Assembly (NCBI GenBank): GCA_017536555.1
Contig: JAFXHE010000001.1
Span: forward strand, 101,104 to 165,103
DNA length: 64,000 nt
DNA from: Alistipes sp.
Lineage (GTDB): Bacteria; Bacteroidota; Bacteroidia; Bacteroidales; Rikenellaceae
Direction of reading: 5' to 3'
Shown one piece after another: positions 1-64,000 of the stretch. Position 1 is the stretch's first letter. Every line of letters starts with the position of its first letter. A program made the translations under genes and the position numbers. The notes beneath the pieces were generated by a model. That model worked only from the letters and a program-made list of their open reading frames with translations. It was not told the DNA's origin and did not search any database.

Positions 1-53
1 CAGGCTGTATCGCTGCTTTGGACTGCGAGCGTTTTATTCTTGCAAATAAGTAG
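1..53 (+). CDS. trxB: Thioredoxin reductase, C-terminal end only (partial)
   Basis: Reading from base 3, the first 51 bases encode GCIAALDCERFILANK followed by a TAG stop. The GCIAALDxERF pattern is the usual C-terminus of NADPH-dependent thioredoxin reductase, where the final helix of the FAD domain ends. The rest of the gene lies to the left of the window. It stops 3 bases before the rnz start codon, so the two genes are probably co-transcribed. The identification rests on only 16 residues; another flavoprotein of the same fold is the main alternative. Confidence 0.7.
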   Translation, partial: GCIAALDCERFILANK

Positions 54-56
54 TGG

Positions 57-998
57 ATGGCATTCAGCGTAACCATACTTGGTAATGCGTCTGCTAAACC
101 CACAATCGCGTCACACCCCTCGGCACAGGTAGTAAACCTCAACGAACAATACTACCTTGTCGATGCGGGCGAGGGCGTACAACAGCAGCTCATAAGGCGC
201 GGCATTAACCCGCTGCGCCTTCGGGCTGTGTTTATATCACATCTGCACGGCGACCACTGCTTCGGCATCTTTCCGCTAATATCGACGCTCGGACTATATG
301 GCAAGCGCACGCCGCTAACCATCTATGCTCCAGCACCTTTTGGCGAGATACTCAACAACCATCTGCGATACTTCGACACAGAACTACCCTACGAGATAAA
401 ATGGGTAGAGGTGCGCACAACGGAGCATACGCTGCTCGTGCAAAACAACACCCTTGAGGTGTGGAGCATACCACTACGACACCGCGTGCCTACGGCGGGC
501 TTTCTCTTCCGCGAGAAGCAGCCACCGCTAAATGTCGACAAGTGGCAAATCACGCGCCACAACCTCACAATAAGCGAGATTACGGCAGCCAAGCGTGGCG
601 AGGACATCATACGTGACACGGGAGAGCGTATAGCCAACAGTGATATCACGTATATACCATATCGCGCACGCTCATACGCCTACCTCTCCGACACGAACTA
701 CTCGGCAAAGGCGGCCGAACTGGTTAAGGGCGTTGACCTGCTATACCACGAGACGACATACGCAAGTGCCGAGAGCCGTACAGCAAAGAGTCGCGGACAC
801 TCGTCGACAACAGACGCCGCAAAGGTAGCACTGCGCGCAGAGGCAAAACGCCTCATCATAGGGCACTTCTCATCACGATATAAGGATCTAAATATGCTCC
901 TTAATGAGTGCCGAGAACTATTCTCGGAGAGCTATATTGCCGAGGAGGGAGCGACCTTCACCATTGAGGAGGAGCGCGTAAAGGCTGCTACAAAGTAA
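57..998 (+). CDS. rnz: Ribonuclease Z (tRNA 3'-processing endonuclease)
   Basis: 313 residues, about the usual length of the short bacterial enzyme. It is a metallo-beta-lactamase-fold endonuclease that removes 3' trailers from tRNA precursors. The zinc motif SHLHGDHCFG is at residues 61-70 (H62, H64, D66, H67). Further ligands are visible as LSDTNYS near residue 210 and the C-terminal IGHFSSRY motif. The ATG at 57 is chosen because it follows the trxB stop by only 3 bases and gives the canonical N-terminus MAFSVTILGNASA. It sits between trxB and an RNA methyltransferase, all on the plus strand. Confidence 0.93.
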   Translation: MAFSVTILGNASAKPTIASHPSAQVVNLNEQYYLVDAGEGVQQQLIRRGINPLRLRAVFISHLHGDHCFGIFPLISTLGLYGKRTPLTIYAPAPFGEILNNHLRYFDTELPYEIKWVEVRTTEHTLLVQNNTLEVWSIPLRHRVPTAGFLFREKQPPLNVDKWQITRHNLTISEITAAKRGEDIIRDTGERIANSDITYIPYRARSYAYLSDTNYSAKAAELVKGVDLLYHETTYASAESRTAKSRGHSSTTDAAKVALRAEAKRLIIGHFSSRYKDLNMLLNECRELFSESYIAEEGATFTIEEERVKAATK

Positions 999-1043
999 AG
1001 ATATAACTCACACCAAACAAGGTAAACCGACGCCACAGATAGG

Positions 1044-1784
1044 ATGACAAAGGCAGAGATACAATTTGTACGCTCGCTCGCAGATAAGCGCGCGCGTGAC
1101 ACGCACGGAATGTTTATAGCCGAGGGCAGCAAGCTCGTGGAGGAGATACAACACTCGTCGTGGCGTATCGAAAGCGTGTATACTACGCGCAAAGAGCTGA
1201 CGGGTGGTAACGTCACTCATATCGAGCGCAAAGAGATGGAGCGTATTTCACAGCTAAAGACAGCCAACGACACCCTCGCTGTGGTACATATACCACATTA
1301 TAGCCTCTCTATGGAGGAGCTCGACAACGGTCTTACACTGGCACTTGACGGTGTGCAGAACCCAGGAAATATGGGCACAATAATACGCCTCGCCGACTGG
1401 TTTGGCATAAAAAATATAGTATGCTCTGCGGAGTGTGCCGACTGCTATAGCCCCAAGGTTATTCAAGCAACAATGGGAGCAATACTGCGCGTAAAGGTAC
1501 ACTATGTAGACAACCTCGCGCAGCTATTACAGAGCGCAGCACGACGCAAGGTTGCGATATACGGGACACTGCTCGATGGTGACAACATCTACGCAGCAGA
1601 GCTACAAGAGTGTGGAATAATCGTTATGGGCAATGAGGGTCGCGGTGTTTCGGAGGAGTGTCGCCAGACAATTACGCATAGTCTCTTTATACCTCCCTAC
1701 CCCACCAACGCAGCAACATCGGAGTCACTCAACGTGGCTATGGCAACGGGCATCGTCCTTTCAGAATTCCGCCGTCCAAGATAG
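1044..1784 (+). CDS. TrmH/SpoU-family RNA 2'-O-methyltransferase
   Basis: 246 residues. The N-terminal part (about 1-95) resembles the substrate-binding domain of TrmH-family methyltransferases, with the FIAEGSKLVEE strand at 24-34. The catalytic SPOUT domain follows. Its three motifs are all present: DGVQNPGNMGTIIRLAD near 102-118, VMGNEGRGVSEE at 194-205 and SESLNVAMATGI at 226-237. These form the trefoil knot that binds S-adenosylmethionine. The family methylates ribose in rRNA or tRNA; the exact target cannot be read from sequence, so no gene symbol is given. It starts 45 bases after rnz, with no terminator between them. Confidence 0.88.
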   Translation: MTKAEIQFVRSLADKRARDTHGMFIAEGSKLVEEIQHSSWRIESVYTTRKELTGGNVTHIERKEMERISQLKTANDTLAVVHIPHYSLSMEELDNGLTLALDGVQNPGNMGTIIRLADWFGIKNIVCSAECADCYSPKVIQATMGAILRVKVHYVDNLAQLLQSAARRKVAIYGTLLDGDNIYAAELQECGIIVMGNEGRGVSEECRQTITHSLFIPPYPTNAATSESLNVAMATGIVLSEFRRPR

Positions 1785-1790
1785 AATGTT

Positions 1791-1820
1791 AAGATAGTTT
1801 AAGATAGTTTAAGATAGTTT
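1791..1820 (+). repeat. Three perfect tandem copies of a 10-bp unit upstream of pdxA
   Basis: The unit AAGATAGTTT occurs at 1791-1800, 1801-1810 and 1811-1820. A degenerate fourth copy (AAGATAGAATGTT) immediately precedes it. The array ends 12 bp before the TTTG -33 box of the pdxA promoter. A 10-bp period places every copy on the same face of the helix. This could be a protein binding array or simple replication slippage. Confidence 0.85.
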
Positions 1821-1832
1821 ATCATATATAAT

Positions 1833-1863
1833 TTTGCATATTACTCAACTTTTCTTATATTTG
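1833..1863 (+). promoter_or_regulatory. Bacteroidales-type promoter of pdxA
   Basis: TTTG at 1833-1836 and TATATTTG at 1856-1863 are separated by exactly 19 bp. This matches the TTTG-N19-TAnnTTTG consensus of the Bacteroidota primary sigma factor. Transcription should start near 1869, giving a leader of about 30 bases before the pdxA ATG at 1899. Confidence 0.8.
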
Positions 1864-1898
1864 TAGGTTGAAACAATTTTAGAACACGAACACACAAG

Positions 1899-2996
1899 AT
1901 GAGCGACAGACTAAAGATTGGCATAACCCAGGGCGACACCAACGGTATCGGCTGGGAGCTTATCATCAAGATATTTGCAGATAGCCGCATAACAGAGCTA
2001 TTCACGCCCGTTATCTACGGTTCAAGCGCAGCAGCAACATTCTACCAGCGTTCACTTAAGGAGCAGCTGGAGCAGCCACTAAAGTTTAACATCGTAGATA
2101 GCGCAGAACACGCCATAAGTGGCAAGGTAAACCTCGTAGAGTGCGGTAGCAAGGAGTTGAGCATAACCCCAGGCAACCCCTCGAAGAGTGGTGGCGAGGC
2201 AGCGGCAGCGGCACTGCGAATGGCTATAGATGACCTCAAGGCTGAAAATATTGATGCAATGGTTACCGCTCCTATCGACAAGGAGATGATCCAAAGCGCA
2301 GACTTCTGCTATACGGGACACACCGAGTTTTTAGCAAAGGAGCTTGACGGCACTCCGCTGATGATGATGACATCAGATATTATGCGCGTTGGCTTGGCTA
2401 CAATACACGTACCTGTGTCACAAGTTACCGAGGCTCTTACAAAGGAGCTCATTGCAGAGCGCGTACATCAGATAAACGACTCACTGAAGCAGGATTACGG
2501 CATTGTACGTCCGCGCATCGCAGTCCTTGCGCTCAACCCCCACGCTGGCGATGGAGGTCTTTTGGGCAAGGAGGAGCAGGAGATTATCAAGCCCGCTATC
2601 GTGGAGTGCTACGAGGAGGGTATCCTCACCTTTGGTCCATTTGCAGCAGATGGCTTCTTTGCTGCTGGTCAGTTTAAAAACTACGATGCGGTACTTGCTA
2701 TGTACCACGATCAGGGTCTTGCACCATTCAAGACACTATCGCCCGAGGGTGTAAACTTCACAGCATCGCTAACAGGCGTGCGCACCTCTCCCGACCACGG
2801 CGTAGCATACGACATCGCAGGCAAGGGCATTGCCGACGAGCAATCTATGCGCAATGCAATATATGAGGCTATAGATATCGTGCGCCGCAGAGCGGAGTGG
2901 TCGGAGTGGAACAGCAACCCTCTGGAGCACTTTGAGCGCGAGAAGGGCCGCGACATCTCGGTTAAGGATCTGCCCGACGCAGAGCATAACGACTAA
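1899..2996 (+). CDS. pdxA: 4-hydroxythreonine-4-phosphate dehydrogenase
   Basis: 365 residues. PdxA oxidises 4-phosphohydroxy-L-threonine with NAD as a step of DXP-dependent pyridoxal phosphate synthesis. Characteristic segments are ITQGDTNGIGWELIIK near the N-terminus, TGHTEFLA around residue 144 and MYHDQGLAPFK around residue 268, which carry the metal-binding histidines and substrate contacts. The C-terminal TSPDHGVAYDIAGKG motif is intact. It has its own consensus promoter. The next gene starts 18 bases downstream, so read-through into the small membrane protein and thrS is likely. Confidence 0.94.
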   Translation: MSDRLKIGITQGDTNGIGWELIIKIFADSRITELFTPVIYGSSAAATFYQRSLKEQLEQPLKFNIVDSAEHAISGKVNLVECGSKELSITPGNPSKSGGEAAAAALRMAIDDLKAENIDAMVTAPIDKEMIQSADFCYTGHTEFLAKELDGTPLMMMTSDIMRVGLATIHVPVSQVTEALTKELIAERVHQINDSLKQDYGIVRPRIAVLALNPHAGDGGLLGKEEQEIIKPAIVECYEEGILTFGPFAADGFFAAGQFKNYDAVLAMYHDQGLAPFKTLSPEGVNFTASLTGVRTSPDHGVAYDIAGKGIADEQSMRNAIYEAIDIVRRRAEWSEWNSNPLEHFEREKGRDISVKDLPDAEHND

Positions 2997-3014
2997 ATAA
3001 CAAGCACTTTCAGT

Positions 3015-3224
3015 ATGAGCGAGCGAGTAAGAGTAATAATAAGTATTGTCATCAGTAGCGTACTCTTGGCTATGGTCGTTATATACCTTATCAGGGCGTG
3101 GATGCCCACCGAGGTAATCGACTGGGTGATGTTTGTTGCAGCATCGCTAATTGGCATATACGCCATACATCGCATAGCCAATCTCGCCAAAGCACTGGAG
3201 AGTTGCGACAAGAGGGATGAATAA
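3015..3224 (+). CDS. Small two-helix membrane protein of unknown function
   Basis: 69 residues. Two hydrophobic segments (about residues 7-27 and 36-55) are joined by a short loop containing W29 and the acidic pair E33 and D36. The tail is charged (SCDKRDE). I do not recognise the family. It starts 18 bases after pdxA and is followed by thrS, so it lies inside a same-strand run. An overlapping frame on the other strand has no gene-like features. The assignment rests on position and the clean hydrophobic pattern. Confidence 0.6.
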   Translation: MSERVRVIISIVISSVLLAMVVIYLIRAWMPTEVIDWVMFVAASLIGIYAIHRIANLAKALESCDKRDE

Positions 3225-3314
3225 AACAAGGAGTGCAGCTGAGTAGTAATCCGTCTCGTTATTGTGGAGCTACGAAGGCACTCAAAATAATAACACTAAA
3301 AACACAAAATTATC

Positions 3315-5255
3315 ATGGTTAAAGTAACCTTTCCCGATGGCTCAGTAAGAGAGTTCGCCAAAGGGACAACTGCCTTTCAGGTGGCAGAGAGCATCAGCCC
3401 TCGTTTAGCTGCTGACTCACTCGCAGCCGAGGTAAACGGCGCAACTGTAGATATGACGCGCCCTATCGACAGCGACTGTTCGATTAAATTCTTTAAATGG
3501 GATGACGCCGAGGGCAAGCACGCCTTCTGGCACACATCATCACACCTATTGGCGGAGGCTCTTGAGGCACTCTACCCAGGTATCAAGTTTGGTATCGGCC
3601 CCGCTATAGAGAACGGATTTTATTATGATGTAGACTCTCCCGTACCCATCACCGAGGCAGACCTCGCAGTCATCGAGCAGAAGATGATTGAGCTATCGCG
3701 CAATAAGGAGGTTTTGGTACGCTCTGAAGTGTCGAAGGCTGATGCCCTCAAGACCTTCACCGAGAAGGGAGATCAGTATAAGGTTGAGCTTATCACCGAC
3801 CTTGAGGACGGCACAATCTCATTCTATACAAATGGTGCATTTACCGACTTGTGTCGTGGCCCGCATATCCCCAACACAGGATATATCAAGGCAATTAAGC
3901 TAACCTCTGTTGCTGGTGCTTATTGGCGCGGTAACGAGAAAAATAAGATGCTTACCCGTATCTACGGTGTATCATTCCCCAAGAAGTCGATGCTTGATGA
4001 GCACCTCGCATTATTGGAGGAGGCAAAGAAGCGTGACCACCGTAAGTTGGGCAAGGAGCTTGAGTTGTTTATGTTCTCGCAGCGCGTAGGTCAGGGTCTA
4101 CCTATGTGGTTGCCCAAGGGTGCCGAGTTGCGTGACCGTCTTGAGCGTTTCTTGCGCCAGATTCAGAAGAACTATGGCTACCAGCAGGTTATCACTCCCC
4201 ATATCGGTAACAAGGACTTGTATGTTACCTCTGGTCACTATGCAAAGTATGGCAAGGACTCATTCCAGCCTATCCACACACCATTTGAGGGCGAGGAGTA
4301 CCTACTAAAGCCTATGAACTGTCCTCACCACTGCGAGATCTATCGCTCGAAGCCTCGTTCATACAAGGATCTTCCTGTTCGTCTTGCAGAGTTTGGTACA
4401 GTATATCGCTACGAGCAGTCTGGTGAGTTGCACGGTTTGACACGTGTACGTTCATTCACACAGGACGATGCTCACCTGTTTGTACGTCCCGACCAGCTGT
4501 TGGAGGAGTTCGAGAAGGTTATCGACATCGTGTTGTACATCTTCCGCACCTTGAAGTTCGATAACTACACAGCACAGATCTCTTTGCGCGATCCCAACAA
4601 CACCGAGAAGTATATCGGCTCTGACGAGAATTGGGCAAAGGCCGAGGGCGCAATTATGCAGGCTTGTAAGGAGAAGGGACTCAACACCACTGTTGAGCTC
4701 GGCGAGGCTGCATTCTATGGCCCCAAGCTCGACTTTATGGTTAAGGATGCGTTGGGTCGTAGCTGGCAGCTTGGCACAATTCAGGTTGACTACAACCTTC
4801 CCGAGCGTTTCGACCTTACCTACAAGGGCTCTGACGACAAGTTGCACCGTCCTATTATGATCCACCGTGCACCATTTGGCTCAATGGAGCGTTTCGTGGC
4901 GGTACTATTGGAGCACACAGGCGGTAAGTTCCCATTGTGGCTCACTCCCGACCAGGTTGTTGTATTGCCCATCTCGGAGAAGTATAACGACTATGCAGAG
5001 GAGGTTGCACGAGAGCTTAATATTCAGGATGTACGTACACAGGTTGACGACCGCAACGAGAAGATTGGTCGTAAGATTCGTGACAACGAGCTTAAGCGTA
5101 TCCCCTACCTGCTTATCGTAGGTGAAAAGGAGGCTATGGAGCGTAAGGTATCTGTGCGCGCACAGGGCGAGGGCGACAAGGGTCAGATGACTATTGACGA
5201 GTTCGCAAAGTTTATGCAAGACTTGGTAGCAAAGGAGATTGAGGAGCACAAATAG
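3315..5255 (+). CDS. thrS: Threonine-tRNA ligase
   Basis: 646 residues, full length for a bacterial ThrRS, which charges tRNA-Thr and edits mischarged serine. The order is TGS domain (about 1-60), editing domain with the HTSSH motif near residue 74, class II catalytic core and C-terminal anticodon-binding domain. The zinc ligands that select threonine are visible: Cys near 336 in [10 protein letters not shown], His near 387 in QDDAHLF and His near 517 in [12 protein letters not shown]. Motif 3 ([13 protein letters not shown]) is intact. It is followed 84 bases later by infC, the conserved order in most bacteria. Confidence 0.97.
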
Positions 5256-5339
5256 TTAACCTCTCGCAATACCGAGTCTACGATATGTAAGCACATTAAG
5301 TGAAACAGACAACATATTATTAACTAACAATTAACCAAT

Positions 5340-5960
5340 TTGGCAGGACAATTTCCATTCCGCCCGCGTCCACAGGCGCAGGGGAATAACCAGAACCAGA
5401 ACAACAATCAACAACAGCGTGATCCTCGTGGTCGCCGCCCCGTGCAGGAGAATCCTCATCGCATCAACGACGAGATTACAGCACCACAGGTGCGTGTAGT
5501 AGGCGAAAACGTAGAGCCTAACCTCGTGTTGAGCATCAAGGAGGCTATTCGCCTCGCCGATGAGATGGAGCTCGACCTTATCGAGATTTCGCCCAAGGCT
5601 GATCCTCCAGTATGCCGCATTGCTGACTACCAGAAGTTCCTCTATCAGCAGAAGAAGAAGGCGAAGGAGATCAAGGCAAAGCAGGTGAAGGTTGTTATCA
5701 AGGAGATTCGTTTTGGTCCACAGACCGACGACCACGACTACAACTTCAAGCTCAAGCACGCCGAGAACTTCCTTAAGGAGGGTGCCAAGGTTAAGGCTTA
5801 TGTCTTCTTCCGTGGACGTTCTATCGTCTTCAAGGAGCAGGGCGAGATTTTGTTGTTGCGCTTCGCTAACGACCTTGAGGAGTATGCTCGCGTAGAGCTT
5901 ATGCCCAAGCTCGATGGCAAGAAGATGAACATGATTCTCGCACCCAAGTCGAAGAAGTAG
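5340..5960 (+). CDS. infC: Translation initiation factor IF-3, with a TTG start
   Basis: 206 residues. IF-3 binds the 30S subunit and monitors start-codon and initiator-tRNA choice. The N-terminal domain is seen in [21 protein letters not shown] and the C-terminal domain in [22 protein letters not shown] glutamine/asparagine-rich extension (about residues 12-30) precedes the core. The only plausible start is TTG at 5340: an in-frame TAA lies at 5325-5327 and the next in-frame ATG is about 75 residues inside the protein. A rare start codon is typical of infC, since IF-3 discriminates against it and so represses itself. A terminator follows, and rpmI and rplT are absent. Confidence 0.95.
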
Positions 5961-5983
5961 AGCTTTACGCTTGACTGTTGCGT

Positions 5984-6058
5984 GCCACGCTACACGTGGC
6001 TTATATTACTACCCGAGACGGGAGGTACACGGTTGCCTCCTGCTCGGGAATTTTGTTT
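5984..6058 (+). terminator. Intrinsic terminator after infC, preceded by a small hairpin
   Basis: A first hairpin pairs GCCACG (5984-5989) with CGTGGC (5995-6000). A stronger hairpin follows: CCCGAG (6012-6017) plus CGGGAGG (6019-6025) pair with CCTCCTG and CTCGGG (6036-6048), with one bulged A. The U-rich tail TTTTGTTT is at 6051-6058. It closes the thrS-infC transcript. Confidence 0.85.
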
Positions 6059-6111
6059 ATAGTAGCTTAAAAAGTATGGTCGATAATTTTTAAGTTTAGC
6101 CAAAAAATACA

Positions 6112-6119
6112 TATCTTTG
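6112..6119 (+). promoter_or_regulatory. -7 box (TATCTTTG) of the LuxE/LicD operon
   Basis: TATCTTTG matches TAnnTTTG. The -33 position has TTTA rather than TTTG. The box ends only 4 bases before the ATG at 6124, so the predicted transcript would have almost no 5' leader. Confidence 0.65.
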
Positions 6120-6123
6120 TGAA

Positions 6124-7095
6124 ATGATGACAATTCAGAGCATACTACGTATAGATAACGACGCAGCGTTCAAGCAGTGCGCGCTGGAGCTGTTTCGCTA
6201 TCAGGCAGAGCAATGTGAGCCATATCGTGACTACATTAAGCTATTAGGCATAGACCCCGCCAGCGTGATGCATATCGAGGAGATACCGTTTATGCCTATT
6301 GAGCTCTTCAAGAGCCACGAGGTATATTGTGGCACAACGCCGCCCGAGATGGTCTTTACGTCGAGCAATACTGGTAACACCGTTGCCTCGCGCCACTTTA
6401 TGGCATCGCTCGACGCATATCGCCAGACGTTCACAGCCGCCTTCACACACTTTATGGGTGACCCTGCCGAGTGGAGCATATATGGGCTATTGCCCAGCTA
6501 CTTGGAGCGCGAAGGCTCATCGCTGGTATATATGGTTGACTCACTTATTAAGTGTGCTGGCTCGGGTGGTTTCTACCTAAACAACTATGAGCAGCTAATA
6601 TCAGATATGAAACGCAACCCAAAGCGCAAGTTGCTTCTCGGCGTTAGCTACGCACTGTGGGATCTTGCCGAAGGGTACGCTCCAAAGCTTGAGAACACCG
6701 TAGTAATGGAGACTGGCGGTATGAAGGGCAGACGACGTGAGCTATCGAAGTACGAACTACACAAGATATTGTGCGAGGGCTTTGGAGTGGAGCATATCGC
6801 CTCGGAGTATGGTATGGCGGAGCTTACCTCACAGGCATACTCTATGAAAGAGGGCATATTTAGAGCACCCGCCTGGATGCGTGTCCTGGTGCGTGATGTA
6901 AATGACCCATTTGACCACTCGCCACACGCTATGCGCGGTGGTATCGACATCATCGACCTCGCTAATCTCTCATCGTGTGCATTTATACAGACACAGGATA
7001 TGGGGCGTGTTAGCGCGGATGGCAGTTTTATGATAGAGGGGCGCATTGCTGGTAGCGACATACGCGGCTGCAACCTGCTTATACAGAACGACTAA
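6124..7095 (+). CDS. LuxE-like acyl-protein synthetase / acyl-activating enzyme
   Basis: 323 residues, resembling the LuxE/PaaK branch of adenylate-forming enzymes, which activate a carboxylate as an acyl-AMP and pass it on. A phosphate-binding segment FTSSNTGNTVASRH is at 78-91, METGGMKGRR at 195-204, and the adenylate motif SEYGMAE at 227-233. It is shorter than PaaK because the C-terminal lid domain is reduced. The substrate is unknown. A second ATG at 6127 is equally possible. The LicD-glycosyltransferase fusion starts 3 bases after its stop, so the two proteins probably act in one surface-glycan or acyl-modification pathway. Confidence 0.75.
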   Translation: MMTIQSILRIDNDAAFKQCALELFRYQAEQCEPYRDYIKLLGIDPASVMHIEEIPFMPIELFKSHEVYCGTTPPEMVFTSSNTGNTVASRHFMASLDAYRQTFTAAFTHFMGDPAEWSIYGLLPSYLEREGSSLVYMVDSLIKCAGSGGFYLNNYEQLISDMKRNPKRKLLLGVSYALWDLAEGYAPKLENTVVMETGGMKGRRRELSKYELHKILCEGFGVEHIASEYGMAELTSQAYSMKEGIFRAPAWMRVLVRDVNDPFDHSPHAMRGGIDIIDLANLSSCAFIQTQDMGRVSADGSFMIEGRIAGSDIRGCNLLIQND

Positions 7096-7098
7096 CAG

Positions 7099-8886
7099 AT
7101 GAAGTATAATAGCGACATACTCCGCGAGTTACACCGCGAACTTATAGACATCCTACGTGAGACGGCGCGTGTGTGCGACACTCTCGGCATTGACTACTTC
7201 ATACAGGGTGGCACAGCCATAGGTGCGCACTTCTTCGAGGATATAGTGCCGTGGGATGATGACATAGATCTCGGTATGACACGCGATAACTATGAGCGAT
7301 TTATACGCGAAGCTCCGAAACATCTCGCCGAGGGCTACACGCTACAGGAGTACGCCACCGAGCCAGATACACCATTCTACTTCTGCAAGATACGCAAGTG
7401 TGGAACGCGCTTTGTGGAGCGCGAGTGGGTGGGGCTCAATATTGATGATGGCATATACATCGACATCTTTCCCTACGACCTTATTCCAGATAACCCACAC
7501 GCAGAGCAGAGACAGCGACAAAGAGTCAAATTCTGGGTAAACTGCTTCACGGCGAAGAGTGTATGGCTTTGGCGATGGTTTGGACGCGCCAACAACGGAG
7601 TGATACTCCCAAAGAGCATCCTATCGTGCGCCGCGATACGTTTGCTAACACTCCTTATGTCGAAGGAAGAGATATATAAGCGTCTACATCAAGAGCTTAC
7701 ACGCTATAACAACACATCAGCTACGCGCTACAACATTGTGCGTATGCCCAAAGATATGATATCGCGCCACGCCATTGAGCACCCCGAGATGCGACAATTT
7801 AACAATATGGTGTTACCTGCGCCAAGCGACTTGGAGAGCTATCTGCGTAACCATTATGGCGATATACAAAAGTGGCTACCCGAAGACAAACAACTAAACC
7901 ACGCACCAGAGATACTACACTTTGGACGGCGCATAGAGTCCGACGAGTCGATGCGAATCTCGGTGGTTATACCTTTATATAATAAGGAGAGGGAGATTGC
8001 CCGTGCGCTACGCTCCGTAGTCGAGCAGAGCCTTGCGCCTCGTGAGATTATAGTCGTTGATGATGGGTCGACAGATGGCTCGGCACATATCGTCGAAGAG
8101 TTTATCGCCGAGCATCCCGAGCATAACATCGTCCTTCACAGACAATACAACAGCGGTGTCAGTGCAGCGCGTAACCGAGGTATAGAGTACGCCACAGGCG
8201 ATTATGTAGCGTTGCTGGATGCAGATGATATGTGGCAGACGGGATATATCGCCGAGGTATGCCGCCTTATGACCTACTATCCCGACAGCGACTGCTACTC
8301 TACGGGTTTTGACATCTTAAATAATGGTCGCCGCCATAGAGCTACGACACCACACAAAGAGGGATATATCAACCCCGCCGAGGAGGCAAATGCAGGGTGT
8401 TACAGCGTCATACCCTCTGCAGCGACACTTTGCCGCAGCACCATACTCAACATTGGTGGCTTCCCCGAGGGTATGCGCATAGGCGAGGATCAGTGGTTGT
8501 GGATACGTATGATACAGCGGGGGGCAAAGTTCTGCTTCTCGCCGATGTCGTTAGTAATATACTCTCGCACAGCAAGTAATCGCTCGGCATCAATATATCG
8601 CTCGGAGATATGCGAGCACACCATAGCAGAGCTATATGACGACTCGCAGAGTGATACTCTCAACGAGTACATTGCTCGCACAGGCATAGGCAAAGCTATT
8701 ACACAGAGCGTGCGCGGTGGCACAGCAGATGCACGCGCAGCTATTGCGGCATTTGGCTACACTCGTCGTCACCGTCGTCAATTACGTCGCCTAAAGGTTA
8801 TAAATACTCTACCAGCGTGGCTACGACCAACAATAGATGGCGCGTATAGCACCATAGCGTGGCTTATATCACGACGCGGCTTATAG
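7099..8886 (+). CDS. LicD-family transferase fused to a family 2 glycosyltransferase
   Basis: 595 residues in two domains. Residues 1-280 resemble LicD, the family that adds phosphorylcholine or similar phospho-groups to glycans. The nucleotidyltransferase-fold signature YFIQGGTAIGAHFF (33-46) and the acidic motif PWDDDIDLGM (51-60) are visible. Residues 286-510 are a GT-A family 2 glycosyltransferase with ISVVIPLYNKE, VVDDGSTDGS (319-328) and the metal-binding DADD (374-377). An in-frame ATG (M285) at the junction suggests that two adjacent genes were fused. The protein likely builds and decorates a surface polysaccharide with a phospho-substituent. No membrane anchor is evident. Confidence 0.85.
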   Translation: MKYNSDILRELHRELIDILRETARVCDTLGIDYFIQGGTAIGAHFFEDIVPWDDDIDLGMTRDNYERFIREAPKHLAEGYTLQEYATEPDTPFYFCKIRKCGTRFVEREWVGLNIDDGIYIDIFPYDLIPDNPHAEQRQRQRVKFWVNCFTAKSVWLWRWFGRANNGVILPKSILSCAAIRLLTLLMSKEEIYKRLHQELTRYNNTSATRYNIVRMPKDMISRHAIEHPEMRQFNNMVLPAPSDLESYLRNHYGDIQKWLPEDKQLNHAPEILHFGRRIESDESMRISVVIPLYNKEREIARALRSVVEQSLAPREIIVVDDGSTDGSAHIVEEFIAEHPEHNIVLHRQYNSGVSAARNRGIEYATGDYVALLDADDMWQTGYIAEVCRLMTYYPDSDCYSTGFDILNNGRRHRATTPHKEGYINPAEEANAGCYSVIPSAATLCRSTILNIGGFPEGMRIGEDQWLWIRMIQRGAKFCFSPMSLVIYSRTASNRSASIYRSEICEHTIAELYDDSQSDTLNEYIARTGIGKAITQSVRGGTADARAAIAAFGYTRRHRRQLRRLKVINTLPAWLRPTIDGAYSTIAWLISRRGL

Positions 8887-8902
8887 TTAGCTCAACACAC
8901 AA

Positions 8903-8937
8903 AGTGCCACCATTAGAGATATTCCAATGGTGGCACT
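8903..8937. terminator. Bidirectional hairpin between converging genes
   Basis: A perfect 12-bp stem: AGTGCCACCATT (8903-8914) pairs with AATGGTGGCACT (8926-8937) around an 11-base loop. Short T-runs lie on both sides (ACGTTT on plus; TTTGTG on minus). It lies between the LicD fusion and the reverse-strand ung pair and probably terminates both. Confidence 0.75.
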
Positions 8938-8964
8938 ACGTTTAGTATGGTACACGATACACTA

Positions 8965-9189
8965 CTATACTGGAGTGATGTCTTTATCCACGTGCGGCGA
9001 CTTCATATCAAGAATCTGGCGAATGGCACGCTGGATGACTACCAGACATAAAAACGCAACAATATCAATCACTGCGAGTACCGCAGCAAATATAAAACTT
9101 CCAGTAACAGCGCACCAAAGCGCATAAGGCACACACACAATCAATACCAAGAGGCATATAGCCTTCAAAAATCGAAGTTGTCCAAGCAT
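8965..9189 (-). CDS. Small membrane protein of unknown function
   Basis: 74 residues. Two hydrophobic stretches (about residues 8-26 and 30-50) suggest a two-helix inner-membrane protein with a cytoplasmic basic and amphipathic tail (QRAIRQILDMKSPHVDK). No family is recognised. It starts 52 bases downstream of ung on the same strand, and no TAnnTTTG box lies between them, so it is probably the tail of the ung transcript. An overlapping plus-strand frame looks non-coding. Confidence 0.55.
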   Translation of the reverse strand: MLGQLRFLKAICLLVLIVCVPYALWCAVTGSFIFAAVLAVIDIVAFLCLVVIQRAIRQILDMKSPHVDKDITPV

Positions 9190-9241
9190 AGACTCTATTT
9201 GTTTGTTTAGTAGTTAGCTATAAATGGTCTAAATATCTCAT

Positions 9242-9907
9242 TTACCATAATATGGGCTCCTTGCCTTGTTGCTGCAAGTAGCTGTTGGCTGCCGAGAAAT
9301 GGCGACAACCAAAGAAACCGCGATATGCCGACAAGGGCGATGGATGCACAGCACGCAAAATAAGGTTTGTGTTAGGGTCGGCAATAGCACCCTTACGCTG
9401 CGCATAGTTGCCCCAGAGCATATATACCACACCCTGCTTACGCTCGGCAACGGCACGTACCACAGCATCTGTGAACCTCTCCCAGCCGTGTCCTGCGTGT
9501 GATGCTGCATTGTGGGCGCGTACCGTGAGTACAGCATTTAACAACAACACCCCCTGCTCTGCCCATCTATCAAGCTCACCCGATGCAGGTATCTCGGCAC
9601 CCGTATCGTCGTGTACCTCTCGCAAGATGTTTTGCAGCGACGGCGGGAAGGGTACGCCCTCACCCACCGAGAAACACAAACCATTAGCTTGACCAGGGCC
9701 GTGATAGGGGTCTTGACCGATGATAACGACCTTGAGTTTGTCGAAGGGGCACTTATCAAAGGCTCGAAAGATGTTACGTCCAGCTGGATATACCTCACCT
9801 GCGGCATACTCGGCACGTACAAAGTGTACCAACTCCTCGAAATAGGGCTTCGAGAACTCATCACGGAGGATATCTTTCCAATCTTCAGCTATGCGCACAT
9901 CAATCAT
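9242..9907 (-). CDS. ung: Uracil-DNA glycosylase (family 1)
   Basis: 221 residues. Ung removes uracil from DNA to begin base excision repair. The water-activating loop GQDPYHGPGQANGLCFSV carries the catalytic Asp, and the leucine loop HPSPLSAYRGFFGCRHF carries the catalytic His and the minor-groove intercalation residues. The ATG at 9907 (MIDVRIAEDW) is preferred; the frame can be extended 3 codons to a TTG at 9916, but this is less likely. A TAACTTTG box lies just upstream. It is divergent from the phosphatase gene. Confidence 0.95.
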   Translation of the reverse strand: MIDVRIAEDWKDILRDEFSKPYFEELVHFVRAEYAAGEVYPAGRNIFRAFDKCPFDKLKVVIIGQDPYHGPGQANGLCFSVGEGVPFPPSLQNILREVHDDTGAEIPASGELDRWAEQGVLLLNAVLTVRAHNAASHAGHGWERFTDAVVRAVAERKQGVVYMLWGNYAQRKGAIADPNTNLILRAVHPSPLSAYRGFFGCRHFSAANSYLQQQGKEPILW

Positions 9908-9926
9908 AGAGAGCAACGGCTTAACA

Positions 9927-9934
9927 CAAAGTTA
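9927..9934 (-). promoter_or_regulatory. -7 box (TAACTTTG) of ung
   Basis: Read on the minus strand, 9934-9927 is TAACTTTG. The predicted transcript would start near 9921, leaving a short leader before the ATG at 9907. No clear TTTG box lies at -33. Confidence 0.55.
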
Positions 9935-9967
9935 TAGTTATATGTTGCGAAGTTACCATTTTTTTTC

Positions 9968-9975
9968 TATTTTTG
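9968..9975 (+). promoter_or_regulatory. -7 box (TATTTTTG) of the alkaline phosphatase gene
   Basis: TATTTTTG fits TAnnTTTG. It lies 29 bases before the ATG at 10005 in the divergent ung-phosphatase spacer. The run of T residues before it may mimic other matches, so confidence is moderate. Confidence 0.5.
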
Positions 9976-10004
9976 CGCATATTCACGTACAATTATTTTT
10001 GACA

Positions 10005-11081
10005 ATGCGTAAATTTATCTCTGCAATCCTCCTCGTATTGCTCGGCGCAGCCTCATCGTTTGCCGCAGAGCCTATCAAGAATATCATATATCTTATCGGC
10101 GATGGAATGGGACTTACGTCGGCAAGTATGATGCAGATTGAGGGTAGCTATGCACCCACAATATTTGACCGTGCTGACAACGTTGCACTCATCACAACAT
10201 ACTCTAACGACAACCGTGTAACAGACTCGGCAGCAGCAGGCACAGCCCTTGCCACGGGACATAAGACCAACAACACCTACCTCGGTGTATCGCCTGATGG
10301 CACTCCGTTAGAGTCACTCACGACTTTGGCACAGAGACAAGATATGGCGACAGGCGTGGTTGTAACAACCTACCTACAACACGCCACACCAGGTGCATTT
10401 TATGCCCACACTACAAGTCGTCACGACTATAACCTTATCACCGAGCAGCTCGCTGAGAGCAATTTCGATGTAGCTATTGGCGGTGGTATGGAGCTATTCA
10501 GAGATGTCTACGGTAGCGAGGAGGCTGCCATAGAGCACCTTATGGAGCAGGGCTTTGGCGTGGCTCGCACTATGGAGCAACTCGCATCGGAGGATGGCGC
10601 ACAGCGTGTAATAGCACTACTCGCCGACAAAGAGATAGGAGCATACAGCGGCACTTATCTGGCTGATGCAACACGCGAGGCACTACGCCTTGTCGATCTT
10701 CGCGACAACGACAACGGCTTTGTAATTATGGTCGAGGGCTCTCTCATTGATGGTATGGGTCACGGCAACGACGCACAAGGTATGCAGGCGGAGATGGCTG
10801 GTTTTATGGCAGCCATAGAGGTCGCTGTGGAGTATGCCGAGCGTAACGAGGGTACACTGGTAGTTGTCACGGCAGACCACGAGACGGGAGGTATGTCGGT
10901 GGTCAGCAACAACTCCGACTTCAATCTCTCGGAACAAGGCGTGGAGTATCGCTTCTCAACAGATGGGCACTCGGGCGTGATGGTGCCCGTATATCTCTAT
11001 GGCGATGGCGCAGAGAGAATAAACGGAGTACTTGATAATGCAACACTTGGCGCAATGCTTAAGTCATTCATTAGCAAGTAG
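10005..11081 (+). CDS. Secreted alkaline phosphatase (PhoA family)
   Basis: 358 residues with an N-terminal signal peptide (MRKFISAILLVLLGAASSFA), so it is exported to the periplasm. It hydrolyses phosphate monoesters. The metal site IYLIGDGMG, the nucleophile region VTDSAAAGTALATGHK (phosphoserine), and the C-terminal metal ligands in VVTADHETGG and DGHSG are all intact. The frame remains open upstream to 9891, but the ATG at 10005 starts exactly at the signal peptide and avoids overlapping ung. It may serve phosphate scavenging. The lipoprotein array begins 51 bases downstream without an obvious terminator. Confidence 0.92.
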   Translation: MRKFISAILLVLLGAASSFAAEPIKNIIYLIGDGMGLTSASMMQIEGSYAPTIFDRADNVALITTYSNDNRVTDSAAAGTALATGHKTNNTYLGVSPDGTPLESLTTLAQRQDMATGVVVTTYLQHATPGAFYAHTTSRHDYNLITEQLAESNFDVAIGGGMELFRDVYGSEEAAIEHLMEQGFGVARTMEQLASEDGAQRVIALLADKEIGAYSGTYLADATREALRLVDLRDNDNGFVIMVEGSLIDGMGHGNDAQGMQAEMAGFMAAIEVAVEYAERNEGTLVVVTADHETGGMSVVSNNSDFNLSEQGVEYRFSTDGHSGVMVPVYLYGDGAERINGVLDNATLGAMLKSFISK

Positions 11082-11132
11082 CAACACGATAATTGATAGC
11101 AAGTTAGTATTGATTTAAATAAATGAATGTTT

Positions 11133-13136
11133 ATGAGAAAAGTTTTAAGCAAGTTGCTCTATATGGCGGTAGCCACTATGGCAACTATAACCTTTAGCGC
11201 GTGCAAAGAGACACCCGACACACCCGACACGCCTGATACTCCAGACACTCCAAAGGAGGCTGTGATAACACTTGATAACACGGCCATAAAGAGTTCAAGC
11301 AATGGTGGCGAATATGTCGTAACATATAGCATCGAAAACCCTATTGAGGGTGCGACAATAGAGCTTAAGTGCAGTGCCGACTGGGTGCATTTCACACAGC
11401 CTGCAACCAATGAGATAGGCATTGTTATTGATGCGAACACCTCGCCAGAGCCCCGCACAACAACTGTTAGCGTAGACTATGCAACAAATACCAATGTCGC
11501 AGAGTTCAGCATTGAGCAGGAGGGCTATGTTGCTCCCGCGCCCTTCACCATAGAGATTGAGGAGATACTTGCTACATCGTGCATAACAAACATCAAGGCA
11601 AGCGACCCAAATATGTGGTACGTGATGTATATGGTCGATGATGTGCAATATTTTTATGACTATGCAATATCGACAGCCGAGGAGCTATTCGAGGATGATA
11701 AGGCTACGTTTATGAAAAATGCAGAGTTCGACGGTATGAATCTCGGCGACTATATGGAGACGTATCAGTCGATATTCAAAGGTGATAAGCGTGTGCAGTG
11801 GAGCAATATGCGTCCTGGTTTAAAGTCTGTACTCTATGTATACGGCATTGAGTTTAATGAAGACCGCACAGACTACACTATGCTCACCGACGTATACTAT
11901 GAGATTATAGAGCCCAAAACCGCCGATATCGTTGACGGCAGTTTTAATGTTGATGTCTCGGTGGAGGGCCCTGATGCCCGCTTTGATGTATCTCCAGAGG
12001 GTTGGGATGGATACTATTGCGTAGAGGTGTACAACAATGGCGAAGAGCTATACCTTGAGATGGGGGCTACGCCAGATGAGGTCTACACATCGAAGTTGGG
12101 TAAAAACTGGATGGATCTTTGTGGTATGTACCAGATGTATTATGGCTACACTATACAGGACATTCTTGATGAGTTCTGCCACATTGGCAACAAGAGTGTC
12201 GAGATGGAACTTATGTCAGAGGTGCAGTACTGTGTCGTGGTATATGGCGTGAAGGAGGTGGACGGCTTGTTGCAGCTCGTCACACAACCCGTTGTTAAAC
12301 ACTTTGCCACAGAGCGTGTAACCACCGTAGATATGAGTATTGACATTGCAGTAGATAATATCGGCTCGCGCGTAGCAGATATCTCTGTAAATCCGTCATT
12401 AGATGATGAGCAATACCTATTCTTGCTGGTACCTTCCGACAATATTATGTCAACGGAGAATATCGACATCATTAACGAGATTTTGGTTAACTTCTACAAC
12501 TACGCATACCGTTTCACAGGCTCAATAAATAGCCACGTATCTACTCTAAATCCAGATACATTATACTCTGTATACTGTTTTGGTTTCCACGGAGGTATCA
12601 TCACAACAGACCTATATCACTATAGTTTCACTACAGAGAAGGCTGCACCTGGAGAGATTAACCTCTTGGATGTGGAGATAAAGGGGCCATACGCGGCAGA
12701 TGAACTCGGCAAAGCAATGCCCGAGAAGTATGGAAATTACACATCATATACCAGCACATACGTCGTGTCTATCGCTCCCAAGACTGACATACCAACCAAT
12801 GATGTCTTCTATTTAGCGTGGGATTACGACACGTTTAGCTACTACAACAAGTACTATCCCGACATTGTTATTGGTGACACATTGACATACTACTGCGACA
12901 TAGTGGGTATTAGCCGTCCTTGTGCATACGAGATAGACAATGTTGTAACAGCTCTCGCTATGGATAGCAAAGGAAACTTATGCGACCTATGGGTATCGGA
13001 TATATTCAACTACACTGTTGATGATGTGCGACCCATAGAGGAGCTTGTAACCCTTCTGTCATCCGTCGACACAGCTACGCGTGTACTCTCTGCAGATGCC
13101 CCCGCAGAGCTTACAAGTTTGGTATATGGCAAATAG
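11133..13136 (+). CDS. BACON-domain surface lipoprotein, array member 1 (long form)
   Basis: 667 residues from the ATG at 11133; another ATG lies two codons upstream. A type II signal peptide ends at Cys24 (TFSAC), followed by a DTP tripeptide repeat linker (about residues 27-39). Next comes a BACON-like beta-sandwich (about 45-135), typical of Bacteroidales surface glycoproteins. It is followed by the array's shared domain, with SCITNIKASDP, a YVYGIEFNED segment and the signature GWDGYY with Trp at 291. A C-terminal module beginning near VTTVDMSIDI extends to the end. Function is unknown; surface binding of a glycan or host protein is an inference from BACON. It may be cotranscribed with the upstream phosphatase. 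Confidence 0.82.
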   Translation: MRKVLSKLLYMAVATMATITFSACKETPDTPDTPDTPDTPKEAVITLDNTAIKSSSNGGEYVVTYSIENPIEGATIELKCSADWVHFTQPATNEIGIVIDANTSPEPRTTTVSVDYATNTNVAEFSIEQEGYVAPAPFTIEIEEILATSCITNIKASDPNMWYVMYMVDDVQYFYDYAISTAEELFEDDKATFMKNAEFDGMNLGDYMETYQSIFKGDKRVQWSNMRPGLKSVLYVYGIEFNEDRTDYTMLTDVYYEIIEPKTADIVDGSFNVDVSVEGPDARFDVSPEGWDGYYCVEVYNNGEELYLEMGATPDEVYTSKLGKNWMDLCGMYQMYYGYTIQDILDEFCHIGNKSVEMELMSEVQYCVVVYGVKEVDGLLQLVTQPVVKHFATERVTTVDMSIDIAVDNIGSRVADISVNPSLDDEQYLFLLVPSDNIMSTENIDIINEILVNFYNYAYRFTGSINSHVSTLNPDTLYSVYCFGFHGGIITTDLYHYSFTTEKAAPGEINLLDVEIKGPYAADELGKAMPEKYGNYTSYTSTYVVSIAPKTDIPTNDVFYLAWDYDTFSYYNKYYPDIVIGDTLTYYCDIVGISRPCAYEIDNVVTALAMDSKGNLCDLWVSDIFNYTVDDVRPIEELVTLLSSVDTATRVLSADAPAELTSLVYGK

Positions 13137-13163
13137 AGGGTGTTCAGAACAGATACTACATAC

Positions 13164-13193
13164 AAAGGCTGACGTGTGTCAGCCTTTGTTGTT
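13164..13193 (+). terminator. Intrinsic terminator after array member 1
   Basis: AAAGGCTGAC (13164-13173) pairs perfectly with GTCAGCCTTT (13178-13187) around the loop GTGT. GTTGTT follows. It separates member 1 from the promoter of member 2. Confidence 0.8.
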
Positions 13194-13261
13194 ATGGTGG
13201 TATTACACAATAGTTGGTATAGCACTTGGCAGCACCAACAATAAATAAATGTGCAAAAATA

Positions 13262-13292
13262 TTTGTAAAATCACTTTTATATCGTATATTTG
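13262..13292 (+). promoter_or_regulatory. Consensus promoter of array members 2 and 3
   Basis: TTTG at 13262-13265 and TATATTTG at 13285-13292 are separated by exactly 19 bp, a full consensus match. Transcription should begin near 13298, about 30 bases before the ATG at 13330. Member 3 follows member 2 by 29 bases and probably shares this promoter. Confidence 0.8.
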
Positions 13293-13329
13293 TCTACTCT
13301 AAAGAGAATAAACAAATAATTGATAGTCT

Positions 13330-15420
13330 ATGAGAAGATTTTTACACCTACTATTTGGAGCAGTTGTTATCGCTGCTATGGTATCTGCGTGTACCGATGA
13401 CAAACCTATTGACCCACCAGCACCCGAGCCACCCGTAGAGAGTGACCCAGTGCTCACACTTGAGAGTAGTAGTATTACTGCATCGACAGCTGGCGGTCAG
13501 TTTAGTGTGAACTACACGCTTGAGAACGCACTTGAGGGCATTTCGCTTTTAGCAAAGTGTGAAGTTGCGTGGATTAGCGATATCACCGTAACAGATAAAA
13601 GCATCGACTTTGCAGTGGCACCAAACACAGAGAGTGAAGAGCGTAGTGCAAAGATTACTCTTAAGTATCCTGGCATAGAGCAGCAAGAGATAACTGTTAC
13701 ACAGGAGAATTTTGCCGATGAGCTTTTCACAATAACCATCAGTGATATAACATCATCTACCTGTGTATCAAAGGTGACACCAGCCGACCCGACAATGGAG
13801 TATGTTGTATTTATGTCGTCTGTAAGCTACCTCCAGCAGATGGGTATTCTCACCGAGGAGGCTCTTGTAAGCGACGACAGAAGCTACTTTATAGGACTTG
13901 CAGAGGAGTATGGTGTAAACCTTGGAGCATTTATGCGCGCCAATGCTCTCTGCCAGAAGGGAGAGTCTAATATAAAGTGGACAGGTATGAGCCCTGGTGA
14001 TGACTTTGTGGTGTACGTATACGGCATCAAGTTCAATGATGATGAGAGCGACTATGTGCAGAATACTCCTATGTATCACGCGATGGTGACACCTGCAGCC
14101 GCCACACTTCAGGATATAAAATTTATCTTCAATTATGAGATTAGTGGCCCACAGGTTACACACACTATAACACCTGAAAACTGGGACGGCGCATTCTTCT
14201 ACGAGTACTTCCCCGAGGGCTCTCCGTATCACTATCCCGAAGGAACAGAGGTTACAGACAGCTATATTGAGTCTGTTGCATCGGACTGGCTAATGCTCGT
14301 GAATGCATATATGGGTTCAGGATATGGCGCACAGGAGTTTGTGGATATGGCTTGTTACTATGGTACCCACTCATTCACAAACACCCTGCAAGCAAACACC
14401 AAGTATATGGCACAGGCATACGCAATTGACGTTGTAGATGGTATTCCACAGGTGGTTTCACTACCCGTGCTGACCTACTTTAGAACAGAAGAGGTTACAA
14501 TGTCAGATATGACCTTTGACATTTCACTCGAGAATGTTTATGCCCGAGTGGCAGATGTTGTTGTTACCCCGTCGAACAACGATGACCCCTACACAATAGC
14601 TATTGTTCCCACAGCTGACATTGAGGGCACTACAAATAGCGAGATTATGCAGTGGCTAATTAGCACATTCCAATTGGGACAGTATAAGGGTGTCGTGACA
14701 TCACACCTCAACACACTACAGCCTGACACCGACTACTCAATGCTTGTGTTTGGTTACTATGGTGGCACACTAACCACTGACCTTACACGTATTGACTTCA
14801 GCACAGAGCCTGCTGGAGTGGGTGAAAACCGCGTACTCGACATCCTGCACGATGGCCCATATAGCCCACGTGCTCTTGCAGACTACGACCCTGAAAACTA
14901 CGGACATTTGACAATGTACGAGGATTATGGATACGTACTCTTCTGGTCGGAGATTGTCGTGGAGACACCTACACCCGACATCTTCCACTACCACTACACC
15001 TTGGACAAGATTATGTATGGCAATGACTACCTTATCGAGGATTTGACATCATTCCAAAGCTCTGAACCTTGGGTAATGCTCACCGCACGTGAGGATGTGA
15101 CATTTGTGTTGTGCGGCTTGGCTCTCGACTATCGCGGCAACTACAGCGAGTTGTTTATGACAGAGCCCTTCTCATATAACCTCGACCAGTGCCGTCCAAT
15201 AGACGAGTTGATAGAGTATATGAACGCTGGCACGACTCGTGGCAAGTTGATGCTTATGAGTAACGACGGACGTAGCATAGAGATTAGCCGTGAGCTTATG
15301 CCCGAGGCACGCACGTCGCAGCAGACAGCACCCGTGAGCGTGACAACACCAAACACCAACACCATCGACAAGAGTGCCTTTGCAAAGCCTTACAAGGGTT
15401 TTATGCCTATAGTAAAGTAG
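13330..15420 (+). CDS. BACON-domain surface lipoprotein, array member 2 (long form)
   Basis: 696 residues. The lipobox ends at Cys21 (MVSAC), with a Pro/Glu-rich linker (PPAPEPPVE). A BACON-like domain spans about 40-130 (GGQFSVNYTLENAL to EITVTQENF). The shared array domain follows, containing a STCVSKVTPADPTMEYVVFM segment, YVYGIKFNDD and the motif ENWDGAFF with Trp at 285, a divergent form of WDGYY. The C-terminal module starts near MSDMTFDISLENV (about residue 395), has the TSHLNTLQPDTDYSMLVFGYYGG segment, and ends in a tail not seen in its paralogues. No enzymatic motif is seen. Function is unknown. Confidence 0.82.
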   Translation: MRRFLHLLFGAVVIAAMVSACTDDKPIDPPAPEPPVESDPVLTLESSSITASTAGGQFSVNYTLENALEGISLLAKCEVAWISDITVTDKSIDFAVAPNTESEERSAKITLKYPGIEQQEITVTQENFADELFTITISDITSSTCVSKVTPADPTMEYVVFMSSVSYLQQMGILTEEALVSDDRSYFIGLAEEYGVNLGAFMRANALCQKGESNIKWTGMSPGDDFVVYVYGIKFNDDESDYVQNTPMYHAMVTPAAATLQDIKFIFNYEISGPQVTHTITPENWDGAFFYEYFPEGSPYHYPEGTEVTDSYIESVASDWLMLVNAYMGSGYGAQEFVDMACYYGTHSFTNTLQANTKYMAQAYAIDVVDGIPQVVSLPVLTYFRTEEVTMSDMTFDISLENVYARVADVVVTPSNNDDPYTIAIVPTADIEGTTNSEIMQWLISTFQLGQYKGVVTSHLNTLQPDTDYSMLVFGYYGGTLTTDLTRIDFSTEPAGVGENRVLDILHDGPYSPRALADYDPENYGHLTMYEDYGYVLFWSEIVVETPTPDIFHYHYTLDKIMYGNDYLIEDLTSFQSSEPWVMLTAREDVTFVLCGLALDYRGNYSELFMTEPFSYNLDQCRPIDELIEYMNAGTTRGKLMLMSNDGRSIEISRELMPEARTSQQTAPVSVTTPNTNTIDKSAFAKPYKGFMPIVK

Positions 15421-15449
15421 TCTTGTAGATTGACAAAACAGAATAAGAG

Positions 15450-16598
15450 ATGAAGATTTTAAGATTTACACACCTGTTTATGGCCGCCATAGCTCTCATT
15501 ATGGCGAGCTGCGATAGTGATACGCCCGACACTCCGCAGAATGATATACAGAATCCTGTTATAACTTTCGAGAAGAGCGATGTCGAACTGTCACACGAGG
15601 CAGGTAGCTACACCCTTAACTACACTATCTCCAACCCCTTGGCTGGTGCAAGCATCATCGCCAACTGCGAGGAGTCGTGGTTGACAATCACCACAATCAG
15701 CGATTCTTCGGTATCGTTCAACGTCGAGGCAAACAACACCTTTGACGAGCGTGTCGCAACAATCGTTGTGAAGTACCCGAAGTTGGATAGCCCCGTGAAC
15801 GTCACCGTACGTCAGGCAGCCCCCGAGAACACTATATTCTCGTTTGATATACAGAATCTCACCACAACGAGCTGTACGGGTATCATCACGACACAGGATG
15901 ACTCGATGTACTACATAGCCATTTTATCTGATGTGGAGTACCTAACAAACAACAATCTGCTTACCGAGGATGCACTGTTCAAAGATGACTATGACTACTT
16001 CGCATACGAGGCTTCGCAGGCAGGTATGCCTCTCAGCGACTTTGTCAAGAGCTATGTAGCCAAGCAGGGACGTTGTGAGATGCCGTGGAAGAATATGACT
16101 CCCGCATCAACATACGTGTTGTATGCCTACGGTATAGAGTTTGAGGGCAACAGTTACAAGCAGGCAACACCCATACAACATATGATTATCGAGACTCCGC
16201 TGCCCAAGCTCTATGATGCGACATTCGATATCGACATTACGGTAAATGGCAGAAACGTATCATTCGATATGACTCCTCACAACTGGGATGGTTACTACTG
16301 TATCGACTTCTACTCGTCGTCAAGCTCATCATATCTTCCACAAGGCGAGGCTGTTGACGAGGAGTATACACGTCGCATTGCCCAGAACTGGATAGGCACG
16401 CTTATCGACGGTATGGATATGGGATTGGATATGGAGAGTGTCGTTGCAACATACTGCTTTACAGGCCCTACGCTCTATGAGTACACGCTACGTGGCAATG
16501 TCGACTATATTGCTGTGGTATATGCCGTAGAGTACTACGACGACCTGCCACAGTTAGTGTCGCAGCCCACAGTAGCATACTTCACCACTGGCAACTAA
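15450..16598 (+). CDS. BACON-domain surface lipoprotein, array member 3 (short form)
   Basis: 382 residues. The lipobox is at Cys21 (IMASC), followed by the linker DTPDTPQ and a BACON-like domain (about 35-125, ending VTVRQAAPEN). The shared domain follows, with TTSCTGIITTQDDS, YVLYAYGIEFEG and HNWDGYYCIDFY with Trp at 279. The protein ends at PTVAYFTTGN, the point where the long paralogues continue into their extra C-terminal module. The short form is therefore a clean module loss rather than a random truncation. It lies 29 bases after member 2 and is probably cotranscribed with it. Confidence 0.82.
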   Translation: MKILRFTHLFMAAIALIMASCDSDTPDTPQNDIQNPVITFEKSDVELSHEAGSYTLNYTISNPLAGASIIANCEESWLTITTISDSSVSFNVEANNTFDERVATIVVKYPKLDSPVNVTVRQAAPENTIFSFDIQNLTTTSCTGIITTQDDSMYYIAILSDVEYLTNNNLLTEDALFKDDYDYFAYEASQAGMPLSDFVKSYVAKQGRCEMPWKNMTPASTYVLYAYGIEFEGNSYKQATPIQHMIIETPLPKLYDATFDIDITVNGRNVSFDMTPHNWDGYYCIDFYSSSSSSYLPQGEAVDEEYTRRIAQNWIGTLIDGMDMGLDMESVVATYCFTGPTLYEYTLRGNVDYIAVVYAVEYYDDLPQLVSQPTVAYFTTGN

Positions 16599-16624
16599 CA
16601 GCGCAGTATAGAAGATAGATATTT

Positions 16625-16660
16625 GGAGCATTGTCCTATGTGTGGATGATGCTCCTCTTA
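16625..16660 (+). terminator. Weak hairpin after array member 3
   Basis: GGAGCAT (16625-16631) pairs with ATGCTCC (16649-16655) across a 17-base loop. The tail is TCTTATTTC, only moderately U-rich. It is a plausible but weak terminator before the next promoter. Confidence 0.45.
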
Positions 16661-16722
16661 TTTCTACCCATTTATGGCTACGACATTAGTGTTGATACAC
16701 TTTTTACTTTCATTTTCAGCAA

Positions 16723-16746
16723 TTATTAGTATATTTGCACTAATAA
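16723..16746 (+). promoter_or_regulatory. Promoter of array members 4 and 5 with an overlapping inverted repeat
   Basis: The -7 box TATATTTG is at 16730-16737. It is framed by a perfect inverted repeat: TTATTAGT (16723-16730) and ACTAATAA (16739-16746), with an 8-base spacer. A protein bound there would cover the -7 region and start site, as expected for a repressor operator. The -33 region reads CTTTC rather than TTTG, consistent with a regulated promoter. Confidence 0.55.
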
Positions 16747-16765
16747 TATTAACACGAGAGGTTAT

Positions 16766-17911
16766 ATGTCAACAACAACCAAACTACTTACACTACTACT
16801 AACAGCTGCAACCATCATCTTGTCAATAGGTTGCGAGGATAATGAGCAGCCTGTAAACAATGGGGCAGTATCTATCAGTCTTGAGCGCAATAACATCGTC
16901 GTTGGTGGCGAGGGTAGCGACCTGATGATACCCTACACTGTGACAAACCCACAGGCAGGTGTATCAGTTGTTGCCGAGTGCGAGGAGAGCTGGGTAACAA
17001 ACATTGTAGTATACGACAAGATTATCTCTTGTACTATTCTGCCCAGCGACGTGCGCGAGTTGCGTACAGCACGCATAAAGCTCACATATCCCAACAGCAA
17101 TGCTGGCGCGTCTATATTCATCGAGCAGGAGGAGATGATTCTGGACCGCATAGCCATAACCACGGGTAACCTTACGCACAACTGCTGCGACCTTATCTTC
17201 ACACCTGTAGATAGCGGGCTACGCTACGTGTCAAACATCATTGCTATCGAGTACTTCACATCATCGGGCATCTCTGACGAGCAGACATTCATCGACGAGG
17301 AGCTTAAATATATGACAACCGTTGCACAGAGTATGAACATAACCCTTGAAGAGTACCTCACAAAAGCGGGGCTGCTCTCCACGGGGTCTATAACAAAATA
17401 CTGCTCAAACCTTGTGCCAGGTAGCAAGTATGTGGTATATGCCTATGGTCTGGATATTGACGGCAACGAGTACACTATGACCGTGCCTATTCACCATATT
17501 GTGCTCTCGATGCCAATGCCCGAGTTGCACGATATATCATTTGCAGTAAATGCCACAGATACAGGCGAGCAGATGCGATTTAACATCACCCCCGACAGCT
17601 GGGATGGATACTATACGGTACAAGTAGTAAGCCCTGGCTCAATATACTACGTAGAGCCTGGTGAGCAGATACCATCAACTGTCGTTAAGGCCCTTAACAC
17701 CACCTTCTTCACACAGGCTCGTACCGCTATGGCGCAGGGCATAGATGCAGAGAGCTATATGGAGAAACACTGCTACCGTGGCAAATCTCACGTAAATGTT
17801 GCAGTGGAGAGTGGATTACGCTATATGATGGTAATATTTGCCGTGAAGAGCGATGATGGTCTTGTACCCGTAATGTACTCAATGCCTCAAATACAATATT
17901 TCTCTAAATAA
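16766..17911 (+). CDS. BACON-domain surface lipoprotein, array member 4 (short form)
   Basis: 381 residues, within one residue of member 3. The lipobox is at Cys23 (LSIGC). A BACON-like domain spans about 35-125 (GEGSDLMIPYTVTNP to IFIEQEEM), then comes the shared domain with LTHNCCDLIFTPVDS, YVVYAYGLDIDG and DSWDGYYTVQVV, with Trp at 279, the same position as in member 3. It ends at MPQIQYFSK, again at the module boundary. Function is unknown. It has its own promoter with an inverted repeat and is followed 20 bases later by member 5. Confidence 0.82.
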   Translation: MSTTTKLLTLLLTAATIILSIGCEDNEQPVNNGAVSISLERNNIVVGGEGSDLMIPYTVTNPQAGVSVVAECEESWVTNIVVYDKIISCTILPSDVRELRTARIKLTYPNSNAGASIFIEQEEMILDRIAITTGNLTHNCCDLIFTPVDSGLRYVSNIIAIEYFTSSGISDEQTFIDEELKYMTTVAQSMNITLEEYLTKAGLLSTGSITKYCSNLVPGSKYVVYAYGLDIDGNEYTMTVPIHHIVLSMPMPELHDISFAVNATDTGEQMRFNITPDSWDGYYTVQVVSPGSIYYVEPGEQIPSTVVKALNTTFFTQARTAMAQGIDAESYMEKHCYRGKSHVNVAVESGLRYMMVIFAVKSDDGLVPVMYSMPQIQYFSK

Positions 17912-17931
17912 TACATCAGAGTAATCTAACT

Positions 17932-19806
17932 ATGGAATTATCAAGAGTACATCTAATTATAGCTACGTCGCTCATACTTTTCGTAGCAGGTTGCACCAAC
18001 AACCACAACGAAGATAGCATCCCCCGCATTGAACTTGAAAATTCTATAGTAGATGTATCGGATGATAGCGGTGTATACAACGTTGGATGCACCGTAACAA
18101 CACCTCTCGCGGGTGTCGACATACTCGCACAGAGCGATACACCGTGGATAACAGATGTCGAGAGCATAGACAACACCACGTTACGCTTCCGCGTACTTGG
18201 CAACCCACTACCAGAGCCACGCGAGGGTGCTATAACGCTGAAATATCCAAGTATGGAGAGTGTCACCCTAACCGTGCGACAGCGAGCCTGCGTTGAGCCA
18301 AAGATGACGCTCACAATAACCGAGGAGGAGTACTCGTCAATAGGTGTAAGCATCACACCACACGACAAGCAGATGCGCTACATTGTAATGATGGCAGAGA
18401 AAGAGTACTTTAGCGAGCTTAACATCACCGACACACAGAGCCTCATTGCCAACGACCTCGCATACTTCCAGAGCTATATGACAGAGAGCGACACCGACTT
18501 TGAGAGCTATGCCCTCAATGCCAATATAACGCTACAAGGTGACAACAGCAAGCGTTGGGAGTCTCTGTCACCCGCCACGGAGTATGTCATATACACCTAT
18601 GGCGTGGAGCTTAACGAGAGTGGCTACACACAGCTTACCCCCGTCTACTACACGCTCATAGAGAATCGTATGCCCGAGCGCACGACTATCGACTTTGACA
18701 TTGAGATAACTGCCGATGGCCCCGAGGTGAACTTCGATATAATGCCCCAAGGCTGGGATGGCTACTATATGGTGCAGCTCGTAGCCGACGATGAGGCTGG
18801 ATATATCGCACAGGGCACCACTCTTGATGAGACATTTGAGGAGGCTGTGGCAGAGTCCTTCTTCTACCTCTCTGACAACCTGTACTACTTCTATCAGCAT
18901 AGTGCAGAGGAGATTATGCAGATGTTGGGCTATCGCGGTCACGCCACATTCCACAAGACACTCAACGCCAACCATAAGTTTATGGCTATCGTCTACGCTA
19001 TAGCTGCCGAGGAGGATAATATACCTATGGTTGTCTCTAAACCCATTGTGCGCTACTTTGCCACAGGCGATGTTATGATGTCTGATATAACATTTGATGT
19101 ACAGATAGAGAATATCAAACCTCGCTCGGCAGATATCACAATCACCCCATCAAACAACGATGAGACATACTCTGCAGTGATTATGTATGCCCACAATCTA
19201 CCCGACGGCACACCCGCCGAACAGCTCGAGTACGTGCTTGAACGTTACAGCATATATGAGATACAAGGCGTATACAAAGAGAGTGTTGACGGCTTGCAGC
19301 CCGATAGCGAGTTTATACTTGCTATCTTCGGAGTGTACGCTGGCACGCCCACAACAGACCTTATAGTACATAGCTTCAAGACACCCAAGGAGGGCGATGG
19401 CAGCAACCGCATAACCGCTGTCGACTACACCGCCTACGACCTGCTGGAGGTAGTAGCCCTTGAGAGCTACTATAGCTCAATGGTTGGTTACGGCGAATAT
19501 TTCCTCTCTGTTGAGATTACCACCGAGCAACCTACCGAGCGCGTATACTTCGATATCTTCAGTGCATCAAGCTTTGAGGAGAATGGCGAAAAGTGGGTGC
19601 GTGAAAGCCTGTTAGATTATAGCTACCACTCGCTCTTCGACTGGGCATTATGCATCTATGATAATAGATATGTCATCTGCGGTCTTGCCGAGGATAGCAA
19701 CGGTAACGTTGGCGAGATGTTCATCTCGGAGTATATCAGTTTCGCCGAGGGGGAGACGGGCGATGCCGCCGAATTTGTCGAGCGTTACAAGGAGTATACA
19801 GAGTAG
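17932..19806 (+). CDS. BACON-domain surface lipoprotein, array member 5 (long form)
   Basis: 624 residues. The lipobox is at Cys21 (FVAGC). A BACON-like domain spans about 35-120 and ends VTLTVRQRACVEPK. The shared domain contains YSSIGVSITPHDKQMRYIVM, YVIYTYGVELNE and QGWDGYYMVQLV with Trp at 275. A C-terminal module begins near VMMSDITFDVQIENI and carries VDGLQPDSEFILAIFGVYAG, matching members 1 and 2. No catalytic motif is seen. It closes the array and is followed by a strong terminator, so members 4 and 5 form one transcript. Confidence 0.82.
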   Translation: MELSRVHLIIATSLILFVAGCTNNHNEDSIPRIELENSIVDVSDDSGVYNVGCTVTTPLAGVDILAQSDTPWITDVESIDNTTLRFRVLGNPLPEPREGAITLKYPSMESVTLTVRQRACVEPKMTLTITEEEYSSIGVSITPHDKQMRYIVMMAEKEYFSELNITDTQSLIANDLAYFQSYMTESDTDFESYALNANITLQGDNSKRWESLSPATEYVIYTYGVELNESGYTQLTPVYYTLIENRMPERTTIDFDIEITADGPEVNFDIMPQGWDGYYMVQLVADDEAGYIAQGTTLDETFEEAVAESFFYLSDNLYYFYQHSAEEIMQMLGYRGHATFHKTLNANHKFMAIVYAIAAEEDNIPMVVSKPIVRYFATGDVMMSDITFDVQIENIKPRSADITITPSNNDETYSAVIMYAHNLPDGTPAEQLEYVLERYSIYEIQGVYKESVDGLQPDSEFILAIFGVYAGTPTTDLIVHSFKTPKEGDGSNRITAVDYTAYDLLEVVALESYYSSMVGYGEYFLSVEITTEQPTERVYFDIFSASSFEENGEKWVRESLLDYSYHSLFDWALCIYDNRYVICGLAEDSNGNVGEMFISEYISFAEGETGDAAEFVERYKEYTE

Positions 19807-19880
19807 CAGACGCTGCTTCACGCAAAATATGCTACGCCTAAACACCCACTCGGAAATATAACCCGACAAAAGTGTTAGAG

Positions 19881-19927
19881 ATGAGGCTGTCCAACAAGTA
19901 CGTTGCGACAGCCTCGTATCTTTTTTG
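19881..19927 (+). terminator. Strong intrinsic terminator closing the lipoprotein array
   Basis: GAGGCTGTC (19883-19891) pairs with GACAGCCTC (19907-19915), extended by a T-G and an A-T pair at the base, with a 15-base loop. A T6 tract follows at 19921-19926. Confidence 0.9.
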
Positions 19928-20049
19928 CATGATTCTTTTCAATCCCCACTGGTTTTTCGGACTGACCCTATCTTTGCATACGTGCTACGATACAGTCTAT
20001 CACAGCAGTCGGCAACGACTCATCGCTTGATATGTGAAACCAGCAAAAC

Positions 20050-20077
20050 AAAAAACGACCCTCAAATTGAGAGTCGC
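20050..20077 (-). terminator. Terminator of the tRNA-Gln gene
   Basis: On the minus strand CGACTCTCA and TGAGGGTCG (20076-20056) form a 9-bp stem with one G-T pair and a 3-base loop. It is followed by a run of six T residues (20055-20050). It lies 6 bases past the tRNA 3' end. Confidence 0.8.
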
Positions 20078-20082
20078 TTTAG

Positions 20083-20153
20083 TTGGGCTACCTGGATTCG
20101 AACCAAGAATGACAGGACCAGAATCTGTAGTGTTACCATTACACCATAGCCCA
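20083..20153 (-). tRNA. tRNA-Gln (anticodon CUG)
   Basis: A 71-nt cloverleaf on the minus strand. The acceptor stem is TGGGCTA with TAGCCCA and discriminator A; CCA is not encoded. The D loop has AATGGTAA and the T arm has GGTTCGAATCC. The anticodon loop is TTCTGGT with anticodon CTG, which reads CAG glutamine codons. The anticodon stem ACAGA/CCTGT has an A-C mismatch at the pair next to the loop (31-39). The gene stands alone and is followed by its own terminator. Confidence 0.93.
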
Positions 20154-20224
20154 ATATTTGTTTTTGACGATGCAAAAGTAGAACATTATTTTGTAATTGC
20201 AAAGAAAATTGCAAAAAAAATTCA

Positions 20225-20232
20225 TATCTTTG
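20225..20232 (+). promoter_or_regulatory. -7 box (TATCTTTG) of the nucleoside transporter gene
   Basis: TATCTTTG matches the -7 consensus and lies 50 bases before the ATG at 20283. No correctly spaced TTTG box is present upstream. Confidence 0.6.
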
Positions 20233-20282
20233 TTAAGATATTTTGACCATATACGCTATTGAAACAATATAAATAACTGATT

Positions 20283-21566
20283 ATGAATAGTATAAAGTTA
20301 AGATTGATTGTTATGAACTTTTTACAGTTTGCTGTATGGGGTTCATATCTTACATCTATGGGAACACTGCTTGCCACAATAGGTATGCAGGACAAGATTG
20401 GTATCTTCTATGCCGTGCAGGGTATCGTATCGTTGTTTATGCCCGCTGTGATAGGTATTATCGCCGACAGATGGGTACAGGCACAACGTCTCTTGGGTAT
20501 CTGCCACGCTGTTGCCGCCCTCTTTATGGCTGCTACGGCGTATATGGTTATGACAACGGCCGCAGCACCCAACACCTCGGCAATCTTGGGTCTCTACTCG
20601 CTGAGTGTAGCCTTCTATATGCCCACGCTTGCGCTATCTAACTCTGTGGCTTACAGCGTCCTTGAGAGCAATAAGCTCGACCCTGTAACAGCCTTTCCTC
20701 CCATCCGCGTATGGGGCACTATCGGTTTTATTTGTGCGATGCTATTATGTGACTTCGCAGGCTTCCAGCAGAGTGCTATGCAGTTCTGGCAGAGTGCCAC
20801 AATAGGCATAGCTCTCGGCGTATATGCCTTTACGCTGCCCTCGTGTGCTGTTAATAAGAGTGGCGAGAAGAAGAGCCTCGTGGAGTCGCTCGGTCTTCGC
20901 GCCTTCACACTCTTTAAAGATCGTAAGATGGCAATGTTCTTCATCTTCTCGATGTTGCTGGGTGTGTCACTGCAGATTACCAACGGCTTTGCCAACCCCT
21001 TCATCACCTCGTTTGGTGCTATCGAGGAGTACTCTTCAACATTTGCTGCCAACCACGCTAACGCGCTAATCTCAATATCGCAGATTTCGGAGACATTGTG
21101 CATACTGCTCATACCCTTCTTCCTCAAGCGTTTTGGTATTAAGACGGTGATGCTTATCGCAATGTTTGCGTGGGTGCTGCGCTTCGGTCTATTTGGCGTA
21201 GGTAACCCTGGTAGTGGTGTATGGATGTTCATCCTATCGATGATTGTCTATGGTGTAGCTTTCGACTTCTTCAATATATCGGGTTCACTCTTTGTAAATA
21301 AGGAGACCGATGCCTCGATACGTTCAAGCGCACAGGGACTCTTTATGATTATGACAAATGGTATCGGTGCTACCATAGGCACGCTCGGGGCACAGCAGGT
21401 GGTAAACCACTTTGTCTACTCGCAGTCTACACCCCTGGCCCAGATTGAGGGCTGGTCGACAACGTGGCTTGTCTTTGCAGGCTACGCCTTGGTTGTGGCA
21501 CTCGCCTTCTGGGTATTGTTCAGATATAAGCACGAGCCCGACAAGTTGGGCAATATCAACCACTAA
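20283..21566 (+). CDS. Nucleoside permease, major facilitator superfamily (NupG/XapB type)
   Basis: 427 residues with about 12 hydrophobic segments, an inner-membrane MFS transporter. The N-terminus (LRLIVMNFLQFAVWGSYLTSMG) and the first cytoplasmic loop (GIIADRW) match the NupG/XapB nucleoside:H+ symporter branch. The central cytoplasmic loop is short and basic (NKSGEKKSLVESLGLRAF). It probably imports purine or pyrimidine nucleosides for salvage; the exact substrate cannot be read. The gene is monocistronic, with its own promoter, between the tRNA and rarA. Confidence 0.85.
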   Translation: MNSIKLRLIVMNFLQFAVWGSYLTSMGTLLATIGMQDKIGIFYAVQGIVSLFMPAVIGIIADRWVQAQRLLGICHAVAALFMAATAYMVMTTAAAPNTSAILGLYSLSVAFYMPTLALSNSVAYSVLESNKLDPVTAFPPIRVWGTIGFICAMLLCDFAGFQQSAMQFWQSATIGIALGVYAFTLPSCAVNKSGEKKSLVESLGLRAFTLFKDRKMAMFFIFSMLLGVSLQITNGFANPFITSFGAIEEYSSTFAANHANALISISQISETLCILLIPFFLKRFGIKTVMLIAMFAWVLRFGLFGVGNPGSGVWMFILSMIVYGVAFDFFNISGSLFVNKETDASIRSSAQGLFMIMTNGIGATIGTLGAQQVVNHFVYSQSTPLAQIEGWSTTWLVFAGYALVVALAFWVLFRYKHEPDKLGNINH

Positions 21567-21595
21567 CAGAGACTTTTACACAATATAATAACAGG

Positions 21596-21617
21596 GGCTG
21601 CTCTCACCAGAGCAGCC
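21596..21617 (+). other. GC-rich hairpin just before rarA
   Basis: GGCTGCTCT (21596-21604) pairs perfectly with AGAGCAGCC (21609-21617) around CACC. No U-tract follows, and rarA starts 16 bases later. It could end the transporter transcript without a classical tail or act in the rarA 5' leader. Confidence 0.5.
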
Positions 21618-21633
21618 TCACGTATCGACGTAT

Positions 21634-22914
21634 ATGGCACAACAACCCCTTGCCGAGCGTCTGCGTCCGCAGAGCCTCGACGAATATATAGGACAGTCGC
21701 ACCTCGTAGGCGAGAATGGTGTATTTCGTAAGTTCATAGCTTCGGGCAGCGTTCCCTCATTCATACTATGGGGCCCTCCAGGTGTGGGTAAGACCACTCT
21801 GGCAAAGATTGTTGCCAATGCCCTCGACCGTCCATTCTATACGCTGTCAGCAGTAACATCGGGTGTCAAGGATGTGCGCGAAGTTATCGAGAAGGCGAAG
21901 AACCAGCACCTCTTTAGTGCCCGCTCCGCATTTCTATTTATCGACGAGATTCACCGCTTCAACAAGTCGCAGCAAGACTCGCTGTTAGGTGCTGTTGAGC
22001 AGGGCATAGTCACGCTTATAGGTGCTACCACAGAGAACCCATCATTTGAGGTTATCTCGCCGCTGTTAAGTCGTTGTCAGGTATATGTGCTTAAGCCTAT
22101 GGACGATGGCGAGCTTAATACCTTACTACACCGCGCCATAGCGCAGGATGAGGAGCTACGTTTGCGCCACGTCGACATACGCCAGACAGAGGCACTATTC
22201 CGTTTCTCGGGAGGCGATGCACGTAAGCTACTCAACATCCTCGACATCGTGGCGGGTGCTACCACGGGTGATATCATCATCGACGACGACCACATAACCG
22301 AGTGCTTGCAACAGAACATAGCCCTCTACGACAAGCAAGGGGAGCAGCACTACGATGTCATCTCGGCATTTATAAAGTCGGTACGTGGCAGCGACCCTAA
22401 CGCCGCCATCTACTACCTTGCACGTATGCTTGCAGGTGGCGAGGAGCCACGATTTATAGCACGCCGACTTGTCATTCTGGCGAGCGAGGATATAGGCTTG
22501 GCAAATCCCAATGCGCTGCTGCTTGCTAATGCCTGCTTCGACACCGTACATAAGATAGGTATGCCCGAGGCACGTATAACCCTTGCGGAGACGACGATAT
22601 ACCTCGCAACAAGCCCAAAGAGCAACACCGCATATATGGCGATAAACCGTGCGCTGCAACACGTCGAGCACGACACAACAAATCAGCCCGTGCCCTTGCA
22701 TCTGCGTAATGCTCCAACCAAGCTTATGGATAAGCTGGGCTATGGCGCAGACTACAAGTATGCCCACGACTACGACGGAGGCTTTGTCAAGCAGGAGTTT
22801 ATGCCCGAGGCACTTGCAGGAACACGCTTCTACATACCCAATGAGCAGAATGCACAGGAGGCAAAGATTGCCGAGCGCATACGCACGCTATGGGGAGATA
22901 AATATGGCAAGTAG
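21634..22914 (+). CDS. rarA: Replication-associated recombination protein A (AAA+ ATPase)
   Basis: 426 residues. RarA (MgsA) is a homotetrameric AAA+ ATPase, related to clamp loaders, that acts at stalled replication forks. The N-terminus QPLAERLRPQSLDEYIGQ is characteristic. Walker A is GPPGVGKTTLAK (near 48-59), Walker B is FLFIDEIHRFNK, sensor 1 lies in GATTENPSFEV and sensor 2 in SGGDARKLLN. The C-terminal tetramerisation domain (MLAGGEEPRFIARRLVILASEDIG) is complete. It is followed by the groS promoter region. Confidence 0.95.
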   Translation: MAQQPLAERLRPQSLDEYIGQSHLVGENGVFRKFIASGSVPSFILWGPPGVGKTTLAKIVANALDRPFYTLSAVTSGVKDVREVIEKAKNQHLFSARSAFLFIDEIHRFNKSQQDSLLGAVEQGIVTLIGATTENPSFEVISPLLSRCQVYVLKPMDDGELNTLLHRAIAQDEELRLRHVDIRQTEALFRFSGGDARKLLNILDIVAGATTGDIIIDDDHITECLQQNIALYDKQGEQHYDVISAFIKSVRGSDPNAAIYYLARMLAGGEEPRFIARRLVILASEDIGLANPNALLLANACFDTVHKIGMPEARITLAETTIYLATSPKSNTAYMAINRALQHVEHDTTNQPVPLHLRNAPTKLMDKLGYGADYKYAHDYDGGFVKQEFMPEALAGTRFYIPNEQNAQEAKIAERIRTLWGDKYGK

Positions 22915-22924
22915 ACTGACAAAA

Positions 22925-22998
22925 TGTCATACCGCACGTGGACAAGTGTCACAAAGCGTTCAAAATTGTGTCAACACTACATTTGGCACAGTGATTGC
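22925..22998 (+). promoter_or_regulatory. groS-groL promoter region with three phased TGTCA repeats
   Basis: TGTCA occurs at 22925, 22947 and 22969, exactly 22 bp apart each time. Just downstream TACATTTG (22978-22985) matches the Bacteroidota -7 box but has no TTTG at -33. Overlapping it, TGGCAC-N5-TTGC (22984-22998) has the spacing of a sigma-54 -24/-12 promoter. Which sigma factor is used cannot be decided from sequence. The repeats are placed as activator or stress-regulator sites. The groS ATG is at 23054. Confidence 0.6.
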
Positions 22999-23053
22999 CC
23001 TACGACTAACGAAACAGGAAATATTATCAAAAACATAAAACCTAAATTAAACT

Positions 23054-23326
23054 ATGGCAATTAGACCACTTTCAGACCGTGTATTGGTGAAGCCCAATCC
23101 GGCAGAGGAGAAGACCGCTGGAGGTCTCTTTATTCCAGACACAGCAAAGGAGAAGCCCCTGATGGGTAAGATTGTTGCAGCAGGCCCTGGCACCTCGGAG
23201 ATTAAGATGGAGGTGAAGGTTGGTGATGTGGTTATGTACGGCAAGTATGCAGGCACAGAGCTTAACTACGAGGGTGAGGACTACCTTGTGATGAAGCAGT
23301 CTGATATTATCGCAGTAATCGAGTAA
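23054..23326 (+). CDS. groS: Co-chaperonin GroES
   Basis: 90 residues. It forms the heptameric lid of the GroEL folding chamber. The N-terminal [22 protein letters not shown] and the mobile loop region ([23 protein letters not shown]) are typical, as are [15 protein letters not shown] and the C-terminal [11 protein letters not shown]. It precedes groL by 23 bases on the same transcript. Confidence 0.97.
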
Positions 23327-23349
23327 ATAACGCTTAATATTTGATAGAG

Positions 23350-24984
23350 ATGGCAAAGGAGATTAGATATAACGTAGAGGCACGTGAGCTTCTCAAGGAG
23401 GGTGTTGACGCACTATGCAACGCCGTAAAGGTTACACTTGGCCCCAAGGGTCGTAACGTGATTATTGACAAGAAGTTTGGCGCACCACAGGTAACAAAGG
23501 ATGGTGTGACAGTTGCCAAGGAGGTAGAGTTGGAGGACACCTTCGCTAATATGGGCGCACAGATGGTGCGCGAGGTGGCATCAAAGACAAATGATGATGC
23601 TGGTGACGGTACTACTACTGCCACTGTTCTCGCACAGTCACTCATCTCGGTAGGTATCAAGAACGTAACAGCAGGTGCTAACCCTATGGATCTTAAGCGC
23701 GGTATTGATGCAGCAGTGGAGAAGGTTGTAGAGTCGCTCAAGGCACAGAGTCAGGTTGTAGGCTCTGACTTCGACAAGATTGAGCAGGTGGCAACAATCT
23801 CTGCAAACAACGACCGCAAGATTGGTAAGCTCATTGCCGAGGCTATGGCAAAGGTTAACAACGAGGGTGTTATCACCGTTGAGGAGGCAAAGGGCACAGA
23901 GACACACGTCGACGTGGTTGAGGGTATGCAGTTTGACCGTGGTTACATCTCGGCATACTTCATCACCGACACCGAGAAGATGGAGGCACAGCTCGACAAG
24001 CCCTACATCCTTATCACCGACAAGAAGGTCTCTACAATGAAGGAGATTATGGGCATCTTGGAGCCTGTGGCACAGAGTGGTCGCTCGCTGCTTATCATCG
24101 CCGAGGATGTCGATGGCGAGGCTCTCTCTGCACTCGTTGTAAACAAGTTGCGTGGTACGCTGAAGATTGCTGCTTGTAAGGCTCCAGGCTTCGGTGACCG
24201 CCGCAAGGAGATGTTGGAGGATATCGCAACGCTCACAGGTGCTACTGTAATCTCTACCGACAAGGGTATGAAGATTGAGGATGCTGGTCTTGAGGCGTTG
24301 GGTACTGCCGATAAGGTTACACTCAACAAGGAGAACACAACCATCGTTGATGGCGCAGGCTCAAAGGAGGCTATCGCTGCACGCGTACAGCAGATTCGCG
24401 CATCTATCGAGAACGCTACATCGGACTATGACCGCGAGAAGCTTCAGGAGCGTTTAGCAAAGCTCGCTGGTGGTGTTGCCGTACTCTACGTGGGTGCTGC
24501 TACCGAGGTTGAGATGAAGGAGAAGAAGGATCGCGTGGACGACGCTCTTGCGGCTACACGTGCTGCTGTTGAGGAGGGTATCGTACCAGGTGGTGGCGTA
24601 GCCTACATCCGTGCCGTAGAGTGCCTCGAGGGTATGAAGGGCGAGAACGACGACCAGACAACAGGTATCCAGATTGTCAAGCGCGCTATTGAGGAGCCGT
24701 TGCGTCAGATTGTCTCTAACGCTGGCGGTGAGGGCTCTGTTGTCGTTAACAAGGTTAAGGAGGGCAGCGGTGCCTTTGGCTACAATGCACGTGACGACCG
24801 CTACGAGGATATGCTCGCAGCAGGTATCATCGACCCGACAAAGGTGTCACGCGTAGCCTTGGAGAACGCAGCCTCTATCGCTTCGATGTTCCTCACCACA
24901 GAGTGCGTCTTGGCAGAGAAGAAGGAGGAGGGTCCTCTTCAGCCATTGGCAGGTGCTGGCGCAGGTATGGGCGGCATGATGTAG
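23350..24984 (+). CDS. groL: Chaperonin GroEL
   Basis: 544 residues, full length. GroEL is the 14-mer ATP-dependent folding chamber. The ATP site segments [21 protein letters not shown] and the GGGVAYIRA motif in the equatorial domain are intact. The apical domain contains the usual [11 protein letters not shown] segment, and the C-terminus is the flexible [10 protein letters not shown] tail. The start is the ATG at 23350 (MAKEIRYN); a TTG three codons upstream is in frame but unlikely. A strong terminator follows. Confidence 0.98.
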
Positions 24985-25030
24985 TAGACCAATGTAGATA
25001 GGCGGATATCGCTTCCGCCACACAATAGTA

Positions 25031-25065
25031 AAGCTGGCTGAAGTATCGTTCAGCCAGCTTTTGTT
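25031..25065 (+). terminator. Intrinsic terminator of groS-groL
   Basis: AAGCTGGCTGAA (25031-25042) pairs perfectly with TTCAGCCAGCTT (25049-25060) around a 6-base loop. TTTTGTT follows. Confidence 0.92.
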
Positions 25066-25141
25066 ATATACATATACAAAGAGAATGACCATAATGGCTG
25101 GTGCTGGATGTTTATGGCTGGTTATGGCGGCCATAACAACA

Positions 25142-25171
25142 CAAAAAGGGCTGTCCACTGAAGGACAGCCC
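25142..25171 (-). terminator. Intrinsic terminator of rplS
   Basis: On the minus strand GGGCTGTCC (25171-25163) pairs with GGACAGCCC (25156-25148) around a 6-base loop. TTTTTGT follows at 25147-25141. It lies 25 bases past the rplS stop. Confidence 0.9.
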
Positions 25172-25196
25172 ATTCTCTACCAAGTAGGTCGCAGGA

Positions 25197-25574
25197 TTAC
25201 TCCTCCTTCTTAACGATACGACGCTCCTTGATACGTGCCTTCTTACCTGTAAGGTCACGCAAATAGTAGATGCGTGCACGACGCACAACACCATACTTGT
25301 TTACCTCGATCTTGTCGATGTGGGGTGAGTAGAGAGGGAAAATACGCTCTACACCAACACCGTTAGAGACCTTACGGATAGTAAACATCTTGGTCTTACC
25401 AGTACCCTTAATCTGGATAACTACACCACGGAAGCTCTGCAAACGCTCCTTGTTACCCTCTACGATACGGTAGGTTACTGTGATGGTGTCACCTGCACCA
25501 AACTGGGGCACATCGGCATCAGTCTTGGTCCACATCTGCTCGTTCACGAGTCTGATCAATGCATCTTTGTTCAT
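25197..25574 (-). CDS. rplS: 50S ribosomal protein L19
   Basis: 125 residues, normal length. L19 lies at the 30S-50S interface. Visible family segments are [51 protein letters not shown] and [21 protein letters not shown]. The ATG at 25574 ([13 protein letters not shown]) is chosen; the frame is open 12 codons further upstream, but that extension is not L19-like. The gene is monocistronic. Its consensus promoter lies about 310 bases upstream, giving an unusually long leader that carries a tandem repeat. Confidence 0.96.
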
Positions 25575-25703
25575 TGTTGCAACAAAAGTTAAATGTTTAG
25601 CGTTCAACATTATCGCTGTGCCTGCTCTACCATAGTGCCACCTTCGACACTAATCCTTTGGTGGTCGTTGGCTGCTACTCGCTCTCTGCTTACCTGCCAC
25701 ACA

Positions 25704-25814
25704 GGGCATCACCGCCCCGCAACATTGGGCTCACCGCCCTGCCACATTGGACTCACCGCCCTGCAACATTAGGCTCACCGCCCTGCAACATTGGGCTCAC
25801 CGCCCTGCAACACA
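25704..25814 (-). repeat. Five tandem units of about 22 bp in the rplS mRNA leader
   Basis: Units begin on the plus strand at 25704 (23 bp), 25727, 25749, 25771 and 25793 (last one incomplete). In mRNA sense each contains GGGC-GGTGA-GCCC, a 4-bp stem with a 5-base loop, separated by a short spacer such as AATGTTGCA. Units 3 and 4 carry GTCC and GCCT in the 3' arm, which still pair through G-U. The 22-bp period is not a multiple of three, so it does not encode a peptide repeat. It lies wholly inside the predicted transcript. Function is unknown; the rest of 25611-26050 holds only the promoter and a terminator. Confidence 0.85.
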
Positions 25815-25887
25815 GACAAGCAATCGTAACCGCCACTGCCACCCTCTTTTTAAGCCTGCACCCATTATAAGAGGTTGATACGGTGTG

Positions 25888-25918
25888 CAAAGGTAAACAA
25901 AAAATTCTCCTGAACAAA
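25888..25918 (-). promoter_or_regulatory. Consensus promoter of rplS
   Basis: On the minus strand TTTG (25918-25915) and TACCTTTG (25895-25888) are separated by exactly 19 bp. Transcription should start near 25882, about 308 bases before the rplS start codon at 25574. Confidence 0.8.
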
Positions 25919-25983
25919 AAAAAGTGTGAAAAATTGGGTAATTATGCCGAAAAACAGCCATTTATGGCACGCTATAAATTAAA

Positions 25984-26016
25984 GAGGTTGACAAAATAGC
26001 TATTCTGTCAACCCCA
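25984..26016. terminator. Terminator of the nadE-rnf transcript
   Basis: GGTTGACA (25986-25993) pairs with TGTCAACC (26006-26013); the interior AATAGCTATT is itself nearly palindromic, extending the stem. On the minus strand the tail is TCTTTAATTT; on the plus strand it is CCATTTTC. It lies 35 bases past the rnfA stop. Confidence 0.75.
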
Positions 26017-26050
26017 TTTTCTATATACGGCAAAAGCCTATATTATATAA

Positions 26051-26704
26051 TTAAGGTAGAGCAACGACATTCGCAAAGCCCATAAATGCCATAGCAAGGA
26101 GACCTGCTGTGATAAGCGCGATAGGCACACCGCGCAGAGCCTCGGGAACATCCTCAACATCGAGACGCTCACGTATACCCGCAAAGAGTACCAACGCCAG
26201 CGCGAAGCCAAGAGCCGTAGCCACAGAGTACACTACACCTGTGATAAGCGTAAACTCCTTCTGCACCATAAGGATAGCAACACCCAATACTGCGCAGTTG
26301 GTGGTGATAAGCGGAAGGAAGATACCCAACGCCTGGTAGAGCGCGGGAGAGACCTTCTTAAGCACAATCTCAACCATCTGCACAAGGGCCGCAATAACGA
26401 GGATAAAGACAATAGTCTGCATATACTCGATACCAAAGGGCATAAGAACAAACTCCTGAAGACACCACGTAACGATAGATGACAATGCCATAACAAAGGT
26501 TACTGCCATACCCATACCCAATGATGTCTCGACCTTTGACGACACACCGAGGAATGGGCAGATACCCAAAAACTGTGCAAGCACCACGTTATTTACGAAG
26601 ATGGCACCTATGACAATGGCGAAGAGGGTGATAGGCACAACCGTAACCTCACCTGTTGAAAACGCCTCAAGAATCTCCTGTGAAATATTTGTTATTGTCT
26701 GCAT
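26051..26704 (-). CDS. rnfA: Rnf complex subunit RnfA (membrane)
   Basis: 217 residues with about six hydrophobic helices. RnfA and RnfE are homologous inverted-topology subunits that form the core of the Rnf ferredoxin:NAD+ oxidoreductase, which couples electron transfer to Na+ or H+ translocation. Motifs FVNNVVLAQFLGICPFLGVS and LITTNCAVLGVA, which carry the conserved cysteines of the intramembrane iron-sulfur centre, are present. It is the last gene of the operon and starts 6 bases after rnfE. Confidence 0.95.
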   Translation of the reverse strand: MQTITNISQEILEAFSTGEVTVVPITLFAIVIGAIFVNNVVLAQFLGICPFLGVSSKVETSLGMGMAVTFVMALSSIVTWCLQEFVLMPFGIEYMQTIVFILVIAALVQMVEIVLKKVSPALYQALGIFLPLITTNCAVLGVAILMVQKEFTLITGVVYSVATALGFALALVLFAGIRERLDVEDVPEALRGVPIALITAGLLAMAFMGFANVVALP

Positions 26705-26710
26705 AGCCTT

Positions 26711-27292
26711 TTATCGTTTTGCAATCTTGTTAAACAATACCATTACATAGCCAAGCACCAAGAAGCCACCAGGTGCAAGGATGAAGATAAGGGGCATCAC
26801 ATCGCCCATAAAGTTGAAGCCGAAGATTGAGCCGCTACCAAGCACCTCGCGCACAGCACCAATAACTGTTAGCGACATAGTAAAGCCCAAGCCTATACCC
26901 ACACCATCGAGGGCAGAGTCCAACACACCATTCTTCGAAGCAAATGCCTCGGCACGACCCAAGATGATACAGTTAACCACAATAAGCGGGATAAAGACAC
27001 CCAACGACGCATATAGCGCAGGCACATACGCCTTCATTAGCATCTCAATAATGGTCACAAATGAGGCGATGACAACGATGAATGCGGGGATACGCACCTT
27101 CGCAGGGATAAGGTTCTTGATGAGCGAGATAACGATATTCGACATAATAAGTACCGCCATTGTGGCAACACCCATACCCATACCATTTATCGCCGAAGAT
27201 GTGACACCAATAGTGGGACACATACCCAGCACAAGGACAAACGTGGGATTCTCCTTGAAGAAGCCCTTGGTTATAATCTGAAGCTTACTCAT
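26711..27292 (-). CDS. rnfE: Rnf complex subunit RnfE (membrane)
   Basis: 193 residues, an integral membrane paralogue of RnfA. The segments NPTFVLVLGMCPTIGVTSS and IPLIVVNCIILGRAEAFASKN contain the conserved cysteines and the loop typical of RnfE/NqrD. The start codon at 27292-27290 lies inside the end of rnfG (8-base overlap), indicating translational coupling. Confidence 0.95.
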   Translation of the reverse strand: MSKLQIITKGFFKENPTFVLVLGMCPTIGVTSSAINGMGMGVATMAVLIMSNIVISLIKNLIPAKVRIPAFIVVIASFVTIIEMLMKAYVPALYASLGVFIPLIVVNCIILGRAEAFASKNGVLDSALDGVGIGLGFTMSLTVIGAVREVLGSGSIFGFNFMGDVMPLIFILAPGGFLVLGYVMVLFNKIAKR

Positions 27293-28064
27293 TGCTTATC
27301 TCTCCTTTCTGAGCCTCTGGCTCTGATTCGTTGTTATCGGCAACACCCTCTACGCCCTCAACGACAGTTGCACCAGTTGCAGTGTCGCTGGCAGCAGCGT
27401 CGCTATACTCTGCGGGGGTTGTTGCGCCCGTAGGTGCAGCCTCAATAGCCTCCTCGGAGGTATCGAGCCTACCCGTAGCCCAGAGATAGCCTGCATAGGC
27501 AGTCTCGATAGCATTGGTATATGCACGCGACGATATTGTCGAGCCTGTGAGCGAGTCAAACGAGCCTGACGCATCATCCTTCTTAACCTTAAACACCATC
27601 TTTGCAGGGTTAGGCTCCGCCTTGATGCTGCGCTCAAGAGCATTGTCTGCCTTGGTCATATTTGCACCCAAACCAGGTGTCTCCTTCTGCGACAACACCT
27701 TGACACCGTGAATAAGCGTCTCACCCTCCTGCTCCACGAAGCCTACCATAAGGTAGATACGGTCAGCATAGCCACTCTTCGTTATGCTCGGAGCCTCGAC
27801 AGCATAGCCCACGAGCGTATTATCGCTCTTGTTTACCACCTTGGTAACATTTATGTCGAAGTCACCAATCTTCTTTGTCGAAAGCTCAAACTCTGCCTCA
27901 CCCTCGAATGTAGGCAACACCTCAAGTTTCGCCATATCCTTATTGGCAGCCTCGGTACTTGCGATTACACCCTTGGTAAGGTTGTTTACAAGACCCACCA
28001 ACAGAGCCGAGATTGCTGTGATGCTAAACAGCACCACGAACATATTTTTTAATGAACTCTTCAT
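27285..28064 (-). CDS. rnfG: Rnf complex subunit RnfG (FMN-binding)
   Basis: 259 residues. One N-terminal membrane helix (about 8-28) is followed by a periplasmic FMN domain. The flavin site is SLTGSTISSRAY; the Thr in the S/T-G-x-T motif is the expected covalent FMN attachment point. The QKETPGLGANM segment is also typical. The C-terminal 60 residues are rich in Ala, Thr, Glu and Gly with no recognisable fold, an extension beyond the usual length. It overlaps rnfE by 8 bases. Confidence 0.94.
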   Translation of the reverse strand: MKSSLKNMFVVLFSITAISALLVGLVNNLTKGVIASTEAANKDMAKLEVLPTFEGEAEFELSTKKIGDFDINVTKVVNKSDNTLVGYAVEAPSITKSGYADRIYLMVGFVEQEGETLIHGVKVLSQKETPGLGANMTKADNALERSIKAEPNPAKMVFKVKKDDASGSFDSLTGSTISSRAYTNAIETAYAGYLWATGRLDTSEEAIEAAPTGATTPAEYSDAAASDTATGATVVEGVEGVADNNESEPEAQKGEISNE

Positions 28065-28075
28065 ACTCCCAACTA

Positions 28076-29029
28076 TTATTTAGTGCCGAAACGACGAGGA
28101 CGACAATACTTGTTAATAAGAGGCGTTGCAGCGTTCATGATAAATATCGCAAACGACATACCCTCGGGATAAGCACCCCACAGACGAATAATCATAGTTA
28201 TAAGACCGATGCCCACACCATATATTACCATACCGAGAGGTATCATCGGCGATGTAGAGTAGTCGGTAGCCATAAATATAGCACCGAGAAGTGCGCCACC
28301 AGCCAAGATATGGAACAACGGCAACTCATAGAGTAGCGAGCCTCCCTCCTTAATACCCATACACATAGCAAAGATAGCCATAGTAGCGAGGATAGAGACA
28401 GGGATATGCCACGTAATGACCTTACGCCACAACAGATATAGACCACCCAGGATAAGTGCCAACGAGCCAATCTCACCCATAGAGCCGTTCATATGTCCAC
28501 CCATCATCTGCCAGAAGTCAACATCGCTTACGCTATACACACCAGCCTTAATGTCGGCAAGCATAGTAGAGCCCGACAACGCATCGGGCACACCCGAAGT
28601 CCAGTCGGTCATCTCAACGGGATAGGCTATAAGCAAGAAGATACGACCTGTGAGCGCAGGATTAAAGGGGTTACAACCGATACCACCGAAGGTCATCTTG
28701 CCAATACCGATAGCGACAAACGCACCGATGAGCACAATCCACCACGGAATACCTACAGGGAGGTTAAAGGCAAGTAACATACCTGTAACCACAGCCGAGA
28801 GGTCACAAATGGTATTTCCACCCTTCAAGAATAGACGCTGTATAAGATACTCAAAGACCACGCAGCCAGCCACAGCAATGGCTGTAGTCATAAGCACCGA
28901 CCAGCCCAGCACGTATGTAGATACTGCAAGTGCTGGAAGAAGTGCCAACACCACGTCGCCCATAATACGGCGGGTAGATTCGCCACCGTGGATATGGGGT
29001 GAGGGTGCAGCAAAAAATCTGTTTGCCAT
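28076..29029 (-). CDS. rnfD: Rnf complex subunit RnfD (membrane, FMN-binding)
   Basis: 317 residues with about nine helices. The N-terminal SPHIHGGESTRRIMGDVVLALLP segment is highly conserved in RnfD. The motif ALSGSTMLADIK holds the Thr that carries covalent FMN. FGGIGCNPFNPALTGRIFL and FMATDYSTSPMIPLGMVIYG are also characteristic. It lies between rnfC and rnfG with short gaps. Confidence 0.95.
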   Translation of the reverse strand: MANRFFAAPSPHIHGGESTRRIMGDVVLALLPALAVSTYVLGWSVLMTTAIAVAGCVVFEYLIQRLFLKGGNTICDLSAVVTGMLLAFNLPVGIPWWIVLIGAFVAIGIGKMTFGGIGCNPFNPALTGRIFLLIAYPVEMTDWTSGVPDALSGSTMLADIKAGVYSVSDVDFWQMMGGHMNGSMGEIGSLALILGGLYLLWRKVITWHIPVSILATMAIFAMCMGIKEGGSLLYELPLFHILAGGALLGAIFMATDYSTSPMIPLGMVIYGVGIGLITMIIRLWGAYPEGMSFAIFIMNAATPLINKYCRPRRFGTK

Positions 29030-29063
29030 AACTTATATCTTTTATTTTTCGTTCAACGGGATA

Positions 29064-30410
29064 CTACTTCTTTAATGCACGCGCGCGTATGTTGCCCATA
29101 ACTGTCTGCTTGCCGATACGTATATAGTCCAACAGCGGCAAGTTTGACGGGCAGGTATACGAGCAGCAACCACACTCAATGCAGTCGACGATGTTATGCT
29201 CCTCGGCACGATCCCACATCTTCTTGCGTGCAAGCTTCGACAACAAGTATGGCTCCAAGCCCATAGGGCACGCTGCAACACACTTGGCACACTTAATACA
29301 AGCCTGCTCCTTGTGGCGCGCTACGTCACGACCCGATATAACGGTAATACCCGAGCAACCCTTCATAATGGGTGCTGCGAGGTTGACAACAGCTCGACCC
29401 ATCATAGGGCCACCATTTATAACCTTGACATCACCCTCGGGAAGACCTCCAGCATAGTCGACAACGGTCTGGAAAGTTGTGCCAAAGCGCAACTTGAGGT
29501 TATGCGTATGCTCAAGGTGCTTACCTGTGATGGTTACAACGCGCTCGATAAGAGGCTTATTTTTCTGCACCGCCTCGTACACAGCAACGGCTGTAGAGGC
29601 ATTACATACCACAGCACCTACCGATATGGGGAGTGCAGGCGGCGGAGGAACTTGACGACCTGTGACAGCCGCTATAAGCTGCTTCTCACCACCCTGCGGA
29701 TAGCGTGTCTTGAGTGCCATAACCTCAATACCACGATAGTTATTCTTCTTGATAAGGTCGCGCAAATGTGCCACAGCATCGGGCTTATTATTTTCGACAC
29801 CTATCACAGCCTTATCAACCTGCAAGGCTCGCATCAATATCTCGACACCTGTGAGCAACTCCTCGCCACGCTCAAGCATTGTGCGGTAGTCCGACGTGAG
29901 GTAGGGCTCACACTCAACACCATTGATGATGAGTATCTCTGCCTTCTGACCATCGGGCACCGAGAGCTTTACGTGTGTGGGGAATGTTGCGCCACCCATA
30001 CCAACGACACCTGCGTCCTTAATCTTGGCAATTATCTCCTGTGGGGTAAGAGTACACTCTCGCTTAAGCTCTGTGCTGCGGTCAATAGTATCAACCCACT
30101 CATCGCCCTCGCGCTTGATGACGATCATCTGTCGCTGCATACCCTGACCACAAGGCAGCATATCGATAGCTGTAACCGTACCAGAGATGGGCGAGTGGAT
30201 ATTTGATGACACAAAGCCTGTTGCCTGCGCTATGAGCTGACCTGTCAGCACCTTATCGCCCTTTGCCACGATGGGTGTAGCAGGCGCGCCAATATGCTGT
30301 GCTACGGGCACTGCCACCTGATCGGGCAATGCAAGAGACTCTATCGCCTTATCTTTACTCCACTTCTTATTATCCGACGGATGGATACCTCCTATGGGAA
30401 ATGTCTTCAT
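29064..30410 (-). CDS. rnfC: Rnf complex subunit RnfC (NADH-dehydrogenase-like, 2x[4Fe-4S])
   Basis: 448 residues. RnfC carries the NAD(H)/FMN-binding domain, seen in GVVGMGGATFPTHVKL and INGVECEPYLTSDYR, and two [4Fe-4S] motifs near the C-terminus: CIKCAKCVAACP and CIECGCCSYTCP. The N-terminal MKTFPIGGIHP is the classic start, so the ATG at 30410 is preferred over an in-frame TTG seven codons upstream. The N-terminal barrel-sandwich segment (VAQHIGAPATPIVAKGDKV) is present. It follows rnfB by 24 bases. Confidence 0.95.
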   Translation of the reverse strand: MKTFPIGGIHPSDNKKWSKDKAIESLALPDQVAVPVAQHIGAPATPIVAKGDKVLTGQLIAQATGFVSSNIHSPISGTVTAIDMLPCGQGMQRQMIVIKREGDEWVDTIDRSTELKRECTLTPQEIIAKIKDAGVVGMGGATFPTHVKLSVPDGQKAEILIINGVECEPYLTSDYRTMLERGEELLTGVEILMRALQVDKAVIGVENNKPDAVAHLRDLIKKNNYRGIEVMALKTRYPQGGEKQLIAAVTGRQVPPPPALPISVGAVVCNASTAVAVYEAVQKNKPLIERVVTITGKHLEHTHNLKLRFGTTFQTVVDYAGGLPEGDVKVINGGPMMGRAVVNLAAPIMKGCSGITVISGRDVARHKEQACIKCAKCVAACPMGLEPYLLSKLARKKMWDRAEEHNIVDCIECGCCSYTCPSNLPLLDYIRIGKQTVMGNIRARALKK

Positions 30411-30434
30411 ATCTCTATCTTGATTTGACAATCG

Positions 30435-31334
30435 TTACTTTGTGCTCTCTGTCTTAACCTCACCCTTGGGTTCTGCGGCAGGACTCTTTGCAGCAGGAGC
30501 TTTAGGCTCCTTGGGCAGTGGCTCCATATTGACAATGTGGATAGCTCCCGTAGGACACTCATTTACGCACTTACGACACAACTTACACTTCTCGGGGTCG
30601 ATGTATGCAAGGTTGTTTTCAACGCTGATAGCACCAAACGGACACACCTTCTCGCACTTACCACAACCGATACACCCCGCCTTGCACGCCTTCATAACAG
30701 CAGCTCCACGGCTCTTTGAGCGGCAAGCGACATATATTGCGCGATTCTTGGGCCACTTTTTACGCAACTCGATAAGACCCTTGGGACAAGCCTTGACACA
30801 AGCTCCACACGCTGTACACTTGTCCATATCGACCTCTATAAGACCTGTCTCGGGGTTAACGCTCAATGCACCAAACTGACAGCTGCTGACACAGTCGCCA
30901 TAGCCCAAGCAGCCGAAGGCACACCCTGTCTCACCGACATATAAGGTATTTACCACAGCGCAGCTCTTGGCACCGTCATAGTGGTTAATCTTGGGTCGCT
31001 TGGCACACGTTCCTCCACACAACATTGTTGCCACCTGCGGGCTCTTAACAGGGGCAGACTTGCCCAGATACGATGCCATAGCGTGCATAGCATCAGCACC
31101 ACCCACAGGACAGTAGAGGGTTGTGATGTCATCATTCTTAACCATTGCCTCGGCCATAGCTCGGCAACCAGCGAAGCCACAACCACCGCAGTTTGCTCCA
31201 GGCAACATCTTCTCAACCTCGTCGATACGGGGATCCTCCTCGACCTTGAACTTCTGCGCAACAAAGTAGAGGATTACAGCCAGAAGACCTCCTAACACAC
31301 ACAGCGTTAGGACTGTCAATAAAAGCTCGTTCAT
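30435..31334 (-). CDS. rnfB: Rnf complex subunit RnfB (ferredoxin-type iron-sulfur)
   Basis: 299 residues. An N-terminal membrane helix (about 3-24) is followed by the RnfB [4Fe-4S] domain GANCGGCGFAGC with a later C, then by ferredoxin clusters: CTACGACVKACP, CIGCGKCEKVCP and CKLCRKCVNECP. A further Cys-rich stretch (ETGCAFGCLGYGDC) lies in the middle. RnfB accepts electrons from or donates them to soluble ferredoxin. The tail is Pro/Ala/Lys-rich. Its ATG overlaps the rseC stop by one base (TAATG), so the genes are translationally coupled. Confidence 0.95.
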   Translation of the reverse strand: MNELLLTVLTLCVLGGLLAVILYFVAQKFKVEEDPRIDEVEKMLPGANCGGCGFAGCRAMAEAMVKNDDITTLYCPVGGADAMHAMASYLGKSAPVKSPQVATMLCGGTCAKRPKINHYDGAKSCAVVNTLYVGETGCAFGCLGYGDCVSSCQFGALSVNPETGLIEVDMDKCTACGACVKACPKGLIELRKKWPKNRAIYVACRSKSRGAAVMKACKAGCIGCGKCEKVCPFGAISVENNLAYIDPEKCKLCRKCVNECPTGAIHIVNMEPLPKEPKAPAAKSPAAEPKGEVKTESTK

Positions 31335-31750
31335 TACTCTTTTATAATTGTAAATTTAATTTTTCGCTCAAACACGCGACGCATAAGATAGAGCACCACA
31401 TAGTATGCCGCCACCAAAACAAGGGTCACACACGCCGCCACGCCATCACTTGCGCCAAGCAGCTTTGCTCCAAAGAGTGCTACAAGCAAGACAACGAGTG
31501 GTAGCACATAGCCCCAAACAACGGATGAGGCACCCATCGAGGAGCGCAACAGTGCCACAATAACACTCTCGCCCACAACAAAATTTGCGGCGTTAGGCGT
31601 AACAACCTCGATTATACGCTGCGAGCCTCCACTACCACACACAGACTTGGCGTGACAGCCAGCGCACGCCGACTGCTGCTCGACCACGACGTATACTCTA
31701 TCGTGCTCAACACGCTCCACAGTGCCTCTGTGTTGTATTGTATGGCTCAT
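31334..31750 (-). CDS. SoxR-reducing / RseC-family protein
   Basis: 138 residues. RseC/MucC-type membrane proteins often sit beside Rnf genes and are linked to SoxR reduction or Rnf maturation. The N-terminal cytoplasmic part has the cysteine cluster CAGCHAKSVCG (CxxCx5C), followed by two membrane helices (about 75-95 and 105-125) and a basic tail. The ATG at 31750 is used; an in-frame TTG lies 3 codons upstream. It is the first gene of the rnf block and starts 45 bases after nadE. Confidence 0.85.
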   Translation of the reverse strand: MSHTIQHRGTVERVEHDRVYVVVEQQSACAGCHAKSVCGSGGSQRIIEVVTPNAANFVVGESVIVALLRSSMGASSVVWGYVLPLVVLLVALFGAKLLGASDGVAACVTLVLVAAYYVVLYLMRRVFERKIKFTIIKE

Positions 31751-31795
31751 AATTGACAACGTTTAGACTTCGGACAAGACCACCTACCCCACTGC

Positions 31796-33382
31796 TTAAT
31801 CGCCGTAGTGGTTAACAAGCGGCATCAGCCACTCGTGACCAAAGGCACAGGGTGATAGACGCAACACGGGCGGGAACTGATAACGCTTCTTCTCGTTCTG
31901 CATAACCATATTGTGAATCTTCTCCACCACCTCTGAATCAAAGCCTGCATTGATAATCTCCTCGCGGTGCTGCTTCTTCTCGATCATACGGAAGAGGATG
32001 GCATCTATAACCTCATAGTGCGGCAAAAAGTCGCTATCTTTCTGGTTAGGTCGCAACTCCGACGAGGGCTCCTTGTCGATGATGCTATCAGGTATGACAT
32101 CGCCAAATGTTGCGTTGATATATCGCGCAAGGTCATATATCTCGCCCTTATATAGGTCTCCCGTAGGGCTGAACGTGCCAGCAGTATCGCCATAAAGCGT
32201 ACACCAGCCGAGGGCATTCTCACTCTTATTCGAGCAGTTTAGCAACATATATCCTGTCTTGTTCTGCAATGCCATAAGCATCGTAGTACGAATACGTGTC
32301 TGTATATTCTCCTCGGTAGCATCAAACTCCGTACCTCCAATGATAGGTTGCAGAGTGCCAACAATCGAGTTATAAGCATCAACAATAGGCAATACGCTAT
32401 ACTCCACGCCGAGATTTACCGCCAACTGCTTGGCATCCTCGACACTCTGATTAGGTGTAAAGGGCGATGGCATAACAAGTACACGCACATTCTCCTTGCC
32501 TAAAGCTCCAGCGGCAATGCAAGCAACAACAGCCGAGTCGATACCACCCGACAGACCTATACACGCCTTATGATAGCCGTTTTTATGGAAGTAGTCGCGC
32601 AAGCCCAAGCACGCCGCCTGATAGATAAGACGGGTGCGGTCGTTATAGGGTGTGAATGGCACGTCGAAGGGTTTATTCTCTGCATTAGTATCAAATACCT
32701 TGAAGTCCTCCTCGAAGCTCTTGAGCAACATCACAAGATGACCATCACGGTTGAGAATACCCGATGTACCATCGTAGACAATATCGCCTGCGCCACCAAC
32801 CTGATTGATAAGCACAAGATTCTTACCCTCGGCAAATGCAAGGCGACTCATCTTATCGAAACGGCGAGTCATAATACCCTTGCCATAGCGACGAGCATTG
32901 ATTGAGATGATAGCATCGACCTCCTCGTCAATATCATCCATACGACTTAAGTCATCACCCACAACCACCTTAAGGCTCTTGCCCGCGATATGTATGTTCT
33001 GGCTGCCTATTGACGAGCCTACGATATAACCCATCTCACGACGTGCTGTAACATAACGTTTGCCGATATACTCGATTTGACCCTTTGGGTCGATATAAGC
33101 AGCTGCACTGATAGGGCCCTCTGCCGTAAGATAGGGCGTACCTACAATGGCTGCGATACCGCGACACTTCGAGGCGATACTCTCTACAGCCTCCTCGCAG
33201 AGCGACAGGAAAGTAGTCTTGGTGAGTAGTCCATACGCTGGCGTACCGCTAATGGCAAACTCGGCAAAGACAACCAAATCGACACCCTCGCTCTTTGCGC
33301 GGTTGATGGTTGCAATAATCTTGTCGGTGTTAGATTTGATGTCACCGACGGTGAAGTTGAGCTGGGCTAATGCTATCTTCAT
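31796..33382 (-). CDS. nadE: NAD+ synthase, two-domain form with a degenerate glutaminase site
   Basis: 528 residues. The N-terminal nitrilase-fold domain (about 1-250) normally hydrolyses glutamine with a Glu-Lys-Cys triad. Here E41 (VVFAEFAISG) and K108 (YIGKRY) can be placed, but the expected Cys of the ICEDLW-type motif is Gly142 in VVVGDDLSRM. The C-terminal synthetase domain (about 265-528) is intact, with the PP-loop LSGGIDSAVV and the SNKSENALGWCTLYGDTAG motif. It makes NAD from deamido-NAD with ATP. I infer that it uses free ammonia rather than glutamine. It has its own promoter and leads into rseC-rnf without a terminator. Confidence 0.9.
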   Translation of the reverse strand: MKIALAQLNFTVGDIKSNTDKIIATINRAKSEGVDLVVFAEFAISGTPAYGLLTKTTFLSLCEEAVESIASKCRGIAAIVGTPYLTAEGPISAAAYIDPKGQIEYIGKRYVTARREMGYIVGSSIGSQNIHIAGKSLKVVVGDDLSRMDDIDEEVDAIISINARRYGKGIMTRRFDKMSRLAFAEGKNLVLINQVGGAGDIVYDGTSGILNRDGHLVMLLKSFEEDFKVFDTNAENKPFDVPFTPYNDRTRLIYQAACLGLRDYFHKNGYHKACIGLSGGIDSAVVACIAAGALGKENVRVLVMPSPFTPNQSVEDAKQLAVNLGVEYSVLPIVDAYNSIVGTLQPIIGGTEFDATEENIQTRIRTTMLMALQNKTGYMLLNCSNKSENALGWCTLYGDTAGTFSPTGDLYKGEIYDLARYINATFGDVIPDSIIDKEPSSELRPNQKDSDFLPHYEVIDAILFRMIEKKQHREEIINAGFDSEVVEKIHNMVMQNEKKRYQFPPVLRLSPCAFGHEWLMPLVNHYGD

Positions 33383-33449
33383 ATCCTAAAAAGTACTTTT
33401 TTCTTGCGCAATTTATGGTTGCTATACCTGTGGTATAGTAAACACGTGG

Positions 33450-33457
33450 CAAAGATA
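33450..33457 (-). promoter_or_regulatory. -7 box (TATCTTTG) of the nadE-rnf operon
   Basis: On the minus strand 33457-33450 reads TATCTTTG, giving a leader of about 60 bases. In that leader CTATACC (33422-33428) and GGTATAG (33432-33438) form a small 7-bp hairpin. No TTTG lies at -33. Confidence 0.6.
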
Positions 33458-33510
33458 CAAAATAAAATATGAATTGTGAAATGCAAAGTGTGAAATTGAG
33501 GCTTTTTTTG

Positions 33511-34716
33511 CTAAAATGCCTCGCTCATACCCAGAATATAGGTTTGTGTGTCGCGTCCGAATGCTACATCGAAGCGTACGACGGTAGAGCTTGTAAGCTC
33601 ATAGCGCAGACCAACGCCATAGGTAGGAAGAATCTTGTCTACGCTGAATTTATCACTATGCGAAAATACTGTACCCGCACCGCCCCACACGACAGCACCG
33701 ATACCGTTCCAAATGTGTTGACGCAGCTCCAACTGCGCAGTAATCAGGCTATTACCGTTAAATCTACCCTCATAGTAACCACGCATACGGTAGTCACCAC
33801 CAAGCTCTGCTCGCAACATCCACGGAGTATCTTGCGAATGGTGCTCGCCATAGATATCAAGGGCAAGACCTGCACCGCGCCAAAGACGAGCGTAGTAGTT
33901 CGCTGCAACACTAAACTCATACAATGTGCTGTGCATACTACTCAAAAAGTTTGGTCGCACAATAGCCTCTAAAGAGAGACGAAATCCCTTATATTGCGAG
34001 CCTCGCTCTGCGCTACGGCTCACATTATTGAAGCCAAAGAGCAGACCTACACCCGCGCCAGAGTAGCGCAACGACTCATCCGCAAGTATCGCATCAGCAC
34101 TAACATCAAGATTTAAGCTATTTTGGTAGAGGTAGTCCGCAACAGCACCTACACGCATATTGTGCGGCAATAGGTACTCATACCTAAACCACGCACCATA
34201 CTCCCTATCGGTGTATTCGGCGGCATTGCCAAGCAGTGCCGTCGCATAGTCCAAGCCATAGAGATATGTCGGTTGTGATTTAAACTCCGCGCCATAGCGT
34301 AAGATATGCTTATCTAAGCGGTTATAGCCATCAAGTTCCACTCGGTAGTAGCCCGTAAGCGATGCCGAGGCATAGAGCGTCAAGTGCGACGGGGAGTGTC
34401 GCTGGATGTCACTGGGCAAGTAGTAGTCCATATTTCCCGCAATGGTCAGTCGCCAGCCCGTAGTTGTCGAGTAGGCGGGCGCACCAACTAACGAAAATTT
34501 GACATTGCGCTCGTTGCCGATACCGAGATGCTGATAGTCATATAAACGACGACCAAACGTCTCACGAGAGCCGCCGCCCACGTAAGATGTCTGGTCGAGA
34601 GGTGTATAGTTATATGAAAGCGTGTCACCACGCACGACGGCATACTCACGCACCTGTGCCGAGACCCCAAAGACAACCAGCAACAGGAGCAGCGTTAATA
34701 CCGACCTACGCCACAT
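33511..34716 (-). CDS. Omp85-like outer-membrane beta-barrel without POTRA domains
   Basis: 401 residues. A signal peptide (MWRRSVLTLLLLLVVFGVSA) is followed by alternating beta strands rich in Tyr and Phe and a C-terminal aromatic residue (AF), typical of an outer-membrane barrel. The YRMRGYYEGRFNG segment matches the conserved RG-containing L6 loop of Omp85 proteins, and the following AQLELRQ strand also fits. No POTRA repeats are seen. The substrate is unknown. The ATG at 34716 is preferred over a GTG two codons upstream. It lies 17 bases after the YtfJ-like gene and is probably cotranscribed with it. Confidence 0.7.
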   Translation of the reverse strand: MWRRSVLTLLLLLVVFGVSAQVREYAVVRGDTLSYNYTPLDQTSYVGGGSRETFGRRLYDYQHLGIGNERNVKFSLVGAPAYSTTTGWRLTIAGNMDYYLPSDIQRHSPSHLTLYASASLTGYYRVELDGYNRLDKHILRYGAEFKSQPTYLYGLDYATALLGNAAEYTDREYGAWFRYEYLLPHNMRVGAVADYLYQNSLNLDVSADAILADESLRYSGAGVGLLFGFNNVSRSAERGSQYKGFRLSLEAIVRPNFLSSMHSTLYEFSVAANYYARLWRGAGLALDIYGEHHSQDTPWMLRAELGGDYRMRGYYEGRFNGNSLITAQLELRQHIWNGIGAVVWGGAGTVFSHSDKFSVDKILPTYGVGLRYELTSSTVVRFDVAFGRDTQTYILGMSEAF

Positions 34717-34733
34717 AGACACGCCTATACTGT

Positions 34734-35255
34734 TTAGCGATATTTATCTGCTGTAGCGAGGAAACGTTTCTGCTCTGCCTCGTCCATCTCGCCCTTGTGC
34801 ATATAGACAAGTTCGCCCTCCTTCGATACGAGGAGTATCACAAAGTGGTCGTTACAGTCGCCAAGACGCCACGCACTACTTACCCAATGGTCGGGGTCAC
34901 AGAGTATAGTAGCACCATTCTTCGCAGTACGTGCTGCCGCCATCTCGCGCACGAGCTTGGGAGCAGGCACACTGAAATCCTTGAGATTTACGATGCCGAA
35001 GCCCTCAATGTTGGGGCCCTGCAAGCGGCGATTCTCCTCAATGTAGGTGATAAATTCGTGGTTCTGTTTCGCCTTGTCGGGATCCACGTAAAAGATCAAA
35101 AGATTCTTCTCGCCCCACCACGGCAAGCGTGCCTTCTTGGCATTGAGATCTTGAACCTCCATATTTCTCACCTTGCGTGGTAGGTTCTGCGCCTCCGCTG
35201 ATGTCGAGAACATCAAAACTGCCGATACGAGCAGCATAATTGTCTTGAGTTTCAT
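34734..35255 (-). CDS. Secreted YtfJ-like protein with thioredoxin-like fold
   Basis: 173 residues. The signal peptide (MKLKTIMLLVSAVLMFSTSAEA) is cleaved before QNLP, so the product is periplasmic. The pattern of LPWWGEKNLLIFYVDPDKA, CDPDHWVSSAWRL and FVILLVSKEGELVYMHKGEM resembles the YtfJ family, a thioredoxin-like fold. No CxxC redox motif is present, so it is unlikely to be a thiol oxidoreductase. The frame is open about 75 codons upstream, but only the ATG at 35255 gives a signal peptide and it lies just after the promoter. Confidence 0.7.
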   Translation of the reverse strand: MKLKTIMLLVSAVLMFSTSAEAQNLPRKVRNMEVQDLNAKKARLPWWGEKNLLIFYVDPDKAKQNHEFITYIEENRRLQGPNIEGFGIVNLKDFSVPAPKLVREMAAARTAKNGATILCDPDHWVSSAWRLGDCNDHFVILLVSKEGELVYMHKGEMDEAEQKRFLATADKYR

Positions 35256-35298
35256 TATTTGGATATTTTTTGTTTTAATTATCATACGATTAACGTTG

Positions 35299-35306
35299 CA
35301 AAGATA
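35299..35306 (-). promoter_or_regulatory. -7 box (TATCTTTG) of the YtfJ-like/Omp85-like pair
   Basis: On the minus strand 35306-35299 reads TATCTTTG, 44 bases before the ATG. A TTTG lies upstream at 35332-35329, 22 bp away, somewhat longer than the usual spacing. Confidence 0.6.
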
Positions 35307-35445
35307 GGAAAAATTATTACGACTTAACCAAATTTCATTCCTCACTTTTCTGCCAAACAACCAAAAATCTGACATTCGGAGTGAACAATTAAACGAACTG
35401 CCAAATTTAATCAATAAACAGTTACTGCGAACCGAGAAAAAAGAG

Positions 35446-35453
35446 TATCTTTG
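35446..35453 (+). promoter_or_regulatory. -7 box (TATCTTTG) of the tyrosine phosphatase gene
   Basis: TATCTTTG lies 16 bases before the ATG at 35469, so the leader would be about 10 bases. It is divergent from the minus-strand promoter at 35299-35306. No TTTG lies at -33. Confidence 0.6.
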
Positions 35454-35468
35454 TGGAAAAATAGAGCT

Positions 35469-35942
35469 ATGAAACAACACATTTTGTTTGTATGCCTCGG
35501 AAATATTTGCCGTTCACCAGCAGCCGAGGCGATGTTACGTCTACTTGTTGAGCGCAACAACCTACAACATAGGGTTGAAATTGACTCTGCAGGCACCTAT
35601 GGGGGTCACGCGGGCGATCGCTCTGATCCACGTATGCGCAGTGCCGCTGCCGCACGCGGTATCGAGATGACACACCGTGCAAGACAGGTACGCGAGGAGG
35701 ATTTCAGCCGTTTTGACCGCATCATAGCTATGGACGATAACAACTATGAGGCACTATTCCGCCTTGCCCCAGACCGTGCGGCACAACAGAAGATTTTCCG
35801 CTTCAGAGAGTACTTGCGACACAACCCCGACTGGTCATATATACCCGACCCATACTACGAAGGACACGAGGGATTTGAGCTTGTTCTCGACCTACTTGAG
35901 GATGGATGCCAGACCATTGTTGAGGAGCTTATGGCAGAGTAG
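35469..35942 (+). CDS. Low-molecular-weight protein-tyrosine phosphatase
   Basis: 157 residues, normal for the family. The P-loop CLGNICRS (C9 to R15, CX5R) sits at the N-terminus directly after the first strand. The general-acid motif DPYYEG is near residue 125. The enzyme removes phosphate from tyrosine and in many bacteria controls capsule-export kinases, though no kinase lies nearby. The ATG at 35469 is used because the promoter -7 box lies in the preceding bases. The gene is isolated, between oppositely oriented envelope genes. Confidence 0.92.
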   Translation: MKQHILFVCLGNICRSPAAEAMLRLLVERNNLQHRVEIDSAGTYGGHAGDRSDPRMRSAAAARGIEMTHRARQVREEDFSRFDRIIAMDDNNYEALFRLAPDRAAQQKIFRFREYLRHNPDWSYIPDPYYEGHEGFELVLDLLEDGCQTIVEELMAE

Positions 35943-35996
35943 CAACACATCGTCGAAAAAGACGAAATAATTAAAGCGTAACACATTACAAAAGAG

Positions 35997-36030
35997 ATTG
36001 GGCGTAGCATCCTCGGATGCTGCGCCCAAT
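35997..36030. terminator. Strong hairpin between converging genes
   Basis: ATTGGGCGTAGCATC pairs with GATGCTGCGCCCAAT (35997-36011 and 36016-36030) with one G-T pair and a CTCG-type tetraloop. On the minus strand the stem is followed by CTCTTTTGT, so it serves the Omp85-like gene at 36079 best; it may also end the phosphatase transcript. Confidence 0.8.
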
Positions 36031-36078
36031 GCTATAAAATAATCGGTTTTTACACCATATTTACCCCCTAACGCACGA

Positions 36079-37512
36079 TTAGAAGAGGTATCCTGTGTTG
36101 ATGTAGAACGCACCCTTACCATCCTGCTTACGCAGCTTGCCAACTGGCATACCATACTCCAAGCAGACGATAAAGTTCTGGTTCATAATAAAGCGGAAGC
36201 CTGCACCCACCGAGATATGCGGGCGGTCACTATCCGCACCCATTGCCATATACTCATCATACTCACGCTTTGCCTTCTCATACTCCACCTGCGATGAGAA
36301 GTCTGCTGCAGTACGCTTAAACGACATATCGTAGTTTTTGGTAACCATAGTACCGTCGCTAAAGAGGTTCAGTCCGAATGAGATATTCTGCTTCCACAGC
36401 GTAAACGATACAAAACGCCACCTAATCTCGGCATTATACGATGCCATATCGAGACCCTGCACACGGTTACGCATAATACCACGTATTGTACGGTAGCCAC
36501 CCATACCATCGCGGTCATAGGTCTGACCCATAGTTGTTATATAGGGCAGAACATAGTATGGCGCGCTACTGCCAAATGTACCCTCATAGTTAAGGCGATA
36601 GGCAAATGTTAGGATATCCTTCTTAACGATGGGCACATAGTGGCGGAAGGTCACAGAGTAGCGGTAGTAGGGGTTGGTCGTACCCAACCACTTGGGAGCA
36701 AGCGTCACGTGTGCCTCTGCCCAAATACCGCGTGAGGGTGCGCCCTCCTTATCACGTGAATCATAGAGCAAACCGAGGCGCACAGCACTATTCAAGCCAC
36801 CGTCAGCCTCCTTATCGGGGATAATACCCCACGTGCGATACTGCTCGTAGATGGTAGGCTCGGTGTCGGGGAACATCTTATGCTCATCCTTATTCTTGTT
36901 TATCTTTGCGCGGTTAATAGCACCCTGCTTGAAGTAGCTCAAGTGGTAACCAGCCTCCCAGAAGAACTTGTTTTTAAGGATATTACCCGTAAAGTCGGTC
37001 TTGAAGAGGATAGCAAGACGATCAGTGCGGTACTTCGGCGTATAGATGTAGTTATCCATATTGCTCTTATCCTTACCCAAAGCCACCATCTCGTGGTCAT
37101 AGTATGACATATAGCCATTGAAGCCATAGAAGTCGAGGGCCTTGTCGTTTGTGGCGGTAAATGTTGCCGAGAGACGCACACCTGGAATCAAGAACTTATT
37201 GTCATACGACACAACATACAGCTGCGAGCCCTTGGTAAAGAAGGATGCCTCGAAGTACCACTGCTGGCGCGTGTTAGGATATGTTGAGCCATCACCAAAG
37301 TCATAAATATTGAGCAGTGCTCCCAACTGAAAGCCCTTATCAGCGTCAAAGGCCACCGCAGGCAGAGGTCCAAAGTTATATCCAGTCTTTACAATCTCCC
37401 TCTTCTTTTCAGGCGCAGGGCTACCAGCAGCACCCTCATCAGCAGTCTGTGCATAGAGCGACGACGACAATGTAAGGGTAAGTAGTAGCGCAATTACAGA
37501 TTTCAATCTCAT
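36079..37512 (-). CDS. Omp85/BamA-type outer-membrane barrel without POTRA domains
   Basis: 477 residues. A signal peptide (about 1-21, ending SSLYA) is followed by a charged linker and a long series of amphipathic beta strands. GGYRTIRGIMRNRVQG carries the RG pair of the Omp85 L6 loop, and the C-terminal strand ends NTGYLF, a normal outer-membrane signature. No POTRA repeats are present. It begins 12 bases after the PlsC-type gene, so it is probably translated from the BASS-PlsC transcript. A role in lipid or protein handling at the outer membrane is an inference from that context. Confidence 0.75.
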   Translation of the reverse strand: MRLKSVIALLLTLTLSSSLYAQTADEGAAGSPAPEKKREIVKTGYNFGPLPAVAFDADKGFQLGALLNIYDFGDGSTYPNTRQQWYFEASFFTKGSQLYVVSYDNKFLIPGVRLSATFTATNDKALDFYGFNGYMSYYDHEMVALGKDKSNMDNYIYTPKYRTDRLAILFKTDFTGNILKNKFFWEAGYHLSYFKQGAINRAKINKNKDEHKMFPDTEPTIYEQYRTWGIIPDKEADGGLNSAVRLGLLYDSRDKEGAPSRGIWAEAHVTLAPKWLGTTNPYYRYSVTFRHYVPIVKKDILTFAYRLNYEGTFGSSAPYYVLPYITTMGQTYDRDGMGGYRTIRGIMRNRVQGLDMASYNAEIRWRFVSFTLWKQNISFGLNLFSDGTMVTKNYDMSFKRTAADFSSQVEYEKAKREYDEYMAMGADSDRPHISVGAGFRFIMNQNFIVCLEYGMPVGKLRKQDGKGAFYINTGYLF

Positions 37513-37524
37513 AGTTTGGGTTGT

Positions 37525-38865
37525 TTAATATTTTTTACGTGGAAAAATCTCTTGTCTAATCTGCTCGTAGGTGTGGCGCAACTCGGGATACATCAATAAT
37601 CGGATGTCCGATACCAACACTCGTATAAGACGATATGTCTCGTGGGCGATGATAGGTGCTGGCAGCAGAGCTACAACAACAAGCAATGCCCACTGCCACG
37701 GCAAGCAGACAAAGGCTACAATAGCATAGATAATCATCAGCACAGGCCACATAACGAGGTTCACGAGGTAACGCACCGAGTTACGGAAGGCGTAGTCCTT
37801 GAGCTTGGTAAAGAGCAGGTGGCACACACAATTAATTGGTAGCGTGAGTAGCGACACAGGTAACACATAGGGCAGTGCTACCAACAAGAATAGCCCCTTC
37901 AGGATACGTGACAGTACGGGGTACTTGACCGATACAGACGACAAGCTGATACGCTTCGAGTGGCGCATCTCGTGAGCCGCATTGCCGAGTTTAATAAGTC
38001 TATTAAAACGCTCCGTATCCCTCTCTTGTAACTCCGACAGATACTTGACAGTATGTGCATTTGCCGCAAAATGGGCATCGAGACCACGCAGCTTAACACC
38101 AGACTGCGTATCGTTTATATGCTTTACGCGCTGCTTAACTACCGTAGCACATATCTCATACGTTGCGTTATAGTTCTCGTCGTCGGGAATGTAGAATATC
38201 GTCTGCTTCATACGTCCAGAGAGTAGATCACGCATAGCATTTATCTGCTCGCCAGAGTTATGTTCACTGTGCTCTGCCACAAATTTGCCGACGTTGATTG
38301 GCTCGCCCACCTCAACACGCACAGTTGAGCGAAAACGAAAGAAGTTGCCATATCGCAGACCCACAGGCACGATATATAGCGGCATATCTGGCATTAGCTC
38401 CTGCGCCGAGAGTGCGATACGGAAGATACCCTTGGAGAGTGGCAACGACGAGTATTTTGTCTGGTGCGTACCCTCGGGAAAGATACAGAAAGGGACTCTG
38501 TCGCGTAGTACGCAGGCAGCCCTCTCAATGGTCTCATTATTCTTTTTCACCTCTTCATAGCCGTCACGCATACGCATAATGGGCATAATCTTGAGGAAGG
38601 TGAGAATACGCGCAAATGTAGGATTTTTGAAGATATCGGCACGCGCCACAAAGACCTTCGCCTTGGCATCCATTGCCAATATCACCAAAGCATCCATAAG
38701 GGCATTGGTATGGTTTGGCGCATAGATAACAGCTCCATCTGTGGGCACACGCTCCCTGCCTACATAGCGAATCGTGCGATACGACAACTTCAACGCGAAG
38801 TCTACATAATGCCTCAAAAAGCTATATAGCGGATCGTAGTCCTGTATCTTCTTATCGCGCGACAT
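37525..38865 (-). CDS. PlsC-type 1-acyl-glycerol-3-phosphate acyltransferase-like protein
   Basis: 446 residues. The N-terminal half carries the acyltransferase motifs NHTNALMD (H52, D58) and FPEGTHQTKYS. The C-terminal half has two or three hydrophobic helices (about 345-405), and about 200 residues between have no recognised domain. The family acylates lysophospholipids or related acceptors. The protein is much longer than E. coli PlsC (about 245 residues), so the acceptor may differ. The ATG at 38865 is chosen because the upstream in-frame extension overlaps the BASS gene. It starts 5 bases after that gene. Confidence 0.8.
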   Translation of the reverse strand: MSRDKKIQDYDPLYSFLRHYVDFALKLSYRTIRYVGRERVPTDGAVIYAPNHTNALMDALVILAMDAKAKVFVARADIFKNPTFARILTFLKIMPIMRMRDGYEEVKKNNETIERAACVLRDRVPFCIFPEGTHQTKYSSLPLSKGIFRIALSAQELMPDMPLYIVPVGLRYGNFFRFRSTVRVEVGEPINVGKFVAEHSEHNSGEQINAMRDLLSGRMKQTIFYIPDDENYNATYEICATVVKQRVKHINDTQSGVKLRGLDAHFAANAHTVKYLSELQERDTERFNRLIKLGNAAHEMRHSKRISLSSVSVKYPVLSRILKGLFLLVALPYVLPVSLLTLPINCVCHLLFTKLKDYAFRNSVRYLVNLVMWPVLMIIYAIVAFVCLPWQWALLVVVALLPAPIIAHETYRLIRVLVSDIRLLMYPELRHTYEQIRQEIFPRKKY

Positions 38866-38870
38866 AGCTC

Positions 38871-39836
38871 CTACTCGATAGCCTTTCGGCGAAAATATGA
38901 TGCAATTATAAGACCAGCGATGATATGCCATACACCCCACAAGGCTGTGATAATGACCATACCACCATTATTGCTCCAAGTCTCAAGCGGGAAGATTGCA
39001 GTATTGAAGAGCAACACCAAGCCAAGACCCGAGTTCTGAATACCCACCTCAATAGTTAGTGAGCGTCGATCTGCCATAGGCACCCTCATAAGTTTACCAC
39101 CAAAGTAACCCGTAGAGAGCGCACATAGGTTGTGTACAATAACAATAACAAAGGCACAAGCGATACAAGTAAAGATGCTCCACTCTCGCTCAAACGACGA
39201 CACGACCTGCCAGAATGAGGCTGCCACCATACAGATAAAGAGGAGTATTGATAGCACCTGTGCTGGCTTGGTGATATGCTTTGTTGCATTGGGGAAGTAG
39301 CGCGCAAAGAGGATACCCAATACAATGGGCACACCCAGCAAGAGGAGTATCTGCTCAAGCATAGGCATAAATGGAATCACCAACATCGGGATATCGCTCT
39401 TAATGGCGATGATGCTGCTATAAAGCGTGCCCCACACATAGAAGTTAATAGGCGTGATAATGGGTGCAAAGGCCGTTGTGATAGCAGTCATCGACACCGA
39501 CAGCTCGATATTACCCTTTGCAAGCGACGAGATAAAGTTTGAGATATTACCACCTGGGCACGACGCAACGAGAATCATACCGAGGGCAACCATAGGTGTA
39601 ATAAATGGGCTCAAGGCAATAGCGACACAGAAGGTCACAGCAGGCAAGCCTATCCACTGCAATACAATACCCGTAACCACAGATTTTGGATACTTAAACA
39701 CCTCTTTGAATGTCTCGAGCTTGATGCCGAGAGCCACTCCAAACATCACAAATGCCAAAATGATGTTTACCACCATCATTCCACCACTGCCAAAGTTAAT
39801 AGACAGGCTATTTAGTGCCTCTAACTGTTCCTTCAT
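38871..39836 (-). CDS. Bile acid:sodium symporter (BASS) family transporter
   Basis: 321 residues with about ten hydrophobic helices. Residues MFGVALGIKLETF and ASCPGGNISNFISSLAKGNIELS match the conserved core of the BASS/SBF family, in which discontinuous helices cross at the Na+ sites. Substrates in the family include bile acids and other organic anions; this one is unassigned. It is the first gene of a three-gene reverse-strand run with the PlsC-type and Omp85-like genes. Confidence 0.85.
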   Translation of the reverse strand: MKEQLEALNSLSINFGSGGMMVVNIILAFVMFGVALGIKLETFKEVFKYPKSVVTGIVLQWIGLPAVTFCVAIALSPFITPMVALGMILVASCPGGNISNFISSLAKGNIELSVSMTAITTAFAPIITPINFYVWGTLYSSIIAIKSDIPMLVIPFMPMLEQILLLLGVPIVLGILFARYFPNATKHITKPAQVLSILLFICMVAASFWQVVSSFEREWSIFTCIACAFVIVIVHNLCALSTGYFGGKLMRVPMADRRSLTIEVGIQNSGLGLVLLFNTAIFPLETWSNNGGMVIITALWGVWHIIAGLIIASYFRRKAIE

Positions 39837-39979
39837 AAATACACAAAACAGTGCCTCCCACTTGGGGATAGCAGTTTAAAATTAGTAGCCGATTATACAA
39901 AGCAATAAACGAATATCACCAGAGTTGACAGTACGCCAATTGCAGTGATTGCACAGCAACCACACTATATATCGTGCTA

Positions 39980-39987
39980 CAAATTTA
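39980..39987 (-). promoter_or_regulatory. -7 box (TAAATTTG) of the BASS-PlsC-Omp85 operon
   Basis: On the minus strand 39987-39980 reads TAAATTTG, leaving a leader of about 140 bases before the ATG at 39836. No TTTG lies at -33. The AT-rich spacer 39837-40364 contains only this box and the divergent promoter at 40199-40230; no small gene is convincing there. Confidence 0.5.
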
Positions 39988-40198
39988 TATTTAATATTTC
40001 GTTTTTGCCACTATTTTGGACATTTAGACGGATAATTACATATTTATACTTACTGATTTTTCACTAAATTCAGGTCTTACAACCAAGATTACTTTAATTT
40101 TTACCTAATATAACCAACTATAAATATCCACAAATAGAGAGCGAATTACCTTAAATGCTATGCATATTAGACAACGCTTATAAAAATTTATGTGCATA

Positions 40199-40230
40199 TT
40201 TGCATATATGCAGTATTTTTCATAAATTTG
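40199..40230 (+). promoter_or_regulatory. Promoter of the second lipoprotein operon, with a palindrome over the -33 box
   Basis: TTTG (40199-40202) and TAAATTTG (40223-40230) are separated by 20 bp. A perfect 12-bp palindrome TGCATATATGCA covers 40201-40212, overlapping the -33 box. The predicted leader to the ATG at 40365 is about 128 bases. Confidence 0.65.
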
Positions 40231-40364
40231 CATAACCATACAAAGTATTGCGTGTAGCGATGTAATGCAGTGATACATTTAGAGTTATTTTCAAATATCT
40301 CTCTTTGTTTCTTGTGCATCTGCGCCATACATTTAGTTACGGACAAAACTAAAAAACATATTTT

Positions 40365-41513
40365 ATGCATTCATTTTTTGCGCGCGCAAGCATCACGCTT
40401 GCGCTGTTGGCTACTTGTGTACTTGCTGGATGCTCCAATGAAGAGGTTGAGATTCTTCGTGGCGTACAGCTATCTACCAATGGCGTAGCCGTGTGTGCCG
40501 AGGGCGGCACAAAAGAGATAACCGTGACAGCCTATCCCGAGGATGAGGCGTGGCAGGTAGTCGTAGATAACGAGGAGGAGTGGTTTGATATTTCAACACA
40601 TCCAAACACCATTACCGTTACCGTGAAACGTAACGACAACACCGAGCCTCGCAGAGCATCATTTAGCGTAGTGAGTCCAGAGGGTCACTTCGAGCCCTAT
40701 GCGCTAACAATCACACAGGAGGCTGCAGGCGTTGCTACACTTACCACCAATGCTCCCGAACTATTTGAGGTTGACTCCGAGGCCTCAAGCTACACATTTG
40801 TCGTTGAGTCCAACACCGCGTGGGAGACATCATCAACTGCCGAGTGGGCAAGCGTCACGAGTGACAATGACGCTATGCGAATGACAATAGCCGTTGAGCA
40901 AAATGCGACTGACGATGTGCGCGAGGCAGAGATCATCGTAACGACAACTGCCACATATCAGCCGCTTGAGTGCCGAATGACACTACGTCAAGCACCACGC
41001 AGCAACAACGCCTACTATAAGTTGGTGGGTAGCTGGGAGATTACTGCCCCCAAGTGGTTCTACTCGCCTAACGGCTCACTCAACAGCCTCGACTATGCGC
41101 CAAACCCCTCGGACTACTACCTAATCTTCAACATCGAGGAGGGCGTCTATGGCGAGAGCCTTATTATGAGTGACTTCCTATACCCTGGCACACAGCTCGA
41201 AGTACGCTACGACAGCACCACAGGAGGCTTCACAATACCTTTCGGCTGGACTGTGCTGTCGTATGACGTATTCTTGTATGTAACACTCGTAAGCTCGACA
41301 TCATTCTCGTATGCAGCAGTAGAGGTCGACGTAGAACCTAACAGCGACGTTACAGTCTTGACACCCGATATGCCACAGGTTGATGGATACAACTACGTAG
41401 GCTTCGGACTATGGACATACGACGAAAATGGCAATAAGGAGGCTCTCGGCTCAAACTATATGCCCACAATGTTCCCTATGGGCGATATTGAGTTTAGAAA
41501 ACGCGACGAGTAA
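40365..41513 (+). CDS. Surface lipoprotein with two BACON-like domains
   Basis: 382 residues. The lipobox is at Cys23 (VLAGC). Two BACON-like sandwiches follow: about 30-125 (VCAEGGTKEITVTAYPED to LTITQEAAG) and about 130-215 (SSYTFVVESNTAWETSS to MTLRQAPR). The C-terminal third begins KLVGSWEITAPKWFY and is a beta-rich domain similar in outline to that of the last gene of this operon (LGEWNIEG). No enzymatic motif is seen. As the first gene of the operon it may be a small accessory to the larger surface proteins. Glycan or mucin binding is inferred from BACON only. Confidence 0.75.
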   Translation: MHSFFARASITLALLATCVLAGCSNEEVEILRGVQLSTNGVAVCAEGGTKEITVTAYPEDEAWQVVVDNEEEWFDISTHPNTITVTVKRNDNTEPRRASFSVVSPEGHFEPYALTITQEAAGVATLTTNAPELFEVDSEASSYTFVVESNTAWETSSTAEWASVTSDNDAMRMTIAVEQNATDDVREAEIIVTTTATYQPLECRMTLRQAPRSNNAYYKLVGSWEITAPKWFYSPNGSLNSLDYAPNPSDYYLIFNIEEGVYGESLIMSDFLYPGTQLEVRYDSTTGGFTIPFGWTVLSYDVFLYVTLVSSTSFSYAAVEVDVEPNSDVTVLTPDMPQVDGYNYVGFGLWTYDENGNKEALGSNYMPTMFPMGDIEFRKRDE

Positions 41514-41539
41514 TTCACACAGATAGTAACTTACACGAT

Positions 41540-44500
41540 ATGAGACTATTTAACATACGATATATTGCTATAATTGCGACAGCGGTAATGGTTGCGCTGT
41601 CGTGTAGCGACACAACAGAACAGATTGACACGCCTCCAACATCCGAGGGTCGTATAACACTCGACATCTCATCGCCAAGCCAACTCTTCAGCGAGGAGAC
41701 AACAACTGGCGAGAGCTCGGTGCATTTCAAGACTATGGGTGGTGACATAACGATAGATGTAGTCACAAATGCCAAGGCGTGGAGCTTCAATTGCAATGAT
41801 GCAGAGTGGCTGTCACTCTCTTCTGATGAATACTTCCTATATATAGAGGCTGCGCCCAACCTCACAGATGAGCGACGCAACGCAGTGGTAACCATCACAG
41901 CAGGCGAGAATGAAAAGGCTGTCCAGAGAGTGTTACACATCACGCAGAACCATAGCGGCAATGCCGAGATAGCGTTAGCCGTGAGCAAGCACAACTTCAA
42001 GGCACATACCGACCTGACACACCTCGTTAAGGTGACTACCAACGTCGAGGAGTGGAGTTTCGACACAACGTGTAGCTGGCTCTTTGTGGAGCGCACAGAC
42101 GAGGGTCTAATGCTTCGTGCCGATAGCAATGCTACGCACTTGCAGCGTAGCGCGACGATAGAGGTTACGGCAGGTGTGGGCGATGACAAGGATATTGCCA
42201 CACTCAACGTATCACAGGATGGCACCGCCTATATCGAGTTGAGCAGCCACAATGTAGCAACCGATGATGATGGTGGCACTCGCAGCGTAGCCGTTGTGGG
42301 TAATCCCGAGTTAGAGTGGCACGTGGAGAACGCCTCGGCAGAGTGGTTTACGGCAACCAAGGATGCAAACAACGTGGTCATCAGCGTAAACTCTAATGTA
42401 GGTGGCAACCAGCGCGTAGGAAGTGTCGATGTGGTCATTGGCGACGAAGATAACTCGGCACGCGCCACAATCAACATACGTCAGATAGGGCCCGACACCG
42501 AGGAGCTAATATATGAGATAGAGATAACCGTGCCCAACACCCTTATTACCGCAGCTCCCGTAATCACAGTAGGTGGCGGCGGTCATATAGTGGTGGACTG
42601 GGGCGACGGCACAGACAAGGAGGAGTTTTCGAATGTACGTGGCAAGCACACCTACACCAAAACAGGTCTATACACCATAACCATCACAGGCGAGGCTAAA
42701 TCACTTAAGTTTGGTCGTGATAATGAGTTTAGCGAGGAGCTGCGCAACGTTATATCGTGGGGTAAGCTCGGTTATACATCAGCTGCAGATATGTGTCTTG
42801 GCTGTTCACGATTAGAGTATATCCCCAACGACGTGGCTGGCTCGTTTGCAGCTATCAAGAGCTTCAATGGTGCATTTTCTTGCTGTGCATCGCTCAAGGA
42901 GATACCTGCAGGTCTATTCCGCTATGCTACTGAAGCCAAGCGTTTTGAGGACTGCTTCTCGCACTCGGCATCTATTAGCGAGATTCCTGCCACCCTTTTT
43001 GAGAATTGCAGCTTGGCTGAAGACTTCTCATACGCCTTCTATGCCACAGGTACGGGCGTGGTGACAACGAGCAATACCCTATCTAACTTCGATACTGTTC
43101 GTGAGCAGGTGAAGGCGGGCATTCTCAAGAGTATCCCCGAAGAGCTCTTTGCAAACTGCGCTAATGCCAAGCAGTATGACTATGTGTTTGGAGCCACAGC
43201 GATAGAGACAATACCCGAGACACTGTTTAAGTCGGCTGCCAATGCCACAACATTTATGGGCGCGTTCTCTGCCTGCGTAAACCTAAAGAGCATACCCACA
43301 GGGCTTTTAGCAAATGCTACGTCGGCACTCGACATTAAGTATATGTTTGCTGGCTGTGAGTCACTCACAGAGATTCAGTCGGGTATATTCACAAATAACT
43401 CTACGGTGACCAACCTTGAGTACATCTTCTATAAGACAGGTGTAACGAGCCTACAAAGTGGTATATTTGAGGGTCTCACCTCTGTCAAGACCATAGGCGC
43501 GGTATTTCAGGATTGCAAACAGCTCACCACCGTCGAGGAGGGTCTGTTTGATGGTCTAACGTCTGCCAAGTCATTCCGTTACTGCTTCGCTGACTGCACA
43601 GCACTTCGCAGCATCCCCGAGGGTCTACTTCGTGGTATGAGCTCGGCATACGAGTTTACATATATGTTCCACAACACGGCTCTCGAGTCTGTTCCCGCAG
43701 GGCTCTTTGCCGAGGCAAGAGACTACTCATCAGCAGACTTTACATATATGTTCTCGGAGTGCGCAAACCTTAAGACGGTGCCAGCAGGTCTCTTTGACCG
43801 CTTCACAAAGGTCACATCGCCAGGATATAAGAACCTCTTTGACAGTTCAGGTATCGAGACTATCCCCGCAGGACTCTTTGCCAACAGCACCTCCGTATCA
43901 TCGGGCTTTGAGAGCGTATTTGAGAATTGCCCAAAGCTCCAGACCATCGAGGGCTCCATCTTCCCCACTACAACAAGCGTAAGCTCTATCGCCTATGCCT
44001 TTTGTAACTGCCCTATGTTGGAGAGTATACCCGAGGATCTATTTGCGCCATTTGGTGATGCCAAGCTGAAGTTTACCGCTACATTTGCTGCTTGCAGCTC
44101 GCTTAAGACTATCCCCGAGAAGCTCTTTGCAAACAACCCAAAGGTCAAGCAGTTCTCAGAGACCTTTGCCGACTGTACGTCACTTGAGAGCATTCCCGAA
44201 AAACTCTTGGCAGCCTGCACCGAGATAACAACGGTTAAGGGTATGTTCCACGGCTGTACATCACTCGCGACCATTCCCGCCGACCTCTTTAGTACGTGTG
44301 TGGCGATAACAAGCTTTGAGACAACATTTGCCGAGTGCTCATCGCTGAAGAGCATCCCCGAGGAGCTGTTCCGCGCAATTGGCACAAAGACATCGAGCAT
44401 AACATTCTCGGAGTGCTTTGCAGAGTGCACATCACTTGAAAACATACCAGCGTCACTGTTTGATACTGTGCGCCGCATAAACTACATTGATAGTTGCTTT

Positions 44501-44704
44501 ACAGGATGTGTGTCGCTCACAGGCGAGTCGCCATATACGCTTATCACAGCCGAGGATGGCACCGAGAGAAAGGTACACCTCTACGAGCGCGAGCGTGGCG
44601 ACGATTTCCCCAATGCACCCGTATCAAAATCGGCACACGCAGAGTGTTTTGCAGGCTGCACAGGGCTTACAGACTATGAAGATATGCCAGATACGTGGCG
44701 ATAA
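41540..44704 (+). CDS. Large BACON-PKD-like-leucine-rich-repeat surface lipoprotein
   Basis: 1054 residues. The lipobox is at Cys22 (VALSC). About three BACON-like domains (about 30-320) are followed by a PKD-like domain with VVDWGDGTDKEEF (near 350). From about residue 425 to 1000 there are roughly twenty imperfect repeats of about 22-28 residues, with a core L-x-x-I-P-x-x-L-F then a Cys-Ser or Asn-Cys turn, as in BspA/DUF285-type leucine-rich repeats. Cysteines recur at matching repeat positions. Such repeats usually form a curved binding surface; the ligand is unknown. Confidence 0.8.
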   Translation: MRLFNIRYIAIIATAVMVALSCSDTTEQIDTPPTSEGRITLDISSPSQLFSEETTTGESSVHFKTMGGDITIDVVTNAKAWSFNCNDAEWLSLSSDEYFLYIEAAPNLTDERRNAVVTITAGENEKAVQRVLHITQNHSGNAEIALAVSKHNFKAHTDLTHLVKVTTNVEEWSFDTTCSWLFVERTDEGLMLRADSNATHLQRSATIEVTAGVGDDKDIATLNVSQDGTAYIELSSHNVATDDDGGTRSVAVVGNPELEWHVENASAEWFTATKDANNVVISVNSNVGGNQRVGSVDVVIGDEDNSARATINIRQIGPDTEELIYEIEITVPNTLITAAPVITVGGGGHIVVDWGDGTDKEEFSNVRGKHTYTKTGLYTITITGEAKSLKFGRDNEFSEELRNVISWGKLGYTSAADMCLGCSRLEYIPNDVAGSFAAIKSFNGAFSCCASLKEIPAGLFRYATEAKRFEDCFSHSASISEIPATLFENCSLAEDFSYAFYATGTGVVTTSNTLSNFDTVREQVKAGILKSIPEELFANCANAKQYDYVFGATAIETIPETLFKSAANATTFMGAFSACVNLKSIPTGLLANATSALDIKYMFAGCESLTEIQSGIFTNNSTVTNLEYIFYKTGVTSLQSGIFEGLTSVKTIGAVFQDCKQLTTVEEGLFDGLTSAKSFRYCFADCTALRSIPEGLLRGMSSAYEFTYMFHNTALESVPAGLFAEARDYSSADFTYMFSECANLKTVPAGLFDRFTKVTSPGYKNLFDSSGIETIPAGLFANSTSVSSGFESVFENCPKLQTIEGSIFPTTTSVSSIAYAFCNCPMLESIPEDLFAPFGDAKLKFTATFAACSSLKTIPEKLFANNPKVKQFSETFADCTSLESIPEKLLAACTEITTVKGMFHGCTSLATIPADLFSTCVAITSFETTFAECSSLKSIPEELFRAIGTKTSSITFSECFAECTSLENIPASLFDTVRRINYIDSCFTGCVSLTGESPYTLITAEDGTERKVHLYERERGDDFPNAPVSKSAHAECFAGCTGLTDYEDMPDTWR

Positions 44705-44719
44705 AACTTAAATAATGCT

Positions 44720-46354
44720 ATGAAGAGAGTACTTATATATATGTACACAGCACTGCTCGTTGCAGTGGTGGGATGTACGCCTGAACAACCAGAGATTATC
44801 TACCCCGAGCCCGACTATGCCAATGTGGAGCTGTCGTCAGCAAGTGCCGTCGTTGAGCGTGAGGGTGGCGTAAAGGAGATTTTTGTTAACACCAACCGCG
44901 AGTCGTGGCGTGTTGAGTGTGCTTCGGAGTGGGTAGACTACAGCATCGAGGATAACTCACTCAAGCTATATGTCGATGCCAACGACGCTGATGCCAGCCG
45001 TATGGCCATCATCCACGTTGTGGCAGGTAGCGAGCCAGACACCGCCATAGCGCGCTTCAAGCTAATGCAGCTTGGCAGTTCTGCACGCGACCTCTCGGCA
45101 GTAGCAACAGCAAATAGCTATATAAGCACGACACAGACCACCGTTAAATTCCGTGCCGACGTTAAAGGTAATGGCGCGGGCGATGGCAACTCACGCTATA
45201 TGGCTACGTATGGTGTAAAAATCGAGGGTGCAGCCTATGCCGACGTGGTATGGGAGGCGACATTTGATGGCGATAAGACACGTAGCTGCGACATCATTGC
45301 AGGCAGCCCGCTATACTCTGCCAGCGATGCAAGCATCTATCTCACTACGGGTGCTACCGAGGGTAATGCCCTGGTGGGTATATTCAACAGCCGCGGCGAG
45401 ATACTCTGGAGCTGGCATATTTGGGTTACCGACGACGAGATAGGAGAGTCAAATGCCAATAACTTGACGTGGATGGATCGCAACCTCGGCGCACTGACTA
45501 CTGATATGGACGATATCGCAAACCGCGGTATGCTCTACCAGTGGGGACGCAAGGAGCCATTCCTACCATCGCCTGCCGCCTATGTCGAGATGCCCACACA
45601 CAGCTATGACGACGATTATAACATCACCGAGAGCGAGGAAGAGTACTACGCGATACAGGCAGAGATAGAGGCTAATCGCGTGGTTGTGAATGTAAACAAC
45701 ACGCAGCGTGGCGACGGTGTTGGCGAGTGGCAGTATGTGGGCTACCCTGCTCCCGTTGCTCTCAATGCCCCAGGAAATATCGACTACGCCACAAAGCATC
45801 CTATGACCATACTCGCCTGCCGCACCGATATAGCCATCGGCGAGTATCTCTTCGACTGGTATATGCAGCAAGACCTTATGAATACGTCGGGAGTGCTTAT
45901 GCAGTCGGAGTCGCAGCTATGGGGCGATGCCGAGCCTAACAGCGAGTATAAGACAATGTTTGACCCCTGTCCTCCTGGCTACTGCATTCCTCCACGTGGT
46001 GCCTTTGGCGAGATACCCGCGGAGTATGCCTGCACGTATGTCAGCGACGAGTGGACAAAGGAGCCTTATGGCTGGCGATGGACGGGTGGCACAGGCGACT
46101 TCTTCCCCTCTACAGGAAATTTCGATGTCGCGGGACTCATTGGCGAGACCTCGGAGAAGATGCTCTACTGGACCGCCGAGAGTTTTGGTAACGGCAGCGC
46201 AGGCTTCGGCAAGGCTGCAACGCTCTTTGTCGCCTTCAACGACATATACTACGGCATATACCCGCTTCTTGATGCCACTATTGCGGGCTCGTGGTACTCA
46301 TACGGTGCACGCGCCTATGCAGCATCTGTGCGCTGCGTGAAAGAGCAGAAGTAA
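44720..46354 (+). CDS. BACON lipoprotein with a fibrobacter-paralogous-like C-terminal domain
   Basis: 544 residues. The lipobox is at Cys19 (AVVGC). A BACON-like domain spans about 35-120 (EGGVKEIFVNTNRESWRVE). The C-terminal half contains NLTWMDRNLGALT and NRGMLYQWGRKEPFLPS, together with MFDPCPPGYCIPP and MLYWTAESFGNG, which recur in Bacteroidales surface proteins of the FISUMP or fimbrial-tip type. It is rich in Trp and Tyr. Function is unknown; tip adhesin-like binding is an inference. It lies in the middle of the operon, 15 bases after the repeat protein. Confidence 0.72.
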   Translation: MKRVLIYMYTALLVAVVGCTPEQPEIIYPEPDYANVELSSASAVVEREGGVKEIFVNTNRESWRVECASEWVDYSIEDNSLKLYVDANDADASRMAIIHVVAGSEPDTAIARFKLMQLGSSARDLSAVATANSYISTTQTTVKFRADVKGNGAGDGNSRYMATYGVKIEGAAYADVVWEATFDGDKTRSCDIIAGSPLYSASDASIYLTTGATEGNALVGIFNSRGEILWSWHIWVTDDEIGESNANNLTWMDRNLGALTTDMDDIANRGMLYQWGRKEPFLPSPAAYVEMPTHSYDDDYNITESEEEYYAIQAEIEANRVVVNVNNTQRGDGVGEWQYVGYPAPVALNAPGNIDYATKHPMTILACRTDIAIGEYLFDWYMQQDLMNTSGVLMQSESQLWGDAEPNSEYKTMFDPCPPGYCIPPRGAFGEIPAEYACTYVSDEWTKEPYGWRWTGGTGDFFPSTGNFDVAGLIGETSEKMLYWTAESFGNGSAGFGKAATLFVAFNDIYYGIYPLLDATIAGSWYSYGARAYAASVRCVKEQK

Positions 46355-46389
46355 CGACCGAAAACAAAAAAACTAATAATTCTAACACA

Positions 46390-46527
46390 ATGGAGAAAAC
46401 AATTTACTCAACCCCCGCTATCACGGTAGAGGATGTGATGGTGGAACACGGCTATAGCTACAGCTATGGCGATTATGGCGAGCCAGGTCAGGACTCTGGC
46501 TATAATGATTATGATGAAGATCTCTAA
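46390..46527 (+). CDS. 45-residue acidic tyrosine/glycine-rich peptide
   Basis: The ATG at 46390 encodes 45 residues: a short leader-like start (MEKTIYSTPAITVEDVM) and a tail rich in Tyr, Gly, Asp and Glu (GYSYSYGDYGEPGQ and DSGYNDYDEDL). There is no signal peptide, membrane helix or cysteine. The frame is open upstream into the previous gene, but this ATG follows its stop and begins the plausible peptide. The next gene starts 7 bases later. Small proteins beginning with a similar MKKxYxxPxIxV pattern occur beside Bacteroidales surface genes; their role is not known to me. Confidence 0.65.
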   Translation: MEKTIYSTPAITVEDVMVEHGYSYSYGDYGEPGQDSGYNDYDEDL

Positions 46528-46540
46528 AAATTGAATGGCT

Positions 46541-49500
46541 ATGAAGAAGATTTTTATGTTTTTGTCTTTCGTTGCTGTAGCAGCAATGGGAGTTACAGCT
46601 TGCCATAATGAGTTTGAGGAGACCAACGTCAACAATCCCGAGGTAATACCCAGTGAGGTGCTTATTAGCTTTGTTGCCGATGCTACGACAACACGTACAG
46701 CAGTAGATACCTCAAGCGATGAGGCTCCCGTGTTTAGCTGGAGCGATGATGAGACCTTTACCGTTCTGGAGCAGACAGATGCTCTTGCAGTATCGTCTAA
46801 TGTAACATACGAGAAGGTTGAGGGCAAGGCAAATATCACAGCTGCATTTGCCACCAACGAGGGTAAGGCGGAGTACAAATATGTCACCGTATACCCCGAA
46901 AGTGGCTTTAAGTCAGCCGAGAGCATTGACGTAGCTACCCTTCAGCTGCCCGCCACACAGACTATGGCAGAGGCATCTTATGACCCCAATGCCGACCTTA
47001 TGGTGTCGAAGCCTGTAGTAGTAGATGCACAGCCCACCGCAGCACAGCAGGTGGAGTTTACACGTGTAGCTGCCGTTGTCAAGATGACACTCAAGAACTT
47101 AAAGCTTGAGGCGGGCGACGAGGTAGAGAGAGTTATCTTCACTGCCGAGGGCGAGAAGAGGCTTGCAGGTAGTGTTAACGTCAACCTTAACGCTCCCCAC
47201 GAGTTCACAGTGAAAGAGGGCGTAAACAGCGTGAGTGTAGCTACCACCAAGAAGGACGATGTATATTTCACCGTGCTGCCTACAACACTTGAGGCTGGCG
47301 ATGCTTACACTATCACTGTTGTCACCAATAGGAGGCTCTATGTCAAGCAGGGCAAGATCGCCGAGGGCAAGACCCTTACGCTTGAGGCAGGTATGGTTAA
47401 CCGCTTTGGTGTTAATATGCAGGATGTTGCTGCAAGTGAGAAGTGGGTGCTTGTACGCGACGCCTCAACCCTTGAGGCTGGCGATATTGTGACTATTGCG
47501 GCAAAGAACTATAACTATGTTATGGGTTGTAACCGTGTAGCCAACTACCCATTCGCTTCATACAATACCGACATCATTAAAGCTGGAGATTATCTCTATC
47601 ACCCAATCATCACAAATCCTGCAGATGATTATGAGTATATGGTTCAGCCTCTGATACTTGCAAAGCAGGATGCAAATAAGGCTGCATTTGATTTCTACGA
47701 TGGAATAGATTATGAGAGCGTTGCCAAGAAGACAGGATACCTTACAAGTGCCGAGACAAATAACTATCTCCAACTCCAAGATTATCCGTCAATGAACTCT
47801 GCATTTGAAATCACAATTACAGATGGTGTAGCTACTATAGAAGCCAAAGATAGCGAGCACACAAACAAACTTTTGAAATTCTTTAACTATAATCCAAACT
47901 ATACTACATCATCCTATCGTCGTTTTGTATGTATAGATGCTGCAAAAATAGACGCAACAAAACACGATGACGTCTGCATATATAAGTTGGCAGGAGCCAA
48001 GGGTACTGTACCCGTTGCAGGTGCTGTTGTCACTGTTCCCGATAAGGATGAGTCAGTTGTGATAGGCATAGAGGGTGTTGCAGAGTTGACCGCATTTGAG
48101 GAGGTTAAATTCAACTATGTTGGCGACTGGGCAATTGAGGCTACAAGCGATGCTGCTTGGCTCACTCTCGACTACGCAGATGGCGTTCTTCGCTACCTTG
48201 CAGGTGCAAACGAGGGTACTGCACGCAAAGCAAATGTCACTATCACTGCTACGCACGATGGCGAGGAGACAAAGAGTTGGACATTCCAAGTTGTACAGAA
48301 GGGTGCTCCTATTAAGGTTACTATTGCCGAGTTTATCGAGAAGGAGGTAGACGCATATATAGAGTATGAGGTTACAGGTAAACTTACCAAAAAGGCTTCT
48401 GGTTTATCGGGTGGCAATACCATCACCGATATTAATGGCGAAACTGCAACCTTCAAATACGTAGAGATGGCTGAAGGTGGTAACTTCTACGAAAATAAAG
48501 ATATAGAGCTCGGTGATATCGTTACTATCGTAGCAGTAGTATCAGATGAGGCTACTGGTGGCTCAAGCGCAGCTCACGCCATCTGCAAGGGTTACTACAA
48601 TCTCGAGGCAGAGGTAGAGAACGGACTTGTTGCTTACACGGGTGGCAGCGTGGATATTACGCTCAATAAGTTGGGAACAATAGCCCCAGTTGGCAATATC
48701 TCTTGCACAACAGATGAAGACTTTGCCGACGTTGCCTACACAACCAACGCTAACAAGGCTACCATCACGCTTTCTGCCAATAGTGGCGCACCCCGTCAGG
48801 CGATTGTGTCATTTACAGACGGCTACGCCACAACCTCGGTTGCTGTTGTTCAGAGTGCCGACACTACAAAGGGCAACACTTGGGAGCTTGTTACCGATGC
48901 ATCAACACTTGCTGAATGTGACCAAGTTATTATTGCCGCCAAGGATTACGATGTGGCAATGAGTACAACTATCGAAAGTGAGCGTCGTAATGCTGTTGCT
49001 GTTACCAAGCTTGGTAACTACTACATCATCCCAACTCCCGATGCCCAAACTTTGGTTTTGGCAAACGGCTCGGTAGATGACACCTTCGCCTTCTACGATG
49101 GCGTAAACAAGGGCTTCCTTGTATCGAGCAGCACATCGTATAAGCTCAACAACCAGAGCTACATCGATGCTAACACCTCATTCACCATTACTATAGCCGA
49201 TGGCGTAGCAACCATTGGAAATAAGGAGGGTACGTATAATGAGAACAAGCTGTACTACCGCGAGGGCTCTTCATATAACTACTTCTATAGTGGCGAAACA
49301 GAGAAGCAGGCTATCTGCCTCTATCGCTTGGTAGGCGTTAAGGGCAGCATCCCAGTAACCCCTGCCGATGTGACAGTTCCTGCAGATACAAAGAATGTGG
49401 TAATTCCCGAGGAGGGTGCTGCCGTAGCAACACCTATCAACGATGTAGTATTCAACTATGTTGGCGACTGGACAATCTCTGCTACTGCAAATGCCGATTG

Positions 49501-50725
49501 GATTAGCTTTGACTTTGACAAGGCAAGCAACAAGCTCACCTACACAGCTTTGGCAAATGATGGTGAGGTACGCGAGGCTACTGCAACCATCACAGCTACT
49601 ATGGAGGGTCAGGAGACACTCTCTTGGACATTCAACCTTCTCCAGAAGGGCGCACCAGAGGAGATTACTTGCGATGCGCTAAACGACAAGACACAGAATG
49701 TGGATATAACATATAAGCTTACTGGTAGAATTGTAGAGATATCTACTTCATCGTCTGGAACATTTATGCTCGATGACGGCACTGGTCGACAGGCAAAAAT
49801 CACCTACCTATACACAGATGGTGGCGTCAAGGTTGAGGGTAATGAGGATATCGGACTTGCAGTTGGCGATGTTGTAACAGTCACTACAACAGTTTATTCA
49901 AAGGGCTATGGTGGTAATAGCAAATATCACTCTACCTACAAGGGTCACTATCGCTTAACTGCAACAGCCGATAAGAACCTTATTGGTTACGAGGGTGGCA
50001 CAGCGACCTTTAATATTGCTACCTCGGGCAATATGTTACCCGAGGGTGAGGTTGTCAAGGGTGCACCCGCAGAGGCTTACGACTTTGTAACCTTTGATTA
50101 CACCGACAATGCAGCGACTGCAACCGCAACATTTGCAGCAAATAGCGGTGCAGCACGCAATGCAGAGTTTAAGTTTACATACGGTTTGGCATCTGTAACC
50201 GTTGCTGTCGGTCAGTATAACCACCCCGATGTAAAGAAGGGCTGGTTCCTCGTTACCGATGTTAATGAGCTTGCTGTGGGCGATAAGGTGATTATTGCAG
50301 CCAAGAGCCCCGATGGTACTTTGGACTATGGATTTGCAGATCCTACAAGTTCAACTACCAGTACGCAAAAAGGAATAGCTATTGAACTATTGGGTAATTC
50401 GATAAAAGATGTAGCTGGTCTTGATCAATTTACCCTCGGAAATGGTTCGGATGATTGTGTTGGCACATGGTCATTTAAAGATAGTAAGTATGGTAGATAT
50501 TTAGGATATAGTAGTAGCTATCTTAAACTTAGTACGTCAATTGATGCAAACAGTTCGTGGGCTGTAACTATTGCCTCTGATGGCAAGGCAACATTGGTAT
50601 CTCAAACCTCTTACAGCAAGAATACAATGATGTTTAACTATACTGCATCAAATCAGACTTTTGCGTTATATACTGCTACTACAACTGGCAAGGGTGCAAT
50701 TTACATCTATAAGTACTTCGAGTAG
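46541..50725 (+). CDS. Giant fimbrillin-like lipoprotein with repeated BACON modules
   Basis: 1394 residues from the ATG at 46541; another ATG lies two codons upstream. The lipobox is at Cys21 (GVTAC). Residues about 30-290 resemble a fimbrillin N-terminal domain (TRTAVDTS, FSWSDDETFTV, VEFTRVAAVVKMTLKNL). Then a module recurs: W-x-LV-x-DAST-L-x-x-x-D-x-V-x-IAAK starts near 300, 779 and 1234. The first two copies continue into a FNYVGDW BACON-like domain (near 524 and 971) and an OB-fold-like segment. The third stops at the C-terminus. It is probably a long surface or pilus-associated stalk; function is unknown. Confidence 0.75.
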   Translation: MKKIFMFLSFVAVAAMGVTACHNEFEETNVNNPEVIPSEVLISFVADATTTRTAVDTSSDEAPVFSWSDDETFTVLEQTDALAVSSNVTYEKVEGKANITAAFATNEGKAEYKYVTVYPESGFKSAESIDVATLQLPATQTMAEASYDPNADLMVSKPVVVDAQPTAAQQVEFTRVAAVVKMTLKNLKLEAGDEVERVIFTAEGEKRLAGSVNVNLNAPHEFTVKEGVNSVSVATTKKDDVYFTVLPTTLEAGDAYTITVVTNRRLYVKQGKIAEGKTLTLEAGMVNRFGVNMQDVAASEKWVLVRDASTLEAGDIVTIAAKNYNYVMGCNRVANYPFASYNTDIIKAGDYLYHPIITNPADDYEYMVQPLILAKQDANKAAFDFYDGIDYESVAKKTGYLTSAETNNYLQLQDYPSMNSAFEITITDGVATIEAKDSEHTNKLLKFFNYNPNYTTSSYRRFVCIDAAKIDATKHDDVCIYKLAGAKGTVPVAGAVVTVPDKDESVVIGIEGVAELTAFEEVKFNYVGDWAIEATSDAAWLTLDYADGVLRYLAGANEGTARKANVTITATHDGEETKSWTFQVVQKGAPIKVTIAEFIEKEVDAYIEYEVTGKLTKKASGLSGGNTITDINGETATFKYVEMAEGGNFYENKDIELGDIVTIVAVVSDEATGGSSAAHAICKGYYNLEAEVENGLVAYTGGSVDITLNKLGTIAPVGNISCTTDEDFADVAYTTNANKATITLSANSGAPRQAIVSFTDGYATTSVAVVQSADTTKGNTWELVTDASTLAECDQVIIAAKDYDVAMSTTIESERRNAVAVTKLGNYYIIPTPDAQTLVLANGSVDDTFAFYDGVNKGFLVSSSTSYKLNNQSYIDANTSFTITIADGVATIGNKEGTYNENKLYYREGSSYNYFYSGETEKQAICLYRLVGVKGSIPVTPADVTVPADTKNVVIPEEGAAVATPINDVVFNYVGDWTISATANADWISFDFDKASNKLTYTALANDGEVREATATITATMEGQETLSWTFNLLQKGAPEEITCDALNDKTQNVDITYKLTGRIVEISTSSSGTFMLDDGTGRQAKITYLYTDGGVKVEGNEDIGLAVGDVVTVTTTVYSKGYGGNSKYHSTYKGHYRLTATADKNLIGYEGGTATFNIATSGNMLPEGEVVKGAPAEAYDFVTFDYTDNAATATATFAANSGAARNAEFKFTYGLASVTVAVGQYNHPDVKKGWFLVTDVNELAVGDKVIIAAKSPDGTLDYGFADPTSSTTSTQKGIAIELLGNSIKDVAGLDQFTLGNGSDDCVGTWSFKDSKYGRYLGYSSSYLKLSTSIDANSSWAVTIASDGKATLVSQTSYSKNTMMFNYTASNQTFALYTATTTGKGAIYIYKYFE

Positions 50726-50727
50726 TT

Positions 50728-52050
50728 ATGAATCTTGTTAAAACATATCTTTCAAAGGTTATGGTGGCGTGTGCCACCATAGCCTTTATGCTATCGTGTG
50801 ACCCAGCAGAGGAGCAGGTGGTGGAGCATCCCGATATTAGGCTAAATATCACTGTGGATGATATCACGGCAACAACAGCAAAGATAAAGGTTACGCACGA
50901 CGGCGAGAGCAGCGATACGTGGTATGGCTTTGTCACCGACGACACCACAACAGATGCAGCAACGCTTATCGCCGCACAGGTTGCCGAGGGCATAACAGCC
51001 AACGAGCTACACCGCAGCAAGCAGTATATAACAATACTTGAGGCTCTGCAGCCCGAGACATCATACCGCTATATAGCTATTGGCGTAAGTGCCAAGGGCG
51101 TTACGTATGGCGAGGTGTGCGCGGTGGAGTTCAAGACACTCTCAACAGGTGGCACAACACCCGATGACTACAACGGAATGAGTGCGAATGATGCGTGGAC
51201 GGTGATGTACATTGGCGAGGATGAGGTAAATGGCGTGGCATACGAGCACGTGGTAAAGGTGCGCAGCACGGACAACAACCCATACGCCATAACAATAGTC
51301 TATGCCGAGCAGTATGACCCCTACCAGCTACGCGACCTTGCAGAGGCGATGCTCGAGGATATGATGGCATATCTAAAGGAGTTCAACGCCACAAACGGCA
51401 CATCGTACAAGTTTAGCGATATGCTGTACACAGGCTCTGCCGCCGACCCATTCGACCTCAACCCTGGAGTATACCGAGCATTGGCCATAGGCTACACGCC
51501 CGAAGGCGAGGTGAGTGGCTTGTATGCCGTAAGTGACGAGTTTGAAATAAAAGAGGCTATGGCATCGGCGGCATACAGCGCGTGGCTCGGCGAGTGGAAC
51601 ATCGAGGGACAAAATCACGCTGTTACACCCGTAGTATTAAGCAAGAAGATTGCAAACAAGTCATTCACGATGACGGGCTGGGAGGGCTTCGACGACCTTG
51701 CGATAGAGGTGGAGTACAACGCCGAGCTGGATGCGATATTCTTCTACTCGCAGCTTGTTGCCGAGGACTACGACCTCGGTGCGGAGTATGGCAAAGCAGA
51801 TATATACCTCTTTGCAGGCGACGAGGATGGCTACTACTACGACAATAAAGATGGCGACTACTACATAGCCATTGGCGGCATACTCGATGATGGCGTGCGC
51901 GCAATAGTACGCTACGGTGTTAATGTGCCAGGCTATCCCAAGTTTGTACAGATGTTCTTTATGGCAGACATCGACGGCAATTTCTACGCTCTCACTGCCG
52001 AGGATGACATACCGTCGTTCATTGCAGGTATGAACGCCACACAGAACTAA
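50728..52050 (+). CDS. Surface lipoprotein with a fibronectin-III-like domain
   Basis: 440 residues, starting 2 bases after the preceding stop. The lipobox is at Cys24 (MLSC). Residues about 35-135 resemble a fibronectin type III or Ig-like domain (DITATTAKIKVTHDG to ALQPETSYRYIAIGVSA). After a Gly/Thr linker, a region with YEHVVKVRSTDNNPYAITIV follows, then a C-terminal beta domain (LGEWNIEGQNHAV) similar in outline to that of the first gene of the operon. Many Asp and Tyr residues are present. No catalytic motif is seen. A strong terminator follows, so this is the operon's last gene. Confidence 0.72.
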   Translation: MNLVKTYLSKVMVACATIAFMLSCDPAEEQVVEHPDIRLNITVDDITATTAKIKVTHDGESSDTWYGFVTDDTTTDAATLIAAQVAEGITANELHRSKQYITILEALQPETSYRYIAIGVSAKGVTYGEVCAVEFKTLSTGGTTPDDYNGMSANDAWTVMYIGEDEVNGVAYEHVVKVRSTDNNPYAITIVYAEQYDPYQLRDLAEAMLEDMMAYLKEFNATNGTSYKFSDMLYTGSAADPFDLNPGVYRALAIGYTPEGEVSGLYAVSDEFEIKEAMASAAYSAWLGEWNIEGQNHAVTPVVLSKKIANKSFTMTGWEGFDDLAIEVEYNAELDAIFFYSQLVAEDYDLGAEYGKADIYLFAGDEDGYYYDNKDGDYYIAIGGILDDGVRAIVRYGVNVPGYPKFVQMFFMADIDGNFYALTAEDDIPSFIAGMNATQN

Positions 52051-52074
52051 TGGGCGTTAGGTAAAAGAGAAGAA

Positions 52075-52113
52075 GGGGATGACTAAAACTGAATTAGTCA
52101 TCCCCATTTTATT
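52075..52113. terminator. Intrinsic terminator ending the lipoprotein operon
   Basis: GGGGATGACTAA (52075-52086) pairs perfectly with TTAGTCATCCCC (52094-52105) around a 7-base loop. ATTTTATTT follows on the plus strand. It also lies at the end of the converging gene at 52127. Confidence 0.9.
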
Positions 52114-52126
52114 TGGATTGCAGTGT

Positions 52127-54313
52127 TTATAGTGTCTGGGCGTCTGACATATACTCATAATTGCGTGTTGCATTTACTGGACATACAGCCGTATTTACAA
52201 CATCCTGCTCGTCGCTCACAATGACTAATACCTCAAGATTTGCTGTCACCCAACTACTATCTATGGTCACAGAGTAACTCTTCTCGGCAACCTGACCAAC
52301 TGAAAGATAGCCGAGGCTATCGCCCAACATATAATCCTGATTGTAACTGCTTGCTATATAGCGCAGTGCGTGGTTAGCAACCCTATGCAAATCAGATGTA
52401 GCACCATTTTGATTAGGAGAGGATATATTGTTTTCGAGCACCCATACAGCAATATTATACTTCTGCTCCTTTGCCGCCATCACATCTACATCAATAGAGA
52501 GTTTTCCAGATTTTGCAGATGTTGTAATGGCGATACCAGCATCTGCGCCAAACTTATTGCGGTTGGCGTTGAAGATATTGCTCATCGTGGTATTCACAAA
52601 GATAAGATCTGATGAGCCACGAGCTATTGTGCCATCTGCAAAGTTCAGATACATAGACGGATAACCTGTCGGGCTATAGAATTTATTCACAACGGTTGCA
52701 GCATAGGAGTATGCAGGATCAACACCAGAGGGCGCAAACGCGCCACCGTGTATCGCCACCTCGTTGTAATATTCCGCAAACTTTGAGTTAGCCAAAGCAT
52801 TGAGGCGGTCAATAACCTGTGGACAGTAGCCACAATTAACGCCTGTATGGTCAACTATGAGCAGCCTGTGGTTGAAAGGCGACTCAATGATAGGCTCGTC
52901 GCCACTTTCAGGCTCCTTGCCTGCAACGAAGTCGTATGCACGGATATAGTCAGCATACTTACTCCAGTTGGGGTGCGCCTTATATGCTGCAACTGCGCTC
53001 TCGGGAACATAAATTGTGCAACCGATATAGGTATACATACCCGATGAGTCGCTCACCAGCGCATAATTACCCAAAGATGGAGGGGTGGTAGCACGAATAT
53101 ATAGCTTCTGCATATTGCCACAATTGGTAAAGGCTCCATCACCAATGCTCTTGATACCGCTACCAATATGTACCTCCTCAAGATTTTGAGATTTAAAGAA
53201 TGCCGAACCACCGATAGTAGTCACGCTATGCGGCAGGTAGATAATCTGCAAGTCACTATTATAGAATTCAACACTATTTACCGCTGTCACACTCGCATCA
53301 CAGGTGATACAATATAGCGAGTAACACATTTCGCCAATACATACACCAGACTCGTGCGACGTAATATTAGCATCGAATGGCTGTGATTTATATGTGACAA
53401 AATCGCCACCATAGGTGTTATACCACACTTGATTGTTTGCTGGATAGAAAACCTCAGCCGGCTCGGGAACAAACTCAAATGCAGACATCGGGAGTATCGT
53501 GCGGCGCGATATAACGACCTTTTTAGAGGTGCTCTTGGTCATCTTCTCGCCACGCGTATTCTCAATCTCAATGGTTATACCCCGACTAAATGTTTGAGGC
53601 ATAAGACCAATATAAAACATTGTAGCACTGCTTTTTGAGAGCGACACGCCATCGGCACAGTTGAGCGTAATTGACTTAATAGGGCTCTTATCCGCAACAA
53701 ACGATGCTGTAGCATCATCGACATCAATCTGTATATTGCCAGCGAGTTGCTCGCCATTGTTGCCCGTGAGCTTTATGGAGCGTATACTCTGGTTATCTCC
53801 CTTAAGAGCTATCCTCAACCAGCCATATACATTCTTAAGACCAATATTCTCGGTCACACTCTGCGAGACCATTATGTTTCCTCCTGCGCCATAGCTATCC
53901 TCTACATAGTGCTGCTCGGCTGTGGTAGTTAACTTAACGGTATTAGCCGCCATATTATAGACATAGTTGGCGTTATCGGGATATAACACCACGATACTAC
54001 CCTCCCTACTTGGTCTTGTTACATTGCCAACGGGGGTAATCACTCCCGAGCGATCACCCGTATTACCTTGAAACTGCCACTGCTGATACGCCTCTGACTT
54101 ATAGAATACCGTCAACAAATCGTTCTTATTCCACACCGTCTTGCAGGCATCATCGAGATAAATACGCGTATCATCGCCCTCAAGGCTCACATTAAGCTCA
54201 AGGTTTTGTTCCACGCGCTCCTCAACGCTAACAGACTCGACATCAATCTCATATTGCGAACAGCCTACAAGGGCTACCAATGCAAGCAAAAAAAGATATA
54301 CACATCTTCTCAT
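52127..54313 (-). CDS. Fimbrillin-like / BspA-repeat / Omp28-like chimeric lipoprotein
   Basis: 728 residues. The lipobox is at Cys18 (LVGC). Residues about 35-285 resemble a fimbrillin-like domain (DDTRIYLDDACKTVWNKNDLLTVF). Residues about 330-455 hold BspA-type LRR_5 repeats (IIYLPHSVTTIGGSAF, EVHIGSGIKSIGDGAF, IYVPESAVAAYKAHPNW). Residues about 478-728 match the Omp28-related thioredoxin-like fold, with CGYC at 494-497 and YNEVAIHGGAF. It combines a surface anchor, a repeat surface and a possible redox or binding domain. The ligand is unknown. It converges on the preceding lipoprotein operon and has its own promoter. Confidence 0.8.
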   Translation of the reverse strand: MRRCVYLFLLALVALVGCSQYEIDVESVSVEERVEQNLELNVSLEGDDTRIYLDDACKTVWNKNDLLTVFYKSEAYQQWQFQGNTGDRSGVITPVGNVTRPSREGSIVVLYPDNANYVYNMAANTVKLTTTAEQHYVEDSYGAGGNIMVSQSVTENIGLKNVYGWLRIALKGDNQSIRSIKLTGNNGEQLAGNIQIDVDDATASFVADKSPIKSITLNCADGVSLSKSSATMFYIGLMPQTFSRGITIEIENTRGEKMTKSTSKKVVISRRTILPMSAFEFVPEPAEVFYPANNQVWYNTYGGDFVTYKSQPFDANITSHESGVCIGEMCYSLYCITCDASVTAVNSVEFYNSDLQIIYLPHSVTTIGGSAFFKSQNLEEVHIGSGIKSIGDGAFTNCGNMQKLYIRATTPPSLGNYALVSDSSGMYTYIGCTIYVPESAVAAYKAHPNWSKYADYIRAYDFVAGKEPESGDEPIIESPFNHRLLIVDHTGVNCGYCPQVIDRLNALANSKFAEYYNEVAIHGGAFAPSGVDPAYSYAATVVNKFYSPTGYPSMYLNFADGTIARGSSDLIFVNTTMSNIFNANRNKFGADAGIAITTSAKSGKLSIDVDVMAAKEQKYNIAVWVLENNISSPNQNGATSDLHRVANHALRYIASSYNQDYMLGDSLGYLSVGQVAEKSYSVTIDSSWVTANLEVLVIVSDEQDVVNTAVCPVNATRNYEYMSDAQTL

Positions 54314-54397
54314 TTTACCAATGTGTTTAGCAGATTAAAACTTCTCATTCAGATTATCAAACATATATCTCACACCAAAAAACAACTTGCTGCATCA

Positions 54398-54405
54398 CAA
54401 AGGTA
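54398..54405 (-). promoter_or_regulatory. -7 box (TACCTTTG) of the chimeric lipoprotein gene
   Basis: On the minus strand 54405-54398 reads TACCTTTG, giving a leader of about 78 bases to the ATG at 54313. Confidence 0.6.
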
Positions 54406-54501
54406 CTCTTTTTTTTGGCATAGACAAACGATTGCCCATAAAAATTCGCACTAACATATTTTTATCTATGCTGCACTCTTGTTTATTGTGCGGCAATTTT
54501 A

Positions 54502-54509
54502 TAACTTTG
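54502..54509 (+). promoter_or_regulatory. -7 box (TAACTTTG) of the GH109-kinase operon
   Basis: TAACTTTG lies 37 bases before the ATG at 54547. A TTGT partial match lies at the -33 position. Confidence 0.6.
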
Positions 54510-54546
54510 TAATAACTATAACAAACATCTCAAACATCACGAAGAT

Positions 54547-56007
54547 ATGAAAGGCGTTAAGTTGGAGCTATGCGCAATGATGGCAACCGCAATGGTGCTA
54601 CTCATTGGATGTGTCGACAAGCAGGAAAATCTCTTTACGGCGAGCGTAAACTACACAATTGAGGATGGCGTGATTATTCTTGACGAGCCAGCGCGCACTC
54701 CAGATCAGCAGTCAATGATAGAGTTTCGATGCGCACCCCTTGATACTGTGCGCGTGGGCTTTGTGGGTCTTGGAATGCGTGGCCCTGGTGCAGTGGAGCG
54801 ATTTACATATATCGAGGGCGTAGCTATCAATGGTCTATGTGACAAGTATGCCGAGCGCGCCGAGCGATGCCAGGAGTACCTCATCCGTGCCGAGATGCCG
54901 TTAGCCACGATATACTCGGGCGACGAGGGGTATAAGGCTCTATGCGAGAGCGACGACATAGACCTTGTATACATCGCCACACCGTGGCAGCTACACGTCG
55001 ACGTGGCAGAGTACGCTATGAACCACGGTAAGCACGTGGCTATCGAGGTGCCGAGTGCCAACACCATCGAGGAGTGCTGGAGGCTTGTCGATGCCGCAGA
55101 GCGCAACCGCGTTCACTGCACAATTCTCGAGAACTACTGCTACGACCACTTTGAGCTGACTACACTCAATATGGCACAGAAGGGTCTCTTCGGCGACATT
55201 ATACACGCCGAGGGCGCATACATACACAACCTTGAGCCATTCTGGAAACACTATGCCGACAATTGGCGTTTGGAGTACAACCAGGCACACAATGGCGACA
55301 TATACGCCACACACGGTATTGGCCCCAACTGCCAAGCACTCAACATTCACCGTGGCGACAGGCTCGACTACCTCGTGTCAATGTCTACAAAGTCTATAAA
55401 TGGCTCGAAACTCACACAAGAGATGATGAATACCGAGGAGTGCAGGCATGGTGACCAGATAAACACGCTTATACGTACGGTAAATGGATGTACGATTGAT
55501 ATGCAGCACAACGTGATGACACCACGCCCGTACAGCCGTATGTATCAGCTTGTAGGAACAGAGGGGTTTGCAAATAAATACCCCATTCAGGGCTACACGT
55601 TCAAGCTTGACCACATACGCAACGTTGCAACAGACGAGAACGAAGTGCCCGATATTGAGGCCCTCGACCACCACACATTTGCACCCGCGGAGGTTGTCCA
55701 AGAGATGACAGCACGATATAAGCACCCCGTACAGCTTCAGCTTGTCAACGGAGTACCCTTGCAGGAGTATTCACTCACGGTGGGTGGTCACGGCGGTATG
55801 GACTATATTATGGACTACCGTCTTGTCTACTGTCTACGCAATGGGCTACCACTCGATATGGATGTCTACGACGCAGCCGAGTGGAGCAGTATGGGAGAGC
55901 TTACACGCATATCTATCGAGAATGGCAGCAAGCCTGTAAAAATCCCCGATTTCACGCGTGGCGACTGGAATAAGGTTGATGGACTAACATTCTACTTTGC
56001 AGAGTAA
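54547..56007 (+). CDS. GH109-family alpha-N-acetylgalactosaminidase-like lipoprotein
   Basis: 486 residues. The lipobox is at Cys22 (LLIGC), so it is exported and membrane-anchored. The NAD-binding N-terminus (VGFVGLGMRGPGAVERF, about 70-86) and the segments IYATHGIGPNCQ and GGHGGMDYIMDYRLVYCLRNG match Gfo/Idh/MocA-fold glycosidases of family GH109. These remove terminal alpha-GalNAc by a transient NAD-dependent oxidation. The natural substrate here is unproven; blood-group A or mucin-type GalNAc fits a gut setting. The gene is followed 12 bases later by a hexosamine-kinase-like gene, suggesting coupled release and phosphorylation. Confidence 0.87.
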   Translation: MKGVKLELCAMMATAMVLLIGCVDKQENLFTASVNYTIEDGVIILDEPARTPDQQSMIEFRCAPLDTVRVGFVGLGMRGPGAVERFTYIEGVAINGLCDKYAERAERCQEYLIRAEMPLATIYSGDEGYKALCESDDIDLVYIATPWQLHVDVAEYAMNHGKHVAIEVPSANTIEECWRLVDAAERNRVHCTILENYCYDHFELTTLNMAQKGLFGDIIHAEGAYIHNLEPFWKHYADNWRLEYNQAHNGDIYATHGIGPNCQALNIHRGDRLDYLVSMSTKSINGSKLTQEMMNTEECRHGDQINTLIRTVNGCTIDMQHNVMTPRPYSRMYQLVGTEGFANKYPIQGYTFKLDHIRNVATDENEVPDIEALDHHTFAPAEVVQEMTARYKHPVQLQLVNGVPLQEYSLTVGGHGGMDYIMDYRLVYCLRNGLPLDMDVYDAAEWSSMGELTRISIENGSKPVKIPDFTRGDWNKVDGLTFYFAE

Positions 56008-56019
56008 TAAGTGGCTATT

Positions 56020-57105
56020 ATGAACGACAGACTATACGATATTGCCAATCAATTCTGTTTCGATGCACCCGTCGTTGACATTGCTACGCTCGGACAGGGC
56101 TTTATCAACGACACATACATTGTAACAACCTCAAAATCACGCTATATCCTCCAGCGCAAAAATCACAACATCTTCCCCGATGTGCGCGCTATGATGGATA
56201 ATATCCAGCGCGTGACAACACACCTCAAAGCCAAGGTACGTGCCGAAGGAGGCGACCCCGAGCGTGAGGTGCTGACGGTTATTCCCACAAAGACGGGGGA
56301 GCTGTGCTACAATGAGGGTGATAACTTCTGGGCTGCATCGCTATATATCGAAGGCTCCATCACGCACGATACCGCCGACACACCGCAACTTGCCTTTATG
56401 GGGGGTCGCGGCATAGGCAAGTTTCAGGCTATGCTTGCCGACTTCACAGAGCCTTTAGCAGAGGTTATCAAGGGCTTTCACAACATTCGCTGGCGTTTTG
56501 AGCAGTGGGATAACGCTCTACGCGAAGATAGGGCTGGACGCAAGGCATCTGTTGCCACAGAGATTGAGTGGATAGAGAGCCGTCGTGAGCAGATGCTCGC
56601 ATTTTGGGAGATGGTGGAACGCGGCATACTGCCTATGCGTGTCACACACAATGACACGAAGTTAAGCAATATACTCTTTGATGAAAACGAGGATGTATTG
56701 TGCGTTATCGACCTTGATACGGTAATGAGCAGCACCTCGCTCAATGACTTTGGCGACGCTATACGCTCATACACAAACACAGGAGCCGAGGACGATACCG
56801 ACTTAAGCCGTGTGTCTATGAACATCGACACCTTCCGCCACTACACGAGTGGCTACCTTGCGGAGCGTGGTGCAACAATGACAGAGAGTGAGCGCGAATG
56901 GTTGGCATTCTCGGCACTTTATATCACCTTCGAGCAGGTATTACGCTTCTTGATGGACTATATTGATGGCGACACCTACTATAAAGTAGCCTACCCTACT
57001 CACAACCTTGTCCGCGCACGTGCCCAGCACAGACTCTTGGAGAGTATGGAGCAGCAATACGCCACAATGCAGGCAATAGTAAGGGAGCTTTTAGAGCGCG
57101 TATAG
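56020..57105 (+). CDS. N-acetylhexosamine 1-kinase-like phosphotransferase (APH fold)
   Basis: 361 residues from the ATG at 56020 (a GTG three codons upstream is possible). Glycine-rich nucleotide-binding GQGFINDTYIVTT lies near the N-terminus. The aminoglycoside-phosphotransferase-type catalytic loop THNDTKLSNILFDE and the metal-binding VIDLDTVM follow, near residues 215-240. The closest functional match is NahK, which phosphorylates GlcNAc and GalNAc at C1. That role is inferred from fold and from the neighbouring GH109 gene; a homoserine- or choline-type kinase cannot be excluded. Confidence 0.78.
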   Translation: MNDRLYDIANQFCFDAPVVDIATLGQGFINDTYIVTTSKSRYILQRKNHNIFPDVRAMMDNIQRVTTHLKAKVRAEGGDPEREVLTVIPTKTGELCYNEGDNFWAASLYIEGSITHDTADTPQLAFMGGRGIGKFQAMLADFTEPLAEVIKGFHNIRWRFEQWDNALREDRAGRKASVATEIEWIESRREQMLAFWEMVERGILPMRVTHNDTKLSNILFDENEDVLCVIDLDTVMSSTSLNDFGDAIRSYTNTGAEDDTDLSRVSMNIDTFRHYTSGYLAERGATMTESEREWLAFSALYITFEQVLRFLMDYIDGDTYYKVAYPTHNLVRARAQHRLLESMEQQYATMQAIVRELLERV

Positions 57106-57133
57106 GCTTATACCGTCAACCAACAATGTGAGA

Positions 57134-58411
57134 TTAGTACTCCTTCCACCAGCCCTTTTTATGGTGGAAGACTATCTTGTCGTCGTTGCGGCGACCCCTC
57201 TTTATAAAAGGTATCTGATAGCTTACACCAAACTCTATTAGCTCGCAGATGTGCAAATGCGTCTTTGCAAGAGCCTGGAGGTATATATTATCGTAGATGC
57301 GATACTTCACACCAAAGCGTATATAGTGAAATGCCTCGTTAACACCCACATCATCAGATTTATAAAATAGCGGACGAGGGCCACGTCCATAGATAGGATG
57401 GTCGTTATCATAGAGGTTACGCACAGGGTTGAAGAGGTAGACGCCCCAGTCAACCATCGCCGTAAAATTACCAAACTTAAACTCATTGTTTATTGACAAA
57501 CCGCCTCGCATACGACGCCACTTCTCGGTAGTTGTCACATACATACCACGATTAGTGTCGGGATTACCGATAGCATCGTTATAGAAGAGGTCTGCACCCA
57601 AGCCTATACCGTGCCAATTACAGGTGCTGTATATCGCACCTGCGTGGAGCGAGAAGATTGCAAAACGGTGTGGGTCTGTCTCATCTGCCGCGTGAATTCC
57701 CGATGATGCCGTAATATTCAAACTCCAATTATATGGCAGGTCGGGGAAGTTGATAGGTGCTGGCTCCTTGCCTGACTCTGGATTGATGGTAGCGATAAAG
57801 CCTATGCCACCGTAGAGCACATTTGCACCTTTGTTTGGCTCCTTCATACGACCATTACTCATATGGAAGAAACCCAACTCACTGTTTATTGCAAAGTTGC
57901 GCGTAATGGGAAAGTCAAAGTTAAGACCTGCCGTGAGATAGGCATTTATCGTCGTTGAGAAGGTTCTGTTGGGCAAAGCCCCGTCGCACGTGGTGTAGAA
58001 GTGCTCGCTGACGGCAGCAAGTCCAGAACCGATCTTCACCTTAAGATTAAAGTGCTCAACACGTACACCATTAATTAGGATATAGGGGTACATAGATATC
58101 GCCTTGCCCATAAGCTTATCACCCAGGTCGATATACGAGATGCCCAAGCCCACAGTGGGGTTATTGAGGTACTGCTGCCACGGACGTTGCTGCAACGAGG
58201 GAAACTCTACACCAAGGTGGATACCCGCAGGGCCATTGGGGTTAATCTCCTCCATATTGCTACTCTTCATAAGGTAGCCACCCATAAAAGGCTGCACCTT
58301 AATCGAAAATCTGTCGTTGCCTATCTTGTTATACTCTTCTGGTCTCTTTGCCATTGCGACATCTATAACAAGAAGTGTCATCAATAACCAAACAAAATAA
58401 CGCTTCATCAT
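57134..58411 (-). CDS. PagL-like lipid A deacylase / acyloxyacyl hydrolase, outer-membrane barrel
   Basis: 425 residues. A signal peptide (MMKRYFVWLLMTLLVIDVAMA) is followed by amphipathic strands. The core FFHMSNGRMKEPNKGANVLY carries H183 and S185, the H-x-S spacing of the PagL catalytic pair, and the NG and PN-x-G features of the family. A Glu 14 residues after the His, as in P. aeruginosa PagL, is not visible. It is much longer than PagL (about 170 residues), with added strands at both ends. It would trim lipid A acyl chains. The last codons overlap a small hairpin. A -7 box lies 126 bases upstream. Confidence 0.72.
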   Translation of the reverse strand: MMKRYFVWLLMTLLVIDVAMAKRPEEYNKIGNDRFSIKVQPFMGGYLMKSSNMEEINPNGPAGIHLGVEFPSLQQRPWQQYLNNPTVGLGISYIDLGDKLMGKAISMYPYILINGVRVEHFNLKVKIGSGLAAVSEHFYTTCDGALPNRTFSTTINAYLTAGLNFDFPITRNFAINSELGFFHMSNGRMKEPNKGANVLYGGIGFIATINPESGKEPAPINFPDLPYNWSLNITASSGIHAADETDPHRFAIFSLHAGAIYSTCNWHGIGLGADLFYNDAIGNPDTNRGMYVTTTEKWRRMRGGLSINNEFKFGNFTAMVDWGVYLFNPVRNLYDNDHPIYGRGPRPLFYKSDDVGVNEAFHYIRFGVKYRIYDNIYLQALAKTHLHICELIEFGVSYQIPFIKRGRRNDDKIVFHHKKGWWKEY

Positions 58412-58536
58412 CTAAGTCATTGGGGGGTTAACTGTGTAAAACCAACCGTGTCACGCTATGTTTATCGCTCTCTTAACATTGCTCCAAAAGACCAATAAAG
58501 TATAGCTGCGGGACACATATTGGTAATTTGCGGCTG

Positions 58537-58544
58537 CAAATGTA
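58537..58544 (-). promoter_or_regulatory. -7 box (TACATTTG) of the PagL-like gene
   Basis: On the minus strand 58544-58537 reads TACATTTG, with TTTCG near -33. The leader is about 120 bases. The remaining AT-rich spacer 58412-58729 shows no other gene or repeat that I can support. Confidence 0.5.
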
Positions 58545-58729
58545 TAAAAAATATACTACTATGCGAAATTTATACGACAATTATCGACCTATTGGTAGTG
58601 AAGCGAGTATGAATGGTAAGATAACCACACTGAATGGAAGACGGAAACTCAATCAAAATTGTGCCAATACAATGTGAAATAGAATATTTTTTGCCATTTT
58701 CACGCGTACAAACATATAATAATTATTGA

Positions 58730-59278
58730 TTACTTGAGAGTGTGCGTAGTCCACAACGCACCAGACATTGCCACACCACCGAAGTGCAACGACTCCAAAT
58801 AGGCAATCTTGTCGTAGGTAACACCCCCGAGTGCCACTACCCTATTGTCAATAATGCCCGTGTCGGCAGCTCGCTGCAACTCTTCGTGGCTAAAGGCGGA
58901 GCGATAACCCCTCTTTGAGATGCTATCAAAGATTGGACTTAAAAACAGATAGTCGCTCTCCTCCTTGTATCGCAGCACCTCCTCAAACGAGTGGCACGAA
59001 CGAGTGCGCGAGCCACGATAGCCATCAGGCAGATGCCCGATATTTTTATTTTGATGGACTCCGCGCAGCATAAACTCCTCATACAGCACGTAGTAGTCGT
59101 GAACGACTATTTGGGCTCGCTCCACTGCTGTTAATTGCTCAAGCAACATTCTACAATAGTCAATACCAGCCTCGGGCTTTCGCAGGTGGACAATATCAAT
59201 GCCATCGGCAAGGAGTTGCCTGATAGTGGCAACCTCCCCGTCGATAGCATCTGGTAGTGTTATTGCAATCTTAAGCAT
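58730..59278 (-). CDS. TenI-like / second thiamine-phosphate-synthase-fold protein
   Basis: 182 residues, shorter than the ThiE in the same operon. The TIM-barrel pattern DGIDIVHLRKPEA, VVHDYYVLYEEFMLRGVHQNK, YLFLSPIFDSISKRGYRS and VVALGGVTYDK matches the ThiE/TenI superfamily. Residues around the pyrophosphate site differ from canonical ThiE. In Bacillus TenI isomerises the thiazole carboxylate product; that role is inferred here. Last gene of the thiamine operon, 4 bases after the thi4-like gene. Confidence 0.75.
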   Translation of the reverse strand: MLKIAITLPDAIDGEVATIRQLLADGIDIVHLRKPEAGIDYCRMLLEQLTAVERAQIVVHDYYVLYEEFMLRGVHQNKNIGHLPDGYRGSRTRSCHSFEEVLRYKEESDYLFLSPIFDSISKRGYRSAFSHEELQRAADTGIIDNRVVALGGVTYDKIAYLESLHFGGVAMSGALWTTHTLK

Positions 59279-59282
59279 CTAT

Positions 59283-60056
59283 TTAGCGGGTTAACTTCTC
59301 AATAATAAGGTCAGCTACCCTCTTACCCGACAGGAGCATACCTCCAAAGATTGGGCCCATACGTGGCGTACCGCTCACAGCAGAGGCAGCCATACCACAG
59401 ACATATAGTCCTGGATATATCTCCTTGGTGCCATTTACAACCTCTTGCTCACCAGAGACTACATCCAACGAGCGTTCACCGATGACTGCTCCCGTATCCG
59501 TAGCGAGCTTTATGCCATTTTTACGCGCTACCGTACAGCACATCTCGCTATCGTGACCTGTGCCGTCAACGACACAGCGAGCCAAGATATTTAGCGGATC
59601 GACGTGCAGTCCCTCGCGTAGCACAGGTGTCCAATTTACAACAACACCACTCACTACATTACTCTTAAATATTACATCCTCCACAGAGTAGCAATTAAAG
59701 ATTGTCGCCCCCTCGTGTACAGCTTTATACAACAATGCCGAGGTGCTCTCCACAGAGTCCATAACATAGAGGTTGTCTTCGTATTTTTCGTAGTTTATGC
59801 CAAACTCCTCGACGATATGCAGAGCCTCCTCTTGCACAACAATCTGATTAAACATCATAGCACCGCCCCACATACCGCCACCAGGCGATAGTTTCCTATC
59901 GAAAAGTGCCACCTTCAAGCCTGCTTTGGCAAGGAAATAGGCTGCTACAATACCCGATGGGCCGCCACCAACAATGGCTACATCGAGGTCTAAATTCTTC
60001 TCCAGCTTACTGCAATAGGTAGAGATAATACCCTTTGAAACTCTTCTTTCAATCAT
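59283..60056 (-). CDS. Thi4-family thiazole synthase, His-type (sulfide-dependent)
   Basis: 257 residues. The FAD/NAD-binding N-terminus VAIVGGGPSGIVAAYFLAK (27-45), SPGGGMWGGAMMFN (57-70), VVDGTGHDS (162-170) and the C-terminal RMGPIFGGMLLSGK match Thi4. It makes the adenylated thiazole precursor of thiamine from NAD, glycine and sulfur. At the position of the yeast suicide cysteine (Cys205) this protein has His151 in EGLHVDP, as in archaeal Thi4 that uses free sulfide and turns over catalytically. It therefore probably replaces the ThiS/ThiF/ThiG/ThiH route, none of which is in the operon. Confidence 0.88.
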   Translation of the reverse strand: MIERRVSKGIISTYCSKLEKNLDLDVAIVGGGPSGIVAAYFLAKAGLKVALFDRKLSPGGGMWGGAMMFNQIVVQEEALHIVEEFGINYEKYEDNLYVMDSVESTSALLYKAVHEGATIFNCYSVEDVIFKSNVVSGVVVNWTPVLREGLHVDPLNILARCVVDGTGHDSEMCCTVARKNGIKLATDTGAVIGERSLDVVSGEQEVVNGTKEIYPGLYVCGMAASAVSGTPRMGPIFGGMLLSGKRVADLIIEKLTR

Positions 60057-60087
60057 AGTTTTATTAATTTATTTAGGTTGTTGTTTA

Positions 60088-62328
<2,241 letters not shown>

Positions 62329-62339
<11 letters not shown>

Positions 62340-63219
62340 AGGGCTCCATCTTTTGCGGGTTAAACAGATGATTTACAGCACCAAATCCGCGACCTATAGA
62401 TACGTCTGCTCCAGCCTTAATAGCCTCGAATATATATGATTTTGCAGCATCAACGGCCTCTGTCAAACCAAGACCACGCGCCACGTATGCCGCAATAGCA
62501 GAGGAGAGCGAGCACCCCGTACCATGTATATTCTTTGTTACGACAGTTGGCGTTGAGTGGTATGATATGTCTACACCCGCGCCTGTGTTTCTATAAAGGA
62601 TGTCTCTCTTTGTCGCACCCTCCTCGTGACCACCCTTGAGGAGAATGGCTTGAGCACCGAGCGCGATAAGATAACTTGCGGCAGCGTGTTTCTGGTTAAG
62701 CGTAGATAGCGGCATCTCCGTAAGAGCCTCCATCTCTGGGATATTGGGGGTAATCAGCGTTGCCATAGGCAGCAGACGCTGCTTAACGACCTGTTGCGCC
62801 TCAATGGATAGTAGCCTATGCCCGCTACTCGACACCATCACGGGGTCGAGAATAATGGGAAGCGCATACCGCGTAAGTGCGTCGGCAACAACATTTGCCA
62901 CCTCGACATTTGAGAGCATACCAATCTTTATTACCGCGGGGTGAATATCCTCAATTACGGCAACTATCTGGTCGTAGACCATTTGCGCGGGTATGGCAAG
63001 TTGGGAGTGTACGCCCTCGGTATTTTGCGCGGTGATGGCTGTGATGGCGGTAGCGCCATAGACACCCAGCGATGATAGTGTTTTAAGGTCTGCCTGAATA
63101 CCTGCACCTCCCGACGAGTCCGAGCCTGCTATAGATAAGACTACAGGATAACGCAGTGTGCGCGAATGTGTTGCGTGGAGATATTTGTCCCCTTTGTCGT
63201 TGTTAACTTTTATACTCAT
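62329..63219 (-). CDS. thiD: Hydroxymethylpyrimidine/phosphomethylpyrimidine kinase
   Basis: 296 residues. ThiD phosphorylates HMP and then HMP-P. The N-terminal 25 residues (MSIKVNNDKGDKYLHATHSR) are a low-conservation extension before VVLSIAGSDSSGGAGIQADLK. The GATAITAITAQNTEGV segment, DPVMVSSSGHRLL and the anion-hole region NIHGTGCSLSSAIAAYVARG are intact. First gene of the operon, 47 bases downstream of the riboswitch terminator. Confidence 0.95.
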
Positions 63220-63266
63220 AACATCGTTAATTAAAAGTTTTACAACGGGGCTCCCTAAAAAGAAAA

Positions 63267-63294
63267 ACGCATACCTACACTACGGGGTATGCGT
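63267..63294 (-). terminator. Riboswitch-controlled intrinsic terminator of the thiamine operon
   Basis: On the minus strand ACGCATACC (63294-63286) pairs with GGTATGCGT (63275-63267) around a 10-base loop. TTTTCTTTTT follows at 63266-63257. It lies directly between the TPP aptamer and thiD, as the expression platform of a transcription-terminating riboswitch. Confidence 0.88.
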
Positions 63295-63305
63295 TATGAT
63301 ATTAT

Positions 63306-63380
63306 CCACAATTCCTACGTCAGTATTAACTGCATCAGGTTCGAGGGTATAATCTCAGCCGATCAAGGCACCCCTTTGTT
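63306..63380 (-). promoter_or_regulatory. TPP riboswitch (THI element) aptamer
   Basis: The conserved blocks appear in order on the minus strand: GGGGTGC (63374-63368), CTGAGA (63358-63353), ACCC (63348-63345), GAACCTGAT (63342-63334) and CGTAGGAA (63319-63312). This is the pattern of the thiamine pyrophosphate aptamer. It lies between the operon promoter and the terminator at 63267-63294 and should switch thiD expression off when TPP is abundant. Confidence 0.95.
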
Positions 63381-63384
63381 TCCA

Positions 63385-63392
63385 CAAAGATA
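63385..63392 (-). promoter_or_regulatory. -7 box (TATCTTTG) of the thiamine operon
   Basis: On the minus strand 63392-63385 reads TATCTTTG. The start site would fall near 63379, so the transcript would begin at or within a few bases of the aptamer's 5' edge. Confidence 0.7.
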
Positions 63393-63595
63393 AGTATAAT
63401 TTTCGTAAAACAACACATTTTAGCCCATTTTTTTTGAATATGGCTACACAATTGATGAATATAATATATCTCGAAACAGCACATCCCGCACCAATTAGTG
63501 TTCCTGCTAACACCCCCAATCAATCGCATTGATTGTGTATTTCACTCGATTTTATCGGATTGCAAAAGGTAAATAGGGCGGGATTGACCACTACG

Positions 63596-63612
63596 CAGAC
63601 CGAGGTCTGTTT
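63596..63612 (+). terminator. Small terminator-like hairpin
   Basis: CAGACC (63596-63601) and GGTCTG (63604-63609) form a short tight stem followed by TTTT. No gene directly to its left on the plus strand can be supported, so its role is uncertain. The stretch 63400-63710 otherwise holds only weak, non-coding-looking sequence and a CAATCAAT/ATTGATTG hairpin near 63518-63537. Confidence 0.35.
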
Positions 63613-63713
63613 TGCTTAACGTATTTTCTTATGTAGTCTTCGTTATCGTAAGCTCAAGCACTATTAAGCGGCGGAATTGACGCAGCCGCTTCGCTTTACT
63701 GCGTCTTTCCCTT

Positions 63714-63867
63714 GGAATCCTCGGCAATGTGTAACAAGAAAGCCGTACTACGTACGGCATTTTTTGTTGTAAGAGCGACTATTTGTGAGCAAGCTCTCAT
63801 AGTCGCTCTTACAACAAAAGCCACTCTTGCGAGTGGCTTTCTTGTTGCGCATTGCGCTCGTGATTCC
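63714..63867. repeat. 154-bp nested inverted-repeat element
   Basis: The outer arms share GGAATC (63714-63719) with GATTCC (63862-63867), and a matching GCAATG/CATTGC pair. Next inward, AACAAGAAAGCC (63733-63744) pairs with GGCTTTCTTGTT (63835-63846). A 19-bp perfect inner arm, starting TTGTTGTAAGAGCGAC at 63764, pairs with 63799-63817. Two side hairpins (GCCGTAC/GTACGGC with a T6 run; AAAGCCACTC/GAGTGGCTTT) sit within it. It looks like a cruciform-forming repeat or a MITE-like remnant. I see no gene in 63400-64000. Confidence 0.8.
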
Positions 63868-64000
63868 GGCGGGAATGGAGACCTCCTCACTAACCTTCAC
63901 ATCCACAAATCATTTATCAAGCATCATAACCCATTGGTCACATATTAGTCTCAGCATTAATATGTTGCTGCGAAGGTAATCGTAAATCCTGATTTGCCAA

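Follow-up and report, generated by a model that had tools for sequence, protein, structure and literature searches.

A conserved, covarying leader RNA upstream of rplS in Alistipes and the repeat array in its variable arm

The rplS locus and the start of its mRNA

The window, i.e., the whole stretch of 64,000 nucleotides from Alistipes sp. that was analyzed, belongs to an incomplete genome of 1.63 Mb and contains the gene of the ribosomal protein bL19. The closest named relatives of this protein are from Alistipes and other Rikenellaceae, many of them from the ruminant gut, and rplS was detected in 94 of 101 genomes of the genus. The following features lie at the locus:

25197–25574, minus strand: rplS, ribosomal protein bL19, 125 aa, start codon at 25574
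25576–25583, minus strand: palindrome GUUGCAAC, immediately 5′ of the rplS start codon
25604–25610, minus strand: AU followed by the P1 3′ strand GUUGA (25608–25604), with A25610 opposite U25870; placed by covariation and the RF03130 consensus AUGUUg
25614–25627, minus strand: P2 3′ strand (25627–25618) running into the near-invariant CAGCG (25618–25614), from leader comparison
25628–25634, minus strand: near-invariant UAUGGUA on the 3′ side of P4, from leader comparison
25633–25656, minus strand: hairpin P4, with GGAUUA (25656–25651), stem UAGUGUC/GGCACUA and loop GAAGGU; six of seven pairs double-changed
25657–25851, minus strand: variable arm P3, 202 nt in the window when counted from behind GGGYR, hence including the remainder of the P2 5′ strand
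25693–25812, minus strand: 22-bp tandem array of 5.4 copies at the tip of P3 (Tandem Repeats Finder, TRF)
25852–25861, minus strand: P2 5′ strand, partner of 25627–25618; double changes in eight of nine pairs
25870–25878, minus strand: P1 5′ strand UCAAC (25878–25874), partner of 25608–25604, followed by CUCU (25873–25870)
25888–25918, minus strand: rplS promoter, with TTTG (25918–25915), a 19-nt spacer and TACCTTTG (25895–25888)

Re-reading of the letters bore out the exact TTTG-N19-TACCTTTG match at 25918–25888 of the minus strand that an earlier, sequence-only reading of this DNA had reported, and we take the promoter to be of the Bacteroidetes −33/−7 type. All 88 distinct leaders described below feature TAnnTTTG 8–9 or 18–21 nt 5′ of the leader core, and 76 of them a T(T/G)G box 18–21 nt upstream of this element; in the window, the core starts 8 nt past the promoter. 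The same reading had given the leader about 308 bases, and we arrive at about 307 nt if transcription begins right after the promoter. The rplS transcript would then start directly before the UAUCAACCUC stretch, and the 5′ end of the mRNA would be the leader itself.

At the other end of the leader, a palindrome GTTNNAAC precedes the rplS ATG in 80 of the 88 distinct leaders, most commonly in the form GTTGCAAC; L090 and L105 have GTTATAAC and GTTTAAAC instead, respectively, both still palindromic. Switching between P1 and the GUUGCAAC ahead of the start codon was rejected by eye, since leaders with an altered P1 (e.g., GUCGA) retain GUUGCAAC. The window also carries an in-frame ATG at 25610, within the P1 3′ strand, which would add 12 residues to rplS; the conserved start is the one at 25574. 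Elsewhere in the window, a TPP riboswitch (63295–63385, minus strand) scores 61.6 bits, above the Rfam cut-off, and a perfect 10-bp repeat, TTAAGATAGT, is present in 3.3 copies at 1789–1821.

Structure, covariation and spread of the leader RNA

Genus leaders were read at 90 loci, the window's own genome included, together with 80 loci of named L19 relatives, the genome set comprising one genome per species. A typical leader of the genus consists of the promoter, (C)CCGUAUCAACCUCUUAUA-GGG(C/U)(G/A), a variable stretch and a hairpin between GGAUUA and UAUGGUA, followed by CAGCG-AAUGUUGA, about 30 nt and then mostly GUUGCAACA adjoining the AUG. The window leader is accordingly composed of P1 (UCAAC-CUCU / AU-GUUGA), P2, the variable arm P3 and the hairpin P4 in its frame of GGAUUA/UAUGGUA. 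The full pattern matches 81 of the 90 genus loci; among the other nine, three show small changes, one has P4 and the 3′ part alone, UAUGGUA is altered in one, and P4 is missing from four that retain P1 and P2. P4 is thus dispensable. Leaders with P1 and P2 and without the GGAUUA/UAUGGUA hairpin are L091 (G079), L051, L058, L060 and L248, of which the very short L091 perhaps represents a reduced or ancestral form.

The 88 distinct leaders come from 95 pattern-matching loci, and the search pattern behind them called for the core, letters resembling GGATT and ATGGTA, and no more than 260 nt of arm; part of the invariance among the 88 thus follows from how they were chosen, and leaders with very long arms were missed. 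The retention of GGATT(A/G) and ATGGTA at 85 of the 90 genus loci, by comparison, takes in the pattern misses, which were inspected separately.

Covariation was measured in an alignment (A1) of 32 of the 37 leaders with a P3 of up to 46 nt, in which P1, P2 and P4 make up 22 pairs. Here, 89.1% of the cells are paired compared with 73.6% in shuffled alignments, 16 pairs are changed on both sides, and double-change cells number 117 versus 40.9 after shuffling. The covariation score is 0.464 versus 0.185 for shuffles (0 of 500 as high), and slid partners reach at most 0.143; the count of further pair types is the weaker measure (8 of 500 shuffles). P1 is paired in 98.8% of the cells with double changes in two of its five pairs (32 leaders), and it occurs in concerted variants, i.e., UCAAC/GUUGA, UCGAC/GUCGA, CCGAC/GUCGG and GAAAU/AUUUC. 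Over the 88 distinct leaders, in which the P1, P2 and P4 helices also hold, the second pair of P2 is C-G in 42, U-A in 33 and U-G in 13, and an inner pair of the same helix is weak, at 48% paired. RNAalifold, unprompted, recovered P1, P4 and most of P2. The covarying conserved parts are P1, P2 and P4, none of them within the array. The conserved rplS control RNA is a solid finding with overwhelming covariation, and the long structured leader that had been proposed from the window is upheld by its relatives. It has what generally characterizes ribosomal-protein leaders, namely a covarying 5′ UTR structure found consistently upstream of a ribosomal-protein gene. The core CUCU, near-invariant elsewhere, reads ACUU (CAACCACTT) in L005/L242 (G004) and in L252 (G400).

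In the predicted fold of the window leader, P2, P3 and P4 form and the array makes up the tip of P3; removal of the array leaves the same outer arm. Thermodynamics does not predict P1 for the window (probability 0.014); the helix is supported by covariation instead, and a protein may be needed for its formation. P3 itself is without common sequence and spans 14–202 nt over the 88 leaders (about 400 nt in L253), its ends pairing better than shuffled copies in all 76 sufficiently long arms.

A covariance-derived model of the leader, R1, matches 161 of 180 genomes of the genus and 25 of 101 genomes of the family, the latter in 3 of 22 genera; in 198 sampled genomes of the order, it matches the window's own genome alone. 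These scans were run with strict filters, by which weak matches are lost. At all 49 fetched R1 matches that were checked, rplS is present at the locus. As the R1 matches come from three genera of the family, this genus included, the enlarged form of the leader seems to be a late invention within the family. On the window, R1 gives two separate matches of 34.2 and 25.0 bits, and the matches in its own genome are confined to this leader.

The near-invariant GGAUUA, UAUGGUA and CAGCG stand amid freely covarying stems, as would be expected for a folded pocket, and the letters of the first two are kept at nearly all genus loci (85/90). P2, P3 and P4 could in that case form a separate sensor, i.e., an aptamer for a metabolite or a second protein, nested in the L19 leader. 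However, R1 finds no second site away from rplS in the window's genome, and the exact GGATTA..TATGGTA occurs in six genomes at three places outside rplS leaders compared with five control matches. Moreover, junction nucleotides may merely aid folding, and 4 of the 90 loci as well as L248 are without P4. We consider such a nested sensor quite unlikely; P4 may act as a folding aid, as an extra contact for bL19 or in the sensing role just described.

The 22-bp array and repeats in other P3 arms

TRF assigns the window array a period of 22 and 5.4 copies, in agreement with the roughly five 22-bp units read before, and its score of 182 is the highest of the eight rows in the window, the runner-up reaching 66. 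In mRNA order, the 3′ arms of the units are GCCC, GCCU, GUCC, GCCC and GCCC, the last with an extra loop base; the stems are intact and the units differ as originally described. The sequence-only reading had taken the preservation of pairing through G-U as evidence of selection on RNA structure, an argument that carries no information, because both stem substitutions are C-to-U and such a change can only convert G-C to G-U. After random re-placement of the substitutions on positions of the same letter, 0.0 broken pairs were expected, and 0 are observed. A single unit folds with −8.1 kcal/mol (z −1.6; 16 of 200 shuffles equally good), and a nested fold of the whole array across units reaches −51.2 kcal/mol versus −34.6 kcal/mol for five local hairpins, the local hairpin pair probability being about 0.2 for four of the five units.

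The repeated hairpin is not conserved between species, its pattern being found in 1 of 180 genus genomes, and 83 of the 88 distinct leaders are normal leaders without repeats (TRF score below 60), which had been named beforehand as an observation that would speak against the mini-hairpin idea. A dispersed repeat is ruled out, as the unit lies at one place in its own genome.

Each unit contains an AUG, and four overlapping upstream ORFs of 11–12 codons start at 25791, 25769, 25747 and 25725, so that the array might attenuate the translation of rplS. The array is, however, private to the window's genome and 22 is a non-coding period, and we find attenuation by these ORFs hardly credible. A second potential role for the array is suggested by the 3′ core strand AAUGUUG, which recurs three times at its unit junctions but is absent from the remaining 87 arms (frequency 0.0002 in shuffled units), and the second R1 match couples the true 5′ core with an array unit. 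The copies could thus act as decoys competing as 3′ partners for the P1 5′ strand. Yet the observation is post hoc, with 20% of shuffled units having one 7-mer or another in common with the remaining leader sequence; the P1 pairing probability is 0 for every copy, and the other arrays are without AAUGUUG. The motif is probably accidental in the window array, and a decoy function is very improbable.

Arrays with a TRF score of at least 60 occur in 5 of the 88 leaders, i.e., in the window (L002), L039, L046, L061 and L083, the background being 3 of 315 mostly coding windows. Among 95 further loci, 76 match the leader pattern and contribute 53 new arms, none with an array of score 50, and the 19 outside the pattern include three with arm arrays (L251, L252 and L253). 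The period is 22, 23, 22, 22 and 23 in the first five, and the best short period is 23 in each of the latter three. Grouped by leader type and unit, without a tree, these arrays fall into six lineages of period 22–23 (L002; L039; L046; L083; L252; and a group of L061, L251 and L253), and the units of the five first-found arrays are no more alike than shuffles (262 to 1000 of 1000 as good). L253 (G418) and L251 (G417) feature a very long P3 made of 74-nt blocks, each comprising three units of about 23–25 nt; in L251, the contig end falls inside the array.

Such recurrence of unlike units with one period, compared with a period of 22–23 in 3 of 40 TRF rows of other fetched sequence (rows partly overlapping, partly coding), could mean that the arrays are selected RNA modules, often mini-hairpins, that act, for instance, as a spacer or in multivalent protein binding. 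Unit hairpins compared with shuffled units point in this direction in five arrays (p of 0.065 in L002, 0.075 in L039, 0.06 in L046, 0.035 in L251 and 0.11 in L253), and fewer pairs than expected are disrupted by the substitutions that separate the units of L046, L061, L083, L251 and L253. However, no array is convincing alone, the hairpin value being below 0.05 in L251 only and ranging from 0.27 to 0.745 in three (0.27 in L061, 0.335 in L252, 0.745 in L083). For the substitutions, L252 is opposite in sign (2 broken pairs versus 0.5 expected), L002 and L039 are uninformative, and the low value of L253 (5 of 1000) stems from 74-nt blocks copied whole.

Moreover, the arms are mostly array-free, 23 long arms without TRF arrays give only a z of 1.8 at lag 22, and the lengths of 141 arms show no steps of 11, 22 or 23 nt. 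A helical-turn rule, by which 22 nt would correspond to 11 bp and thus one A-form turn, was discarded on the same lengths. Hairpin-forming DNA may itself favor slippage, and a mutational origin of the period is as open as selection, because arm lengths show no such step. Taken together, selected modules are an unlikely account of the arrays. It is likewise doubtful that P3 in Alistipes independently and repeatedly evolves arrays of unlike 22–23-nt units, mostly capable of mini-hairpins, as a convergent selected module whose unit number would tune the recognition of the leader by bL19 or another protein. The original proposal that the mini-hairpins form a repeated ligand site fell as it was argued and gained from the arrays of the same period in other P3 arms; with hairpin evidence across arrays that is at most suggestive, the idea may hold something after all.

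Runs of 7–9 G in the RNA sense are present in 9 of the 88 arms (L037, L039, L047, L054, L056, L061, L066, L067 and L068), amounting to 12 tracts in 5.1 kb, and runs of at least seven C, A or T in none of the 88; for comparison, 96 kb from 30 fetched rplS loci contain three G or C tracts. These are possibly slippage-prone tracts within a control RNA, and P3 altogether resembles an arm that is prone to slippage and tolerant of length changes.

The L19-leader core and its relation to known families

At the Rfam cut-offs, the window and 20 relatives yield just tRNAs and the distant TPP riboswitch, and a lax scan of the window returned noise. A hint at the nature of the leader came from a 116-nt stretch of another Bacteroidales rplS leader (L128), for which a lax scan gave RF03130 as one of two rows (15.6 bits; gathering cut-off 31.5 bits), its consensus cAACCUCU...AUGUUg pairing exactly as P1. 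RF03130 exceeds its cut-off in 1 of 40 genomes of the class, with 35.8 bits and 29 nt 5′ of the rplS start; it has no row at E 10 across 20 whole Bacteroidales loci, none in the window at the cut-off and none for 25500–26050 at E 5, and its only row in the window's genome (14.4 bits) is on another contig.

The core is nevertheless widespread when searched as a stem, N5-CUCU...A(U/C)-N5′, at most 70 nt from the rplS start: 63 of 79 Bacteroidales leaders contain it, one of them (L103) spuriously, versus a mean of 4.8 and a maximum of 11 in 100 block shuffles, and 16 are without the pattern. An alignment of 39 short leaders (A2), with anchors that fix some letters and not which strand accompanies which, is paired in 100% of the cells and contains 26 double-change cells versus 6.9 in shuffles (0 of 500). 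These 39 come from 65 loci (L107–L171), 18 being without the 5′ anchor, L157 without the 3′ anchor and two dropped as duplicates or near-duplicates; L127, L138, L156, L167 and one more are also omitted, and for L112, L113 and L117 the ends were placed manually. L120, L124 (Rikenella), L127, L156, L157 and L167 carry insertions of their own of about 40–80 nt between the P1 strands, and the core loop seems to be a repeated insertion site among Bacteroidales L19 leaders.

Mimicry of 23S rRNA by the leader was also considered and rejected: the 23S loci L213, L214 and L216 of two relatives are without AATGTTG, AATCTCT and TATGGTA, a single AACCTCT lies outside the 23S match, and the core pattern has few scattered matches (raw and uncontrolled).

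Our preferred reading, and probably the correct one, is a lineage-specific enlarged bL19 leader, whose P3 tolerates repeats made by slippage and in which the array is passive. P1 with its CUCU/AU internal loop would be the old core of the L19 leader, lying about 30 nt upstream of the start codon. By analogy, bL19 is the most plausible ligand, and excess bL19 would bind the core and reduce the translation of its own mRNA, as suggested by the leader class and the position of the core; ribosomal-protein leaders as a class offer the analogy for such feedback in the available text of PMC7247131. In Alistipes and two further genera of the family, the core loop houses a junction domain of P2, P3 and P4, of which P3 would mainly need to close, the 22-bp array being a tip insertion that lengthens it. 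A P3 tip tolerant of insertions could therefore allow replication slippage to build arrays and G-tracts. The passivity of the array is the weakest part of this reading, because arrays recur in P3 with one period.

The leader is an example of a small, putatively protein-binding RNA that accommodates an entire conserved domain in its loop, and its variable arm lets one ask, as in an experiment made by nature, how much additional RNA such a control element can bear. Moreover, the recurring 22–23-nt arrays raise a testable choice between slippage bias and a selected module. With the core located 5′ of rplS in about four fifths of the leaders tested, Bacteroidales ribosomal leaders appear to be under-catalogued, as illustrated by the Alistipes leader RNA, which covaries strongly, recurs in 161 of 180 genomes of this gut genus and still escapes Rfam.

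Among open-licence papers, a description of an Alistipes rplS leader was not found. The candidate closest by genus is HMP2_39, a putative ribosomal-protein leader mostly from Alistipes; in contrast to the window leader, it is 49 nt long and precedes L20, and L19 is unnamed in the available text of that report (PMC8040213). The Firmicutes L19_leader (RF00556) precedes the same gene, but has no match in the window's genome and none above its cut-off of 36 bits in 60 genomes of the class. In the available text of PMC7247131, no L19 leader is among the 20 novel motifs, and the structure of the examples from Flavobacteria is treated as fundamentally that of the Firmicutes L19 leader.

The Rfam family closest to the window leader is L19-Flavobacteria (RF03130, Rfam 15). 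The sequence-only reading had not recognized a known leader family, and in fact no Rfam leader is called in the window and the control RNA is absent from Rfam in this form; the P1 core, however, matches RF03130. Both RNAs lie upstream of rplS and near its start codon, and their strands cAACCUCU and AUGUUg are letter-identical, with CUC and U unpaired. Where RF03130 has 15 model positions between these strands, the Alistipes leaders (88 compared) have about 70–260 nt with P2, P3 and P4. Because of this inserted domain, the window leader stays below the 31.5-bit cut-off, and the splitting of the core by a long insertion is why the leader escapes Rfam; on its score it is not filed under RF03130, although it would work like an L19 leader.
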